NCBI RefSeq assembly: GCF_000964005.1
Contig: NZ_JXYP01000030.1
Coordinates: 62,001-126,000, forward strand
Reading direction: 5' to 3'
Length of the DNA: 64,000 nt
Source of the DNA: Williamsia herbipolensis
GTDB lineage: Bacteria > Actinomycetota > Actinomycetes > Mycobacteriales > Mycobacteriaceae
Position 1 is the stretch's first letter. Each line of letters opens with the position of its first letter. Shown in pieces: positions 1 to 64,000 of the stretch. Below the pieces are notes generated by a model. It did no database searches and was not told the origin of the DNA. It worked only from the letters and a program-made list of their open reading frames with translations. The translations under genes were made by a program, and so were the position numbers.

Positions 1-509
1 ACGATCGTGCGCTGGGTGTGGGCCACGAGGTCGGTCCGCAGCACCGACCGCGCGAGGTGCGCGTCGTAGGCCAGGTGGACACGCCCCAGGGCACCGGCGT
101 GTGCGGGCACCACCGAACCGGTCATCAGCGGTCGGGCACCGGCTCCGCGGGTTGCGAGCACGTCGTGCACCACCTGCACGGCGCCGCCCCGCACCACCGT
201 CACCTGCGTGGCCATCGTCGACCGCGACGCCAACGCGTCGGTCCAGTTGAGGGCACGCGACCGGATCTCGTTGACATCCCACACGTCGCGGCGCGGGCCG
301 AACGGATCGTCGGCCAGGCGGTATCGACCACTGCGTTCGTCCTGATCGACCACCCCGCCGGCCACCAAGGTGCGCACCAGGCCGTGCGCGGTGGACTTCA
401 CGACGCCGACCGCGGAGGCGATCTCGGCCAGGGTCATCGGCTCGTCGCGCGCGGCCAACAGATGCATCACCGCGGTGGCACGTTCGACCGACTGGATGAG
501 ACCCGGCAC
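1..509 (-). CDS. IclR-family transcriptional regulator, probable glycerol-operon regulator (partial, C-terminus outside window)
   Basis: The N-terminal 169 residues are present. The gene reads from a GTG at 509 ([20 protein letters not shown]) towards base 1 and leaves the window. An N-terminal winged helix-turn-helix is visible ([20 protein letters not shown]), followed by the wing ([12 protein letters not shown]) and the start of the IclR ligand-binding domain. It is divergent from glpK with 155 bp between starts. IclR-family GylR controls the glycerol operon in Streptomyces, so control of glpKDF is a reasonable inference; the effector (glycerol-3-phosphate in GylR) is not shown by the sequence. 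No ATG lies nearby in frame, so the GTG start is favoured. Confidence 0.85.
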
Positions 510-534
510 GTGGCCGACGCTACCCGCTGCGGGC

Positions 535-553
535 CGTTCGACAATGCCGAACG
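535..553. promoter_or_regulatory. Inverted repeat, candidate IclR/GylR operator
   Basis: CGTTCG-acaatgc-CGAACG, a perfect 6-bp inverted repeat with a 7-bp spacer, lies 26 bp upstream of the IclR regulator start and 111 bp upstream of glpK. Its place in the divergent promoter region suits autoregulation plus control of glpK. A second, shorter repeat (ATGC-cggt-GCAT) follows near 573. Function is inferred from position only. Confidence 0.45.
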
Positions 554-664
554 CTGTCTCTCGTCACACCGCATGCCGGTGCATACCGTCAGAGTCACGG
601 TGAGATCCAGATCACCGGTTCTCGATTTTCCCCACACAGCGTTGTGACTGACGGAAAAGGACCC

Positions 665-2179
665 ATGACCAGCTACGTAGGCGCCATCGACCAGGGTACG
701 ACCAGTACCCGCTTCATGATCTTCGACCACAAGGGCGCCGAGGTCGCGCGCCACCAGCTCGAGCACGAACAGGTGATGCCGCAGGCCGGCTGGGTCGAGC
801 ACGATCCGATCGAGATCTGGGAGCGGACCTCGTCGGTGCTGCAGAACGGGTTGCGCAAGAAGAACCTCAAGGCCACCGACCTCGCCGCGCTGGGCATCAC
901 CAACCAGCGTGAGACCACCGTCGTGTGGAACAAGAACACCGGTCGGCCATACTACAACGCCATCGTCTGGCAGGACACCCGCACCGACAAGATCGCCTCG
1001 GCGCTCGAGCGGTCCGGCGCGGGAGACATCATCCGCGAGAAGGCGGGCATCCCGCCGGCCACCTACTTCGCCGCCGGCAAGGCGCAGTGGATCCTCGAGA
1101 ACGTCGAGGGTGTCCGGGCCGACGCCGAGGCGGGCGACGCGCTGTTCGGGACCATCGACACCTGGGTGATCTGGAACCTGACCGGCGGCGTCGACGGCGG
1201 CGTCCACGTCACCGACGTCACCAACGCCAGCCGCACCATGCTGATGAACCTCGAGACCCTCGACTGGGACGACGAACTCATCGCCCTGTTCGACATCCCC
1301 AAGGCCATGCTGCCGACGATCGTGCCGTCGTCGCCGAGCGAGCCCTACGGTCACACCACCCGGACCGGCCCGCTGGCCGGCGAGGTCCCCATCGCCAGTG
1401 CGCTGGGCGACCAGCAGGCCGCCATGGTGGGCCAGGTGTGCTTCTCGCCCGGTCAGGCCAAGAACACCTACGGCACGGGAAACTTCCTGCTGCTCAACAC
1501 CGGCGAGAAGCTGGTGCGGTCGAAGAACGGGTTGTTGACCACCGTCTGCTACCAGTTCGGTGACCAGCCGCCCGTGTACGCGCTGGAGGGCTCGATCGCG
1601 GTCACCGGCTCGGCCGTGCAGTGGCTGCGCGATCAGCTCGGCATCATCTCCGGTGCGGCACAGAGCGAATCGCTCGCCCGCGAGGTCCCCGACAACGGTG
1701 GCGTCTACTTCGTGCCCGCGTTCTCCGGACTCTTCGCCCCCTACTGGCGGTCGGATGCCCGCGGCGCGATCGTCGGGCTGTCCCGCTTCAACAACAACGC
1801 CCACATCGCCCGGGCCACACTGGAATCCATCTGCTACCAGAGCCGCGACGTCGCCGACGCGATGGAGAAGGACTCCGGGGTGAAGCTGGAGGTGCTGCGC
1901 GTCGACGGCGGCGTCACCGCCAACTCGCTGTGCATGCAGATCCAGTCCGACGTGCTCGGCATCCCCGTGAGCCGACCGGTGGTCGCCGAGACCACGGCGC
2001 TCGGCGCCGCCTACGCCGCCGGGCTGTCGGTCGGGTTCTGGGCGAACACCGACGAGCTCGAGACCCATTGGAAAGAGGACTCCCGCTGGGAGCCGCACTG
2101 GACCGAGGACGAACGCGCCGACTACTACGGCCGCTGGCAGAAGGCGGTCACCCGCACCCTCGACTGGGTCGACGTGTGA
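665..2179 (+). CDS. glpK: Glycerol kinase
   Basis: ATP-dependent phosphorylation of glycerol to sn-glycerol-3-phosphate in the cytoplasm. At 504 residues it has the usual family length. The FGGY N-terminal phosphate-binding loop is at residues 9-16 (DQGTTSTR). The substrate region NQRETTVVW, the central [10 protein letters not shown] and the C-terminal FGGY signature ([15 protein letters not shown]) are all present. The ATG at 665 is preceded by GGAAAAGGA at good spacing and gives the canonical N-terminus; an upstream in-frame start at 644 would only add seven residues. It is the first gene of glpK-glpD-glpF, 49 bp before glpD, and is probably under the divergent IclR regulator. Confidence 0.96.
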
Positions 2180-2228
2180 TCCACATGCCCACGGCACCGT
2201 CACATCTCATCATCAGGAGAACACTCGC

Positions 2229-3965
2229 ATGACCTTGCAACCCATAGCCCTCAACCCCGAATCGCGCCGCTCCGCACTCGCGTCGATGGCGGCCCAGGAG
2301 CTCGACGTGCTCGTCATCGGAGGTGGTGTCGTCGGTGGCGGCGCCGCCCTCGACGCCGCCACCCGCGGTCTGCGCGTCGGCCTCGTAGAGGCCATCGACT
2401 ACGGCGCCGGCACCTCGAGCCGGAGCTCGAAGCTGTTCCACGGCGGTCTGCGCTACCTCAAGCAGCTCAACTTCTCCCTCGTCTTCGAGGCGCTGCGCGA
2501 GCGCAAGTTGATGCTCAACACCGTCGCGCCGCATCTCGTGCGTCCAGTGGAGTTCATCTTCCCGCTCGTCACCCCCGTTTACGACCGTGCCTACGCCGGC
2601 GCCGGCATCGGCTTCTACGACATCCTCGGCGCGGGACGCGGTGTGCCCCATCACCTCCGGCACATCGGCAAGAAGAAGACGTTCTCGATCTTCCCCGGCG
2701 CCAAGCGCGGCACCATCCGCGGCGGCGTGCTGTTCTACGAGGGTCAGGTCGACGACGCCCGGCACACGATGATGTTGTCGCGCACCGCGGCGAGCTACGG
2801 CGCACTGTGTGCCTCGAGCGCCCGCGTGACCAGCTACCTGCGTGAAGGCGACCGCGTCGTCGGCGCCCGCATCGAGGATCTCGAGTCCGGCGAGCAGATC
2901 CAGGTCCGGGCGAAGCACGTGGTCAACGCCGCGGGCGTGTGGACCGACGAGCTGCAGGAGATGGTGGGCACCACCAGCGGACTGCGCGTCAAGGCGTCGA
3001 AGGGCGTGCACATCGTGGTCCCGCGCGACCGCATCGACTCCGAGGTCGGCCTCATCACCGAGACCGAGAAGAGCCTGCTGTTCGTGATCCCGTGTCCGTG
3101 GAGCGACGACTTCTGGATCATCGGCACCACCGACACCGAGTGGAACCTCGATCTCGCGCACCCCGCGGCGAGCAGCGCCGATCTCGACTACATCCTGGCC
3201 GAGGTCAACGTGATGCTGGAGAAGCCGCTGGTGCGCGACGACATCGTCGGCGTGTACGCGGGCCTGCGTCCGCTGCTGGCCGGCGAGTCCGATCAGACCA
3301 GCAAGCTCTCGCGCGAGCACGCCGTGGTCCCGGCCGCGCCGGGTCTCACCGTGATCGCGGGCGGCAAGTACACCACCTACCGGGTGATGGCGGCCGACGC
3401 CATCGATGCCGCGGTCGAGGGTGTGCGCGGTGTCGAGCCGTCGCGGACCGACCGCGTCGCGCTCATCGGCGCCGACGGGTACGACGACCTGTGGGAGGCA
3501 CGGGTGCGTCTGGCCAACGAGCACGACCTGCCGGTGAAGACCGTCGAGCACCTCCTGCACCGCTACGGCAGCGCGATCTCGGAGATCTTCGCGATCATCG
3601 CCGCCGAGCCCGAGCTGGCCCGCCCGGTCGCCGCGAGCGACAACCGGTACCTCGGTGCCGAGATCCGTTATGCGGTCACCCACGAGGGCGCCCTGCACCT
3701 CGTCGACATCCTCGCGCGGCGTACGCGTATGTCGATCGAGACCACCGACCGCGGTACCGGTGCCGCGGTGGAGGTCGCCGACATCGTCGCCGGCCCGCTG
3801 GGCTGGGATGCCGATCAGCGCGCGCGGGAGATCGAGAACTACCGTGCGCGTGTCGCGGCGGAGATCGAGTCGCAGCGTCAGCCCGATGACGCGACCGCCG
3901 ACGCCGCCCGCATGGGCGCGCCAGGTGTTCGCGGCTCCGCCGCCGTCGCCGACGTCTCCGCGTGA
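2229..3965 (+). CDS. glpD: Aerobic glycerol-3-phosphate dehydrogenase (FAD-dependent)
   Basis: Oxidises glycerol-3-phosphate to dihydroxyacetone phosphate and passes electrons to the respiratory quinone pool at the inner face of the membrane. The 578-residue protein has an N-terminal Rossmann FAD site near residues 26-45 (DVLVIGGGVVGGG), the family segment SSRSSKLFHGGLRYLKQ, and the DAO-fold C-terminal half with LRPLLAG and GGKYTTYRVMA followed by the GlpD C-terminal domain. The ATG at 2229 has AGGAGA upstream. Its TGA overlaps the GTG start of glpF (GTGA), so the two are translationally coupled. Together with glpK and glpF it completes glycerol uptake and entry into glycolysis. Confidence 0.95.
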   Translation: MTLQPIALNPESRRSALASMAAQELDVLVIGGGVVGGGAALDAATRGLRVGLVEAIDYGAGTSSRSSKLFHGGLRYLKQLNFSLVFEALRERKLMLNTVAPHLVRPVEFIFPLVTPVYDRAYAGAGIGFYDILGAGRGVPHHLRHIGKKKTFSIFPGAKRGTIRGGVLFYEGQVDDARHTMMLSRTAASYGALCASSARVTSYLREGDRVVGARIEDLESGEQIQVRAKHVVNAAGVWTDELQEMVGTTSGLRVKASKGVHIVVPRDRIDSEVGLITETEKSLLFVIPCPWSDDFWIIGTTDTEWNLDLAHPAASSADLDYILAEVNVMLEKPLVRDDIVGVYAGLRPLLAGESDQTSKLSREHAVVPAAPGLTVIAGGKYTTYRVMAADAIDAAVEGVRGVEPSRTDRVALIGADGYDDLWEARVRLANEHDLPVKTVEHLLHRYGSAISEIFAIIAAEPELARPVAASDNRYLGAEIRYAVTHEGALHLVDILARRTRMSIETTDRGTGAAVEVADIVAGPLGWDADQRAREIENYRARVAAEIESQRQPDDATADAARMGAPGVRGSAAVADVSA

Positions 3966-4711
3966 GCGCCGTGAGCGACGGCCAGATCTGGCTGTGGGAG
4001 ATCATCGGCACCGCGGTGCTGATCCTCCTCGGTGCCGGCGTCGTCGCGGGCAACAACCTGGTGAAGTCGGGCTTCCACAACAGTGGCGGCCTGTTCATCA
4101 ACTTCGGTTGGGGTCTGGCGGTGTTCGCCGGTGCCTCCATCGCATGGCAGTCGGGTGCGCACCTGAACCCGGCGGTGACGCTGGGGCTTGCGATCGCGGA
4201 CAAGACCCCGTGGTCGCAGGTCCCGATCTACATCTGCGCGCAGATGATCGGTGCGTTCATCGGGGCCATGCTCTGTTATGCGGCGTACAAGAAGAACTTC
4301 GACGCCGATCCACACCCGGAGAACACGCGTGGCATCTTCTGCACGGGCCCGCAGGTCAAGAACTACTTCTGGAACACCGTCACCGAGGTGATCGGCACCT
4401 TCGTGCTGGTGTTCTGGATCCTGCGGTCGCCGGCGATCTCGCAGAACGGCGGCACCCTCGATCTGGGAAACTCCGGACTGGGTTACGCCGGAGTCGCTTT
4501 CGTGGTGCTCGTGATCGGCAACAGTCTCGGTGGTCCCACCGGGTACGCCATCAACCCGGCACGTGATCTCGCTCCTCGTATCGCGTACGCCCTGATGCCC
4601 ATCAAGGGCAAGGGCAGCCTCGAGTGGAACTACGCGTGGGTCCCGGTGGTCGGGCCGATCATCGGTGGTGCACTCGCCGGTGGCCTGTTCCTGCTCACCC
4701 AGAACGTCTGA
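3962..4711 (+). CDS. glpF: MIP-family glycerol uptake facilitator (aquaglyceroporin)
   Basis: Channel for facilitated glycerol diffusion across the cytoplasmic membrane. The 249 residues carry six predicted membrane segments and both half-helix NPA boxes: NPAV at about 69-72 and NPARD at about 198-202. Aspartate directly after the second NPAR is the usual mark of glycerol-conducting members as opposed to pure water channels. Start is GTG at 3962 inside the glpD stop. Gene order kinase, dehydrogenase, facilitator differs from the usual facilitator-first order. A strong hairpin starts 36 bp after the stop. Confidence 0.94.
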   Translation: MSAVSDGQIWLWEIIGTAVLILLGAGVVAGNNLVKSGFHNSGGLFINFGWGLAVFAGASIAWQSGAHLNPAVTLGLAIADKTPWSQVPIYICAQMIGAFIGAMLCYAAYKKNFDADPHPENTRGIFCTGPQVKNYFWNTVTEVIGTFVLVFWILRSPAISQNGGTLDLGNSGLGYAGVAFVVLVIGNSLGGPTGYAINPARDLAPRIAYALMPIKGKGSLEWNYAWVPVVGPIIGGALAGGLFLLTQNV

Positions 4712-4747
4712 GGCCGGACCCCTCGGCGCCGAGAACCGACACGACAC

Positions 4748-4782
4748 ATCCACCCGCCCCGAGCACAATGGGGCGGGTGGAT
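4748..4782. terminator. Perfect 13-bp hairpin after glpF, overlapping the start of the next gene
   Basis: The arms at 4748-4760 and 4770-4782 are perfectly complementary (ATCCACCCGCCCC and its reverse complement), with a 9-nt loop gagcacaat. There is no U tract. It would serve as an actinobacterial-type terminator for glpKDF, but it also contains the annotated ATG (4768) of the next gene, so it could equally mask or control that gene's translation. Confidence 0.6.
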
Positions 4783-5901
4783 GTGGATGTGATCGTCGTC
4801 GGCGCCGGTATCGCCGGTGTCTCGGCGGCCTACGAACTCTGTTCGGACCGTTCGGTGCTCGTGCTCGAGCAGGAGGCCACCGCGGCCTTCCACTCCACCG
4901 GTCGCTCGGCGGCGTTGTTCCTGGAGTCCTACGGCAACAGGCCGATCCGCGCGCTGACCACCGGTAGCCGTGGCGCGCTGGTCGACCCGCCCGACTGCTT
5001 CGACCGCCCCCTGCTGACGCCGCGCCCGATGCTGCAGTTCGCGCGACCCGGACGCGGTGACGCCGTACAAGACATGTTCGCGTCGGTCCGCACACTGGCC
5101 CCCGACGTCGAACTGCTCTCCCCCACCGATGCCGTCGCGTTGTTCCCGGCGTTGCGTGTCGAGGCCGTCGAGGCCGCACTCCACGAGCCGGGATCGATGG
5201 AGATCGATGTCCACGCCGTGCACCAGGGTTTCCTGCGCGGGCTGCGGCAGCGGGGCGGGCACCTCAGCGCCTCGTCGGCGATGACGCGCATCGGGGGCGT
5301 GTGGGAGGTGACGACCACAGCAGGCGACGTCCACCGGGCCTCGGAGGTGGTGAACGCCGCCGGGGCGTGGGCCGAAGCGGTGGCCGCGATCTCCGGCGCG
5401 CGGCCGGTCGGACTGAGTCCCCGTCGCCGCACCGTGTTCAGGGTCGCCCGGCCCGACGACCTCACCGGCGAGACGCTCCCCACGGTCAGCGACATCGACA
5501 AGTCCTTCTACCTCAAACCCGACGGCGCGCAACTGCTGTGCTCGCCGGCCGACGAGACCCCGGTCGATCCCCACGACGCACGCCCCGACGACCTCGAGAT
5601 CGCCCGCGCACTCGATGCCATCGACGAGTGCACCACGATCGGTGCGCGACACGTGCGGTCGTCGTGGGCGGGACTGCGCTCGTTCGTGGCCGATCGCACC
5701 CCGGTCGTCGGACCCGATCCGGACGTGGTCGGCCTGCACTGGTGCGCGGGACGGGGCGGGTACGGGATCCAGACCTGCGCGGCCATGGCACGGGTGACCG
5801 CGGCCGCGGTCCGTGGCGACGCCGTCCCCGCCGATCTGGCCGCGCTGGGGGTGTCGTTCGACGACCTGTCGCCGGCCCGCGACGGCCTGCGAACTCCGTG
5901 A
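4768..5901 (+). CDS. FAD-dependent D-amino-acid dehydrogenase, D-arginine dehydrogenase (DauA)-like
   Basis: DAO-fold flavoenzyme of 377 residues. The N-terminal Rossmann motif is VIVVGAGIAGVSAAYEL. Then come HSTGRSAALFLESYGN, SFYLKPDGAQLLCSPADE, WAGLRSFVADRTPVVG and a GGYGIQT motif near the C-terminus. From memory these blocks match Pseudomonas D-arginine dehydrogenase DauA closely, so oxidative deamination of a D-amino acid to the 2-oxo acid is likely; the true substrate is unknown. The ATG at 4768 lies inside a strong hairpin. GTG codons at 4783 or 4789 would start the protein just before the Rossmann strand and may be the real start. It lies 56 bp after glpF but is probably a separate unit. 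Confidence 0.82.
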   Translation: MGRVDVDVIVVGAGIAGVSAAYELCSDRSVLVLEQEATAAFHSTGRSAALFLESYGNRPIRALTTGSRGALVDPPDCFDRPLLTPRPMLQFARPGRGDAVQDMFASVRTLAPDVELLSPTDAVALFPALRVEAVEAALHEPGSMEIDVHAVHQGFLRGLRQRGGHLSASSAMTRIGGVWEVTTTAGDVHRASEVVNAAGAWAEAVAAISGARPVGLSPRRRTVFRVARPDDLTGETLPTVSDIDKSFYLKPDGAQLLCSPADETPVDPHDARPDDLEIARALDAIDECTTIGARHVRSSWAGLRSFVADRTPVVGPDPDVVGLHWCAGRGGYGIQTCAAMARVTAAAVRGDAVPADLAALGVSFDDLSPARDGLRTP

Positions 5902-6014
5902 ACGCGACACCCCTGTAGGCGCATTGTCCGAAAGGTCGCGAAACCTCCGCACCTGACAGCTCTTTCACAGGAAACCGATATCCGATTGTCAGGACGGCCG
6001 ACCAGCGTGCAGTC

Positions 6015-8063
6015 GTGACCACCGACATCGCGCCTCCCACGAGCCCACCCGTAGCGACCAGCCCCTCGCCCGCGCAGCCGGCCCTGCCACCCGCGCGACC
6101 CCGCGACCGGATCGCCGTCGGCGTGCTGCTGGTCGCCACCGCCGTGTTCTACCTGTGGAACATCACCGTCAACGGCAGCGCCAACGTGTTCTACGCGGGC
6201 GCGGCGTGGGCGGGGTCGCGGAACTGGGAGGCGCTGCTGTTCGGGTCGGTCGATCCGTCGAACTTCATCACCGTCGACAAACCGCCCGTCTCCCAGTGGG
6301 TGATGGGTCTGTCGGGGCATATCTTCGGCTACTCGAGTGCGAGCATGCTGATCCCCGAGGCGCTCATGGGTGTCGCATCGGTGGCGCTGATGTACGCCGC
6401 GGGGACCCGGATCGCCGGTCGCCCCGCCGGTCTCGTCGCCGGCGCCGCCCTCGCACTCACCCCGGTCGCGGCCATGATGTTCCGGTTCAACAACCCCGAC
6501 GCGGCGATGGTGCTGCTGATGACCGCGGGTGCGTACTGCGCCATCCGGGCCACCGCCGTCGCCTCGGCACGCTGGCTCGCGCTCGCCGGGGTCGCGGTCG
6601 GGTTCGCGTTCCTGGCGAAGATGCTCGAGGGCCTCATGGTGCTGCCCGCACTCGGCCTCGTGTACCTCGTCGCGGCGCCGACCGGTATCGGTAAGCGCAT
6701 CCGGGACCTGCTCATCGCCGCGGTCGCGATGATCGTCTCGGCCGGCTGGTACGTGCTGCTGACCCTGTTGTGGCCCGCGTCGTCGCGCCCCTACCTGGCG
6801 GGGTCGACCGACAACAACTTCATGAACCTGGTGCTCGGCTACAACGGCCTCGCCCGTATCGAGGGCAAGCAGGGCGGCGGCGCGAGTCGATCGATCGCCG
6901 ACTCACCGTTGGCGACAGAGTTGATGGAGCGGGTGCGCAGTCGTGCCGGTTCGCGCGGCGGTGGGTCGATGTTCGCCGACGGCCCCGGCATCACACGCCT
7001 GTTCACCGGCGAGTTCGGCATCGAGATCTCCTGGCTGCTCCCTGCCGCCCTCGTCGCCCTCTTCGCGGTGATCGCCCTGCGCGGACGGCTCCCCCGCACC
7101 GACATCGTGCGTGCCGGGGCCATCCTCTTCGGCACGTGGCTCATCGTCGACGGACTCGTGCTGTCGTACATGAAGTCCAACCCGCACCCCTACTACTCGC
7201 TCGCCATCGCCCCGCCGATCGCCGGTCTCGTCGGCATCGGTGTCGTGGAGTGCTGGCGGCAGCGACACCGCGCGGCGGCCGTCGTCGGTCTCGCGGCGAT
7301 CGTGGCCGCGGCCGGGGTCTGGGGCTTCGTCCTGATGGAGCGTCAGTCGAGTTGGCTGCCCGGCATCGCCTGGACGGCACTGGTCTTCACGGTGATCGCG
7401 GTCGTAGCGATCCTGGTGATCGGCCTGCGCAGTGACCGACGACTGCTGGGGCGTCGTGCGCTCATCGGCGTCGCGGCCGTCGCGGTGTTCGCCGCGCTCG
7501 CCGCGCCGGCGGCCTACGCGGCCGAGGTCGTCGCGACACCGCACACCGGCGGCGGTCCGTCGGTGAGCCCGGCGTCGGAGGACCATCCCTCGAAGGGCGG
7601 CGGCGGGTTCGGGTCGTTCTTCGGGGGCGGCGGCGAGAAGTCGGCCGCGCTGACCTCGCTGCTCGACGCCACCACCTCGCGCTGGTCGGCGGCGGTCAGT
7701 CGGTCCTCGGCCGCCGCACAGATCGAACTCGACACCCGCACACCGGTGATGGCGATCGGCGGCTTCAACAACGATCCGGCGCCGACGCTCGCGCAGTTCC
7801 AGCAGTACGTCCGCAACGGCGACGTGACCTACTACCTGCTCTCGTCGTCGTCGAGCGGCCGGTCGGGGCGAACCTCGAGCCAGGCGACCCTCGGGCGCAG
7901 CCTCGGCCTCACCGCCCGCGAGACGTCGCAGGCGCAGGAACTGTTCTCCCGCTACAACTCCGGCTCGGTCACCGGCCAGATCCAACAGTGGGTCCAGGCG
8001 CACTACCGCGCGGAGAAGGTCGGCGGCTACGAGGTCTACGACCTTCGCCACCCGACCGCCTGA
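6015..8063 (+). CDS. ArnT/PMT-like GT-C membrane glycosyltransferase
   Basis: 682-residue integral membrane protein. After a Pro/Ser-rich cytoplasmic N-terminus there is one membrane segment and then the extracytoplasmic loop with WAGSRNWEALLFGSVDPSNF and TVDKPPVSQW, typical of PMT_2/ArnT glycosyltransferases that use polyprenyl-phosphate sugars. About ten further membrane helices follow. A Gly/Ser-rich segment (residues 515-545) precedes a soluble C-terminal domain (TRTPVMAIGGFNND to the end). The enzyme class is well supported; the donor sugar and acceptor (cell-wall glycan, lipid or protein) cannot be read from the sequence. The GTG start at 6015 gives the family N-terminus. A 70-bp palindromic repeat begins 4 bp after the stop. 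Confidence 0.85.
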   Translation: MTTDIAPPTSPPVATSPSPAQPALPPARPRDRIAVGVLLVATAVFYLWNITVNGSANVFYAGAAWAGSRNWEALLFGSVDPSNFITVDKPPVSQWVMGLSGHIFGYSSASMLIPEALMGVASVALMYAAGTRIAGRPAGLVAGAALALTPVAAMMFRFNNPDAAMVLLMTAGAYCAIRATAVASARWLALAGVAVGFAFLAKMLEGLMVLPALGLVYLVAAPTGIGKRIRDLLIAAVAMIVSAGWYVLLTLLWPASSRPYLAGSTDNNFMNLVLGYNGLARIEGKQGGGASRSIADSPLATELMERVRSRAGSRGGGSMFADGPGITRLFTGEFGIEISWLLPAALVALFAVIALRGRLPRTDIVRAGAILFGTWLIVDGLVLSYMKSNPHPYYSLAIAPPIAGLVGIGVVECWRQRHRAAAVVGLAAIVAAAGVWGFVLMERQSSWLPGIAWTALVFTVIAVVAILVIGLRSDRRLLGRRALIGVAAVAVFAALAAPAAYAAEVVATPHTGGGPSVSPASEDHPSKGGGGFGSFFGGGGEKSAALTSLLDATTSRWSAAVSRSSAAAQIELDTRTPVMAIGGFNNDPAPTLAQFQQYVRNGDVTYYLLSSSSSGRSGRTSSQATLGRSLGLTARETSQAQELFSRYNSGSVTGQIQQWVQAHYRAEKVGGYEVYDLRHPTA

Positions 8064-8067
8064 GCGC

Positions 8068-8137
8068 CGCTCGCGCTCCACTTCTCCAGTCGCGCTCCGC
8101 TTGCAAGTGGTGCGCAGCTCGGAAAGTGGAGCGCGAA
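8068..8137. repeat. 70-bp palindromic repeat, copy 1
   Basis: Aligns without gaps to 9165-9234, with 62 of 70 bases identical by eye. Its outer ends form a perfect 13-bp inverted repeat (TCGCGCTCCACTT at 8071-8083, AAGTGGAGCGCGA at 8124-8136) with a further internal palindrome. It sits directly after the glycosyltransferase stop and before the AbiEi-like gene. It looks like a REP/MITE-type element that can also act as a terminator. Confidence 0.8.
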
Positions 8138-8224
8138 GCCTCGATCCACAGATCGCAGGCCATGCACAGACGCGAACTGACCCGGGCGCTGCGTGGATGA
8201 TCTCCGGTCGCCGACTGGTCTCAT

Positions 8225-9160
8225 GTGGCGATGCGAGACCTGTCACCCGACCCCAGTGGACTCATACGACGCCGCGACGTCATCGCGGCCGGTGTCGTCG
8301 ACGACTGGTCGCTCGCCGCCGCGACCCGAGACGGTGACCTCGACCGCCTCTACCGCGGGGTGTACGCCCTCTCGATGTCCGACAGCAGTCATGCCGCCCT
8401 CGACGAGCGGTACCTGTCGCGTGTGCGCGCGGCGGTGTCGATGGGCGAACCCGGCAAGGTCGTCAGCCATCACTCGGCTGCGGCCCTGCATCGGTTACCG
8501 ACACTCGGCCGCACAGACGCACTGCATTTCAGCGTCAACCGTCGATCGGGTGGGCGTCGCAAGCAGCGCGCCTTCGTGCTGCACGCGACGCCGTGGGAGC
8601 CCGATGAGGTCACCGTGGTGGACGGGATCGCCGTCACCTCGATGGCGCGCACCGCCATCGACGTGTCGCGTTCGGGCACGTTCGTCCAAGCTGTGACCGT
8701 GCTCGACGGCACACTGCGACGGTCGGTGTCACCCGGGGAACTGGTGGCGGTGTCCGATCGCGGGCGGCGCCGTGTCGGTGCACCGGTGGCCAGACGCGCG
8801 TTGGCGATCGCCGACGGCCGATCGGAGAGTGTCGGGGAATCGGTGAGTCGGGCGCTGATGCGCGGGTTCACCGACGTTCCGGTGCCGGATCTGCAGGTCG
8901 ACTACGTGATCGGGTTCGACGGACGCATCGCTCGTGTCGACTTCGACTGGGGTGGAGTCCTGGTGGGCGAGTTCGACGGTCGGACGAAGTACGGACGCGA
9001 CGGCGATTCCGCAGACGACGTGTGGCGCGAGAAGGTGCGCGAGGACGCCCTGCGTGACCTCGGACTCGTCGTCATCCGATGGACTTGGGATGACCTCATG
9101 CACCCGGAGCGGTTCCACGCGCTGCTGCTCCGGGGCCTGAGACGCGCAGGACTCATCTGA
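8225..9160 (+). CDS. AbiEi-antitoxin-like / DUF559 (Vsr-fold) protein
   Basis: 311 residues. The N-terminal half (LIRRRDVIAAGV, DRLYRGVYAL, HHSAAALHRLP, TSMARTAIDVSRSGTF) resembles the winged-helix AbiEi-type antitoxin domain of transcription-regulator-like proteins common in actinobacteria. The C-terminal 90 residues (RVDFDWGGVLVGEFDGRTKYG, WREKVREDALRDLGLVVIRWTWDD) resemble the DUF559/Vsr endonuclease-like fold, with D/E/K residues in the right order. There is no obvious toxin partner beside it. Start is GTG 8225 or ATG 8231. The gene is framed by two copies of a 70-bp repeat that occur nowhere else I can see in the window, suggesting mobilisation as a unit. Confidence 0.7.
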   Translation: MAMRDLSPDPSGLIRRRDVIAAGVVDDWSLAAATRDGDLDRLYRGVYALSMSDSSHAALDERYLSRVRAAVSMGEPGKVVSHHSAAALHRLPTLGRTDALHFSVNRRSGGRRKQRAFVLHATPWEPDEVTVVDGIAVTSMARTAIDVSRSGTFVQAVTVLDGTLRRSVSPGELVAVSDRGRRRVGAPVARRALAIADGRSESVGESVSRALMRGFTDVPVPDLQVDYVIGFDGRIARVDFDWGGVLVGEFDGRTKYGRDGDSADDVWREKVREDALRDLGLVVIRWTWDDLMHPERFHALLLRGLRRAGLI

Positions 9161-9164
9161 CGTT

Positions 9165-9234
9165 CGCTCGCGCTCCACTTCCACAGCCGCGCTCCACGTA
9201 CAAGTGGCGCGCGGCTCGGAAAGTGGAGCGCGAA
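9165..9234. repeat. 70-bp palindromic repeat, copy 2
   Basis: Second copy of the element at 8068-8137, in the same orientation. It starts 5 bp after the AbiEi-like stop and ends 6 bp before the purH stop. It has the same 13-bp outer inverted repeats. Between two convergent genes it can act as a bidirectional terminator. Confidence 0.8.
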
Positions 9235-9239
9235 AGGTC

Positions 9240-10798
<1,559 letters not shown>

Positions 10799-10802
<4 letters not shown>

Positions 10803-11422
10803 GAGAAACGAACCTTTCGTCCTTCGGACACAACAGCTTTGGTCACAAACGAGGCGATGACCTGCACCAGCAGGACACGCTCGACGGTCTTGATGCGATC
10901 GTGCAGGGAGAACTCGTCGTCGGTGTCGTCGATCATCACCGGCGCCTGCGCGAGGATGGGGCCGGTGTCGACACCGTCGTCGACGAGGTGCACCGTCGCG
11001 CCGGTCACCTTGACGCCGTGCGCGAGCGCGTCGCGAACGGCATGCGCACCGGGGAACGACGGCAGCAGGGCCGGATGAGAATTGATGATCCGCCCGGCGA
11101 ACCGGTCCAGGAAGGCCCGGCCGAGGATCTTCATGAACCCCGCGGTGACGACCAGATCGGCGCCGAGGTCGGCGACGACCTCGGTGAGCGCGGCGTCCCA
11201 GGCCGCGCGGTCGGCGTGATCGGCGACGACGCAACGGCGCAGCTCGATCCCCGCCGCACCGGCGAGCTCGGCGGCACGGCAGTCACGGTCGACGACGACG
11301 CCGGTGACCCGGGCGGGAAAGTCCTGGGCCGAGGTGGCGTCGATGATCGCCGCGAGCAGCGAACCCGTACCCGATGCCAGCACGACCACCGCGGGGCGGC
11401 CGTCGGGTGACGTGGCGTTCAG
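10799..11422 (-). CDS. purN: Phosphoribosylglycinamide formyltransferase (GART), possible CTG start
   Basis: Transfers formyl from 10-formyl-THF to GAR in purine synthesis. The body is clear: [16 protein letters not shown] (5'-phosphoribosyl loop), [31 protein letters not shown] with the catalytic Asn-His pair, and [17 protein letters not shown]. The start is unusual. The first ATG/GTG codon (GTG 11389) falls directly at the first beta strand and has no ribosome site. A CTG at 11422 ([20 protein letters not shown]) has GAGGAG six bases upstream, which I prefer. The stop overlaps the purH start. Upstream gap to PerM is 147 bp. Confidence 0.85.
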
Positions 11423-11569
11423 GGTCGACTCCTCGCGATGGCGTGTCGAGTCCGTCCCGCGATGCGGTCGGAGCTCGTGGCGCTTCCGAGACTAGTGGGC
11501 TGTCCGGTCGGCGAATCCACCGGATGCCACCCCGACCGAGCGCACGCCCGGAACCACGTCAGCCGACGA

Positions 11570-13057
11570 TCAGCCGCGACCGTCGGGGTCGGTGTACTGC
11601 ACGCCGAACACCATCGACGCCGGTGCGCGCACCGGCTCGACCTCCACGGTCGGGTCGTCGTCACCCGGGAAGGCGTCGCGGCCCTCGGCATCGAGGTCGC
11701 CCGACCCCGTTGCCAGGAGCCCGTCCGTGTCGTGATCGTCGGTGTCGTGATCGTCGGTGTCGAAGCGATCCCGGTCGAGATCATCCGAGTCGAGGTCGCC
11801 GTACTCGAGGTCCTCGGCATCGAGGTCGTTGTCGAGATCCGCGACCCCGTCATCGCCGGCGTACCAGGCGCGGCGTGCGGCGCGGGTCGACGGCAGGAGG
11901 CCGTGCACGAGGGTCACGACCATGCCGACGACGGCGAACCAGCCGAAGGTGAAGACACCGGTGGCGGGCACCGTCGCACCCGCGGAGCCCAGTTCACCGA
12001 GTTCGCCGCCACCGATCCAGGTGAGCAACACCATCGCGACGGCGGCGAGACCGGCGGTGGCGGCGACGGTCCGGGTGGCGCGCATCGGGTCGACGTGTGA
12101 GGCGCGGCGGGCGGCGACGATCGCGACGATCGCGGTGAGGAGCATGAGACCGGGCGCGGCCACCGAGACCGTCGAGGGCAGGACGGCGGCGATCGGCAAC
12201 GGGGGCACCGACCCGCCGTGTGCGGAGAACAGGTCGCCGCCCGCGGTGCCGATGTGGGCGTCGGCGCCCACGAGGACCGCTGCCGCTCCGATGACCATGT
12301 TGGGTAGATAGAGGATCGACAGGACGGTGAGTCCGAGCGCCCCGGCGACGCCGTTGCCCTGCGTGAGGACGTCGCCGACGACCGAGAACTGCCAGACCAG
12401 CCGCACCACCAGCAGGAGTGCGCCCGCACTCAGCAGGCCGACGACCGCGACGGCGGCGGCGCGCAGCGCGTTCGGCGCCCAGTCGGCGACACCGAGACGC
12501 GCGCCGATCTCTGCCCACCGGCCATGGCAGACGCCGAGACCAGCACCGACACCGTGTACCGCAACGGTGCAGGCGAGCGCGACGAGGACGTTCGGGCTCG
12601 CGACCGTGAGGACGGTGGAGCCGTCCATCACCAGGGCGAGACTCAGGACGGTGATGAGCAGGGGTCCCGCGACGGCGGCGAGGAGGACCGCGGCGATCTC
12701 GGAGCGTCCGCGACGAGATGCGGCGCCGGCGGTCACACGGGCGACGATCGCGACGATCACCAGCGTCGGCAGCAGCGGGAGGATGCCGATGGTCACCTCG
12801 CTGATGGTCAGCGGGACCTGGTGGACGGAGAGCCACATGGCTCCGGCGGCGGCGGTCAACCCGGTCAGCGAGCTGCCCGCGGCGAGGAGGGACGCCAGGG
12901 CGAGGACGACGATGAGCAGCATCGTCGCGGCGCCGACACCGAAGGCGACGACGACGAGCTCGCGCGTGGAACCGGCACTGTGCGCGTCGTGTCGACGTTG
13001 CGCACGGCGCAGTTCCCGCAGACGGGTGGACAGGGTGTCGCCGGTGGAGATGACCAT
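11570..13057 (-). CDS. perM: PerM-like cell-division membrane protein (DUF6350)
   Basis: 495-residue multi-pass membrane protein with roughly nine hydrophobic segments, starting after a short basic cytoplasmic N-terminus (STRLRELRRAQRRHD). In M. tuberculosis, PerM (Rv0955) lies directly upstream of purN-purH and supports cell division during chronic infection. The same neighbours here are the main reason for the name. The last ~95 residues form a very acidic cytoplasmic tail (DLDNDLDAEDLEYGDLDSDD) with a short tandem DTDDH repeat encoded by a 15-bp DNA repeat at 11727-11762. Its exact biochemical role is unknown. It is transcribed towards purN with a terminator-like hairpin behind it. Confidence 0.8.
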   Translation of the reverse strand: MVISTGDTLSTRLRELRRAQRRHDAHSAGSTRELVVVAFGVGAATMLLIVVLALASLLAAGSSLTGLTAAAGAMWLSVHQVPLTISEVTIGILPLLPTLVIVAIVARVTAGAASRRGRSEIAAVLLAAVAGPLLITVLSLALVMDGSTVLTVASPNVLVALACTVAVHGVGAGLGVCHGRWAEIGARLGVADWAPNALRAAAVAVVGLLSAGALLLVVRLVWQFSVVGDVLTQGNGVAGALGLTVLSILYLPNMVIGAAAVLVGADAHIGTAGGDLFSAHGGSVPPLPIAAVLPSTVSVAAPGLMLLTAIVAIVAARRASHVDPMRATRTVAATAGLAAVAMVLLTWIGGGELGELGSAGATVPATGVFTFGWFAVVGMVVTLVHGLLPSTRAARRAWYAGDDGVADLDNDLDAEDLEYGDLDSDDLDRDRFDTDDHDTDDHDTDGLLATGSGDLDAEGRDAFPGDDDPTVEVEPVRAPASMVFGVQYTDPDGRG

Positions 13058-13095
13058 CGACGATCAGGGTGTCACCGAAGGGCCCTGACCTGGGT

Positions 13096-13125
13096 CAGGC
13101 GCGCCGAGTCACCTCGACGCGCCTG
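13096..13125. terminator. Hairpin between DUF5336 gene and perM
   Basis: CAGGCGCG..GAG-tcac-CTC..CGCGCCTG: an 8-bp plus 3-bp stem with one 2-nt internal loop and a 4-nt loop, just after the DUF5336 stop on the minus strand. No U tract. Confidence 0.5.
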
Positions 13126-13134
13126 TCCGGTGGA

Positions 13135-14541
<1,407 letters not shown>

Positions 14542-14586
14542 CTAACGTACCGATGTCCGCGAGCAACCCCTCTGACATCGACGAAA

Positions 14587-14622
14587 CCCGACACGACCGG
14601 CGGGTTCACCGGTCGTGTCGGG
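14587..14622. terminator. Perfect 14-bp hairpin after the DszC-like gene
   Basis: CCCGACACGACCGG at 14587-14600, 8-nt loop, and its exact complement at 14609-14622, starting 12 bp after the stop of the minus-strand operon. No U tract. Confidence 0.7.
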
Positions 14623-14633
14623 TGTGGTGTGTT

Positions 14634-15881
14634 TCAGCTGTACCAGGTGGGTTCGGGCAGTTCACCGATGAGCTGGTGGCGCCCGACCTCGCGACGCTTG
14701 TAGGCGACCGGGTCGTGGAGCGTGTGCGTCCGGACGTTGCGGAAGAACAGGTCGAGCCCCACCTTCGACGAGGTCGACCGGGCGCCGGTGACCTCGAAGA
14801 TGCGCGTGGTGATCTCGAGCGCGACGTCGGTGGCGGCGGCCTTCGCGGCGGCCACGCGCACCTCGTGGGCGCCGCGCTCTTCGGCGGTGACGTCCCACGC
14901 GTTGTCGTGGATCCTCTGCTGCTCGACGGCCACGGCGTCGGCGAGCGCCTCGGCGGCCCACAGCTTCGTGGTCAGGTCACCGTAGGTGTCGATGACGTAG
15001 GGCTCGTCGACGGCACGGTCGAATCCCCCGTGCAGCCACGGGCGGGTCGTGTCGCGGGTGTAGTCGGCGGCGGTCTGCAGGGCGCCGCGGGCGATGCCGA
15101 GGTAGAAGTTGACGAACACCAACTGGATGATCGGCACGTTGAGCGTGTTGTAGACGCGGGGCTGGAACTCCTTGTCCACGAACCCGGCCGCCGAGGCCCA
15201 CTCGGTGGTGACGTTGTCGATGGTGACGCTGCCGCTCTCGGTGAGGCGCTGGCCGAGATTGTCCCAGTCGTGGTGGAAGGTGAGGCCCTCGCTGTTGCTG
15301 GGCACGATCGCGAAGATGTGGGCGCCGGTGGTCTCGAGGACGCCCTCGAGGACGGTGACGTCGGAGACGTGCGAGCCGGTCGAGAACGACTTGCGGCCGG
15401 TGTAGCTGATGGTGTCGCCGTTGTCGGTGATCGTCACGTCGCTGTCGCGGGGGTTGACCGCGCCGCCGAAGAACCACGTGTTCTGCGTCGCCGCGGTTTC
15501 CACGGCCTCGATCTGCTCGCGCGTCCCGACGAGTCGCGCCGCCCAGAACCAGAGCAGGTGGTAGCCCAGGAGCTGGCCGATCGATCCGTCGCCGGCGGCG
15601 ACGGCACGGATCACCTCGTAGGCGGTGACCCAGTTCTGGCCACCTCCGCCGTGCTCGACGGGGCCGAGGAGGGTGACCAGGCCCGACTCCTTGAGCAGGG
15701 CGACCTCGGCGTGCGGGGTCGCGCCGGCGCGGTCGCGCTCCACGGCGTCGGCGGCGAGGATCGAGGCGACCTCGTGGGCGCGTCGGATCCAGCCGGCGGA
15801 GTCGCTCGGCGTCTCGGTCCAGGCGCTGCGGTCGGGATGGACGGTGGTGTCACGGGAAAGGGTGGAAGTCATGGAGGACAT
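14634..15881 (-). CDS. Acyl-CoA-dehydrogenase-fold flavin monooxygenase, DszC/SfnB-like
   Basis: 415 residues. The fold is acyl-CoA dehydrogenase, but the best remembered match is DszC (dibenzothiophene monooxygenase) and SfnB/SfnC sulfur-acquisition oxidoreductases. Shared blocks are AVERDRAGATPHAE, LLGYHLLWFW, NFYLGIARGAL, DTTRPWLHGGFDRA and the C-terminal RNVRTHTLHDPVAYK. It lacks the usual catalytic glutamate context of true dehydrogenases, so reduced-flavin-dependent oxygenation is more likely than CoA-ester oxidation. The substrate is unknown. Start is ATG 15881 (MSSMTSTL) or ATG 15872; neither has a good ribosome site. It is the last gene of the operon with the two CoA ligases. Confidence 0.8.
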   Translation of the reverse strand: MSSMTSTLSRDTTVHPDRSAWTETPSDSAGWIRRAHEVASILAADAVERDRAGATPHAEVALLKESGLVTLLGPVEHGGGGQNWVTAYEVIRAVAAGDGSIGQLLGYHLLWFWAARLVGTREQIEAVETAATQNTWFFGGAVNPRDSDVTITDNGDTISYTGRKSFSTGSHVSDVTVLEGVLETTGAHIFAIVPSNSEGLTFHHDWDNLGQRLTESGSVTIDNVTTEWASAAGFVDKEFQPRVYNTLNVPIIQLVFVNFYLGIARGALQTAADYTRDTTRPWLHGGFDRAVDEPYVIDTYGDLTTKLWAAEALADAVAVEQQRIHDNAWDVTAEERGAHEVRVAAAKAAATDVALEITTRIFEVTGARSTSSKVGLDLFFRNVRTHTLHDPVAYKRREVGRHQLIGELPEPTWYS

Positions 15882-15938
15882 GACAGCAACCGAACAGGTG
15901 TCTGTGACCCGTTGCGCGCGCGGTGAGTCCAACCCCGC

Positions 15939-17894
15939 TCACCAGCGGTGCGCGGCCCCCTGGGCGGTGAACCACTCGAGCAGTGACGGATCGTCCATCG
16001 ATCGCGGGTCGATCGCGACGTCGGTGCGACCGGCCAGGATCCCGGTGACCGGGACCTCGAGTTTCTTGCCGGTGCGCGTGTGCGGGATGCCGGGGGCCTC
16101 GATCACCTCGTCGGGGACGTGCCGCGGGGACAGGCGTGTGCGGACGTCGGAGGCGATGCGCGCGATGAGTGCGTCGTCGAGGACGGCACCGTCGACGAGG
16201 GTGACGAACAACGGCATCCAGTAGGCGCCGTCGGGTCCGTCGACACCGAGGACGAAGGCCTCGGCGACCTCGGGTACGGCCTCGACGACCTCGTAGATGT
16301 CGGCCGATCCCATGCGGATGCCGTGGCGGTTGAGCGTCGCGTCGCTGCGTCCGTGGATCACGACCGATCCGCGGTCGGTGACCGTCACCCAGTCGCCGTG
16401 ACGCCACACCCCCGGCGCCGGACCCTGGTCCCACTCGTGCTCGAAATAGGCTGCGCGGTAGCGGCTGCCGTCGTCATCGGCCCAGAACGACACCGGCATC
16501 GACGGCATCGGGGTGGTGATGACCATCTCCCCGACCTCGTCGACCAGTTCGGTCCGGTCGGGCGCCCAGCTGTGCAGGGCCACGCCGAGGTAGCGCACCG
16601 AGAGCTCGCCGGGGACCACCGGTTCACCGACGGATCCACCGGCGAAGGCGGTGACGACGTCGGTGCCCCCGCTGACCGACGACACCGCGACGTCGGCGCC
16701 GACGTTCTCGTCGACCCAGTCGAACAGGTCGGCGGCCAGCGTCGAGCCGGTGCTGCCCAGGGTCGCGAGGCGGTGCAGGTCGTGATCGGTGCCGGGGTGC
16801 AGTCCCGCCTTGCGGGAGGCCTGCAGCTGGCCCGGACTGGTCCCGAAGTAGGTGACGCCCTCGCGCTCGAGCAGCGACCACAGCTGGTCGGCGTCGGGAT
16901 ATAGCGGGGAGCCCGAATAGCAGATCACCGTTGCGCCGCAGAGCAATCCAGCGACCCGGTAGTTCCACATCATCCAGCTGAGCGCGGTCTGCCAGAAGAA
17001 GACGTCTCCCGGGCCGAGGTCGGAGTGCAGCGAGATGACCTTGAGGTGTTCCAGCACGACGCCGCCGTGGCCGTGGACGATGCCCTTCGGCCGGCCGGTG
17101 GTCCCGGAGCTGAAGAGCACCCACAGCGGGTGGTCGAAGGCGACGTCGGCGACCTGCGGGGTGCGGGCCTCGGCGACGACGGCGGCGTGATCGATGACGG
17201 TGACCTCACCCCATCCGTCGGTGCACAGGTCGGGGCCGCCCTCGATGTGCACCGTGACGATCGCGCGCAGGGTGGGCAGCGCGGCGACGAGTTCATCGAC
17301 GTGCGACCGTTTGTCGATCCACTTGCCGTTGTAGCGGTAGCCGTTCGCGACGATCAGCGCGCTCGGGGCGAGCTGGCCGAGGCGGGCGGCGGCGCCGTCG
17401 GGTGCGTAGTCGGCGCCGCAGCCCGACCAGATGGCGCCGAGCGATGCGGTCGCGAGGAAGACGGTCATCGCCTCGACGACGTCGGGCAGGTAGCCGACGA
17501 CCACGTCGCCGCGCCCCACGCCGGCATCGGCGAGAGCCGCGGCGAGAGCGCCGATCTGTCCGGGCAGGTCGGCACGGTCGACGACCGTCCGCTCCCCTGC
17601 CTCGTCGATCCCGACGAGCGCGGGTCCCTTCGCGTCCCGGGCGTGCCGCAGGACCTCGTCGACGTAGTTCAGCTCGACACCGGGGAACCACCGGGCCCCG
17701 GGCATCCCCGGGTCCGGGAGGACGGCGTCGTCGCCGGAATCCAGTGGTGCGCCGCGGTTCTCCAGGTCGAAGAAATCCCACAGTGCACGCCAGAATCGTG
17801 CGGGCTCGTCGATCGACCACTGCCACATCGCGGCGTAGTCGCCTCTCACACCGTCGGGGAGTCCGTCGGCGAACCGTTCGATCGCCGTGGTCAT
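15939..17894 (-). CDS. Acetoacetate-CoA ligase (acetoacetyl-CoA synthetase)
   Basis: Activates acetoacetate with ATP and CoA. At 651 residues it has the family length. The N-terminal AACS domain starts with the typical DYAAMWQWSIDEPARFW. ANL-family core motifs follow: VLFSSGTTGRPKGIVHGHGG (P-loop), YFGTSPGQLQ, SVSGGTD, WRHGDWVTV and the C-terminal HTRTGKKLEVPV with the adenylation lysine. The ATG overlaps the stop of the upstream acyl-CoA synthetase (ATGA), so they are coupled. The gene implies use of acetoacetate, for example from leucine or ketone-body breakdown. Confidence 0.93.
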   Translation of the reverse strand: MTTAIERFADGLPDGVRGDYAAMWQWSIDEPARFWRALWDFFDLENRGAPLDSGDDAVLPDPGMPGARWFPGVELNYVDEVLRHARDAKGPALVGIDEAGERTVVDRADLPGQIGALAAALADAGVGRGDVVVGYLPDVVEAMTVFLATASLGAIWSGCGADYAPDGAAARLGQLAPSALIVANGYRYNGKWIDKRSHVDELVAALPTLRAIVTVHIEGGPDLCTDGWGEVTVIDHAAVVAEARTPQVADVAFDHPLWVLFSSGTTGRPKGIVHGHGGVVLEHLKVISLHSDLGPGDVFFWQTALSWMMWNYRVAGLLCGATVICYSGSPLYPDADQLWSLLEREGVTYFGTSPGQLQASRKAGLHPGTDHDLHRLATLGSTGSTLAADLFDWVDENVGADVAVSSVSGGTDVVTAFAGGSVGEPVVPGELSVRYLGVALHSWAPDRTELVDEVGEMVITTPMPSMPVSFWADDDGSRYRAAYFEHEWDQGPAPGVWRHGDWVTVTDRGSVVIHGRSDATLNRHGIRMGSADIYEVVEAVPEVAEAFVLGVDGPDGAYWMPLFVTLVDGAVLDDALIARIASDVRTRLSPRHVPDEVIEAPGIPHTRTGKKLEVPVTGILAGRTDVAIDPRSMDDPSLLEWFTAQGAAHRW

Positions 17895-19549
17895 CGGGCG
17901 CTCACACCCAGCATCTGCGCCGCCTGTTCGCGCATCACCACCTTGCGCACCTTGCCGGTCACGGTCATCGGGAACTCGTCGACGACGTGGACATACCTCG
18001 GGATCTTGTGCTTCGCGATCACCCCGGACGCGAAGTCCCGCAACGACTCCGCCGTCATCGCGGGCGCGCCGTCACGCAGGCGCACCCACGCCATGATCTC
18101 CTCGCCGTATCGCTCGTCGGGGACACCGATCACCTGGGCGTCGAGGATGTCGGGGTGGGTGTACAGGAACTCCTCGATCTCGCGGGGGTAGATGTTCTCG
18201 CCACCCCGGATCACCATGTCCTTGATCCGTCCGGTGATCTGCACGTAGCCGTCGGCGTCCATCACGGCGATGTCGCCGGTGTGCATCCATCCGTCGTCGC
18301 CGAGCACCTCGGCCGTCTTCGCAGGCTCGTTCCAGTAGCCGCTCATCACGCTGTACCCGCGCGTGCAGAACTCGCCGGCGACCCCGCGGTCGACGATGGC
18401 GTCGTCGCCGTCGACGATCTTGATCTCGAGGTGCGGACCCACGCGCCCGACCGTGCCGACACGGCGGTCGAGGGAGTCGTCGGTGCGGGTCTGCGTCGAG
18501 ACCGGTGACGTCTCGGTCATGCCGTAGCAGATCGACACCTCGTCCATGTTCATCCGCGTGACCACCTGGCGCATCACGTGTTCCGGACACGGCGAACCCG
18601 CCATGATCCCCGTGCGCAACGACGACAGGTCGTGGTCGTCGGCGTCTGGCGAATCGAGGAGGGCGAGCTCGGCGATGAACATGGTCGGCACACCGTACAG
18701 ACTGGTACATCTGTGCTGCTCGACCGCACGCAGGGTCGCCGCCGGGTCGAAAGCCGGGGCGGGGATCACCATCGCGGCACCGTGACTCGTCGCCGCGAGA
18801 TTGCCCATCACCATGCCGAAACAGTGATAGAACGGCACCGGGATCGCGATCCGGTCGGCCTCGGTGTACCCGCACAGCTCCCCGACGAGGTACCCGTTGT
18901 TGCCGATGTTCCGATGCGACAACGTCGCGCCCTTCGGGAAACCCGTTGTGCCCGAAGTGTACTGGATGTTGATCGGGTCGTCAGGGGACAGTCCCGCCGT
19001 CACCTCGGCGACCGCCGCCGACACCTCGGGTGTCGGCGGGGCGAGCAACTCGTCCCACTCCGGGTCACCCATCACGACGACCTCGCGCAGTTCCGGGCAC
19101 GACGCACGCGCCGTGGCGAGCATGGCGCGGTAGTCGGAGTCCTTGAACGACGGCGCCGCGATGACCGTCGACGCCCCCGACTGCACGAGTGCGTACTCGA
19201 TCTCGCGCTGCCGGTACGCGGGGTTGAGGTTGACGAGAATGACGCCGATCTCGGCGCACGCGTACTGGGTGACCACCCACTCCCACCGGTTCGGCGACCA
19301 CAGTCCGAGGCGGTCGGCCGGGCGCAGGCCATGCGTGTACAGGCCGGCGGCGAGGGCGTGCACCGTCTCGGCGAACTCGCGATAGGTCCACCGCCGATCG
19401 GCCGCGCAGTCGATGAGCGCGTCGTTGTCGGGGACGCGGGCGACCGTGGCGGCGAGGGTGGCGGGGATGGTCGTCTCGAGCAGAGGCGGTCGTGCCTCGC
19501 CGCGCGCGTACGAGGGCTCAGGGGCGGACGGGGCGGAGGACTCGGTCAT
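17891..19549 (-). CDS. Acyl-CoA synthetase (AMP-binding, FadD-type)
   Basis: 552 residues from ATG 19549 (MTESSAPSAPEPSY). ANL motifs: INIQYTSGTTGFPKGATLSHRN, CYGMTETSPVS, GYWNEPAKTAEV, MHTGDIAVMDADGY, GRIKDMVIRGGENIYPREIE, and the C-terminal MTVTGKVRKVVMRE with the catalytic lysine. It resembles medium- or long-chain fatty-acyl-CoA synthetases such as the FadD35 group; the substrate is not determined. First gene of the operon. It is divergent from the indolepyruvate oxidoreductase, with two inverted repeats in the shared promoter. A reading-frame extension further upstream crosses those operators and is unlikely to be translated. Confidence 0.88.
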   Translation of the reverse strand: MTESSAPSAPEPSYARGEARPPLLETTIPATLAATVARVPDNDALIDCAADRRWTYREFAETVHALAAGLYTHGLRPADRLGLWSPNRWEWVVTQYACAEIGVILVNLNPAYRQREIEYALVQSGASTVIAAPSFKDSDYRAMLATARASCPELREVVVMGDPEWDELLAPPTPEVSAAVAEVTAGLSPDDPINIQYTSGTTGFPKGATLSHRNIGNNGYLVGELCGYTEADRIAIPVPFYHCFGMVMGNLAATSHGAAMVIPAPAFDPAATLRAVEQHRCTSLYGVPTMFIAELALLDSPDADDHDLSSLRTGIMAGSPCPEHVMRQVVTRMNMDEVSICYGMTETSPVSTQTRTDDSLDRRVGTVGRVGPHLEIKIVDGDDAIVDRGVAGEFCTRGYSVMSGYWNEPAKTAEVLGDDGWMHTGDIAVMDADGYVQITGRIKDMVIRGGENIYPREIEEFLYTHPDILDAQVIGVPDERYGEEIMAWVRLRDGAPAMTAESLRDFASGVIAKHKIPRYVHVVDEFPMTVTGKVRKVVMREQAAQMLGVSAR

Positions 19550-19570
19550 ACCGACATGATGCATCCCTAC

Positions 19571-19622
19571 GTGACACACGTCACGATCGCCGCCTACGGT
19601 GGTGTCACCGACACACGGTGAC
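19571..19622. promoter_or_regulatory. Two inverted repeats in a divergent promoter region
   Basis: GTGAC-acac-GTCAC at 19571-19584 and GTCACCG-acaca-CGGTGAC at 19604-19622 lie between the acyl-CoA synthetase (minus) and the IOR gene (plus). The two share GTCAC/GTGAC half-sites, which suggests one regulator binding two sites; no regulator gene is adjacent. Confidence 0.5.
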
Positions 19623-19702
19623 CCACCGAACACAAAGGACGGCCGCCCCCACCACCCCCGGGGCCGCGGCCGGACACATACGCAAAGGCCCAGGTGACCC
19701 CT

Positions 19703-22700
19703 ATGACCCTCGCAACCGACCGTCGCAACGACGGCCCGACCGACCCGCACCGAGACGGTGCGACCGCGTTCTCCCTCGACGACCGCTACACCCGGGAGTC
19801 CGGCACGATCTACCTCACCGGCATCCAGGCGCTGGTCCGCATGGTCACAGACCGCGCCCGGCTCGATCGCCGCACCGGCCTCCACACCGCGTCGTTCATC
19901 TCCGGCTACGAGGGATCCCCACTCGCCGGCTACGACCTCGAGATCGGACGCCGACGTCGACACCTCGAACCGTGGGACGTCACCCATCGCCCCGCCCTGA
20001 ACGAGGAACTCGCCGCGACCTCGGTGATGGGTTCACAGGTCGCCGCCCGGGTCGGCCACCTCGCCGCTGACGCCGGCGGCCACGACCGCGACGGCGTCGT
20101 CGGGTACTGGTACGGCAAGGCACCCGGTCTCGACCGCGCATCGGACGCCCTGCGCCACGCGAACCTCATCGGCACCCACCACCACGGGGGCGCGGTGGCC
20201 CTCGTCGGCGACGACCCGGGCGCGAAGAGCTCCACGGTCCCGTGCGCGTCGGAGATGGCGCTGGCCGACCTGTACATGCCGATCCTCTACCCCGCCGACT
20301 CGCAGGACATCCTCGACTTCGGCATCCACGCGGCGATGATGTCGCGGGTGTCGGGACTGTGGACGTCGATGAAGATCTCCGCCCACGTCGCCGACGGCGC
20401 ATCGACCGCGGTCGTCGACCCCGAACGGATCGTGCCGGTCTACGGCGATCTGGGGACCAGCCCGCACATCCCGAGCGGCAAACTGCTCGGCGCAAACCTG
20501 ATGGAGCTCGAACAGAACCAGCTGACCATCCGCAAGCCGCGCGCCGAGGAATACGCGCGGCTGAACCGGCTCAACAGGATCGTGTCGCGCACGGCCGACG
20601 ATCGCATCGGCATCGTCGCCGCGGGCAAGACCTACCTCGACGTACGAGAGGCGTTGCGACTCATCGGTGTCGGCGACGACGAGCTGGGCGCGCTGGGGAT
20701 CCGGATCCTGAAGCTCGGCATGGTCTACCCGTTCGAGCGCCAGATCCTCGACGAGTTCGTCGCCGGTCTCGACGAGGTGATCGTGGTGGAGGAGAAGCGC
20801 GATTTCATCGAGACGATGATGCGCGACATCCTATTTCGTCGACCAGAAGCCCCGGCGATCGTCGGCAAGACCAACGAGGATGGGTCCACCCTGTTCTCGC
20901 GGTTCGGGGAACTCGACACCGACGCGGTGGTACGCGGACTGGCGTCGCGCCTCGCCCGCCGCCACCACGTGCCCGCCGCGGTCGACTGGATCGAGCGCCA
21001 GAGCCGCAAACGCACCCGCATCGAACTGCCGCTCGCCGTGCGCAGTCCCTACTTCTGTTCGGGGTGCCCGCACAACAGTTCCACCAAGGTCTCCGACGAC
21101 ACCCTCGTCGGAGCCGGGATCGGTTGCCACGCCATGGTTCTGCTGATGGATCCGGCGCAGGTCGGCGACGTCACCGGCGTCACCCAGATGGGCGGGGAGG
21201 GCGCGCAGTGGTTGGGCATGGCGCCCTTCCTCACCGAACGCCACTTCGTGCAGAACGTCGGCGACGGCACCTTCATGCACTCGGGGTCCCTCGCGCTGCG
21301 CTACGCCGTCGCCTCCGGCGAGAACATCACCTACAAGTTGCTCTACAACGGCACCGTCGCGATGACCGGCGGCCAGGACGCCGTCGGCGCGCAGGGACTA
21401 CCGCAACTGACGGCGTTGCTGCTCGCCGAAGGGGTCCGCCGCGTCGTGATCACCTCCGACGACCCGACCCGCACCCGCGCACTGGGTCTGCCGGCGGGGG
21501 TGACCGTCCGGCACCGCGACGACATGCTCGAGGTGCAGAACGAGCTGGCCGCGGTCACGGGCGTCACCGTTCTCGTGCACGATCAGCACTGCGCTGCGGA
21601 GAAGCGACGGAAGCGCAAGCGCGGCACCGCGCCGGTCCCGACCCAGCGCGTGATGATCAACGAACGCATCTGCGAGGGGTGCGGCGACTGCGGCGAGACG
21701 TCCAACTGCCTGTCGGTGCACCCGGTGGAGACCGAGTTCGGGCGCAAGACCCACATCGACCAGAGCTCGTGCAATCTCGACTTCTCGTGCCTCAAGGGCG
21801 ACTGCCCGTCGTTCGTGACCGTGACACCCGGAACCGCACCGACCCGTCGCGCGGCCGTCGATGATCTCGCGGCCGACTCGGTGGCCGAACCGGCACACCG
21901 GCGCACCGCGACCGACGGCTTCCGCCTGCGTGTGACGGGTATCGGCGGCACCGGTGTCGTCACGGTGTCGCAGGTGCTCGCCACCGCGGGTGTCCTCGAC
22001 GGCCACGACGCACGCACCGTCGACATGACCGGTCTCGCCCAGAAGGGCGGAGCGGTGGTGAGCGACGTCAAGATCGGGCCGCCCACATCCGACGGCCCGA
22101 TCGAGCAGGCGGCGAAGATCGCCTCCGGTGACTGCGACCTGTACCTGTCGTGCGATCCGCTCGTCGGTGCCGACCCTGTGAACCTCAAGGTGGCGAGTCC
22201 GGACCGGACGACAGCCGTTGTGTCGACGAGCGCGATCCCGACCGGCGCCATGGTCGTCGACACCTCCGTCGGCTTCCCCTCCGACCAGCAGATCCACGAC
22301 GCGATCGACCGTGCGACCGGACGGGCGGTCTACCTCGACCCGATGGCGTTGGCCACCGACCTGTTCGGCGACGAGCAGTACGCCAACATGCTGATGGTCG
22401 GGGCGGCGTATCAGACGGGGGCGCTGGCGATCTCGGCCGAGTCACTGGAACAGGCGATCGAGCTCAACGGTGTCGCGGTGGCCGCGAACCTGCAGGCGTT
22501 CCGACGCGGACGTCACGTGGTCGCCGAGCCCGATGCCGTGCGCGAGGCGATCGCGCAACGGCACCCGCAGCCGGTCGCGACGCAGCCCTCGGCCATCGCA
22601 CGAGAGATGATCGCACCGCTGGGTGATCTCGACGACGAGGTGCGCGAGCTCGTGCTTCGGCGGGTCGACGAGCTGATCGCGTACCAGGATCGGCGCTACG

Positions 22701-23266
22701 CGCAGGCCTTCCTGGACGACGTCGAACGGGTCCGGGTGGCCGAGGCGGCCCTGGGCTCCTCGCGTCTCACGGTCGCCGTCGTGCGCCACCTGTTCAAGCT
22801 CATGGCCTACAAGGATGAGTACGAGGTGGCCCGGCTGACCGCCGACGCCACCTTCGCGGTCGAGGTCGCCGGCCAGTTCGGCGACGACGCGAAGGTCGCG
22901 GTGCGCTTGCACCCGCCGACGTTGCGGGCGATGGGCATGCGGAACAAGCTGTCGCTGGGCGGCTGGGCGCGACCGGCGCTCTCGGGTCTGGCGCGGGCGA
23001 AGAGGCTGCGGGGCACCCGACTCGACCCGTTCGGTCGGGCCGAGGTGCGCCGTACCGAGCGCGCACTCGTCGCGGAGTACCGCGAGCTCCTCGGCGCGAT
23101 GGTCACAGCACTGCGGAGCGGGGAGATCGACAGAGATCGACTCGACGCCGCCGTGGCGCTGGCCGAGCTGCCCGACATGGTGCGCGGATACGAGTCGATC
23201 AAGATGGCGAACGTCGAGCGTTATCGGGCGGAACTGTCGCGACAGCGGGGTGCGCTGGGCGTCTGA
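19703..23266 (+). CDS. Fused indolepyruvate:ferredoxin oxidoreductase family protein (IorAB-like)
   Basis: 1187 residues, the length of single-chain IOR proteins. These oxidatively decarboxylate aryl- or branched-chain 2-oxo acids to acyl-CoA using TPP, Fe-S and ferredoxin. Order of parts: N-terminal pyrimidine-binding POR domain (HTASFISGYEGSPLAGYD); a conserved FCSGCPHNSS cysteine motif; the TPP-binding block (GIGCHAM, TQMGGEGAQWLG, YNGTVAMTGGQD); a cysteine-rich segment (CEGCGDCGETSNC); and the C-terminal gamma domain (GIGGTGVVTVSQVLATAG, TGLAQKGGAVVSDV). The ATG at 19703 follows AGGTGA. It ends 3 bp from the convergent HNH gene. Its pairing with the CoA-ligase operon suggests catabolism of an aromatic or branched amino acid. 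Confidence 0.9.
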   Translation: MTLATDRRNDGPTDPHRDGATAFSLDDRYTRESGTIYLTGIQALVRMVTDRARLDRRTGLHTASFISGYEGSPLAGYDLEIGRRRRHLEPWDVTHRPALNEELAATSVMGSQVAARVGHLAADAGGHDRDGVVGYWYGKAPGLDRASDALRHANLIGTHHHGGAVALVGDDPGAKSSTVPCASEMALADLYMPILYPADSQDILDFGIHAAMMSRVSGLWTSMKISAHVADGASTAVVDPERIVPVYGDLGTSPHIPSGKLLGANLMELEQNQLTIRKPRAEEYARLNRLNRIVSRTADDRIGIVAAGKTYLDVREALRLIGVGDDELGALGIRILKLGMVYPFERQILDEFVAGLDEVIVVEEKRDFIETMMRDILFRRPEAPAIVGKTNEDGSTLFSRFGELDTDAVVRGLASRLARRHHVPAAVDWIERQSRKRTRIELPLAVRSPYFCSGCPHNSSTKVSDDTLVGAGIGCHAMVLLMDPAQVGDVTGVTQMGGEGAQWLGMAPFLTERHFVQNVGDGTFMHSGSLALRYAVASGENITYKLLYNGTVAMTGGQDAVGAQGLPQLTALLLAEGVRRVVITSDDPTRTRALGLPAGVTVRHRDDMLEVQNELAAVTGVTVLVHDQHCAAEKRRKRKRGTAPVPTQRVMINERICEGCGDCGETSNCLSVHPVETEFGRKTHIDQSSCNLDFSCLKGDCPSFVTVTPGTAPTRRAAVDDLAADSVAEPAHRRTATDGFRLRVTGIGGTGVVTVSQVLATAGVLDGHDARTVDMTGLAQKGGAVVSDVKIGPPTSDGPIEQAAKIASGDCDLYLSCDPLVGADPVNLKVASPDRTTAVVSTSAIPTGAMVVDTSVGFPSDQQIHDAIDRATGRAVYLDPMALATDLFGDEQYANMLMVGAAYQTGALAISAESLEQAIELNGVAVAANLQAFRRGRHVVAEPDAVREAIAQRHPQPVATQPSAIAREMIAPLGDLDDEVRELVLRRVDELIAYQDRRYAQAFLDDVERVRVAEAALGSSRLTVAVVRHLFKLMAYKDEYEVARLTADATFAVEVAGQFGDDAKVAVRLHPPTLRAMGMRNKLSLGGWARPALSGLARAKRLRGTRLDPFGRAEVRRTERALVAEYRELLGAMVTALRSGEIDRDRLDAAVALAELPDMVRGYESIKMANVERYRAELSRQRGALGV

Positions 23267-23269
23267 GCG

Positions 23270-24664
23270 TCACCGCACCGGATGGGTGGTGAGCTCGGCA
23301 ACGGTGTCGCGGTGGGTCCAGGTGATCGACCGGTCGGGGTGCATGTGGGCATGCCAGAGCCCAACGGTCTTCACGTGGTGATGGAGCACGCACAGCAACG
23401 CGAGGTTGATCCTGATCGTCCACCCGCCGGCGGTCGGGTTCGTGTGGTCGAACGGGATCTGGTGGTCGATCTCGCAGGCACCGGGCGGTTGGTTGCAGTA
23501 CGGGAACCGGCAGTGCTGATCGTGATCGGTGATCCAGTTCCGTAGCGACCGTGACGGTGTGTAGGCGAGCGCACCTGGGGGCGGTCCGGGAGCCGGCGTG
23601 TGACCGGACGTCTGACGATGACCGTCGCGGATGCAGCCGACGGTGCCCGCGGGCTGGAGCGGTCCACGACGGGCACCAGCGGCCGACGTCGACGACTGGG
23701 CGGTGAGGATGTCATCGTACAACATTCGCCACGGCGCGTCCGCCGAGAGTGACAGCGCCAGTGCGGGGTCGATGGCACCGTGACCGTCGATCCACGGGGT
23801 CATCTCACCGCCATGGCCAATGAGCGTCGAGGCGTCGGCGTGCACGACGACGAGAGTGGGGGCCGGCACCAGCTCGGTGGAGGGTGCACCGGACGCACCG
23901 GGGCAATCGTCGGCGCCGCACCAGCACGACAGCGTGGTCTCGCCACGGATGAGTGCGAGGTGAGCTGCGGCTCGCTTCTGGCCGATGCGTCGGGAATCAC
24001 CAGGGCACAGTGTGGCGACGAGCGCAGCGATGCGCCCGTCGATCTCGACGCCATCCTGCGCCGGAACACATCCGGTGATGGCGGAGTGGCCGTGCCGGTC
24101 GGGCTTCACGCGGAAGTCCTGCTGCTCGGCGAAGTCCCGTCGATCGCGTGCGGCCTGCTCGGGATCGAGCTCGATGCACATCTCTTCGAGCCTGTCGCGG
24201 AGTTGTCGGTGCGACATCGCCGTGTCGGCGTCGAGCCGGATGGCCTCGGCCTCGAGCTGTTTGCGCACGAGCGGCTCGTGGCCGGCGATGGTGGTGGCGA
24301 TCATGTTCACGCGATAGAAGTCCATGTCGCCGTGGAGAAATGCGGCACGGAGGTCTGGGAGGTCGTCGAGCAGAATCGACAACCCGATGATCGTCGTGGC
24401 CTTCGACGTCGACACGCCGAGTGCGGTGGCGACCTCGACGGTGGCGCCCTTGTCGGCGATGTTGCCGAACTGCGGACCCATCCCGTCGTCGCCCGCCGAG
24501 ATCGCCGCGAACCTGATCGCATGCAGACGACCCGCCGCGATGACCTTGGCTGCTGCGCAACGGTTCTCCGACCGCTGAGCGTCCTGCGCCATCTGCGTCG
24601 CGATACGGGCGGACGGCGACGCCACCAGGTCGTCGACCCCCGTGACATCCACCCCCGCGAACAT
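23270..24664 (-). CDS. DUF222 / HNH endonuclease-domain protein (13E12-repeat family), copy 1
   Basis: 464 residues from the ATG at 24664. The N-terminal DUF222 domain covers about residues 1-300 (QRSENRCAAAKVIAAGRLHAI, GNIADKGATVEVATALGVS). The C-terminal HNH nuclease motif reads CRFPYCNQPPGACEIDHQIP, then NLALLCVLHHHVKT: paired cysteines, Asp-His and His-His. The family is abundant and variable in Gordonia and its relatives, and in M. tuberculosis it is the REP13E12 family; the biological role is unclear. Its promoter has a RecA-independent damage motif and gives a nearly leaderless message. It converges on IOR with no terminator. Confidence 0.88.
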   Translation of the reverse strand: MFAGVDVTGVDDLVASPSARIATQMAQDAQRSENRCAAAKVIAAGRLHAIRFAAISAGDDGMGPQFGNIADKGATVEVATALGVSTSKATTIIGLSILLDDLPDLRAAFLHGDMDFYRVNMIATTIAGHEPLVRKQLEAEAIRLDADTAMSHRQLRDRLEEMCIELDPEQAARDRRDFAEQQDFRVKPDRHGHSAITGCVPAQDGVEIDGRIAALVATLCPGDSRRIGQKRAAAHLALIRGETTLSCWCGADDCPGASGAPSTELVPAPTLVVVHADASTLIGHGGEMTPWIDGHGAIDPALALSLSADAPWRMLYDDILTAQSSTSAAGARRGPLQPAGTVGCIRDGHRQTSGHTPAPGPPPGALAYTPSRSLRNWITDHDQHCRFPYCNQPPGACEIDHQIPFDHTNPTAGGWTIRINLALLCVLHHHVKTVGLWHAHMHPDRSITWTHRDTVAELTTHPVR

Positions 24665-24670
24665 GACATC

Positions 24671-24693
24671 AGCGTAGGGGCACCCTCCGACAA
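24671..24693 (-). promoter_or_regulatory. RecA-independent DNA-damage (PafBC-type) promoter of DUF222/HNH copy 1
   Basis: On the minus strand: TTGTC, 12 bp, TACGCT, 6 bp, ATG. The mycobacterial RecA-NDp consensus as I remember it is tTGTCRgtg-N8-TAnnaTkg, which has the same 12-bp spacing between TTGTC and TA. It is nearly identical in layout to the promoter at 59248-59270. Confidence 0.65.
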
Positions 24694-24828
24694 CGCACCT
24701 CGGACGACAACTGCCACGGCACTCTGTCCACAGGAGCACTCCGTCCACAGACGCGCATCGGAGCGATACACCGGGTCCATTTTCTGACACCAGTGACAAA
24801 TTATGAACAAGACTGCTAAATTCGAGCC

Positions 24829-25440
24829 GTGGCCACGACACCGACAGCCAAGCCGTCGACCTTCATCCAGGAGAAGCGCCGTCGGCAACTCGTCGACGCG
24901 ACCATCACGGTGCTCGCCGAGACCGGTGTCGCAGGAGCCACCTTCGTGGCCATCGCCGCACGCGCGGGCGTGAGTCGCGGGGTCATCAACTACCACTTCG
25001 CCGATCGTGCGGCCCTGCTCGACGCCGTGGTGGTGCACATCTACTCGCTCGGCCGCGACGAGGTCGAGTCGTCCGTCCGGGGCGCGAGCTCACCGGCCGC
25101 CGCGATACGAGCGATGATCACCGGCAGCATCGCCTTCTACGCCCGGCACATCCACGAGATGATCGCGCTGTCGGCGATCTACCGCTCCGACGATGTCGAC
25201 ACCGTCGGACGTGGCGATCGCGGCGAGCACTCCGCCGAGATGGCAAAGCTGACGGCGATCCTGCGGCGCGGGCAGCGTGCTCGCGAGTTCCGCCGGTTCG
25301 ATGTCGACGTGATGGCCGCGTCGATTCGCGCCGTTCTCGATTCGGCCATCGGCCAGTTGGCCGGCGGCGCCGATCCCACCCGCCTGGGTCGCGAGATCGG
25401 CAACCTGTTCGACGCAGCGACCCGATCGGAGACGTCATGA
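24829..25440 (+). CDS. TetR-family transcriptional regulator
   Basis: 203 residues. The N-terminal TetR DNA-binding domain is at about 15-60 (LVDATITVLAETGVAGATFVAIAARAGVSRGVINYHF). The ligand-binding domain is not assignable to a known ligand. The GTG start at 24829 has no ribosome site. A plausible -10 (TAAATT) ends about 6 bp before it and a GTGACA -35 lies 18 bp further up, so the message may be leaderless. The stop overlaps the ATG of the esterase gene (ATGA), so regulator and enzyme form one unit and the esterase is the likely target. Confidence 0.88.
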   Translation: MATTPTAKPSTFIQEKRRRQLVDATITVLAETGVAGATFVAIAARAGVSRGVINYHFADRAALLDAVVVHIYSLGRDEVESSVRGASSPAAAIRAMITGSIAFYARHIHEMIALSAIYRSDDVDTVGRGDRGEHSAEMAKLTAILRRGQRAREFRRFDVDVMAASIRAVLDSAIGQLAGGADPTRLGREIGNLFDAATRSETS

Positions 25441-27035
25441 GGAAGACCCTCTGCACCCTCACCGCGCTCGCAGTGATGGCCACCGCGGCATGTGGTGACG
25501 ACAACCGGCCCGCTTCGGTCCCCACCGACGCACCGCTGCGCGTGGAGACCAGCAGCGGTGTGCTGCAAGGGAGGGCCGACACGACCACCCGGCAGTTCCT
25601 CGGCATCCGGTACGCCCAGCCGCCCACCGGCGCGCAGCGGTGGACGCTGCCCACATCGGTCGACACCCCCGACGCCCGCGTGGACGCCACCAGACCCGGT
25701 GCGCAATGCGAGCAGGTCCCGACGCCGGGTGTCACGTCCACGTCGAGCGAGGACTGCCTCTTCGTGAACGTCACGACCCCGCGAAAGATCACGGCGGGCA
25801 CGCCGCTACCCGTGATGGTCTGGTGGCACGGAGGCGGTTACACGACGGGCTCCGGCTCCGCCTACGACGCACAGCGACTCGCCGACACCGGCGACGTCAT
25901 GGTCGTGACGGTGAACTACCGTCTCGGCATCTTCGGCTATCTCGCACTCCCCGGACTCAAGGGCGGCGGGGACTTCGGGTTGGCCGACCAGCTCGAGTCA
26001 CTGCGATGGGTGGAGCGGAACGCGAAGGCGTTCGGCGGCGACCCCGGCAACGTCACCGTCTTCGGCGAGTCCGCCGGCGGGATGTCGACATGCGCAGCGC
26101 TCACCTCGCCGGCCGCGCGCGGCCTCATCGACAAGGCCATCGTCTCGTCGGGATCGTGTGCACTGGTGTTCCCCGCGGGGGCCTTCTATCCCGGAGTGCC
26201 GCAGCAGCGACCGTACGTACCCGCCGCGACCGCCATCGCGACGGGGACGACTGCCGCGCAGGCCCTGGGATGCGCCGGCACCACGACCCTCGACTGCCTG
26301 CGATCGCGGCCGACGTCGGCGCTTCTCGAGCAGAACGAGAACTTCAGCAACGATCTCGCCTTCGGGACCGACCTGCTCCCCCGTGATCCTCGAGCCGCCG
26401 TCACCTCGGGTGACACGCTACGTGTCCCGATGATCTCCGGCGGCAACCGCGACGAGAACGACGCCTTCACCGCCGGCGCGCTCGCCGCGACGCCGACCGC
26501 GTACACCACGGAGTCGTTCGCGAACGATCTCCGGGCCGCCTACGGCGCACGCGCCGGCGATGTCGCGCAACGGTATCCGCTGTCGCGTTTCGCCGGCGCA
26601 CCGGCCGCCCTCGCCCGTACGTTCACCGATGCCGGTTGGGCCTGTCCGACAACGCGTTCCGCACAGCAGTACGCGGCGCACGCACCGGTGTTCAGCTACG
26701 AGTTCTCCGACGAGACCGGGCCCAACGTGAGCGGTGGATCGTCACCGCAGATCCCGAAGGCGGCATTCCACGCCAACGATCTGCCGTACATCTTCGACAT
26801 CGGCGGACGGGATCTCGTGCCGAACGACCCGCAGGCAGCGTTGTCGCGCAGCATGATCGAGTATTGGACGTCGTTCGCGCACACGGGCACTCCCAGCACC
26901 GAGAACGCGCCGACCTGGCCCCGGACCACCACCGCGTCAGCGCCCGTTCTCGGGTTCACGTCGTCGGGCGTTCGCCTGGTCGACCATGCCGCCGACCACC
27001 AATGCTCGTTCTGGGCAGGTGTGGCTGTGCGCTGA
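25437..27035 (+). CDS. Type B carboxylesterase, probable secreted lipoprotein
   Basis: 532 residues of the carboxylesterase/lipase alpha/beta-hydrolase family. The N-terminus MRKTLCTLTALAVMATAACG is a lipoprotein-type signal peptide with cysteine at the cleavage site, placing the enzyme outside the membrane. Family motifs: LGIRYAQPP, SEDCLFVNV, VWWHGGGYTTGSG (oxyanion hole), and FGESAGG with nucleophile Ser212. GGNRDENDAF supplies the acidic residue and FHANDLPYIF the histidine. Coupled to the upstream TetR gene. The natural ester is unknown. Confidence 0.9.
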   Translation: MRKTLCTLTALAVMATAACGDDNRPASVPTDAPLRVETSSGVLQGRADTTTRQFLGIRYAQPPTGAQRWTLPTSVDTPDARVDATRPGAQCEQVPTPGVTSTSSEDCLFVNVTTPRKITAGTPLPVMVWWHGGGYTTGSGSAYDAQRLADTGDVMVVTVNYRLGIFGYLALPGLKGGGDFGLADQLESLRWVERNAKAFGGDPGNVTVFGESAGGMSTCAALTSPAARGLIDKAIVSSGSCALVFPAGAFYPGVPQQRPYVPAATAIATGTTAAQALGCAGTTTLDCLRSRPTSALLEQNENFSNDLAFGTDLLPRDPRAAVTSGDTLRVPMISGGNRDENDAFTAGALAATPTAYTTESFANDLRAAYGARAGDVAQRYPLSRFAGAPAALARTFTDAGWACPTTRSAQQYAAHAPVFSYEFSDETGPNVSGGSSPQIPKAAFHANDLPYIFDIGGRDLVPNDPQAALSRSMIEYWTSFAHTGTPSTENAPTWPRTTTASAPVLGFTSSGVRLVDHAADHQCSFWAGVAVR

Positions 27036-27044
27036 CAATGTGTA

Positions 27045-27779
27045 TCAGCTGACGTAGCTGCTTCCGTTCCAGCGCAGGACCTTCGAGGTGACCGTGCCTC
27101 CCGCACAGGACGGTTCGCAGTCGTTGCTCGATTCCTTGATCGCGTACGCACCCGACGCATCGGGGCCCTGGAGGTCGGCGTAGTAATACCGCAACGGGCC
27201 GGTCGCGTAGTCGGCCCCGATCGGCGAGAAGCCGTCGGCTGTGGGGTGCAGCACGATGATGCCGTCGTATCGGCCCGGGTTGTACGTCACGAACATGTTG
27301 CTGTTCGAGTCCGGCGCCGATGCGGCCATCGCCCATCTGCTCTCGCCGTTGTTGTCGGCAAAACTCCAGCGGATCGTCCCGGATCCGTCGACCGCGAGGA
27401 TGCAGGCCGGCTGCGGACCGATGCCCTTCCCCAGAACGGTGAACATGCGTGTCGGCCCCCACGACGGGTGCACGACATCGACGGTTCCGGTCACCTTCGT
27501 GTTCGCACACAGGGCCGGGGCGCCGTTCGTCGGAGGCTCCGCGGGCAGCGCGGCGGTGGCGGGCGGGGTGGCCGTGTCGGCGCCCGACGTCGTCCCGTCG
27601 CTGGTGGAATCTGCGGTCGGGTCGCCGCCCACCGATGTACCGGTCGACGCGGACGCTGTCACCGTCACGGTGCGCGCAACTGCCGGACCGTCGTCGGATC
27701 CGCAGCCGGCACACAGCGCGACCATCGCTCCCACCGCCGCCAGGGCTCCGAGAAGGCGGCCAGCACTGTTGACAGACAT
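27045..27779 (-). CDS. Hypothetical lipoprotein
   Basis: 244 residues. The signal peptide MSVNSAGRLLGALAAVGAMV ends in a lipobox (ALCAGC). A Thr/Ser/Ala/Pro-rich linker (~55 residues, probably extended) follows, then a small C-terminal domain with four cysteines (ALCANTK, QPACILAVDG, NDCEPSC) that could form two disulfides. I do not recognise the family. The start could also be a GTG at 27788. It is divergent from the heliorhodopsin with 92 bp between starts and a strong palindrome between them, so the two may share a regulator. It converges with the esterase (9-bp gap). Confidence 0.75.
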   Translation of the reverse strand: MSVNSAGRLLGALAAVGAMVALCAGCGSDDGPAVARTVTVTASASTGTSVGGDPTADSTSDGTTSGADTATPPATAALPAEPPTNGAPALCANTKVTGTVDVVHPSWGPTRMFTVLGKGIGPQPACILAVDGSGTIRWSFADNNGESRWAMAASAPDSNSNMFVTYNPGRYDGIIVLHPTADGFSPIGADYATGPLRYYYADLQGPDASGAYAIKESSNDCEPSCAGGTVTSKVLRWNGSSYVS

Positions 27780-27824
27780 GTTCGTCACGGTAACGGCCCT
27801 GGCGTCCTCCGGCCCGGATTCGGT

Positions 27825-27864
27825 GAACTGTTCGCGCGAACGCAGTTCCTCCCTGCCGTAGCGT
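27825..27864. promoter_or_regulatory. Palindromic operator and -10 element at the heliorhodopsin promoter
   Basis: GAACTG (27825-27830) and CAGTTC (27843-27848) flank the perfect palindrome TTCGCGCGAA (27831-27840). A -10-like TAGCGT at 27859-27864 lies 7 bp before the heliorhodopsin ATG, so the palindrome would cover the -35 region and the message would be leaderless. It is also upstream of the divergent lipoprotein gene. Confidence 0.55.
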
Positions 27865-27871
27865 CGGACCC

Positions 27872-28660
27872 ATGTCGACACCCCAGAGGTCCGGCCCGAT
27901 CGCCACAGGCGTCACCGACTCCGCGCTCGCCGGACTGCGGCGGTGGAACATCGGTCTGACCGTGCTCCACGCGGCGCAGGCGGTGGCGATCCTGCTGTTG
28001 GGCAACGGTTTCGCCATCACCGTCAACTCGTCGTTCCCCACCGGTCCACCCGGCGCGGCCCAACCGCCGCCGTCGTCGTTGGTCGACGTGTCGATCGGCG
28101 CCGCGATCGCGGTGTTCCTGTTCCTCGCGGCCGCCGATCACCTGCTCACCGCGACCGTCGCACGCGGGATCTACGAGTCGGATCTGCGTCGCGGCATCAA
28201 CAGGTTCCGGTGGATCGAGTACTCGATCAGCGCAACCATCATGATCGTGCTGATCGGTTTCTACTTCGGTCTCACCGATATCGGCACCGTGATCGTCGTG
28301 TGCGGCGCGAACATCGCGATGATCCTGTTCGGCTGGCTGCAGGAGCGCACGAACCCACCCGGCCGCGCCGACACCACGATGCTGCCGTTCTGGTTCGGAT
28401 GCGTCGCGGGCGCGGCCCCCTGGGTCGCGATCGTGGTCAACTTCGTGGGCGCGGGCGACCGGGTGCCCGGGTTCGTGATCGGCATCTTCGTGTCGCTGCT
28501 CGTCTTCTTCTCCACCTTCGCGATCAATCAGTGGTTGCAGTACCGCGAGATCGGCCCGTGGCGCAGCTATGCGTTCGGCGAGAAGACGTACCTGGTGCTG
28601 AGCCTCGTCGCGAAGTCACTCCTGGCCTGGCAGATCTTCGGTGGCTCACTGGCCGTGTGA
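27872..28660 (+). CDS. Heliorhodopsin
   Basis: 262 residues with seven predicted membrane helices. The retinal Schiff-base lysine is K248 in SLVAKSLLAWQIFGGSL, the helix-7 signature of heliorhodopsins (not DxxxK of type-1 rhodopsins). E116 in FRWIEYSISATIM matches the single counterion in helix 3. H33 (VLHAAQA) and H90 (AADHLL) match the conserved inner-cavity histidines, and LRRWN opens helix 1. Heliorhodopsins bind retinal, sit with the N-terminus inside, do not pump ions, and have a largely unknown signalling role. No retinal-forming or carotenoid gene is in the window. The start ATG has no ribosome site and appears leaderless. Downstream, 84 bp on, is a membrane protein gene. Confidence 0.93.
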   Translation: MSTPQRSGPIATGVTDSALAGLRRWNIGLTVLHAAQAVAILLLGNGFAITVNSSFPTGPPGAAQPPPSSLVDVSIGAAIAVFLFLAAADHLLTATVARGIYESDLRRGINRFRWIEYSISATIMIVLIGFYFGLTDIGTVIVVCGANIAMILFGWLQERTNPPGRADTTMLPFWFGCVAGAAPWVAIVVNFVGAGDRVPGFVIGIFVSLLVFFSTFAINQWLQYREIGPWRSYAFGEKTYLVLSLVAKSLLAWQIFGGSLAV

Positions 28661-28682
28661 CAAATTTTTCCCGTTCCGGAAA

Positions 28683-28718
28683 TAGATGCAGTCTGCATAT
28701 AGTTGGGCTATACATCTA
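28683..28718. promoter_or_regulatory. Nested palindromes upstream of a membrane protein gene
   Basis: In an AT-rich patch, ATGCAG-T-CTGCAT (28686-28698) is a perfect palindrome. TATAG-ttggg-CTATA (28698-28712) overlaps it, and TAGATG (28683-28688) pairs with CATCTA (28713-28718). The cluster lies 27-62 bp before the GTG at 28745 and is a good operator candidate; TATAG-like sequence could also be the -10. Confidence 0.6.
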
Positions 28719-28744
28719 CCTATCCGACGACGAGGGGAACAGTC

Positions 28745-30085
28745 GTGTTCAAGGCCCTGACCACGCGGTGGCGAAAGTTCTACGGCTCGCTGCCGCCCGC
28801 CCTGCAGATGATCGGGCTGCAACTGTGGTTGCCCGTCTTCTTCCTGTTCGCGTTCTGCTTCTGCTATCTGTGGGCGTTCCACTCGCCGCAGATCCACGAC
28901 GCCCCGGTGGCCGTGGTGAACTCCCCCGCCGCCTCGACCTTCACCGATCAGTTCTCGAAGGCGCAGCCCGGCATGTTCGATTTCCGGCTCTACCAGACCG
29001 CCGACGAAGCCACCGAGGCCGTGCGGGACGGCAGCGCCGCCGCGTCGCTCGCCCTGCCGTCGCAGGCGGGCGGCAAGCCGGTCGTCACCATCGCCAGCGC
29101 ACACCAGTTCCAGGCCGCGCAGCTGATGAAGTCCACCTTCACCCAGACCTTCGCGCAGAACGGGGTGGCACCCCAGGTGAACGACATCGCACCGCTGCCC
29201 AAGGGTGACTCCTACGGTCTCGGGGCGATGTACCTGATGCTGTCGTGGTGCATCGGCGGCTACATGGTCGCGATGTTCATCGGCATGATGGGCGCACCGC
29301 TGAGCCACCTCACCCGCGTCAGCATCCTGGCCGGCGGCGCCGCGGTCGCCGCGCTGATCACCAACCTCCTCGCGGGCCCGGTCATCGGTGTCTACGAGGG
29401 CCACCTGCCGCAGATGATCGGCATCTCGTTCCTGTGGATCCTCGCGGTCGGCCTCGCGGTCAACGGTCTGTCGTACTTCTTCGGACGGTTCATCACGGCC
29501 GTCGCATTGCTGATGTTCGTGTTCCTCTCGATCCCGTCCTCCGGCGCGGCCTACCCGACGTGGATGGTGCCGCGGATCTTCGGCGACCTGAATCCGCTGG
29601 TCGTCGGCCACGGCATCACCGAGATGATCAAGCGCGTCCTGTACGGCGTCGGCGAACCGTACTGGCAGCCGTTCCTCCTGATGGGCGGGTACGCACTGCT
29701 CGGCATCGTCACGATGATCGTCGGCAAGCGCTGGCGTGAGAGCAAGGAGTTCGATCGGATCCTCGCGGGCAAGACGACCATGATGGCCGCCGCGCAGGGC
29801 GCCATGATGCGCAAGGGGATGGCCGACCGCGAGCGGATCCTCACCGCGCACGGTCTCGACTCCGACGCCAACCCGATCGAGGAGAGCCCGAACGAGAAGG
29901 ACCGGTTGACCGACGATCCCGACACCTCGGAGGGGGGTCACTACTCCGTCGACGACATGGAGACGCAGTTCCGCGGTGACCCGATGCTCAACGGCAACAA
30001 CCTCGGTGGCGGCTTCGCCGACGAGGAGCGCGAGTACGAGATGCGAGAGGCGATCCGCCACCCGAAGCACGAGGCGCCGCGGTAG
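28745..30085 (+). CDS. Multi-pass membrane protein, ABC-2/YhgE-Pip/DUF3533-like
   Basis: 446 residues from a GTG at 28745 with GAGGGG seven bases upstream. One N-terminal helix (LQLWLPVFFLFAFCFCYLWAF) is followed by a ~120-residue extracytoplasmic domain (VAVVNSPAASTFTDQF). About five helices come next (MYLMLSWCIGGYMVAMFIG to ALLGIVTMIVG). A ~110-residue charged cytoplasmic tail completes it. The topology and the opening VAVVN-type motif resemble the YhgE/Pip and SNG1/DUF3533 membrane proteins related to ABC-2 permeases, but no ATPase is adjacent. Function unknown; an export or envelope role is inferred. It follows the heliorhodopsin on the same strand but has its own palindromic promoter region. 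Confidence 0.7.
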   Translation: MFKALTTRWRKFYGSLPPALQMIGLQLWLPVFFLFAFCFCYLWAFHSPQIHDAPVAVVNSPAASTFTDQFSKAQPGMFDFRLYQTADEATEAVRDGSAAASLALPSQAGGKPVVTIASAHQFQAAQLMKSTFTQTFAQNGVAPQVNDIAPLPKGDSYGLGAMYLMLSWCIGGYMVAMFIGMMGAPLSHLTRVSILAGGAAVAALITNLLAGPVIGVYEGHLPQMIGISFLWILAVGLAVNGLSYFFGRFITAVALLMFVFLSIPSSGAAYPTWMVPRIFGDLNPLVVGHGITEMIKRVLYGVGEPYWQPFLLMGGYALLGIVTMIVGKRWRESKEFDRILAGKTTMMAAAQGAMMRKGMADRERILTAHGLDSDANPIEESPNEKDRLTDDPDTSEGGHYSVDDMETQFRGDPMLNGNNLGGGFADEEREYEMREAIRHPKHEAPR

Positions 30086-30101
30086 CCGGCTGACGTCGAC
30101 A

Positions 30102-30168
30102 GACATCGTCCGCCTGGGGTCCCACCGTGGACACATCGCCCACGGTGGGCCTCAGGACGGACGATGTC
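30102..30168. terminator. Long bidirectional hairpin
   Basis: GACATCGTCCG (30102-30112) pairs exactly with CGGACGATGTC (30158-30168). The inner CCCACCGTGG / CCACGGTGGG also pairs, with small internal bulges. It separates the convergent membrane protein gene and metI. Confidence 0.75.
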
Positions 30169-30175
30169 GGTTCGT

Positions 30176-30847
30176 TCAGCGCCGCAGCGCCCGCCGGGCG
30201 AGGGTGTTGCCCAGCCACTGACCGAGCTGCACCAGCACGACGAGGATGACGATGACGACCACGGTCAGCTTCGCGTCGAACTGCTGGTAGCCGTACTGCT
30301 GGGCGAAGTCGCCGAGGCCACCGCCACCGACATAGCCGGCCATGGCCGACATGTCGACGATCGCGACGAACACGAACGTGTACCCAAGGATCAGTGGCGC
30401 GAGTCCCTCGGGGACGACAACCGTTGCGAGCGTGCGCAGTCGGCTTGCCCCCATGGCGCGGGAGGCCTCGACCACACCGGGGTCCACGGCCACGAGATTC
30501 TGTTCGACCACACGCCCGATCACGAACGCCGCCATCACCGTCATGGGGAAGATCGCCGCCTCCGTCCCGATCCGGGTGCCCACGACCTCACGGGTCACCG
30601 GCGCCATCGCGGTGATGAAGATGATGAACGGGATGGGCCGCACGATGTTCACCGCGACGTTGAGCACGGTGTAGACCACGGGGTTCGCGAGCAGGTTGGT
30701 CGGGCGCGTCGCGTAGAGCAGGGCGCCGAGGCCCAGGCCCAGCACGCCGCCGATCACCAGGGTGAACCCGACCAGCGCGAAGGTCTCGAGCAGCGCGTCC
30801 CAGAGCAGCGGACGCAACTGCGGGGTGATGATGTCGCCGAGAAACAT
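30176..30847 (-). CDS. metI: Methionine ABC transporter permease
   Basis: 223-residue inner-membrane permease with five to six helices. The MetI-type segment TVMAAFVIGRVVEQNLVAVDPGVVEASRAMGAS contains the EAA loop that docks on the ATPase, and the N-terminus LWDALLETFALVGFTLVIGG is typical. Together with MetN and MetQ it imports methionine. Starts 2 bp after the metN stop, last gene of metQ-metN-metI. Confidence 0.93.
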   Translation of the reverse strand: MFLGDIITPQLRPLLWDALLETFALVGFTLVIGGVLGLGLGALLYATRPTNLLANPVVYTVLNVAVNIVRPIPFIIFITAMAPVTREVVGTRIGTEAAIFPMTVMAAFVIGRVVEQNLVAVDPGVVEASRAMGASRLRTLATVVVPEGLAPLILGYTFVFVAIVDMSAMAGYVGGGGLGDFAQQYGYQQFDAKLTVVVIVILVVLVQLGQWLGNTLARRALRR

Positions 30848-30849
30848 CC

Positions 30850-31944
30850 TCAGGCACCGACCTTCTCGTGCTCGATGACGTCGGTGACCGCGCGTAGACC
30901 GGCCACGGCGGTGTCGATCTGCTCGTCGGATCCCTGCAGAGCGACCGTGAACGCACCGAAGGGACGCTGCGACAGCTCCACGATGCCTCCATAGACGATC
31001 GACGCCTTGACCCCGGCGCGAGCGAAGTGGTCGGCGACGTCGATGGTGTTCGCACCGGTGTCGGCGTCGATCTCGGTCTCCCGGATGGCGACCGTGACGA
31101 ACCGACCCTCGTGCCGCGTCCGCAGCCGCGCGAGCGTCTCGTCGGACGGCACGTCGCCGACGGCGCCACGGACGAGTCGCCGCGTAATCGCCGACCGCGG
31201 GCGGGCGAAGACGTCGTAGACGTCACCCTGTTCGATGAGTCGCCCACCGTCGAGAACGGCCACGCGATCACAGATCTCGCGGATGACGTCCATCTCGTGG
31301 GTGATGACGACGATGGTCGTGCCCAGCTCGCGGTTGACGCGGCGCAGCAACGCAAGGATCTCCGACGTGGTGTCGGGATCCAGTGCGCTCGTGGCCTCGT
31401 CGGCCAGCAGGATCTTCGGCGACGTGGCCAAGGCACGGGCGATCCCGACGCGCTGCTTCTGTCCGCCGGAGAGCGCACGCGGGTACTGCGTCGCCTTGTC
31501 CGCGATACCCACGAACTCGAGGAGCTCGGTCACCCGCGCCGCACGCTCCTCCTTGGCGACACCTGCTATGCGCAGCGGGAACTCGACGTTGCGTGCCACG
31601 GTCCGCGACGAGAACAGGTTGAACTGCTGGAACACCATGCCGATCTCACGGCGTACGCGGCGCAGCTCGTGCTCGCCCGCGGTGCTGATGTCCTCACCGT
31701 CGACGATGACCTGTCCCTCGTCGGGACGCTCGAGCCCGTTGATGAGGCGCACGAGTGTGCTCTTGCCCGCGCCGGAGTACCCGATCACACCGGTGATGGT
31801 GCCGGCCGCGATGTCGAGATCGACACCGTCGACCGCGGCGGCGACAGCAGGCTTCGACCGACCCGTGCGACGCGGCGCACCGAATCGCCTCGTGGCCCCA
31901 CGAAACGAGATCGCGGGACGGTCGGTGACCGCGGGCTCAGCCAC
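30850..31944 (-). CDS. metN: Methionine ABC transporter ATP-binding protein
   Basis: 364 residues. Walker A is GYSGAGKST (55-63), the Q-loop VFQQFNLF, the signature LSGGQKQR, Walker B ILLADEATSALD and the H-loop ITHEMD. A C-terminal NIL/ACT-like domain (last ~90 residues) is the methionine-sensing regulatory domain of MetN. The GTG start at 31944 overlaps the metQ stop by 8 bp. About 20 extra basic residues (ATRRFGAPRRTGRSKPAVAA) sit between the first strand and the core. Confidence 0.93.
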   Translation of the reverse strand: MAEPAVTDRPAISFRGATRRFGAPRRTGRSKPAVAAAVDGVDLDIAAGTITGVIGYSGAGKSTLVRLINGLERPDEGQVIVDGEDISTAGEHELRRVRREIGMVFQQFNLFSSRTVARNVEFPLRIAGVAKEERAARVTELLEFVGIADKATQYPRALSGGQKQRVGIARALATSPKILLADEATSALDPDTTSEILALLRRVNRELGTTIVVITHEMDVIREICDRVAVLDGGRLIEQGDVYDVFARPRSAITRRLVRGAVGDVPSDETLARLRTRHEGRFVTVAIRETEIDADTGANTIDVADHFARAGVKASIVYGGIVELSQRPFGAFTVALQGSDEQIDTAVAGLRAVTDVIEHEKVGA

Positions 31945-32827
31945 CGTTGTTCGCGACCTGCTTCTGCAGGTCGACGGTCAGCTGGTGGAGCTCGGCGGGA
32001 TCGTAGTTCTTCAGGACACCGTTGTCGCCCAACGACTTCTTGACGGCTGCCTCGACGTCGGGGTCGTGGTAGATCGATACGAGCTTCTTGTAGGTCGCGT
32101 TGTCCTTGTCCTTCTCACGGGCGACGAAGACGTTGATGTAGGGCTTCGCGATGTCGCTGTTCGGATCGTCTTTGGCGATGATCCTGTCCTCGCCCAATTT
32201 TGCCGACGTGGCGTAGTTGTTGTTGACGATCGCGCCGTCGACGGAGTCGAGGCTCTGCGCGGTCTGTCCCGCGTCGATCGCCTTGACCGTGACCTTCGAC
32301 TTCGCTTGATCGATGTCGGCGATCGTCGAGAATCCGTTGCCGCCGTTGCGGAGCGAGATCAGACCGGCCTGCTGAAGGACGAGGAGCCCACGCGCTTGGT
32401 TGGTGGGATCGTTGGGGATGACCACCGAACCGCCCTGCGGGATCTGACTGACCGAGGTGTGCTTCGTCGAGTACAGCGGCAGCGGGTAGACCGCGGTGGC
32501 GCCGATGGGGACCAGCTTCTGGTCGTTCTTCTGGTTGTAGGTCGCCAGGTAGAGCATGTGCTGGAACTCGTTGAGCTGCAGCTCGCCCTCGGCCAGTGCG
32601 GGATTGGGCTGGTTGTAGTCGGTGAAGTTCACGAGATCGACGGTGATGCCCTCGTCGGCGGCCTTCTTGGTGAAGACGGTCCATTAGCTCTCCGCGGCGT
32701 CGGCGACGCCGATCTTCACGGTGTCGGAGTCCGAGTCGGACCCGCATGCGGCCGCACTCCCCATCACCGAGACCGCCGCGACGAACGCGACCGCCAGCTT
32801 CTTCCAACCCACTCTTCTCTGATGCAC
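31937..32827 (-). pseudogene. metQ: Methionine-binding lipoprotein MetQ, interrupted by an in-frame TAA
   Basis: Read from the GTG at 32827 (AAGGA seven bases upstream), the frame gives a lipoprotein signal (LAVAFVAAVSVMGSAAAC), then SDTVKIGVADAAES, then TAA at codon 48 (32684-32686), then WTVFTKKAADEGI and a full NlpA/MetQ domain to the stop at 31937 (VNFTDYNQPNPALAEGELQLNEFQHM). Only one base needs to differ: an aromatic codon (TAT or TAC) would read through and keep the domain intact. Frame and composition are otherwise normal, so the loss is recent, or the base is a sequencing error. As written, the substrate-binding protein would lack its signal and anchor while metN and metI stay intact. 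Confidence 0.85.
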
Positions 32828-33077
32828 TGCCCTGTCCTTCTCCACGCCGGGATCGCCGGCTCACGTGCGCGCCGATGATCGCGGCGCGTCGACATGGTAG
32901 ACACGAACCGGACACGCACCTGACCACAGATACGTTGTCCTACAGCGGAACACGGATCTGACCAGCCGCGACGATGCGGGTGGGGCTTTCGCTCCGCACG
33001 ATCGAAAACCAGGCGGAGGTTGGAGCCGCCGACGCGACCTCGTTGCGGCCGACCGGACTGTCGGTGATGCTGGGACG

Positions 33078-33548
33078 ATGACGACGCCCACCTCGGATGG
33101 TTTTCGACCCTACGTCGACCAGCTCATCGATCAACATCGCGCGATCCTGCACGACAGCCTCGACGGCCTCAGCGAGGACGAGGCCAGACGCTCGCTGGTC
33201 CCGTCGGCCACCACCCTGCTCGGGCTCCTCAAGCACGCCACGTTCGTCGAGAAGGTTTGGTTCGACCAGGACATCAGCGGTCGGTCGCGATCGGAGATCG
33301 GGATACCCGAGTCCTCGGAGGACTCGTTCCTGCTCACACCCGACGACACCATCGCCTCGATACAGGCCGAACACCGTGTCGCGTGCGAACACTCGCGGCA
33401 GGTGGCCGCCGCCCTCGACCTCGACACCGAGGTCCGTGGCCGCAGACCGCACCCGCTGTGGGCGTCCTACATGCACGTCCTCCGCGAACTCGCCCACCAC
33501 TGCGGCCACGCCGACATCCTGCGCGAGCAGATCCTCGCCGCACGCTGA
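33078..33548 (+). CDS. DinB/DUF664 family protein
   Basis: 156 residues of the DinB-like four-helix bundle superfamily (mycothiol-, bacillithiol- or unknown-thiol-dependent enzymes). Three metal-binding histidine positions are visible: LLKHATFVEKVWF (the usual H-x-x-x-x-E block), and HHCGHADILREQI at the C-terminus. Substrate unknown; detoxification is a guess from the family. Divergent from metQ with ~250 bp between, convergent with sucD across a long terminator. Confidence 0.8.
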   Translation: MTTPTSDGFRPYVDQLIDQHRAILHDSLDGLSEDEARRSLVPSATTLLGLLKHATFVEKVWFDQDISGRSRSEIGIPESSEDSFLLTPDDTIASIQAEHRVACEHSRQVAAALDLDTEVRGRRPHPLWASYMHVLRELAHHCGHADILREQILAAR

Positions 33549-33566
33549 GGGACTGGCCAGAACACA

Positions 33567-33602
33567 ATTCAGCCCCGACCGGAACACCGGTCGGGGCTGA
33601 AT
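33567..33602. terminator. Perfect 16-bp bidirectional terminator hairpin
   Basis: ATTCAGCCCCGACCGG (33567-33582), 4-nt loop aaca, exact complement (33587-33602). It separates the convergent DinB-like gene and sucD. Confidence 0.85.
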
Positions 33603-33617
33603 CGAGAGCTGCTGTGA

Positions 33618-34508
33618 CTACAGGCCCTTGTAGATCTCGCGTGCGAGGTCGGCGGTCTCGGACGGCGTCTTGCCGACCTTGACCCCGGCGGCCTCGAGTG
33701 CGTCCTTCTTCGCCTGGGCGGTGCCCGAGCTGCCGGACACGATGGCGCCGGCGTGGCCCATCGTCTTGCCCTCGGGCGCGGTGAATCCCGCGACGTACCC
33801 GACGACCGGCTTGGTGACGTTGGCCTTGATGTAATCGGCGGCCCGCTCTTCGGCGTCGCCACCGATCTCACCGATCATCACGATCACCTTGGTCTCGGGA
33901 TCGGCCTCGAACGCCGCGATGGCGTCGATGTGGGTGGTGCCGATGACCGGGTCACCGCCGATGCCGATGGCGGTCGAGAAACCGATGTCGCGCAGCTCGT
34001 ACATCATCTGGTAGGTCAGCGTGCCCGACTTCGACACCAGACCGATCTCGCCCTTGCCCGCGATGTTGGCGGGCGTGATGCCCACCAGCGACTCGCCGGG
34101 GGTGATGATGCCGGGACAGTTCGGCCCGATGATCCGGGTCTTCTCGCCCTTGGACTTGTTGTAGGCCCAGGCATATGCGCTGTCCTGCACCGGGATTCCC
34201 TCGGTGATGACGACCAGCAGCGGGATCTCCGCGTCGATCGCCTCGATGATGGCGTCCTTGGCGAACTTCGGGGGCACGAACGCGATGGAGACATCGGCGC
34301 CGGTCTCGGTGATCGCCTCGGCGACCGTGCCGAACACCGGCAGCTCCACGCCAACGTCATGCGACACGGTGGTCCCGGCCTTGCGCGCGTTGACACCGCC
34401 GACGACCCGGGTCCCGGCCTTGAGCATCAGGGCGGTGTGCTTGGTGCCCTCGCCGCCGGTGATGCCCTGGACGATGACCTTGGAGTCCTTGTTGAGGAAA
34501 ATAGACAT
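33618..34508 (-). CDS. sucD: Succinyl-CoA synthetase alpha subunit
   Basis: 296 residues. TCA-cycle enzyme interconverting succinyl-CoA and succinate with nucleotide phosphorylation, in complex with SucC. CoA-binding N-terminal domain ([15 protein letters not shown]), then [14 protein letters not shown], and the phosphohistidine region [17 protein letters not shown] with the active-site His. 14 bp downstream of sucC and co-transcribed. Confidence 0.96.
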
Positions 34509-34522
34509 GAGTCAGCAGTCCT

Positions 34523-35686
34523 TTACTTGCTCGCCAGTTCGGCGGCCTTGTCGGCGCCGCTGTCCATGGTCTCGGCGAGCGTCACCAGCGGGTGGTTGGC
34601 GTCGGCGAGGATCGCACGGCCTTCGTCGACCTTGTTGCCGTCGAGACGGACGACGAGGGGCTTGTTCGCGTCGTCGCCCAGCTTCTTCAGCGCGCCGACG
34701 ATGCCGTTGGCGACCGCGTCGCACGCGGTGATGCCACCGAAGACGTTGACGAAGACGCTCTTGACCTGATCGTCGCCGAGGATGACGTCGAGACCGGCGG
34801 CCATGACCTCGGCCGAGGCACCGCCACCGATGTCGAGGAAGTTGGCGGGCTTCACGCCGCCGTGGGCCTCACCGGCGTACGCGACGACGTCGAGGGTCGA
34901 CATGACCAGACCCGCGCCGTTGCCGATGATGCCGACCTGTCCGTCGAGCTTGACGTAGTTGAGGTCGTTCTCCTTGGCCTTCTGCTCCAGGGGATCGGTC
35001 GCGTCCTTGTCCTCGAACTCGGCGTGACCTTCCTGGCGGAAGTCGGCGTTCGCGTCGAGGGTGACCTTGCCGTCGAGCGCCAGGATCTGGTCGTCGGGGG
35101 TGCGAACCAGCGGGTTCACCTCGACAAGGAGCGCGTCCTCCTTGATGAACACCTCCCAGAGCTTCTGGATGGTGTTGGCCGCGGCGTCGAGGACCTCGGC
35201 GGGCAGCTTGCCGGCCTCGGCGATCTCACGTGCGAAAGCCAGGTCGACACCCTTCACGGCGTCGACGGGGATGCGGGCGAGTGCGTCGGGGTTCTCCTCG
35301 GCGGTCACCTCGATCTCGACACCACCCTCCACCGAGCACATCGCGAGGTAGGTGCGGTTGGTGCGGTCGAGCAGGAAGGAGATGTAGTACTCCTCCGCGA
35401 TGTCACTCGCCTCGGCCACGAGGAGCTTCTTGACGACGTGGCCCTTGATGTCGAGTCCCAGGATCGCCTCGGCGTTGGCGGTGGCCTCCGCTGCGTCCTT
35501 GGAGTACTTCACTCCGCCTGCCTTGCCGCGGCCGCCGACCTTGACCTGAGCCTTGACCATGACGGGCTTGCCGATCTCCTCGGCGATCTGCGTCGCCCCG
35601 GCCACCGTGTCGGTAACACGTCCGGCCGATGTGGGGACTTCGTGCTTGGCGAAGAGTTCCTTCGCCTGGTATTCGAACAGATCCAT
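34523..35686 (-). CDS. sucC: Succinyl-CoA synthetase beta subunit
   Basis: 387 residues. N-terminal ATP-grasp domain ([36 protein letters not shown]), then [20 protein letters not shown] and the C-terminal CoA-ligase domain ([19 protein letters not shown]-like region, [30 protein letters not shown]). First gene of sucCD. The promoter region holds a CRP-type palindrome shared with the divergent LytM peptidase. Confidence 0.96.
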
Positions 35687-35905
35687 TCAGCTCACCATCT
35701 CTAGTGTTTGCCCGCTCCTGATAGTTGTTCTCCCGCGAGGATCGTCTGCGGTCGCGAGCCCCAACGGACTGTATCGCCGCCGTCTGAACGCCTCGGGGAC
35801 AGTCCCGACGCATGTGCCCCAGATCACGTGCCCAGCGTAGGAGAGGTGCCGCACGAGCGATCGTTCGGGTCCGTTATCTCCCAATCCCCGCTGACCAGCG
35901 CTTCT

Positions 35906-35921
35906 TGTGATGCAGCTCACA
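35906..35921. promoter_or_regulatory. Perfect CRP-type palindrome
   Basis: TGTGA-TGCAGC-TCACA matches the CRP consensus TGTGA-N6-TCACA at every defined base. It is 220 bp upstream of sucC and 198 bp upstream of the LytM peptidase. cAMP-CRP homologues in mycobacteria use this site, so cAMP control of one or both genes is likely. The rest of the 430-bp gap holds no gene I can support. Confidence 0.75.
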
Positions 35922-35949
35922 TCGATGACGAACTGTTCGCGCGCGGTTG

Positions 35950-36118
35950 CACACGCTGCAATCATTTCGTTACCGTCTCCAAGGCGCGTGGTCACGACCA
36001 CATCTCCCCCAGGGGAACGCCAACGGAACTCAACCGGGGGTCGTCGCCGAAAGGCGCAGCTCACGCACACCATCGGGTCAGCTCGGCGGTGTCGTGTGTC
36101 GAATCGGAAGGTGCAGTC
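35950..36118 (+). other. Structured 5' leader of the LytM peptidase gene
   Basis: The part of the intergenic region nearest the peptidase can fold strongly: CCCCC (36006-36010) with GGGGG (36041-36045); CGCC-GAAA-GGCG with a GNRA tetraloop (36049-36060); and CACGCACACC with GGTGTCGTG (about 36063-36095) with a one-base bulge. I compared it with the c-di-AMP (ydaO) element found before other actinobacterial wall hydrolases and could not find its conserved core. RNA function is therefore a possibility only. Confidence 0.35.
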
Positions 36119-37228
36119 TTGGCAGTACGGATGCGACCTGAGGAGATCACCTCGATCATCCCGATCGATTGGGATGACCTCGACGCCGAGTTCGCCGACC
36201 CGTCTCGAGCCGACGCCCATCCGTACACCGCGACGTCGAACCGCCGCACCGACGAGGCCTACGCAGACGTCCGCTCGTCTGATGTCACCGACCGTCCTGT
36301 GCGCGACACCCCGCGCCGGCGGCCGCTGCCCGCGGAGGTCACCCAGGACATCCTGATCGCCGAGATCGAGTTCGACGAGACGGCTCATCACCATCCGTTC
36401 TCGGTCACCGGCGCACGACCGGACGACTTCGACCCCGCCGACGACGACCGCTCATTCCGGCGCCTCCCGCAGACCCGCGCCCCGCGCTCGGGTGGCAAGC
36501 ACCGCATCTCGGCGCCGCCCACCGCCCTCAGGGGTCGTGCCGCGCTCCTCGCCGTCGCCGCCGGGGCGGCCGTGGTCGCCGTGAGCGGACAGATCGACAC
36601 CGGCTCGACGACCGAGGCCCCGCAGAAGGCCGAGCCCGCGTCGGGCTCGGTGAACCGGGCCGCCGCGGTCACCCCGCTCGACCCGTCGGTCACCGGCGAC
36701 GCCGCCGTCGCACCCGGTGCCGCGCCCACCGATCTCCACGACTTCACCGACCAGCTCGCCACCGGCGACAAGATGGCCCGCGACGCCAAGGCCGCCGACG
36801 CCGCGTCACGCACCCCGCTCTACGCCTCGCCGGTCGACATGGGCCTCTACCAGTTCACCTCGGGCTTCGCCTACCGCTGGGGCGCCTTCCACGGCGGCAT
36901 CGATTTCGCCGCCCCGCTGGGCACCCCGATCCACTCCGCCACCGACGGTGTCGTGGTGGAGGCCGGACCGGCGTCGGGCTTCGGCAACTGGATCCAGGTG
37001 AAGGCGTCCGACGGCAGCATCTTCATGTACGGCCACATGGCGTCGAGCGGCGTCCTCGTCACCAAGGGCGAGAAGGTGATGGCCGGACAGGTGATCGCAC
37101 GCGTCGGCAACGAGGGGTTCTCCACCGGACCGCACGTGCACGTCGAGCGCTGGGTCAACGGCATGAAGGTCGACCCGATGCCGTGGTTCCCCGAGCACGG
37201 GGTGCCGCTCTCCAACTACACCGGCTAG
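36119..37228 (+). CDS. M23/LytM-type peptidase, membrane-anchored
   Basis: 369 residues from a TTG at 36119 with GGAAGG upstream; ATG 36131 is the alternative. The N-terminal ~135 residues are acidic and cytoplasmic. A single membrane anchor follows (AALLAVAAGAAVVAVSG), then a Ser/Ala-rich linker, then the C-terminal LytM domain with FAYRWGAFHGGIDFAAPLGT (His and Asp ligands) and TGPHVHVERW (HxH). All zinc ligands are present, so it should be an active peptidoglycan endopeptidase outside the membrane. Rv0950c occupies the same place next to sucC in M. tuberculosis. Confidence 0.88.
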   Translation: MAVRMRPEEITSIIPIDWDDLDAEFADPSRADAHPYTATSNRRTDEAYADVRSSDVTDRPVRDTPRRRPLPAEVTQDILIAEIEFDETAHHHPFSVTGARPDDFDPADDDRSFRRLPQTRAPRSGGKHRISAPPTALRGRAALLAVAAGAAVVAVSGQIDTGSTTEAPQKAEPASGSVNRAAAVTPLDPSVTGDAAVAPGAAPTDLHDFTDQLATGDKMARDAKAADAASRTPLYASPVDMGLYQFTSGFAYRWGAFHGGIDFAAPLGTPIHSATDGVVVEAGPASGFGNWIQVKASDGSIFMYGHMASSGVLVTKGEKVMAGQVIARVGNEGFSTGPHVHVERWVNGMKVDPMPWFPEHGVPLSNYTG

Positions 37229-37231
37229 GCC

Positions 37232-37252
37232 GACCCGCCCGCTCGACGGGTC
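37232..37252. terminator. Weak hairpin between LytM peptidase and uvrD1
   Basis: GACCCG (37232-37237) pairs with CGGGTC (37247-37252) around a 9-nt loop, in the 28 bp between two convergent stops. Short stem. Confidence 0.35.
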
Positions 37253-37256
37253 CCGG

Positions 37257-39749
37257 CTAGAGCTTGTCCACGGGCAGACCGCCCAGTGACATCAGCGTGA
37301 TCCGGCCGCTGCTGCCGAAGTCGAAGGTCACCCGCTCGGTGGCCCCCGATCCCTCTTTCGCGACCACCTTGCCCATGCCGTACTTGGCATGGTTCACGCG
37401 GTCGCCGACCGCGACCGACACCTGGTTGTTGCGTCCCCGCGTGGGACTGGCCGAATACGAGCTGCGACCACGGGCCGAACTGCGCTCGCCACCCCCGTTG
37501 CCGTTGCCGCCGGAGCGGAACGAGTCGGAGCCGAAGAAGCCGCCGGAACTGCCGAACGACCGCTCACGGCGTCGGGGCTCGGTGCGGCGCCAATCGATGA
37601 GATGCTGCGGGATCTCCTGCAGGAAACGCGATTCCGGGTTCGACACGGGCTGTCCCCACGCCGAACGCACCATCGACCTCGTGACGTAGAGCCGCTTGCG
37701 GGCACGCGTGATGCCGACGTAGGCGAGTCGTCGCTCCTCGCTGAGCTCGGCGGGGTCGCCCAGGGCGCGCATGTGCGGGAACTGCCCGTCCTCCCACCCG
37801 GTGACGAACACGACCGGGAACTCCAGCCCCTTCGCGGTGTGCAGCGTCATCATCGTCACCATCCCCGCGGCGCTGTCGGGCACCTGATCGGCGTCGGCGA
37901 CCAGCGACACACGCTCGAGGAACGCGGCGAGCGAACCGGGCTCGGGAAGGCCCTCCTCCGGGTCGGGGCGGTCGGCGGGATCGAGCGCGGCGGCGTCGGC
38001 GCTGAACTCCCGTGCGACGGAGATCAACTCGTTGACGTTGTCGAGGCGCGCGCCGTCCTGTGGGTCGCTCGAACCCTCCAGCTCGTCCCGGTACCCCGAA
38101 CGGTGGGCGATGGCCTCGACGAGTTCACCGATGTCGGCGCTCTCCGAGCCGGCGTCGATGGTGGTGGTGTCGGCGTCGGGGGTGTCGGACTCGCCGAACA
38201 CCGCCAGGAAGTCGTTGCGCAACCCCTCGATGAGGTCGACGAAGCCCGAGATCTGTTTGACGGCACGGCTGTTGAGCAGCGGCACGTTGCCCGCGGCGGC
38301 GTCGATCAGCGCCTGGTAGAAGCTGACGCCTGCGTTCTCGGAGTACACCGCGACACATGCCTGGGCACGGTCACCGATGGCGCGCTTGGGGGTGTTGACG
38401 ATGCGTCGCAGGCTCACGGTGTCGTCGGGGTTGGCCACCACGCGCAGGTACGCGACGATGTCGCGGACCTCCTTGCGTTCGTAGAACCGGACGCCGCCGA
38501 CGACCTTGTATGCGATGCCGAGGCGGATGAAGATGTCCTCCAGCGATCGCGAACCGGTGTTCGTCCGGTAGAACACCGCGACGTCGGAGTACGTGAACTC
38601 GCCACTGTCGCACAGCGAGTCGATCTCGCGGGCGATGAACGACGCCTCGTCGTGCTCGTTGTCGGCGACGTAACCGGCGATCAGCTCACCCTCGCCGGCG
38701 TCGGTCCACAGCTTCTTCTCGCGCCGGTTGGGGTTGCGTGCGATCACCGCGTTGGCCGCCGACAGGATCGTCTGCGTGGAGCGGTAGTTCTGTTCCAGCA
38801 GCACGGTCTCGGTGTCGGGGAAGTCGCGCTCGAACTCCTCGATGTTGCGGATCGTCGCGCCGCGGAACGCGTAGATCGACTGGTCGGCGTCACCGACCAC
38901 GCACAGTTCCGACGGGCTGACCGCACCTTCGCCGGTGCCCACCAGCTCACGCACCAGGACGTATTGGGCGTGGTTGGTGTCCTGGTACTCGTCGACCAGC
39001 ACGTGCCGGAAGCGACGTCGGTAGTACTCGGCGACCTCGGGGTGATTCTGCAGCAGCGCAACGGTTTCGCCGATGAGATCGTCGAAGTCGAAGGCGTTCG
39101 CCGCCCGCAGACGTGCCTGGTACCGCGTGTAGATGTCGGCGAGGGTGGTGGCGGTGTCGTCGTCGGCCTCGGCGGCGGTGGCGGTCGCCGACTCGGGGCT
39201 GATGAGCTCGTTCTTCAGGTTCGAGATGTGGATGCCCGAGCCGCGCGGGCTGAACTTCTTCGGGTCGAGGTCGAGGTCGCGCACGATCATCGCCAGCAGT
39301 CGCTTGGAATCGTCGGCGTCGTAGATGGAGAAGTTCGAGTTGCGGCTCTCGATGAGCGCGGCCTGCGCGCGCAGGATCCGCACACAGGTCGAGTGGAACG
39401 TCGAGACCCACATGCGGTTCGCGCGGGGACCGACGAGTTCGATCACCCGCTCCCGCATCTCGGCGGCGGCCTTGTTGGTGAACGTGATGGCGAGGACCTC
39501 GCCGGGCGAGACGTCGCGCTGGGCGAGCAGGTAGGCGATGCGTCGGGTGAGCACCGAGGTCTTGCCCGATCCGGCGCCCGCGACGATCAGCAGGGGGCCG
39601 CCGGTGTGCATCACGGCGGCGCGTTGCTGCGGGTTCAGGCCGTCGAGGAGTTCGCGGGCGCGATCGGTGAGGGCGTCGCCGGACATGCCGGAGACCACGG
39701 GATCGCCCCTGGTGAGGCCGGGAAGAGAGGGCTGTGGTGCGCGTGTCAT
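37257..39749 (-). CDS. uvrD1: ATP-dependent DNA helicase UvrD1/PcrA
   Basis: 830-residue superfamily 1A helicase acting in nucleotide-excision and other repair. Motif I is AGAGSGKT (57-64), Ia TFTNKAAAEMRER, II VDEYQDTNHAQY, III GDADQSIYAFRGA, IV LEQNYRSTQ, V TMMTLHTAKGLEFPVVF, VI EERRLAYVGITRARKRLY. After a Gly/Arg-rich linker the C-terminal Tudor-like domain of PcrA is present (VGDRVNHAKYGMGKVV). The ATG at 39749 gives the usual N-terminus. The promoter carries a RecA-independent damage motif. Gene order with the LytM peptidase and sucCD matches M. tuberculosis Rv0949-Rv0952. Confidence 0.95.
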   Translation of the reverse strand: MTRAPQPSLPGLTRGDPVVSGMSGDALTDRARELLDGLNPQQRAAVMHTGGPLLIVAGAGSGKTSVLTRRIAYLLAQRDVSPGEVLAITFTNKAAAEMRERVIELVGPRANRMWVSTFHSTCVRILRAQAALIESRNSNFSIYDADDSKRLLAMIVRDLDLDPKKFSPRGSGIHISNLKNELISPESATATAAEADDDTATTLADIYTRYQARLRAANAFDFDDLIGETVALLQNHPEVAEYYRRRFRHVLVDEYQDTNHAQYVLVRELVGTGEGAVSPSELCVVGDADQSIYAFRGATIRNIEEFERDFPDTETVLLEQNYRSTQTILSAANAVIARNPNRREKKLWTDAGEGELIAGYVADNEHDEASFIAREIDSLCDSGEFTYSDVAVFYRTNTGSRSLEDIFIRLGIAYKVVGGVRFYERKEVRDIVAYLRVVANPDDTVSLRRIVNTPKRAIGDRAQACVAVYSENAGVSFYQALIDAAAGNVPLLNSRAVKQISGFVDLIEGLRNDFLAVFGESDTPDADTTTIDAGSESADIGELVEAIAHRSGYRDELEGSSDPQDGARLDNVNELISVAREFSADAAALDPADRPDPEEGLPEPGSLAAFLERVSLVADADQVPDSAAGMVTMMTLHTAKGLEFPVVFVTGWEDGQFPHMRALGDPAELSEERRLAYVGITRARKRLYVTRSMVRSAWGQPVSNPESRFLQEIPQHLIDWRRTEPRRRERSFGSSGGFFGSDSFRSGGNGNGGGERSSARGRSSYSASPTRGRNNQVSVAVGDRVNHAKYGMGKVVAKEGSGATERVTFDFGSSGRITLMSLGGLPVDKL

Positions 39750-39758
39750 CAGGGAACG

Positions 39759-39781
39759 ATCCTACTCGCGCGGTCGGACAG
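39759..39781 (-). promoter_or_regulatory. RecA-independent DNA-damage (PafBC-type) promoter of uvrD1
   Basis: On the minus strand CTGTC, 12 bp, TAGGAT, then 9 bp to the ATG. The spacing and TAnnaT match the RecA-NDp consensus; the first T of TTGTC is C. Confidence 0.5.
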
Positions 39782-39829
39782 GACGCCCGCGCCATGCGCA
39801 CAGGTGTTCTAGTGGTCCGTCCGCGAGCG

Positions 39830-41719
39830 TCAGCGGATCAACGCGGGGTCGTAGACCTCGCCGACCACGCCGGCGGCGAGGTGTAGCGCCAGCCCGGGCG
39901 TGCGGGGACGGATCGAGACGGTCGTACCGGTGCCCGAGGCCTGCACCCACAGTCCGTGCAGGCCCGCCTCGACCGGCGCTATCACCGGGCTGCTGTCCCC
40001 GATCCGCACCTCGACCTGTCCGGCGGCGTTCGCGCAGTAGGCGAACTGCACGGTCCACCGCCATCGGATGAGCGGCCCGTCCAGATCGATCGCCGTCGGG
40101 CCGGTGACCTCGGGGCGGTCGCAGGCACCCGCGCCGGCGGCGAATCCGCGCGCCCGGGTCACCGAACCCGCGGTGACGGTGCCCTTCGGGCTCAGCACGC
40201 GCAGATCGCCGGTCCAGTCACCGAACTCGGGCCGCTTCGACAGCCCGGAGAAGACGTTCTCCACGAGGTTGTCCGGGTAGGCGACCGGGGTCAGCACCTC
40301 GAGCGGGACGGGTTGGGAGAACATCGGGGTGTCTGCCGAGGCGGCCAGCGATGCGCGCGCGGTGGTGACGTAGTCGCCGGTGGGGTCGTGGGCCCACGAT
40401 CCGGCGAAGGTCAGCGTCGAGACCACCGAGCCGATGGCCGAGAACGCGACCACCGCCGCCCCGACCAGTCGTGGGCCGCGACCCGGGTGTCCACCCGACC
40501 GCGATGGCGCGGCGATGATCAGCGCGGCCGCCGCGACGAGCACGACGGCGGTGTCGGGGAGGTAGCGCAACGTCTGCGACAGCTCCAGCGCGGTGGTGGT
40601 GCTGCTGCGGTTCCAGCTGACCAGCGCCTGCGCCACCACGATGTAGCCGACGGTGCACACCACGATCGCCACCGCGCCGCGTCGAGCGCGGATCGCCGCG
40701 ACCACCGCCCCGGCGACGACGAGCCAACCGACGATCTGCAGGCCGACGCCGGGAGTGCCGAACGGCGGGCTGGGTATCCAGCGATCCCATGTCCACGGCC
40801 CGCCCGCGACGGCCGGGACGATCCCCTCGCTCACCGAACGCCACACCAGTGCGGCGGTCTGCCGGATCGAGTGGTCACCGGCCGTCGGCCGTGCGACCAC
40901 GACGAAGACCACCGCCCACACCGCGGCCACCGCCGACAGTGCGATCCACAGCCCACGGGCCCGCCGCCACACCACCGGCAGCGCGCGGGTCGGTTCCCCC
41001 GGGTCGCGCCCGAGCTGCGACAGCCGCACTCCGAGCAGGGCGACCGCGAACGCGACCGGCGCGATCAGCGCCGACTTCTCGAAGAACGCCAGACCGACGG
41101 CGAACACCACCGCGGAGCGGATCACGATCGTCCGATTCTCGATGATCGGGGACCGAGGGCCTCGCGGCGCGGCGCCGGCGCGGTCGCGGGTCAGCAGGAC
41201 GGCGTCGGCGACGACCCACGCCATCGCCGCCTGCAACGGCAGGTTGTTGAGCCCCGACGCCCACCATGCGAACGACGGCACGACCATCGGCGTCAGGAGA
41301 TAGAAGGCGAAGGCGACCAGCGCGGCCGGTCGACGGCCGGCGATGACGACGATCATCCGCGCCACCGACGCCGACGCCACGAGCTGCCCGACGAGCAGGG
41401 TCGCCGCGGCCACCGGCCAGCTCAACGGGGCCACGGCGGTGACGAGGTCGATCACCGCCATCGCCGCCGGCATCAGGTGGCCGTCGTGGTCGTCGAAGAG
41501 CAGCGACGGCGCGAGGAACCCGTGGGTGCCCGCGCGCGAGGTCAGGATCAGGTCGTCCCAGTAGAAGTTGCCCCGTACGAGCACGTAGGCGCGCACCACC
41601 ACGTGGATGAGCAGCAGCAATCCGAGGGCGATCACCACACCACGACCCGCATGGGCCGGTGACCGGTGGGCGCGCACGTCGACCGACACCGCCGAGGTCG
41701 TGCTGGTCGGGTGTGCCAC
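39830..41719 (-). CDS. Large GT-C-like integral membrane protein
   Basis: 629 residues. The first helix (GVVIALGLLLLIHVVVRAYV) is followed by an acidic loop (VRGNFYWDDLILTSRAG) with WDD, reminiscent of GT-C glycosyltransferases. About eleven more helices come next, then a ~190-residue extracytoplasmic C-terminal domain (LTPVAYPDNLVENVFSGL to VVGEVYDPALIR) like a beta-rich carbohydrate-related domain. I do not recognise a specific family; a role in envelope glycan assembly is inferred. Divergent from chorismate mutase with 61 bp between starts. Confidence 0.7.
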   Translation of the reverse strand: MAHPTSTTSAVSVDVRAHRSPAHAGRGVVIALGLLLLIHVVVRAYVLVRGNFYWDDLILTSRAGTHGFLAPSLLFDDHDGHLMPAAMAVIDLVTAVAPLSWPVAAATLLVGQLVASASVARMIVVIAGRRPAALVAFAFYLLTPMVVPSFAWWASGLNNLPLQAAMAWVVADAVLLTRDRAGAAPRGPRSPIIENRTIVIRSAVVFAVGLAFFEKSALIAPVAFAVALLGVRLSQLGRDPGEPTRALPVVWRRARGLWIALSAVAAVWAVVFVVVARPTAGDHSIRQTAALVWRSVSEGIVPAVAGGPWTWDRWIPSPPFGTPGVGLQIVGWLVVAGAVVAAIRARRGAVAIVVCTVGYIVVAQALVSWNRSSTTTALELSQTLRYLPDTAVVLVAAAALIIAAPSRSGGHPGRGPRLVGAAVVAFSAIGSVVSTLTFAGSWAHDPTGDYVTTARASLAASADTPMFSQPVPLEVLTPVAYPDNLVENVFSGLSKRPEFGDWTGDLRVLSPKGTVTAGSVTRARGFAAGAGACDRPEVTGPTAIDLDGPLIRWRWTVQFAYCANAAGQVEVRIGDSSPVIAPVEAGLHGLWVQASGTGTTVSIRPRTPGLALHLAAGVVGEVYDPALIR

Positions 41720-41780
41720 CGCTCATTGGTACCAGTCGCCCGCCCCGGGATCGCACGACACACGTGGCAAGATCGGTCCG

Positions 41781-42101
41781 ATGAACGCCTCCGACGATGC
41801 GGCTGGCTCGCCGATCGACCTGAGCAGCTACGGACTCTCGTCCGACGTCGACGACCTCCCCGACGAGATCGACGAACTGCGCCTCGAGATCGACCGTCTC
41901 GACGCGATCATCCTCGGCGCCATCAAACGCCGGACCGCCATCTCGAAGAAGGTGGGACGCACCCGCATGGCGTCGGGCGGACCGCGCCTGGTGCACAGCC
42001 GCGAGATGAAGGTCCTGCAGCGCTTCTCCGAACTCGGCCAGGAGGGTCACACCCTCGCGATGATGCTGCTGCGTCTCGGCCGCGGACCGCTGGGACGGTG
42101 A
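41781..42101 (+). CDS. Chorismate mutase, short AroQ type
   Basis: 106 residues. All-helical AroQ domain: LRLEIDRLDAIILGAIKRRTAISKKVGRTRMASGGPRLVHSREMKVLQRF, which holds the arginine/lysine active-site residues (R..R..K). It converts chorismate to prephenate for Phe and Tyr. The mycobacterial homologue Rv0948c, next to uvrD1 there too, is weakly active alone and is boosted by binding DAHP synthase; the C-terminal LLRLGRGPLGR tail is the part used for that contact and is present here. The stop overlaps the sulfatase start (GTGA). Confidence 0.92.
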   Translation: MNASDDAAGSPIDLSSYGLSSDVDDLPDEIDELRLEIDRLDAIILGAIKRRTAISKKVGRTRMASGGPRLVHSREMKVLQRFSELGQEGHTLAMMLLRLGRGPLGR

Positions 42102-43483
42102 CCGGGACCCGCGACAGCGTCCTGTTCGTCCACTGGCACGATCTCGGACGCCATCTCGCCTGCTACGGCGCCGCCGGGGTGGTGAGCCCTCATCTCGACG
42201 CACTCGCCGCCGACGGTGTCCTGCTCACCGACGCCCACGCCGCCGCCCCGCTGTGCTCCCCCGCCCGCGGTGCGCTGTTCACGGGTCGGTACCCGCACTC
42301 GACCGGACTGATCGGGCTGGCCCACCACGGTTTCGAGTACCACGACGACGTGGCGACGCTCCCGGCGATCTTGTCGCGTGCGGGATGGACGACGCAGCTG
42401 TTCGGCATGCAGCACGAGAGCTCCGACCCGGCGCGGATCGGTTTCGACGACTGGGACGTCTCGGACTCCCGCTGCGATCACGTCGTCGCACGCAGCCAGG
42501 AATGGCTGGCCGACCACGGCGCCGACGGTCCGTTCCTGCTGACGGCGGGGTTCTTCGAGACCCACCGCCCCTACCCCGCCGACGAGTACCCGCCCGCCGA
42601 TCTTGCCGGCGTCACGGTGCCGCCGTTCCTGCCCGACGCGCGACCGGTGCGCGAGGACATCGCAGGCCTGCAGGCGTCGGTGACGAAAGCCGATGCGGCC
42701 GTAGGACGGTTGCTGCAGACGGTCACCGACCTCGGCCTCGACGAGTGCACGTGGATCGTGTTCATCACCGATCACGGCATCGCGTTCCCCCGCGCCAAAT
42801 CGACCCTCTACGAGGCGGGAACGGGCGTCGCCTGCATCATCCGTCCGCCGACGTCACGGATTGTCCCCGCACACCGGTACGACGACCTGTTCAGCGGCGT
42901 CGACCTGTCGCCGACGATCCTCCACGCGCTCGGGCTCGACGTGCCCGAGGACATGGAGGGCTTCTCCCACGCCGACGAGATGTTCGGCGCCACCCCGGAG
43001 ACGGCGGACGCGGTGCGCTCGGAGGTGTTCACGGAGAAGACCTTCCACGACAGCTTCGACCCGATCCGGGCCGTGCGCACCTCCACGCACCGGTACATCG
43101 AGAACTACGCGCGACGCCCCGCGCTGAGCCTGCCGCTGGACATCCTCGACAGCCCGTCGGCGCTGGCGCTCGACGGGTCGCAGGACCTCCCGCGTCCCGA
43201 GCGCGAGTTGTACGACCTCCGCGTCGATCCCCTCGAACGGGTCAACCTCGCCGAGGATCCCGCGCACGCCGACATCCGCGACGACCTCGCCGAGCGCCTG
43301 CGCGCCTGGCGGACCGACACCGGCGACGAACTGCTCGACGAGGCGACCGGAACCGCGATCGCGGCGGAGTTCATGCGACGTCATCACGCCCAGCTCGACA
43401 CCGAGGCCGCCCGACAGGACAACCGCTCTCTTCCGTCCCGCCGCCCCCTCGGCGAGCAGCGCGAACTGCGCACGAGGGATTAG
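42098..43483 (+). CDS. Type I (formylglycine-dependent) sulfatase
   Basis: 461 residues, alkaline-phosphatase/sulfatase fold, no signal peptide, so probably cytoplasmic. The activation motif is CSPAR within LCSPARGALFTGRYPHSTG, with Cys53 to be converted to formylglycine. Metal-site segments include SVLFVHWHDLGRH and FITDHGIAFPRAKSTLYE. The C-terminal RELYDLRVDPLERVNLAEDPAH is typical of sulfatases. Substrate unknown. The GTG at 42098 overlaps the chorismate mutase stop. The convergent gene immediately downstream encodes the formylglycine-generating enzyme. Confidence 0.9.
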   Translation: MTGTRDSVLFVHWHDLGRHLACYGAAGVVSPHLDALAADGVLLTDAHAAAPLCSPARGALFTGRYPHSTGLIGLAHHGFEYHDDVATLPAILSRAGWTTQLFGMQHESSDPARIGFDDWDVSDSRCDHVVARSQEWLADHGADGPFLLTAGFFETHRPYPADEYPPADLAGVTVPPFLPDARPVREDIAGLQASVTKADAAVGRLLQTVTDLGLDECTWIVFITDHGIAFPRAKSTLYEAGTGVACIIRPPTSRIVPAHRYDDLFSGVDLSPTILHALGLDVPEDMEGFSHADEMFGATPETADAVRSEVFTEKTFHDSFDPIRAVRTSTHRYIENYARRPALSLPLDILDSPSALALDGSQDLPRPERELYDLRVDPLERVNLAEDPAHADIRDDLAERLRAWRTDTGDELLDEATGTAIAAEFMRRHHAQLDTEAARQDNRSLPSRRPLGEQRELRTRD

Positions 43484-43486
43484 GGC

Positions 43487-43507
43487 CTCCCGGCCCGAAC
43501 GGTTCGG

Positions 43508-43520
<13 letters not shown>
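43487..43520. terminator. Bidirectional hairpin between sulfatase and FGE
   Basis: CTCCCGGCCC (43487-43496) pairs perfectly with GGGCCGGGAG (43511-43520) around a 14-nt loop that includes the FGE stop codon. Confidence 0.6.
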
Positions 43521-44488
<968 letters not shown>

Positions 44489-44618
44489 GGCCTACACCTT
44501 AGGGAGCCGTCGCCACCGACGGCGTGCGCGTCCACCGTGAACGGGGCGCGACGGCGCCACTAGGCTCATCGCGGAGAGGGTCACGAGCCCGCGCGACGCC
44601 AGAACCGAGAGGTCCACC

Positions 44619-46304
44619 ATGACGAGCGACACCACCGAACACGATCACGACATCACCGGTACCCACGCCTGGCAGGAACTGTCGGCCCACCAGCCGCACG
44701 TCTACGCCATGCACCTGCGCGAGGTCTTCGCCGTCGACCCCAAGCGGGGCCGCGAACTCGTCATCGACGTCGGCGACCTGCACATCGACTACTCGAAGCA
44801 CCGCGTGCTGCGCGAGACGCTCGATCTGCTGGTGTCGCTGGCGCGCGAGGTCGATCTCGAGGGCAAGCGCGACGCCATGTTCTGGGGCGAACACATCAAC
44901 ACCTCCGAGGACCGCGCGGTGCTGCACACGGCGCTGCGTCTGCCGCAGGGCGCGACGCTGAAGGTCGACGGTCAGGACGTCGTCGCCGACGTGCACGAGG
45001 TGCTCGAGGCGATGGGAACCTTCACCGACGCACTGCGCAGCGGCGAGTGGACCGGTCACACCGGCAAGCGCATCGAGACCGTGGTGAACATCGGCATCGG
45101 CGGGTCCGATCTCGGCCCAGCGATGGTCTATCAGGCCCTGCGGCACTACGTCGACGCCGGCATCAGCTGTCGATTCGTGTCGAACGTCGACCCCGCCGAC
45201 CTCGTCGGCACCCTGGCCGATCTCGATGCCGAGACCACCCTCTTCGTCATCGCGTCGAAGACCTTCTCGACACTGGAGACCCTCACCAACGCGACCGCAG
45301 CCCGCACCTGGCTGCTGGAGAAGCTGGGCGTGGGACCTGACGACGGCGCCGTCGCCAAGCACTTCGTCGCCGTGAGCACCAACGCCGAGAAGGTCGCCGA
45401 CTTCGGCATCGACACCGACAACATGTTCGGGTTCTGGGACTGGGTCGGCGGCCGCTACTCGGTCGACTCCGCGATCGGGCTGTCGGTGATGGCGGCGGTG
45501 GGCAAGGAGGCGTTCGCCGACTTCCTGCACGGCTTCAACGTCGTCGACAAGCACTTCCGCTCGGCGCCGCTGCACCAGAACGCGCCGGTCATCCTCGGCC
45601 TGATCGGCCTCTGGTACAACAACTTCTGGGACGCGCAGTCGCGTGTGGTGCTCCCCTACTCCAACGACATGGCCCGCTTCGCGGCGTACCTGCAGCAGCT
45701 CACGATGGAGTCGAACGGCAAGTCCGTGGACGCCCACGGCCATCACGTCACCGTCGACACCGGCGAGATCTTCTGGGGTGAGCCCGGCACCAACGGTCAG
45801 CACGCCTTCTACCAGCTGCTGCACCAGGGCACCCGGATGGTCCCCGCCGATTTCATCGGGTTCGCCTCGCCGACAGACGATCTCCCCGTCGACGCCGACG
45901 GTTCGGGGTCGATGCACGACCTGTTGATGAGCAACTTCTTCGCCCAGACCAAGGTGCTCGCGTTCGGCAAGACCGCTGACGAGATCGCCGCCGAGGGTGT
46001 CGACTCGCACGTGGTGGCGCACAAGGTGATGCCGGGCAACCGTCCGTCGACGTCGATCCTGGCGCCAAAGCTCACGCCGTCGGTGATCGGGCAGCTCATC
46101 GCGCTCTACGAGCACCAGGTGTTCGTCGAGGGCGCGATCTGGGGCATCAACTCCTTCGACCAGTGGGGTGTCGAGTTGGGCAAGACCCAGGCCAAGGAGC
46201 TCCTCGAGGTCCTCATCGACCCGGCGGCCCCGGCCGCGCAGGACGATTCGTCCACCGATGCCCTCATCCGGTGGTACCGAGGAGAGCGTGGACGCGACGT
46301 CTGA
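44619..46304 (+). CDS. pgi: Glucose-6-phosphate isomerase
   Basis: 561 residues. Glycolysis/gluconeogenesis. Family signatures [64 protein letters not shown] (active-site Glu and His) and [11 protein letters not shown] are present. The stop overlaps the acyltransferase start by 17 bp, suggesting co-transcription. Confidence 0.96.
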
Positions 46305-47655
46305 GCGCACCTCCGGCACCCGTCGGCCGCGCTTCGTCGATCGCGCGGCGGCGGCACGGTTGTCGGTCCTCGACGACATCTTCTACCGCGGCAACCACGG
46401 CCGCGGCGCGGAGGTCGTCATGCAGGGTGTGTGGCGTTTCGCCGAACCCATCGCGCCCGACGATCTCGCCGACCTGCACCGACTGCTCGCCGCCAGTGAC
46501 CTGACGCGGCGGGTGGCGACGTCGCGGGTCCCGTTCGCGCGTCGCAGTTTCGTCGCCGACGCGATCGTCGCACCGTTGCGGGTCGATCCCGAACCGGTTG
46601 CGCCGCACGACGTGGTGGCGTGGGCCGACGACCGCGCCGCCGCGAGGTTCGACGTCGACCGCGGACCGGTGTGGGAGATCGCGATGCGCCCGGTCACCGA
46701 CGGCGGGTCGGCGGTGACGGTCAGCTGTTCGCACGTGGTGACCGAGGGGCTCGGCCTGATCGGTGTCGCCCGGGCGGCACTCGCCGGATCCGATCCGAGC
46801 GCGGTGCGCACCCCGACCACACCGCCGCGGCTGCGCGACGACGTGATCGACGCGCTGCTGTTGTGGGTACACGTCGTCGTCGGCGTGGTGCGCAGCCTCG
46901 CACGAACCGTGACCGATCCGCAGGTCCGGACAGAACTGTTGGCCGCGGCCCGACCGCCAACGCGGCCCGCCGCAGCCCCGTCCGGACCGCCCGTGCGTGA
47001 GGTCCACGCCGTGCTCGATGTCGATGCGGCGCACTGGGATCGGTTCGTCGCCGACAGTGGCGCCACCTCCACCGCGGTCGCGACCGCTCTCGCCGCCGAC
47101 CTCGTGCGCGAGGTCCGCGGACCCGGACCGGTCGAGGTCGCGATCCCCATGGCGGGCGGTGACGAGACCGGCGAGCTGATGATGGCGGAGACGGTGATCG
47201 ACGACGCCGACGACGCGGCCGTGTGCGCCGGCAAGCTGCGCGCCGCCTACGCCGCGGCGGGCGGCGGGGCGTCCGGTTCCGGCCTGGGTCCACCGGGTGG
47301 GATGCCCGCCGAACTGCTGCAGCTCCTCGGCGACCGCATCGCGCATGCGATGGTCCCCGATCCCGGCGGACGCGAGGCCCTGGTGTCCCCGTTGGGCGAT
47401 CTGGGCGGGGTGTTCGACGAGCTCGGTGGGCACCGCGCGACCGGCATGGCGGTGCGGTCGGTGGAGCCCCGACCCACCGACACGCCGTCACGGACCGTCG
47501 TGCGTCTGTGGTCGGGCCGCTCGGCGGGACGCATCACCCTCACCCTCGTGACACCCGGTCGCCCGAGGCGCGACGTCGCGATGGATCGCCACCGGCTCGG
47601 TGAACTCGGCGCCGCGGTCGCGGCGCGGCGGGGACTTGTAGCCATTCCATGGTGA
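46288..47655 (+). CDS. Wax-ester-synthase/diacylglycerol-acyltransferase-like protein with degenerate active motif
   Basis: 455 residues from GTG 46288 (GAGGAGAG just upstream). The overall layout is of the WS/DGAT or condensation-domain superfamily ([43 protein letters not shown]). In place of the catalytic HHxxxDG it has [10 protein letters not shown]: the second His and the Gly remain, the first His is Ser and the Asp is Glu. A lipid acyltransferase role is therefore uncertain. Overlaps the end of pgi. Confidence 0.65.
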
Positions 47656-47676
47656 TCGCTGCATACGATCATTGAC

Positions 47677-48351
47677 ATGGTCACGTTGAGAACCGCTGTC
47701 ACCTCCGCGCTCGCGATCGTCGGCACGGCCGCGACCCTGGCCGCCTGCACGTCCGGGTCGGAGTCGGCGGGCACCGACGCCCCGGCGCGGCCCAGCACGT
47801 CGGTGCCGGTGTCGGCGAACGTCGTCGCACCCGCGGGCCTGGTCGACCGCACCCCCACCGGCACGACCCTGGCCTTCGGCGCGAGTGCCTACCTCCCCGC
47901 AGACGCGTTCCGGCCCGCCGGTCAGCTCGCCATGTTCACCGTCACCGGCATCGAGCCCGGCTCGGCATCGGAACTGCCGGAGTCGGTGACCCATGGCGGC
48001 ACCCCGTTCTACGTCCATGTCACCGTCACCCAGCTGGCGAACCGCCAGCTCGACGTGCCGTCGGTGGTGGGCCTCGCCGGCAGCAGCGACGGGCGCACCC
48101 CGACCCTGACCGAGACCCCGCCCGACGGATTCGACAAGTGCCGGGCGACGGAAGCCCCACGCACCCTGGGCCGTGGCAACTCCTACGCGACGTGTTTCGT
48201 CGCGGTGGCCGACAAGGGCGTCGATCTGACCCGGGTCATCTACTGGGCGCAGACCTCGACCGATCCCTCGGCCAACTACAAGGCCGCGCCCGTGGTGTGG
48301 TCCGACGGATCGCCGACCGCACCGGCATCGCCGCCGGCCACGACGGGCTGA
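47677..48351 (+). CDS. Hypothetical lipoprotein
   Basis: 224 residues. Signal peptide with lipobox TLAAC (cleavage at Cys), short Ser/Thr linker, then a ~150-residue beta-rich domain (TTLAFGASAYLPADAF, LAMFTVTGIEPGS, FYVHVTVTQLANRQLDVPSV) with two cysteines (KCRATE, ATCFVAV) likely bonded. It looks like the extracytoplasmic Ig-like domains of actinobacterial DUF4352-type lipoproteins, but I do not recognise it. 21 bp after the acyltransferase. Confidence 0.75.
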   Translation: MVTLRTAVTSALAIVGTAATLAACTSGSESAGTDAPARPSTSVPVSANVVAPAGLVDRTPTGTTLAFGASAYLPADAFRPAGQLAMFTVTGIEPGSASELPESVTHGGTPFYVHVTVTQLANRQLDVPSVVGLAGSSDGRTPTLTETPPDGFDKCRATEAPRTLGRGNSYATCFVAVADKGVDLTRVIYWAQTSTDPSANYKAAPVVWSDGSPTAPASPPATTG

Positions 48352-48372
48352 CCGCGTCCGTCCCCCCGCGGA

Positions 48373-49542
48373 TCAGTGCGGCCACTGCGCCGGGCGCGGC
48401 GACGGGGACGGGTCGCCGGTGACGGCGGCGCCGTAGTCGTGTGAGCGGGTACGGACGGTGTCGCCGCCCGCGCGTTTGGCCTCGTACATCGCGGCGTCGG
48501 CGAGATCGGTGAACAGGACCGTGGTCATCAACGACCGATGACCCGGGAGGCGCCCGGTGAGGTGCACGACCCCGACACTGGCGGTCACCGGCGGATCGCT
48601 CGTGGTCGAGATGGTGTGCAGCACCTGATTGGCCAGACGCATCGGCTCGGTCCAGCGCAGGCTGTCGGCGACGACGAACTCGTCGCCACCGATCCGCGAC
48701 ACCACGCCGCTCACACCGAGCGTGGCGCGCAACCGTGTGGCGATCTCGGCGAGCACACGGTCGCCGTAGCGGTGGCCGAACCGGTCGTTGATCTCCTTGA
48801 AGTTGTCGAGATCGGCGACGATCACCGCGAGACCGTGCACGTTGTCGGGATCCATGCTGTTGAGCCGGTCGAGGGCACGTTCGAGCCCACGACGGTTCAA
48901 CACGCCGGTGAGGGTGTCGAGTTCGGCCGCCGCGGCGTCCGATGCCAGCGCCTCCATGAGGAACTGTGTGGCCACGGGGATCGAGATCCCGATCAGCACC
49001 GCCTGGATGATGCCGACCGCGACACTCGAGGTCGCCGCGCCGTCGTCGGCGAGGATGAAGCCGGCGATCGCACTCGCCGACGCCAGCGAGAACACGAGGT
49101 GGGCGGCGAGCAGACGTGCGCCGTGGAAGAAGGCGATGTAGCCGCCGACGAGACCGAAGGCCGCACATCCGTAGAGGCCGCCCAGTGTCTTGTACTGCGC
49201 GAGCGAGCCCACCAGGATCGTGACATCGCAGACGCACACCCACGCACGCGATCGTGCCGGCGACGGCCACGGGAACAGCACCCACATCAACGACAGCCCC
49301 GACCCGACCACGATCGACGCGATGAGCATGGCCAGCAACGACGTCGTGAGGTCGGCGTCGATGAGGACGACAACGGGCACCAGGGTCACCATCGCGGCCG
49401 ACAGGGCCAGGATGATGCGACTGGGTTCGATGAGCTGACGATCGGCGAGGTAGCTGGTGAACCAGGCGAACTGGTCCTGTCGTTTCCACCAGTGCGACAG
49501 GGCCCACCCGAGTTGACCCAACGCGACGGCGATGCGGATCAC
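48373..49542 (-). CDS. Membrane-bound GGDEF protein, probable diguanylate cyclase
   Basis: 389 residues. About six N-terminal helices (IILALSAAMVTLVPVVVLI to VGIIQAVLIGISIPVATQFL) are followed by a C-terminal GGDEF domain with DLDNFKEINDRFGHRYGD and an intact RIGGDEF active site. No RxxD inhibitory site precedes GGDEF. It should make c-di-GMP from GTP; the signal sensed by the membrane part is unknown. No EAL partner is in the window. Confidence 0.9.
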   Translation of the reverse strand: MIRIAVALGQLGWALSHWWKRQDQFAWFTSYLADRQLIEPSRIILALSAAMVTLVPVVVLIDADLTTSLLAMLIASIVVGSGLSLMWVLFPWPSPARSRAWVCVCDVTILVGSLAQYKTLGGLYGCAAFGLVGGYIAFFHGARLLAAHLVFSLASASAIAGFILADDGAATSSVAVGIIQAVLIGISIPVATQFLMEALASDAAAAELDTLTGVLNRRGLERALDRLNSMDPDNVHGLAVIVADLDNFKEINDRFGHRYGDRVLAEIATRLRATLGVSGVVSRIGGDEFVVADSLRWTEPMRLANQVLHTISTTSDPPVTASVGVVHLTGRLPGHRSLMTTVLFTDLADAAMYEAKRAGGDTVRTRSHDYGAAVTGDPSPSPRPAQWPH

Positions 49543-49687
49543 CTCGGATCCCCCACCATCGTCAGCCCCCCGTGATGCCTCCGGTCAGCGGCGCGTCCGG
49601 CGACGACGCGTCACGGCCGGTGAACGACCGCAATTGTGTGCGGTACCTGTCGAGAATGCTAACGCACGGGGATTTCACCGCCGTGAG

Positions 49688-50590
49688 CTACTTGAGCAGG
49701 CGGGACATCCGCCGGTCGGCGAGAATCTTGCCGCCGGTCTGGCACGTCGGGCAGTACTGGAACGCCCGGTCGGTGAACGACACCTCGCGCACGGTGTCAC
49801 CGCACACCGGGCACGGCATGCCGGTGCGCGCGTGCACCCGTAATCCGGACCGTTTCTCGCCCTTCATGGTCGCGACCTCCGCACCCTCGAGTCGCACGAT
49901 CGCGTCGGACAGGACGGCGTTCACCGCGACGAACAGCCGGTCGAGCTGATCGTCAGAGAGCGATTTCGCCGTCGCGAACGGGGAGATCTGCGCGGTGTGC
50001 AGGATCTCGTCGCTGTAGGCGTTGCCGACGCCGCTGATGACCCGCTGGTCGGTGAGGACGGTCTTGATACGCGCCCCCGTCCCGCCGAGGATCGCGGCGA
50101 GCTCGTCCCGCGTCAGCGACAGGACGTCGGGGCCCAGCGTCGCGATCCGTTCGACCTCGGCGGTGTCGCGCACGATCCACACGGCCAGGCGTTTCTGGGT
50201 TCCCGCCTCGGTCACGTCGAATCCCTCACCCGGCAGCCCGCAGTGGACGCGCAAGGCGATGGGCCCCTTGCCGCCGGGGCGGGGCGGTGTCTGCGACAGG
50301 TTCGACGACCACCGCAGCCACCCGGCGCGGGACAGGTGGATCACCAGGTGGATGACGTCGCGCTCGGCATCGGGGCCGGTGGGTGCCACCTCGGCCGGAT
50401 CGGTGCTGATCACGAGGTACTTGCCGATGCGGTGGACACCGGCGACGATCCGGCCGGCCAACGCCGAGTACGGCGGGTCGGCGGTCTTCAGCACGGCGAG
50501 CGACGCGACGTCGACGCGACGTATCGGTAGTCCGGCCGCACGTCCGTCGACGTAGTCGGCGATGGCCTGCACCTCGGGCAACTCCGGCAT
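49688..50590 (-). CDS. Fpg/Nei-family DNA glycosylase
   Basis: 300 residues. Base-excision repair glycosylase/AP lyase. The N-terminus MPELPEVQ supplies catalytic Pro2 and Glu3. The H2TH domain has RVISGVGNAYSDEILHTAQISPF, and the C-terminal zinc finger is CPVC-x16-CPTC. It differs from the main Fpg (longer N-domain insertion, PPRPGGKGP), resembling the second Fpg/Nei paralogue of mycobacteria (Rv0944), which also lies near pgi. Confidence 0.92.
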   Translation of the reverse strand: MPELPEVQAIADYVDGRAAGLPIRRVDVASLAVLKTADPPYSALAGRIVAGVHRIGKYLVISTDPAEVAPTGPDAERDVIHLVIHLSRAGWLRWSSNLSQTPPRPGGKGPIALRVHCGLPGEGFDVTEAGTQKRLAVWIVRDTAEVERIATLGPDVLSLTRDELAAILGGTGARIKTVLTDQRVISGVGNAYSDEILHTAQISPFATAKSLSDDQLDRLFVAVNAVLSDAIVRLEGAEVATMKGEKRSGLRVHARTGMPCPVCGDTVREVSFTDRAFQYCPTCQTGGKILADRRMSRLLK

Positions 50591-50654
50591 GCGGTCCAGT
50601 TTCCCTCACCCGTCAACCGTTCGGCGCGATTCGACCGGCCGCGCACGACGACGG

Positions 50655-51476
50655 TCAGTACACGACGTTGCGATAGGGCATGAGCATGACGTCGTCGAGG
50701 GTCGGCCAGAGGTCCACGACATCGAAATCGTCGTAGTGGATGAACACGATCTCACCGACACGGAACCGCGGTGACACACAATAAAAGGCCTGCGCCTCAT
50801 CGAACGACAGCAGATAGACCTCGTCCTCGCGGACGGGTTCGCCGTCGTACTCGCCGATGACGGCCTCCTCGGGCGCCACCCCGAGGTCTGCGAGTTCGAG
50901 TCGTTCGTACCGGGAGATCTGGTCGGCGGGTGTGCGGATCCCGTAGACGCCGGGCCACGTCAGTCCGAAACCCGGATGGGTGTTCCGTTGGAACGCCCGC
51001 AACGGCTCGGGCAGTACGTCCCAGATCGGCGAGACCTCGCCGAAGTCGCGCGGGTCGGTACCCACCCAGGGGGCGTAGGCGTCACCGTCGGTCGTGACGT
51101 AGACCAGCGCTGGATCCCCCACGATCATCGCGGGCACGACATCGATGAGCTGGTCGCGCATCAGGGCCGCAAAACGTGGCAGCAGATCGACGAACTCGTG
51201 ATCCCATCGAGCCATGGCCGCGCTCACACGCTCGGGCGCCGACCTCGCTGCAACGATCGCCTGCCAGACCTCGGGGAGAGCCCGAGCCGCCTCCGAATCG
51301 GCATCGATCCATTCGACGTCGCCACCGACGATCAACGTGGCGACAGCGTTCCGATCGACACCCGGCCCGGTCACCGCGCCCCGCTCGACGTGGCCACGGC
51401 ACCGACCATCCGCGCAGCGTTCGTCCCGTGCGCCCGGCGTGACATCGACACCTCCCAGAGGCGACCAACGAGACAC
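50655..51476 (-). CDS. Conserved hypothetical protein
   Basis: Up to 273 residues; no signal or membrane segment. Acidic, with motifs such as MRDQLIDVVPAMIVGDPALV, NTHPGFGLTWPGVYGI and LLSFDEAQAFYCVSPRF that I cannot place. The first ~35 residues (SRWSPLGGVDVTPGARDERC) look atypical, and a GTG at 51374 may be the real start. Divergent from cysQ. No function proposed. Confidence 0.6.
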   Translation of the reverse strand: MSRWSPLGGVDVTPGARDERCADGRCRGHVERGAVTGPGVDRNAVATLIVGGDVEWIDADSEAARALPEVWQAIVAARSAPERVSAAMARWDHEFVDLLPRFAALMRDQLIDVVPAMIVGDPALVYVTTDGDAYAPWVGTDPRDFGEVSPIWDVLPEPLRAFQRNTHPGFGLTWPGVYGIRTPADQISRYERLELADLGVAPEEAVIGEYDGEPVREDEVYLLSFDEAQAFYCVSPRFRVGEIVFIHYDDFDVVDLWPTLDDVMLMPYRNVVY

Positions 51477-51580
51477 GACAACGTGCCCTGCGAGAATGGA
51501 TTTGGACGCCGGTACATTAACAGTTCATCTCGGTCGGACACCCGGTCCCGGTCTCGAGGTCTCGGCGGAAAGGTTCGGCC

Positions 51581-52342
51581 ATGGCTCCTCCGCCGCAGGG
51601 TGCCTCGTCCACCGCACTGTCCGACGTCGAACTGGCCGCTCGCCTCGCCCGCGGCGCCGGTGAGGTGCTGGTCGCGGCTCGACACCGCTCGCTGCTCACC
51701 GGCCGCATGCTCGGCGATGTCGGCGACGCCGTCGCACAGGCGTGGATCGCGGCGGCGTTGGCCACCCATCGGCCATACGACGCGATCCTGTCGGAGGAGG
51801 CCCGCGACTCGGGTGCGCGGCTGCGCAGCGAACGGGTGTGGATCATCGACCCCCTCGATGGCACGCGGGAGTACGCATCCGGGCGCGACGACTGGGCGGT
51901 CCACATCGCGCTCACCGTCGACGGCGCACCCACCGACTGCGCGGTCTCGCTGCCCGCGACGGGTGAACTGTTCCGCACCGACGAGGTGTCGCAGGCCGAT
52001 GAGCCGTCGGGCCGGCTCGTCGTCTCCCGGTACGGCCTGAACTACGACACGGCGTGGGTGGCCGACCGGCTGTCGCTGCGGCCCTATTCGGTCGGCTCGG
52101 CGGGCGCGAAGGCGATGGCCGTGGTCCGCGGCGACGCCGACGCGTACGTGCACGGGACCGGTCAGTACGAATGGGACAACTGCGCGCCCATCGGTGTCGC
52201 ACTCGCCGCGGGCCTGCACTGCAGCCGCTTCGACGGGTCGCCGGTCGTCTACAACCGGTCGCGCCCCTACGTCCGCGACTTCGTGATCTGCCGCTCCGAC
52301 ATCGCCGACGAGATGCTGTCGGCGCTCGGCGATCTCTTCTGA
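51581..52342 (+). CDS. cysQ: Inositol-monophosphatase-family 3'(2'),5'-bisphosphate nucleotidase
   Basis: 253 residues. Mg2+-dependent phosphatase that removes PAP from sulfate activation; the fold also includes inositol and fructose bisphosphatases. Metal-binding motifs: LSEEARDSG (Glu), IIDPLDGTREYA (residues ~88-99; DPxDGT) and YEWDNCAPIGVALAAG (WD near 200). Mycobacterial CysQ has the same length and motif set. Divergent from the hypothetical gene, 19 bp from convergent cobF. Confidence 0.85.
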   Translation: MAPPPQGASSTALSDVELAARLARGAGEVLVAARHRSLLTGRMLGDVGDAVAQAWIAAALATHRPYDAILSEEARDSGARLRSERVWIIDPLDGTREYASGRDDWAVHIALTVDGAPTDCAVSLPATGELFRTDEVSQADEPSGRLVVSRYGLNYDTAWVADRLSLRPYSVGSAGAKAMAVVRGDADAYVHGTGQYEWDNCAPIGVALAAGLHCSRFDGSPVVYNRSRPYVRDFVICRSDIADEMLSALGDLF

Positions 52343-52361
52343 TCCCTCACCTGCGCCGGGG

Positions 52362-53150
52362 TCAGGGTTTGCGGAGCAGATAGATGTCCATGATCCAGCC
52401 GTGTTCGGCGCGGGCCCGCGCGCGTTCCTCGGCGATGCGGTCACCGACGTCGCCGACGGTGCCGCTGATCAGGATCTCGTGCGGTGTACCGAGGTAGGCG
52501 CCCCACCAGATGTGGTCGTCGGGGGCGGCGGTGTGTCGGAAGGTGCAGTCGGCGTCGAGCATCACGATCTGATTGGTGTCGATGCCCGGCGGCGTGTCGG
52601 CGAGCCGTCGACCGGTCGTGACGAGAATGGGTTCGCCGATGCGGTTCGCCAGGATCCGGTGTGCCGCAGTCAGTGCCGACGCACTGGTGACGCCGGCGAC
52701 CACCTCGATCTGCAGGGGCACGCGGCCGCGTTCGACGATCGCGTCGGCGATGCGCAGGGTGCTGTCGTAGAGACCGGGATCGCCCCACACCAGGATCGCC
52801 CCGACACCGTCGTCGGCGAGCTCGGCGCGCAACGCGTCCTCGATGCGGGTGGCGCGTTCGTCGTGCCAGCGTCGGACCTCGGCGTCGTAGTCGTCGGGAT
52901 CGGACCGCCGCGGCGGGTCGACGACCTCGACGAAGCGGTAGTTCCCGGCACCCAGGTGGCGGTCACAGATCTGCTCGCGCACCCCGATCAAGGTGTCGGT
53001 GGTCGAACCCTTTCCACGGGAGGACTTCTCGAGGACGAAGAACGCGTCGACACCGGTCATCGCGTCGACGGCCTCGATGGTGATCTGGCGCGGGTCGCCG
53101 GGACCGATGCCGATCACGCGGAGCGTGCGGACACCCGCGGGCGACGTCAC
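52362..53150 (-). CDS. cobF: Precorrin-6A synthase (deacetylating)
   Basis: 262 residues. SAM-dependent tetrapyrrole methylase of the aerobic cobalamin pathway: C-1 methylation and deacetylation of precorrin-5. Motifs: VIGIGPGDPRQITIEAVDAM (N-terminal glycine loop), LVWGDPGLYDSTLRIADAI and EVVAGVTSASALTAAHRI. No other cobalamin gene is nearby. The GTG start overlaps the SDR stop (GTGA), so it is coupled to the SDR gene. Confidence 0.93.
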   Translation of the reverse strand: MTSPAGVRTLRVIGIGPGDPRQITIEAVDAMTGVDAFFVLEKSSRGKGSTTDTLIGVREQICDRHLGAGNYRFVEVVDPPRRSDPDDYDAEVRRWHDERATRIEDALRAELADDGVGAILVWGDPGLYDSTLRIADAIVERGRVPLQIEVVAGVTSASALTAAHRILANRIGEPILVTTGRRLADTPPGIDTNQIVMLDADCTFRHTAAPDDHIWWGAYLGTPHEILISGTVGDVGDRIAEERARARAEHGWIMDIYLLRKP

Positions 53151-53986
53151 GGACGGGCGCGCTTCAACCCGTGGAACCGGGCCATCACGTCGAGCATCGA
53201 CTGCGACGGCAGGATCCGCTTGAGCGCGAACACGATCGGCGCCTTGTTGCCCCTGGCGTACAGCGTCTTCGGGCTGTCGGCCAGTGCCGCCGTCACCACG
53301 AGGTCGGCGAGCGGTCCCACCGCCATCCCGTTCGCCTCGTTGCGGCGGGTCGCCGCGGCGACGACGTCGTAATCGGCGGCGTACGCCGAGTTCTCGGCGA
53401 CGGTGTAGACGCGGCGGTCGGCGATACCGGTGGCGATCGTCCCCGGCTCGACGGTGGTGATCGCGATGCCGAACGGCGCCAACTCGCGGCGGGTCGCGTC
53501 GGAGAAGGCGTGCATCGCGCTCTTGGTGGCCCCGTAGACCGATCGGAACGGCAGCGGGAAACTCCCGAGCATCGACCCGACCATCACGATGCGACCGAAG
53601 CGGCGCTCGCGCATCCCGGGCAGCAGCGCCTTCGTGAGTGCGATCGGGCCGAAGAGGTTCGTGGTGAACACCTCGTGGATCGTGGACATCGGGGTGTCCT
53701 CGAGCGGGCCCATATGGCTCACGCCGGCGTTATTGATCAGGATGTCGACGGCACCGGCCTCGCGGGCGCACTGTTCGATGCTGTCGGCGTCGGTCTGGTC
53801 GAGTGCGATGTAGCGGACACCGGGCACGCGGTCGGCCTCGGCGATGCCGTCGGGGTGGCGACTCGTGCCGATCACCGTGTGGCCGGCCTCGACGAGCAGT
53901 CGGGCCGCGGCCTGGCCGATCCCACTGGACACACCCGTCACGAGAACGGTCCGGGGAGCGGTGGTGGCGGAGTGCGATGAGGTCAC
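53147..53986 (-). CDS. Short-chain dehydrogenase/reductase
   Basis: 279 residues from GTG 53986. Classical SDR: TGVSSGIG cofactor loop, ADSIEQ, NNAGVSHMG, VGSMLG (Ser) and YGATKSAMHAF (Tyr, Lys). The arginine after the second strand (SRHPDG) favours NADPH. C-terminal DVMARFHGLKRARP. Substrate unknown; the mycobacterial gene between the Fpg paralogue and pgi is also an SDR (Rv0945). Coupled to cobF. Confidence 0.9.
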   Translation of the reverse strand: MTSSHSATTAPRTVLVTGVSSGIGQAAARLLVEAGHTVIGTSRHPDGIAEADRVPGVRYIALDQTDADSIEQCAREAGAVDILINNAGVSHMGPLEDTPMSTIHEVFTTNLFGPIALTKALLPGMRERRFGRIVMVGSMLGSFPLPFRSVYGATKSAMHAFSDATRRELAPFGIAITTVEPGTIATGIADRRVYTVAENSAYAADYDVVAAATRRNEANGMAVGPLADLVVTAALADSPKTLYARGNKAPIVFALKRILPSQSMLDVMARFHGLKRARP

Positions 53987-54061
53987 GCAGATCACTCTAG
54001 GGCGTCGGCCATGGCACCTCCATGACGCCATCCGCCCGCGGATGCGCTACGAATATGAGTC

Positions 54062-54538
54062 ATGACCACCGCGTATGACTTCACCGCCACCACCATCGAC
54101 GGTGAGGAGGTCAGCCTCGAGCAGTACCGGGGCCGGCCCCTGCTCATCGTCAACACCGCGTCGCAGTGCGGTTTCACCCCGCAGTACACCGGTCTCCAGG
54201 AGCTGAACAAGACCTACGCCGACAAGGGCCTCGTGGTGCTCGGCTTCCCGTGCAACCAGTTCGGTCACCAGGAGCCCGGCGACGCCGAGGAGATCAAGAA
54301 CTTCTGCAGCCTCACCTACGACGTGAGCTTCCCGATGTTCGAGAAGGTCGACGTCAACGGCAGCGACGCCCACCCGCTGTTCGCGTGGCTGCGTTCGGAG
54401 AAGTCGACCATCCTCGGTAACCGGATCAAGTGGAACTTCACCAAGTTCCTGGTCAACAAGGAGGGACAGGTCGTCGACCGGTTCCCGCCGACCACCAAGC
54501 CGCAGGCGCTGACCGGCAAGATCGAGAAGGTCCTCTGA
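54062..54538 (+). CDS. Glutathione-peroxidase-family thiol peroxidase (Cys type)
   Basis: 158 residues. Peroxidatic Cys36 in NTASQCGF replaces selenocysteine; Cys82 (KNFCSLTYD) is at the resolving-Cys position of thioredoxin-dependent members. Cys64 lies in GFPCNQFGHQEPG, and KWNFTKFLV carries the catalytic Trp/Asn. Likely reduced by thioredoxin or another thiol rather than glutathione. Lies 93 bp before the VKOR gene. Confidence 0.92.
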   Translation: MTTAYDFTATTIDGEEVSLEQYRGRPLLIVNTASQCGFTPQYTGLQELNKTYADKGLVVLGFPCNQFGHQEPGDAEEIKNFCSLTYDVSFPMFEKVDVNGSDAHPLFAWLRSEKSTILGNRIKWNFTKFLVNKEGQVVDRFPPTTKPQALTGKIEKVL

Positions 54539-54631
54539 CCCTCGCGTCGACATCTCATCGCCGCCTCAGCCGGCACTTGTAGCCTGGTCTCGCCCAGCGC
54601 CGCGCAGCGGCCCGAACCGAGGAGGCCTCCA

Positions 54632-55267
54632 GTGAGCGAGTCGATCACCGCGTCCGACCAGACGCCGGCCGATCTCGATGACCACTCGCCGGATCCGATC
54701 TGGGCGCCACGGCGTGCCACCGCGATCGTCCTGCTCATCTGCGGCGCCATCGGGTTGCTGGCCGCGGTCACCCTCACGATCGAACGCTTCAAGCTGCTCG
54801 AGGACCCGTCGTACCGTCCGAGCTGCAGCCTGAACCCGGTCCTCTCGTGCGGATCGGTGATGGTGACGAAGCAGGCCCAGTTCTTCGGGTTCCCCAACCC
54901 GCTCATCGGCATCGGCGCGTTCAGCGTCGTCCTGGTGATCGGTGTCCTGGTGCTGGCGCGCGTCGATCTGCCGGTCTGGTTCTGGGGTGGCCTCACCGCG
55001 GACCTGGCCGCGGGGATGGTGTTCGTCGTTTACCTGATCGTCGAGAGCCTCTATCGGATCAACGCGCTGTGCCCGTACTGCATGGCGGTGTGGACGGTGA
55101 CGCCGATCCTGCTCGTGATCGCCGCACAGACCACCGCCCGGCTCGGGTCGATACCCGCCCTCTGGCGTGTCGTCGACAAGGCGTGGTTCGTCCTGATCGC
55201 CTACTACATCGTCGTCGTCGCGCTCATCGGCGAACGGTTCTGGTACTACTGGTCGACGCTCCTGTGA
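54632..55267 (+). CDS. Vitamin K epoxide reductase (VKOR) family protein
   Basis: 211 residues, four to five membrane helices. Cysteine pairs: Cys65/Cys73 in the outer loop (CSLNPVLSC) and CPYC at 147-150, the quinone-reducing active site. Bacterial VKOR reoxidises a DsbA-like partner for disulfide formation outside the membrane, using menaquinone. GTG start with GGAGG upstream. Partner DsbA is not in the window. Confidence 0.93.
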   Translation: MSESITASDQTPADLDDHSPDPIWAPRRATAIVLLICGAIGLLAAVTLTIERFKLLEDPSYRPSCSLNPVLSCGSVMVTKQAQFFGFPNPLIGIGAFSVVLVIGVLVLARVDLPVWFWGGLTADLAAGMVFVVYLIVESLYRINALCPYCMAVWTVTPILLVIAAQTTARLGSIPALWRVVDKAWFVLIAYYIVVVALIGERFWYYWSTLL

Positions 55268-55348
55268 ACCCGGCAGTCCTGTGAACAACGCCGTCGCCAC
55301 GGCTGTCAGCGCACGGATCGTGTCGGCCGCGGCGGTTACCGTTCGCCC

Positions 55349-55657
55349 ATGAGCGAGCGCTTCCCCGACGACTGCCCCACCCTCACCCGCGACGGGACCA
55401 CCGTTGGTTTCTCCCCCTCCCCCGACGGCATGAGCCTGTGGGTGTGGTGGCGCGACACCGACGACCGACACACCGACAGCGAGGTGATCGGCGCGTTCCC
55501 CACCTACGAGGCCGGTGTCGCCGGCGCGCTCAAGGCCATCGCCGATCGCGACATCGCCACGGCCGGAACCGAACCCGACCCCGACGTGGTGAAGGTGGAG
55601 GCGCAGTTCCTGGAGAAGACGTTCACCGAGACCGACTGGATGGGCCTCGGCTTCTAA
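55349..55657 (+). CDS. Small hypothetical protein
   Basis: 102 residues, acidic, soluble, Trp-rich (MSLWVWWRDTDD, TDWMGLGF). ATG at 55349. No family recognised. Separate from VKOR by 81 bp and followed by a strong hairpin. Confidence 0.65.
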   Translation: MSERFPDDCPTLTRDGTTVGFSPSPDGMSLWVWWRDTDDRHTDSEVIGAFPTYEAGVAGALKAIADRDIATAGTEPDPDVVKVEAQFLEKTFTETDWMGLGF

Positions 55658-55673
55658 GACCCCGGCACGCGAA

Positions 55674-55712
55674 CGGGCGGCCACCGAGCCGTGAGGCTGC
55701 GGTGACCGCCCG
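55674..55712. terminator. Bidirectional hairpin
   Basis: A 17-bp imperfect stem (CGGGCGGcCACCGaGCC and its partner, two mismatches, loop gtga) lies between the small hypothetical gene and the convergent hydrolase gene. Confidence 0.7.
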
Positions 55713-55734
55713 AGGCGTCAGGTCCGGGTCGCGA

Positions 55735-57444
55735 TCAGCCGGCGGCACCGACCGTCTCGACGGACTTGGTGTCCGATCCTGTCGGCCCTGCCGTGATCGA
55801 CGGCCCGGCGGACGTCGACGGGGTGCTCGAGCTCGACGGGGTGGTCGCACTCGGCGAGCTCTCACCGGTCGACGGGGTGACCGGCGCACTCGTGCCGGTC
55901 GACTTGATGACGGTCGGCACGACCGGTGCGCTCGACTCCGAGGTCGACGAGCTCGTCGACTGCGGGGCCGGGACAACCGTGCTGGTCTCGTCCTGCGTCG
56001 CGATCAATGCCTGCGGCGCGGGGGCGTCGGACGCCGGGGCGTCATCCTGCGCGGGGGTGGTCGGGGCGACGGCCGCGACACGCAGCAGCGTGTTCGGGTT
56101 GGGGCCACCCGATCCCGGTGCCGTTCCGCCGGTGTTCGCGGGCGGACCCGCGACCTGAGGAGCGAAGATCCGCTGGATCGCCTGGAAGAACGAGTTGATC
56201 GCATTGGCGAAGAGCGACGTGTAGTTCGTGAACGCCTGCGTGATCGCGGCGACGAAGTTCTGGAAGAACACCGCCAGTACGTTCGGCGGTGCCGCCACGG
56301 GCTTCTGCGAGGCGATGAAGTCGGCGATCGTCTGCGCGGCCGGCTTGGCCGACCAGTCGTAGCGGTAGATGCCGAAGACCTTCTCGTAGTACGCATCCTT
56401 CACCTCCTGAGAGGCGTCGGCCGGCGGCGGCGGATCGAGCTTGGTGTCGACCTGGTCTCTCGTGGTGTAGATGAACATCGGCCCGGCGCCCTCCTGGGTG
56501 CTCCACGCCTTGATGAAGTCGGCGATGTAGGCCTGCTGCTGCGTCTCACCACCGGCCGCCGAGGTCGGGAAGCCGTACTCCGACGCCCAGATGAGCTTGG
56601 TGCCGTCGCCCTTCTCCATCATGATCGCGCGCATCTGCTTTACCTCGTTGAGCGGCGATCCCTGCAGGGTGCCGCCTTGCGAGTACGGGGTCGTGTACTG
56701 GTACGGGTGGTACGAGATCGCGTCGAAGTAGTTCTTAGCGCCCGCGGTGTACATCTGGTCGAGGAAGGTCGGCGCGTTCAGATCTGTGGCGCTCGTCGGG
56801 ATGGCACCGAAGACACCGGCGATCACGGTGATCGACGGGTCGACGGTCTTGATCTTCTCGTAGGCGTTCTGCAGGAGCGCCGTGTAACCGGTCGGGTCAG
56901 CCTTTCCGCCGTAGACGTACCCGGAGTTGGTGTCGTTCCAGATCTCGTAGCCCGAGACGATGCCCTTGTACTTCTCGGCCACCGCGGCCGCGAAGTCGCC
57001 GTAGTCGGCCGGGTTGGTCGGCGGGCTGATCCGCGCGGGGTGGGACTTGTCGGTGACCGCCCAGTCCGGCGAGTGCGTGATGGTCGCGATGACGCCCATG
57101 TCGCGCGCTTTCGCGGCATTCATGATCTTGTCGATCTTCGTCCAGTCGTAGACACCTTTGCTGGTCTCGACATCGGCCCACGGAATGAACAGGCGGACAT
57201 CATTCACGCCGATCGACTGCAGCTTGTCGAGCGTCTTGGCGACGTCGGCATCGCTCATGTTCGTGAGGTCGCTGTCGGCGACACCGAGGGTGGTCGGCTT
57301 CTCGATCACCTTGGCCACGTTGAGGATCGAGTACGCCGGCTCACCGTTGGGCAGCAATGCCTGCCCGCCGAATGCGCCAAACATGGTGAGCGCAGATAAA
57401 GAGACAACGGTCTTGGCGAAGGGAAAAGGGCGGGGGCGGAGCAT
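55735..57444 (-). CDS. Secreted glycoside-hydrolase-like (cellulase superfamily) protein
   Basis: 569 residues from ATG 57444. The N-terminus (FPFAKTVVSLSALTMFGAFG) is a signal or anchor. A TIM-barrel of ~330 residues follows, like GH5/GH39: VNDVRLFIPWADVE, YDWTKIDKIM, YEIWNDTNSG, FDAISYHPYQ and LIWASEYGFPTS. The nucleophile position is Glu289. The acid/base site normally reads WNEP, but here it is WNDT with Asp171, so activity may be altered or lost. The C-terminal ~170 residues are Pro/Thr/Ser-rich and probably glycosylated or wall-spanning. Divergent from the PE-PPE hydrolase gene. Confidence 0.8.
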   Translation of the reverse strand: MLRPRPFPFAKTVVSLSALTMFGAFGGQALLPNGEPAYSILNVAKVIEKPTTLGVADSDLTNMSDADVAKTLDKLQSIGVNDVRLFIPWADVETSKGVYDWTKIDKIMNAAKARDMGVIATITHSPDWAVTDKSHPARISPPTNPADYGDFAAAVAEKYKGIVSGYEIWNDTNSGYVYGGKADPTGYTALLQNAYEKIKTVDPSITVIAGVFGAIPTSATDLNAPTFLDQMYTAGAKNYFDAISYHPYQYTTPYSQGGTLQGSPLNEVKQMRAIMMEKGDGTKLIWASEYGFPTSAAGGETQQQAYIADFIKAWSTQEGAGPMFIYTTRDQVDTKLDPPPPADASQEVKDAYYEKVFGIYRYDWSAKPAAQTIADFIASQKPVAAPPNVLAVFFQNFVAAITQAFTNYTSLFANAINSFFQAIQRIFAPQVAGPPANTGGTAPGSGGPNPNTLLRVAAVAPTTPAQDDAPASDAPAPQALIATQDETSTVVPAPQSTSSSTSESSAPVVPTVIKSTGTSAPVTPSTGESSPSATTPSSSSTPSTSAGPSITAGPTGSDTKSVETVGAAG

Positions 57445-57699
57445 GGACACAGGAATACCGCTTTCGATGTACTGCGGATCGGTAATCAATTCTTGTGCCG
57501 CAGATTAAGCATAGTTATAACAGGAGCAGCGGTACTTCTGTACAGCGAAACCGCAACCGTCTCGGATTCGTCTGAACGATGGACACCGGTCGCGATCAGG
57601 GTGTCCATCGATCGCTAGGTGTGAGATGCTGATCACGGTTCGGGGGAATCACATCAGCATCAGTCGGCCATCGGTTGGCCGACACTTCGTGGGGGAAAC

Positions 57700-59001
57700 A
57701 TGAAGCTCTTCAGCAAGTCAGCCATGTCGGCTGTCCTGGCCATGTCGGCGACCGCGATCCTGTTCGGCCAGACGGTGACCACGACGCCGTCGACCGGAGC
57801 AGTCGCCTTGACCGCCAACACTCTTCTCGTGATGGGCGGCAACGGTAATCCCGACGGCGTCAACATGGAGAAGGAACTCAACAACCGGTTCACCGGCAAA
57901 GACGGAACTCCCTATCCCGGTTACGTTTTCACGCCCGTGAAGTGGTCGGCGCAGACACCGATCAGCACCGGCGCCGACGGCACACTGTTCAACGTGTCGC
58001 AGGATGAGGGCCTGCAGAAGATCGACGCGGCCCTCGCGAAGACCTACGTCCCGGGCCAGAAGGTGGTCATCGTCGGGTATTCGTCGAGCGCCTCGGTGGT
58101 CAGCCGACAGATCAACGCGCTCCAGGCCACGCGCAACACCGGTGCTGCGGGCGTCGCCAGCACACCGTCCACCGAGGACCTCAGCTTCGTCGTCTTCGGT
58201 AACCCGATGCGGCCCAACGGCGGGTTCTTCACCCGGTACCCCGGTTACAAGATCGGTCCCCCGCTGGGAGTCGACTTCCAGCCGCCGCTCGGAGCGTCGG
58301 ACTACCAGGTCACCGACGTGTGCCGCCAGTACGACGGCTTCTGCGACTACCCGACCAACCCGACCAACATGCTCGTCATGATCAACACCGCGCTGGGCAT
58401 GTACTTCGATCACGGCGACTACTTCAACGTCGATATCGACAACAAGGACAACATCCTTCGCGATCAGACCGTCGGCAACACCCGCTTCATCACGGTGAAG
58501 AACACCCTGCCGATCCTGCGCTTCATGCCGTCGTTCCTGGCCGCACCGCTCGACGCGATCCTGCGCCCGCAGATCGAGGCGGCCTACGACCGCACGGGAA
58601 GTCTCGGCACCCCGACACGGTCCACGGTCTCGGCCGCGAACGATCCGCTGCTGAACCTGGTGAACACCTACCTGCGCCTCTTCGGCGGCTCGGGTTCGGG
58701 CACGCAGACTCCGGTCGAGTCGACACCGAACACGGTCACCAAGCAGGTCAGCGCCCGCAAGGCGGTCACCTCGCCGACCGAGGAGACGCCCGCTCTCACG
58801 GCACCGTCGACCTCGACGGCCTCGACCCCGACCGGCGATGCCTCGACCACGAGCTCCCCGGCACCGACCTCGGCCACCACGTCGAGCACGGTCCCCCTGG
58901 GTTCGGATCCGACCACGTCGACCGTTCCGACCAGCACGTCGACACCGAGCACCACCTCGGCACCGTCGACGATCACGAACACCGTGTCGCCGGCCGCCTG
59001 A
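57700..59001 (+). CDS. Secreted PE-PPE-domain serine hydrolase (no PE or PPE N-terminus)
   Basis: 433 residues. Signal peptide (AVLAMSATAILFGQTVTTTP), then the alpha/beta-hydrolase PE-PPE domain: LLVMGGNGNPDG, FTPVKWSAQTPIS, VVIVGYSSSASVV with likely nucleophile Ser128, FVVFGNPMRPNGG, YDGFCDYPTNPTN and YFDHGDYFNVD carrying the acid and His. The last ~100 residues are Thr/Ser/Pro repeats, probably O-mannosylated. The domain is known as an esterase in mycobacteria; here it stands alone. AT-rich promoter region shared with the divergent hydrolase. Confidence 0.87.
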   Translation: MKLFSKSAMSAVLAMSATAILFGQTVTTTPSTGAVALTANTLLVMGGNGNPDGVNMEKELNNRFTGKDGTPYPGYVFTPVKWSAQTPISTGADGTLFNVSQDEGLQKIDAALAKTYVPGQKVVIVGYSSSASVVSRQINALQATRNTGAAGVASTPSTEDLSFVVFGNPMRPNGGFFTRYPGYKIGPPLGVDFQPPLGASDYQVTDVCRQYDGFCDYPTNPTNMLVMINTALGMYFDHGDYFNVDIDNKDNILRDQTVGNTRFITVKNTLPILRFMPSFLAAPLDAILRPQIEAAYDRTGSLGTPTRSTVSAANDPLLNLVNTYLRLFGGSGSGTQTPVESTPNTVTKQVSARKAVTSPTEETPALTAPSTSTASTPTGDASTTSSPAPTSATTSSTVPLGSDPTTSTVPTSTSTPSTTSAPSTITNTVSPAA

Positions 59002-59057
59002 CACCACGCACACGACACGACCCCCACGCCATCGGCGCGGGGGTCGTGTCGTCTCTG

Positions 59058-59130
59058 TGCCCCCGGCAGGATTCGAACCTGCGACCCTTCCTTTAGGAGA
59101 GGAATGCTCTATCCCCTGAGCTACGAGGGC
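59058..59130 (-). tRNA. tRNA-Arg (anticodon CCU)
   Basis: Reads GCCCTCG..CGGGGGC as the acceptor stem. D arm GCTC-AGGGGATA-GAGC, anticodon stem TTCCT/AGGAA with loop CTCCTAA (anticodon CCT, codon AGG), T arm GCAGG-TTCGAAT-CCTGC. The 3' discriminator is A and CCA is not encoded. 73 nt. Confidence 0.96.
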
Positions 59131-59247
59131 GCGCACCGGATCGACTGACGTCGCCCGGAACGACCCGAGTGTATCGGAGCCTTCCCCGCGTCCGACCGCG
59201 TACGGAAACAGGCGCTTTTCCCGGGCCGACACTTCGCCCGCGGCTCA

Positions 59248-59270
59248 TTGTCGTACCCCTGTTCTAGGGT
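59248..59270 (+). promoter_or_regulatory. RecA-independent DNA-damage (PafBC-type) promoter of DUF222/HNH copy 2
   Basis: TTGTC (59248-59252), 12 bp, TAGGGT (59265-59270), 6 bp, ATG. It matches the remembered RecA-NDp consensus spacing and gives a leaderless or nearly leaderless message. Confidence 0.7.
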
Positions 59271-59276
59271 TGATTC

Positions 59277-60896
59277 ATGCGCGACGCGGGGGTGCGACGA
59301 GTGAGAATCGAGCGCAGCGAGGCTCGGAGCGAAGGCGCGTCCACCCCCGTTGTCACAGCTTGGGCTGGGGTGGATGCGGGGTCGGTGGGGTTGCTCACCG
59401 ATCACGTTGCTGCACCGGTGAACGCGTTGTTGGGCAACATGGTTCACGCCGCCGCCGGTCAAGCGTTCCTGGAGTGGATGCGGTACCGCGACGCCGGCGA
59501 GTTGCACCGTCAGTTGGTGGTGCCCCACGAGGCGTCGGATCGCCGGACGTTCGACGCGACGATGCAGTGCGCGGCCCGGATCGCGATCACCCACTCCATC
59601 TCCCAGGGCGCCGCCGAGCGGATCGTCGACACCGCCGTCGCTTTACGCGACCGGTTGCCGAAGGTCGCCGAATGTCTCCGCGATGGCCGGTTGGCGCCGC
59701 GGTATGTGCGGGTGATCGTCGAACGCACCGACCTCGTCACCGACCGTGACGCCCAGCAGGTCGTCGACACCGAGATCGCGGCGGCGTTGCGGCGACGCGG
59801 ATCGTGGTCACCGTCGCGGATCCGGGACATGGTCGACCGCAGCGTCTACCGCGTCGATCCCGACGCTGTGCGTGCCCGCCGGAAGGCGGCAGTCGACGCC
59901 CGCGGATTCTGGACCGAACCCCTCGCCGACGGCATGGCACGGGTGGAAGCGACGTCCACCGCCGAGAAAGCCATCCAGATATCGCGACGCGTCGACGCCC
60001 TCGCCCGCGCGGTCTGCGGCAACGACGGCCGCAGCCTCGCCGCGCGGAAGTCCGATGCGCATTTCTGTCTCGTCATGGGTGCCGCGTGGGAATGCCACTG
60101 CGGTGACGATGAGTCGTGCGACGCCCCTGCGGTTTCCGACCCCGAAGCGCCTGCGGCGCGGGAGGTTCCCGGAACCGGCAGCAGCATGACGCTGCACGTT
60201 ATCTGTGACCTGGAGACCGTCGCCGGGGACGGCGAGACACCGTGTTTCCTGGACGGCTACGGCGTGATCTCCCCAGCCCATCTCGACGACCTGCTCGACG
60301 AGCCCGGCCTCACCGTGGCGCCGATCGGACACTCCGATGACCCGCTCGCCCCACACACCCCGGGGAATCCGTATCGGCCGTCGACCGCACTGGACACCGT
60401 GGTCCGGGCCCGGTCGTTGTACTGCGACGTCGCCGGCTGCGAACGACCTGCCTGGGTGTGCGACATCGACCATGTCCGCGAGTACGACCACGACAATCCT
60501 TGCGCGGGTGGGCAGACGTGCCCGGGGAACACTGGATCCAAGTGCCGGCTGCACCACAACCTCAAAACCCACACCGCCTTCCTCGACGACCAGACCATCG
60601 GCCGCGACGGCCGCACCCAATCGGTGATCATCACCCCCGAAGGCTTGACGGTGGCCGGGCCGGCATTCGACGGCACCGACCTGTTCCCCGCCCTCAAAGA
60701 CATCCGATTCACCGCACCCCAGAACGCGCCACCCGCTCCTGGACCCGCCGAAGAGCCAGCACCCACCAGACGCCGACCACGCCTGGCGGACAAACACGCC
60801 CGCAGACAAACAGAACGCGAACACAACCGACGCACCCGCGAAACCGACGAGCAGGCCGCGCGCGACGCCGAGGACGACAACCCACCACCGTTCTGA
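59277..60896 (+). CDS. DUF222 / HNH endonuclease-domain protein (13E12-repeat family), copy 2
   Basis: 539 residues. DUF222 domain over about residues 60-330 (ARIAITHSISQGAAERIVDTA, LRDGRLAPRYVRVIVERTD). The C-terminal HNH reads YCDVAGCERPAWVCDIDHVR, then GSKCRLHHNLKTH, with zinc cysteines and Asp-His...His-His. The very basic C-terminus (RRRPRLADKHARRQTEREHN) may bind DNA. The ATG at 59277 sits 6 bp after the -10, with no ribosome site. It is only distantly similar to copy 1 (23270-24664) but shares the promoter type and placement 146 bp from a tRNA gene. Confidence 0.88.
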   Translation: MRDAGVRRVRIERSEARSEGASTPVVTAWAGVDAGSVGLLTDHVAAPVNALLGNMVHAAAGQAFLEWMRYRDAGELHRQLVVPHEASDRRTFDATMQCAARIAITHSISQGAAERIVDTAVALRDRLPKVAECLRDGRLAPRYVRVIVERTDLVTDRDAQQVVDTEIAAALRRRGSWSPSRIRDMVDRSVYRVDPDAVRARRKAAVDARGFWTEPLADGMARVEATSTAEKAIQISRRVDALARAVCGNDGRSLAARKSDAHFCLVMGAAWECHCGDDESCDAPAVSDPEAPAAREVPGTGSSMTLHVICDLETVAGDGETPCFLDGYGVISPAHLDDLLDEPGLTVAPIGHSDDPLAPHTPGNPYRPSTALDTVVRARSLYCDVAGCERPAWVCDIDHVREYDHDNPCAGGQTCPGNTGSKCRLHHNLKTHTAFLDDQTIGRDGRTQSVIITPEGLTVAGPAFDGTDLFPALKDIRFTAPQNAPPAPGPAEEPAPTRRRPRLADKHARRQTEREHNRRTRETDEQAARDAEDDNPPPF

Positions 60897-61042
60897 CACG
60901 GGAGGGTGGCCTCTCCGGTTGCCGATCGACGGGGAAGTCGATAGCGTTCCGAATCACTTCGGTCGCCGACCCCCGATTTCGTTGCCCACAGGGCCGAAAA
61001 GCGGGGTCTGCCTCGCGTGTTTCCTGGGCGTCACACGATGGA

Positions 61043-61084
61043 AACGCTCCCGCGACAGGTCACCCATAGCGTCGCGTGAGCGTT
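61043..61084. promoter_or_regulatory. Imperfect 14-bp inverted repeat upstream of glutamine synthetase
   Basis: AACGCTCCCGCGAC (61043-61056) and GTCGCGTGAGCGTT (61071-61084) pair with one mismatch around a 14-nt loop, 55 bp before the start. It could be the terminator of the HNH gene, an operator or part of the leader. Confidence 0.45.
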
Positions 61085-61139
61085 CTTTCACGTTGCATCC
61101 AGCCCATCTGGGGTGGATCGGACCATCCAGGAGTGACCC

Positions 61140-63314
<2,175 letters not shown>

Positions 63315-63338
63315 ATCCTCACCGCATCCCCACCACCG

Positions 63339-63378
63339 ACGGCGGTGGACCGGCGCACCCGCACCGGTCCACCGCCGT
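63339..63378. terminator. Perfect 15-bp bidirectional hairpin
   Basis: ACGGCGGTGGACCGG (63339-63353), loop of 10 nt, exact complement (63364-63378). Between convergent glnN and the adenylation-domain fragment. Confidence 0.8.
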
Positions 63379-63408
63379 TCGTGATCGCGGGGCTGGAGTA
63401 CCGAGAAG

Positions 63409-64000
63409 TCAGGCGCGGCGGCCGATACGACCGAATCGACGCTGTGCGGCCGGCGCGGCGAGCGTCTCCGACTCGACCGCGACCAGCGAACCGTCGGCAT
63501 TGCGCCGTACGAGGATGTCGGTGGCCAGCATCCGCTCGCCGGGCCGGAACGGATTGGCGACGAACCGTGACGACGTCGAGGCCGAGCACCCCGCATGACC
63601 GCGCGGCAGATGGATGCCGCCGATGTAGAGGTCGCCGACCACGCCCGGTGGCAGCGCCTGCAACCGGGAGTCGAGGACATAGGTCTCGGTGTTCCACGCC
63701 GGGATGGCGCCGATCACCTCGCTCCCCCCTCCGAGGCCGGCGAGGCGATGGGCGATCGAGGACCGCCGACGCGCCGAGGCGGACGGGGACGTCACGCGAT
63801 GAAGCACCGAGGCGCCGGTGCGCAGCGGTGCGGTCACCGCGATCCGGGCCAGTACCGAGATCATCCAATCGGAATCCATCGAATCCGTGTCGGGGAGATC
63901 GCGACCCACGATCGGGGAGTCGCTGTCGGTGTCGGCGATGGAGGCGATCCACTGCAACCGAGCGGCAAACGACCGCTGCGAGATGATCATCGGAGTGGTC
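63409..64000 (-). CDS. C-terminal part of a degenerate NRPS adenylation-domain protein (5' end outside window)
   Basis: About 196 residues are visible, and the frame stays open through base 64000. The segment AWNTETYVLDSRLQALPPGV, then GDLYIGGIHLPRGH and SRFVANPFRPGERM, is the A6-A7 region of an NRPS adenylation domain. The catalytic YRTGDLVR is replaced by LATDILVR, losing the ATP-binding Asp, and the protein ends ~30 residues later, so the A8-A10 part with the catalytic lysine is missing. It also lacks a carrier domain. Either a decayed gene or a repurposed non-catalytic protein; the part beyond the window would decide. Confidence 0.65.
   Translation of the reverse strand, partial: TTPMIISQRSFAARLQWIASIADTDSDSPIVGRDLPDTDSMDSDWMISVLARIAVTAPLRTGASVLHRVTSPSASARRRSSIAHRLAGLGGGSEVIGAIPAWNTETYVLDSRLQALPPGVVGDLYIGGIHLPRGHAGCSASTSSRFVANPFRPGERMLATDILVRRNADGSLVAVESETLAAPAAQRRFGRIGRRA

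Follow-up and report, generated by a model that had tools for sequence, protein, structure and literature searches.

Heliorhodopsin (HeR) genes occur in actinobacteria, and their regulation has been little studied; in open-licence literature we found no paper on an HeR operator. A Williamsia herbipolensis HeR is named in a supplementary legend of PMC9529153. An HeR gene lies in the 64,000-nucleotide stretch of Williamsia DNA analysed here (the window), and an inverted repeat covers the expected -35 position of its promoter. The question raised by this locus is whether that repeat is an operator of HeR. The original prediction held that it was, and added that an apparently leaderless promoter drives HeR and that the divergent lipoprotein gene, which shares the element, may be a functional partner. 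The features that bear on these claims are as follows.

19694-23266, + strand: 2-oxoacid ferredoxin oxidoreductase (PF01558, PF20169, PF02775), which we take to be of the indolepyruvate type; found upstream of HeR in six of six HeR-bearing Williamsia
23270-24841, - strand: DUF222 gene (PF02720, 1.3e-20) between the oxidoreductase and TetR genes; 20-aa tail match in G006
24829-25440, + strand: TetR-family regulator (PF00440, 2.8e-11) of a TetR-esterase cassette
25437-27035, + strand: carboxylesterase (PF00135, 2e-102) of the same cassette
27045-27779, - strand: putative lipoprotein gene divergent from HeR, without a match to any Pfam family
27787-27792, - strand: TACCGT, separated by 7 bp from the lipoprotein ATG, a leaderless-type layout as well
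27825-27848, no strand: outer dyad, an exact GAACTG-N12-CAGTTC, overlapping the HeR -35 position
27830-27841, no strand: inner dyad, the perfect 12-bp palindrome GTTCGCGCGAAC, offset by one base from the register of the outer arms
27859-27864, + strand: -10 element TAGCGT, 7 bp upstream of the HeR ATG at 27872, with a predicted leaderless start
27872-28660, + strand: heliorhodopsin gene, 262 aa (PF18761, NF038020), with landmark residues aligned to 48C12
28745-30085, + strand: ABC2_membrane_3 protein (PF12698, 6.8e-12), 84 bp downstream of HeR

The heliorhodopsin gene and its neighbours

Judged by its product, the gene at 27872-28660 is a genuine, ordinary actinobacterial heliorhodopsin. Profile searches returned full-length matches to PF18761 (E=2.3e-101, 338.6 bits, cut-off 26.7) and NF038020 (E=1.4e-83, 280.2 bits, cut-off 100). 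In an alignment with the structure sequences of 48C12, in which positions were counted by hand, H33, H90, E116 and K248 correspond to H23, H80, E107 and K241; these are the two histidines, the counterion glutamate and the Schiff-base lysine that serve as HeR landmarks. The identification made in the original prediction was thus borne out by both profiles and by all four residues. HeR was present in six of the eight Williamsia genomes searched and in 13 of 401 sampled family genomes. A tree built from 86 HeR proteins placed the six from Williamsia in one clade (support 100/98), with the HeR of a Nitriliruptorales MAG next to it. In the same tree, the HeRs of two contigs labelled as Bifidobacterium breve MAG (L024 and L060) clustered with those of uncultured actinobacteria, and these labels look questionable.

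Genes for retinal formation were sought through two families. PF15461 (beta-carotene 15,15'-dioxygenase) had no match in the window's genome (G000), in G001 or in the two HeR-less Williamsia, and was matched in the other four of the six HeR-bearing Williamsia (G003, G004, G006 and G007); a search with the G003 protein agreed with the profile result. Matches to PF03055 were confined to G003 and G007, with none in the window's genome or G001. The comparison therefore shows an HeR host with no recognised retinal-forming enzyme of either family sought, and it is possible that retinal comes from outside or is made by an enzyme that escapes both searches.

The surroundings of HeR have been rearranged. 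The oxidoreductase gene lies upstream and an ABC2-type membrane gene downstream at all six Williamsia loci, sometimes with other genes intervening, and the ABC2-type gene of G006 is only 53% identical. Directly before HeR stands the oxidoreductase gene in G001, G003 and G004 and the esterase gene in G007; the lipoprotein gene takes this place in the window, and what is left of it does so in Williamsia sp. CHRR-6 (G006). The TetR-esterase cassette precedes HeR in the window (24829-27035) and in G007 (L117 2641-4869) and follows it in G003 (L113 5066-7278); the G001, G004 and G006 stretches gave no match to it. When the six loci were compared over ~12 kb each, the lipoprotein gene was whole only in the window. 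In G006 it is in two pieces, with the remnant adjoining HeR; the stretch L115 7902-8352 of this genome, between HeR and the oxidoreductase gene, holds the lipoprotein remnants together with the 20-aa DUF222 tail match. Whole-genome lipoprotein searches covered 61 sampled family genomes, only three of them Williamsia (G000, G006 and G007); a match of any kind was obtained in eight, among them the HeR-less G008. A gene that is whole at one of six HeR loci, that G006 has reduced to a remnant while keeping HeR, and that has a homologue in a genome lacking HeR is not a kept partner, and the suggested functional partnership is not supported.

A predicted leaderless promoter

The position of TAGCGT was given correctly by the original prediction (27859-27864, with the ATG at 27872), and the same arrangement, TAGCGT-N7-ATG, precedes HeR in all six HeR-bearing Williamsia among the eight genomes searched. 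Sequence conservation across the whole set of six does not extend further upstream, and there is no conserved -35. Retention of the -10 element and its spacing despite the rearranged upstream genes is the mark expected of a leaderless promoter. On this comparative evidence the leaderless promoter of HeR is well supported, and we infer that transcription starts at the A of the ATG. Within the window, TANCGT-N7-ATG occurs only twice, before HeR and before the lipoprotein gene.

The layout is not general for HeR. Among 90 HeR loci rows, three of which are duplicates, TANNNT was found 5-9 bp before some candidate start in 17, six of them from Williamsia, and a Shine-Dalgarno-like stretch before some candidate start in 43. 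Another leaderless-type layout, CATGAT-N6-ATG, was seen in 12 rows (L025, L028, L032-L037, L039, L042, L046 and L050), all from Nocardioides and all within a clade of 15 Nocardioidaceae rows. This mixture of layouts indicates that leaderless HeR depends on lineage.

The inverted repeats over the -35 position

The element was first described as one 24-bp palindrome covering the -35 region. Its location, its exact arms and its overlap with -35 stand: relative to a start at the A of the ATG, it spans -47 to -24, and it is the sole exact copy of GAACTG-N12-CAGTTC in the window. Its unity does not, as it consists of two dyads out of register. The midpoint of the outer 6+6 arms is 27836.5 and that of the inner GTTCGCGCGAAC is 27835.5; when the sequence is folded about the outer midpoint, 8 of 12 pairs match.

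Inverted repeats as such are common in this DNA. With arms of at least 6 and a gap of at most 14 as the criterion, some inverted repeat was present in 38% of 20,000 Markov-simulated 92-bp stretches and in 46% of 1390 real stretches of the window; a perfect 12-mer palindrome was present in 4.8% and 5.9%, respectively. The nested pair was rare, occurring in 0.18% of simulations, a statistic that was picked post hoc with the site already seen. Near-matches to the outer dyad (at most 3 mismatches) numbered 37 in the window against a shuffle mean of 17.9, with none of 100 shuffles as high. The excess was not particular to N12, since spacings of 6, 9, 10, 13, 15 and 18 gave 45, 34, 31, 31, 38 and 37 near-matches and 5 of 60 shuffled arm pairs reached 37 at N12. 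Because it appears at other spacings and with shuffled arms, some of which equal or exceed the N12 count, the enrichment resembles an effect of codon composition and was set aside as evidence of an operator.

An exact GAACTG-N10-14-CAGTTC was found upstream of HeR in none of the five HeR-bearing Williamsia relatives, so the scan of related genomes for GAACTG-N12-CAGTTC beside HeR, suggested with the claim of a defined operator, came back empty; the original prediction had itself set absence from relatives that keep the gene against that claim. Conservation is thereby ruled out as an argument for an operator. Across 119 loci, exact GAACTG-N10-14-CAGTTC sites were also present in L030/L119 (one genome), L056 and L059, at least 1.6 kb upstream of HeR. 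In the corresponding stretch, G001, G003 and G006 have unrelated or differently spaced 6-bp dyads, which matches the 38-46% background. A similar dyad is present in G003, where GATCTG-N14-CAGATC lies at -47 to -22, with one change per arm and the same starting position as the window dyad. It is unconvincing as a diverged copy, as its left arm overlaps the oxidoreductase stop codon and the relaxed pattern GAWCTG-N12-14-CAGWTC occurs eight times in the G003 genome and seven times in the window's genome.

Recurrence within the genome offered no better argument. Four other exact GAACTG-N10-14-CAGTTC sites exist in the window's genome, none recognised as a second operator, and they lie within open frames of 827 (L002), 361 (L005), 602 (L006) and 230 codons (L004, N11). 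GTTCGCGCGAAC has three copies in the genome, the other two of which (L093 and L094) are within frames of 534 and 1003 codons. This open-frame test is weak: in such GC-rich DNA even the intergenic site of the window falls within frames of 393 and 288 codons. The upstream stretch of the neighbouring TetR gene (24829-25440) has no copy at up to 3 mismatches, and this regulator was rejected as the binder of the dyad.

These observations bear on a reading in which the double dyad is a genuine operator of recent origin, where a dimeric repressor would sit over the HeR -35 and might, at about -58 of the lipoprotein gene, control that gene too. The placement over -35, the rarity of nested dyads in simulations and the lineage-specific dyads of other HeR lineages, which make operator turnover plausible, all speak for it, but the dyad is kept in none of five relatives, the other exact copies in the genome fall within open frames (the weak test above) and the TetR upstream stretch has no copy. 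We regard this reading as unlikely. Still more doubtful is an assignment of the dyad to the promoter of the lipoprotein gene or to the neighbouring cassette, with its closeness to HeR incidental. The lipoprotein gene or its remnant adjoins HeR in the window and G006 alone, and the lipoprotein gene has its own TACCGT-N7-ATG; against this, no exact GAACTG-N10-14-CAGTTC lies near three lipoprotein homologues (L096-L098) or in the remnant-bearing G006.

We consider it likely that this is an ordinary HeR gene with its own leaderless TAGCGT promoter and that the GAAC dyads are not an ancestral operator. HeR would be transcribed from the TAGCGT-driven promoter into a leaderless mRNA whose first base is the A of the ATG, while the dyads at -35 would be a feature of the species, most likely produced by chance and local sequence history amid rearranged neighbours. 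GAACTG-N12-CAGTTC is thus probably without function as an HeR operator and either fortuitous or species-specific, as far as comparison of sequences can tell. The rarity of the nested dyad (0.18% of simulations) and its placement exactly over -35, the similar dyad of G003 at the same starting position and the lack of a general leaderless layout for HeR count against this explanation. The window itself adds a typical HeR, and the relatives compared show that the operator first proposed is not a general one.

Dyads in other lineages and comparison with known systems

The same comparison points to a better and directly testable candidate. Four of five Rhodococcus-group genomes each have a single copy of CTTACA-N3-TGTAAG, placed at the HeR promoter: G180, G241 and G318, which share the genus of Rhodococcus sp. 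14-1411-2a, and G122, which belongs to another. The chance expectation is ~0.055 copies per genome if G+C is 65%. Opposite HeR lies a divergent TetR gene in G180 (contig L065 = L133), G318 (90% identical), G241 (73%) and L055, a Pseudonocardia MAG (61%), and in the last of these the dyad is the variant TTTACA-N3-TGTAAA. In G122 the dyad is kept and the TetR match extends over only 31 aa. G200 has no copy of CTTACA-N3-TGTAAG and no TetR match in 9 kb around HeR (L112/L132); the left arm of its dyad is altered, while the right half largely remains. Its HeR (L112) is nested inside the TetR-dyad clade, so that loss is the simplest reading. The loci with TetR and dyad are L065 (= L133), L129, L130 and L055, with L131 and L132 for comparison. 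A divergent TetR with a once-per-genome dyad is, by these sequence criteria, a better-supported candidate HeR operator than the window dyad.

A third dyad, CGAGACC-N2-GGTCTCG, lies at -78 to -63 of HeR as a single copy per genome in G001, G004 and G007 (L114 3713-3728, L116 3585-3600 and L117 4995-5010). Shared ancestry accounts for part of its conservation, as these species form one clade. The window's genome has one copy, away from HeR. When 87 HeR loci were surveyed, with three duplicates dropped and start sites extrapolated, dyads with arms of at least 7 and a gap of at most 6 were present in 20 upstream stretches, compared with 10.6% in simulations. Eight of these 20 came from the TetR clade (five) and the Williamsia trio (three), leaving 12 of 79, and against that background dyads were rejected as a general feature of HeR. 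Actinobacterial HeR promoters could gain and lose dedicated local repressors by lineage (TetR on CTTACA-N3-TGTAAG in the Rhodococcus group and Pseudonocardia, a factor on CGAGACC-N2-GGTCTCG in three Williamsia, the GAAC double dyad in the window's species), a proposal we offer tentatively and think improbable as a whole. If true, expression of HeR would be conditional and its switches exchangeable, set in Williamsia on a conserved leaderless promoter.

The window resembles the divergent TetR/operator arrangement of the Rhodococcus group and the Pseudonocardia MAG in having a dyad at the HeR promoter, but its dyad is unrelated in sequence and no divergent regulator adjoins it; the window's TetR gene is two genes away from HeR, and its product matches the Rhodococcus TetR over only ~50 aa. 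PMC11109279 lists ten HeR neighbour groups, which include MerR and ABC transporters and do not include TetR. The window's ABC2-type membrane protein and carboxylesterase recall the listed ABC-transporter and alpha/beta-hydrolase groups, although here they are separated from HeR by other genes or by gaps of at least ~80 bp, and the TetR gene has no counterpart in that list. Co-transcribed genes within 10 bp of HeR are discussed in section 7 of PMC8612252, the main text of which has no mention of promoter or TetR. Compared with the heliorhodopsin family (PF18761; 48C12, PDB 6su3/6uh3), the window's protein matches over its full length with all four landmark residues, and has nothing distinctive among the features compared. 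The promoter, too, has a familiar form. For M. tuberculosis, PMC3898074 describes TANNNT -10 motifs that are not accompanied by a conserved -35, and reports a quarter of genes to be leaderless. TAGCGT is likewise centred ~10 bp before the predicted start, and the six Williamsia HeR promoters also have no conserved -35; by that pattern, the architecture predicted for the HeR promoter would be an ordinary one.
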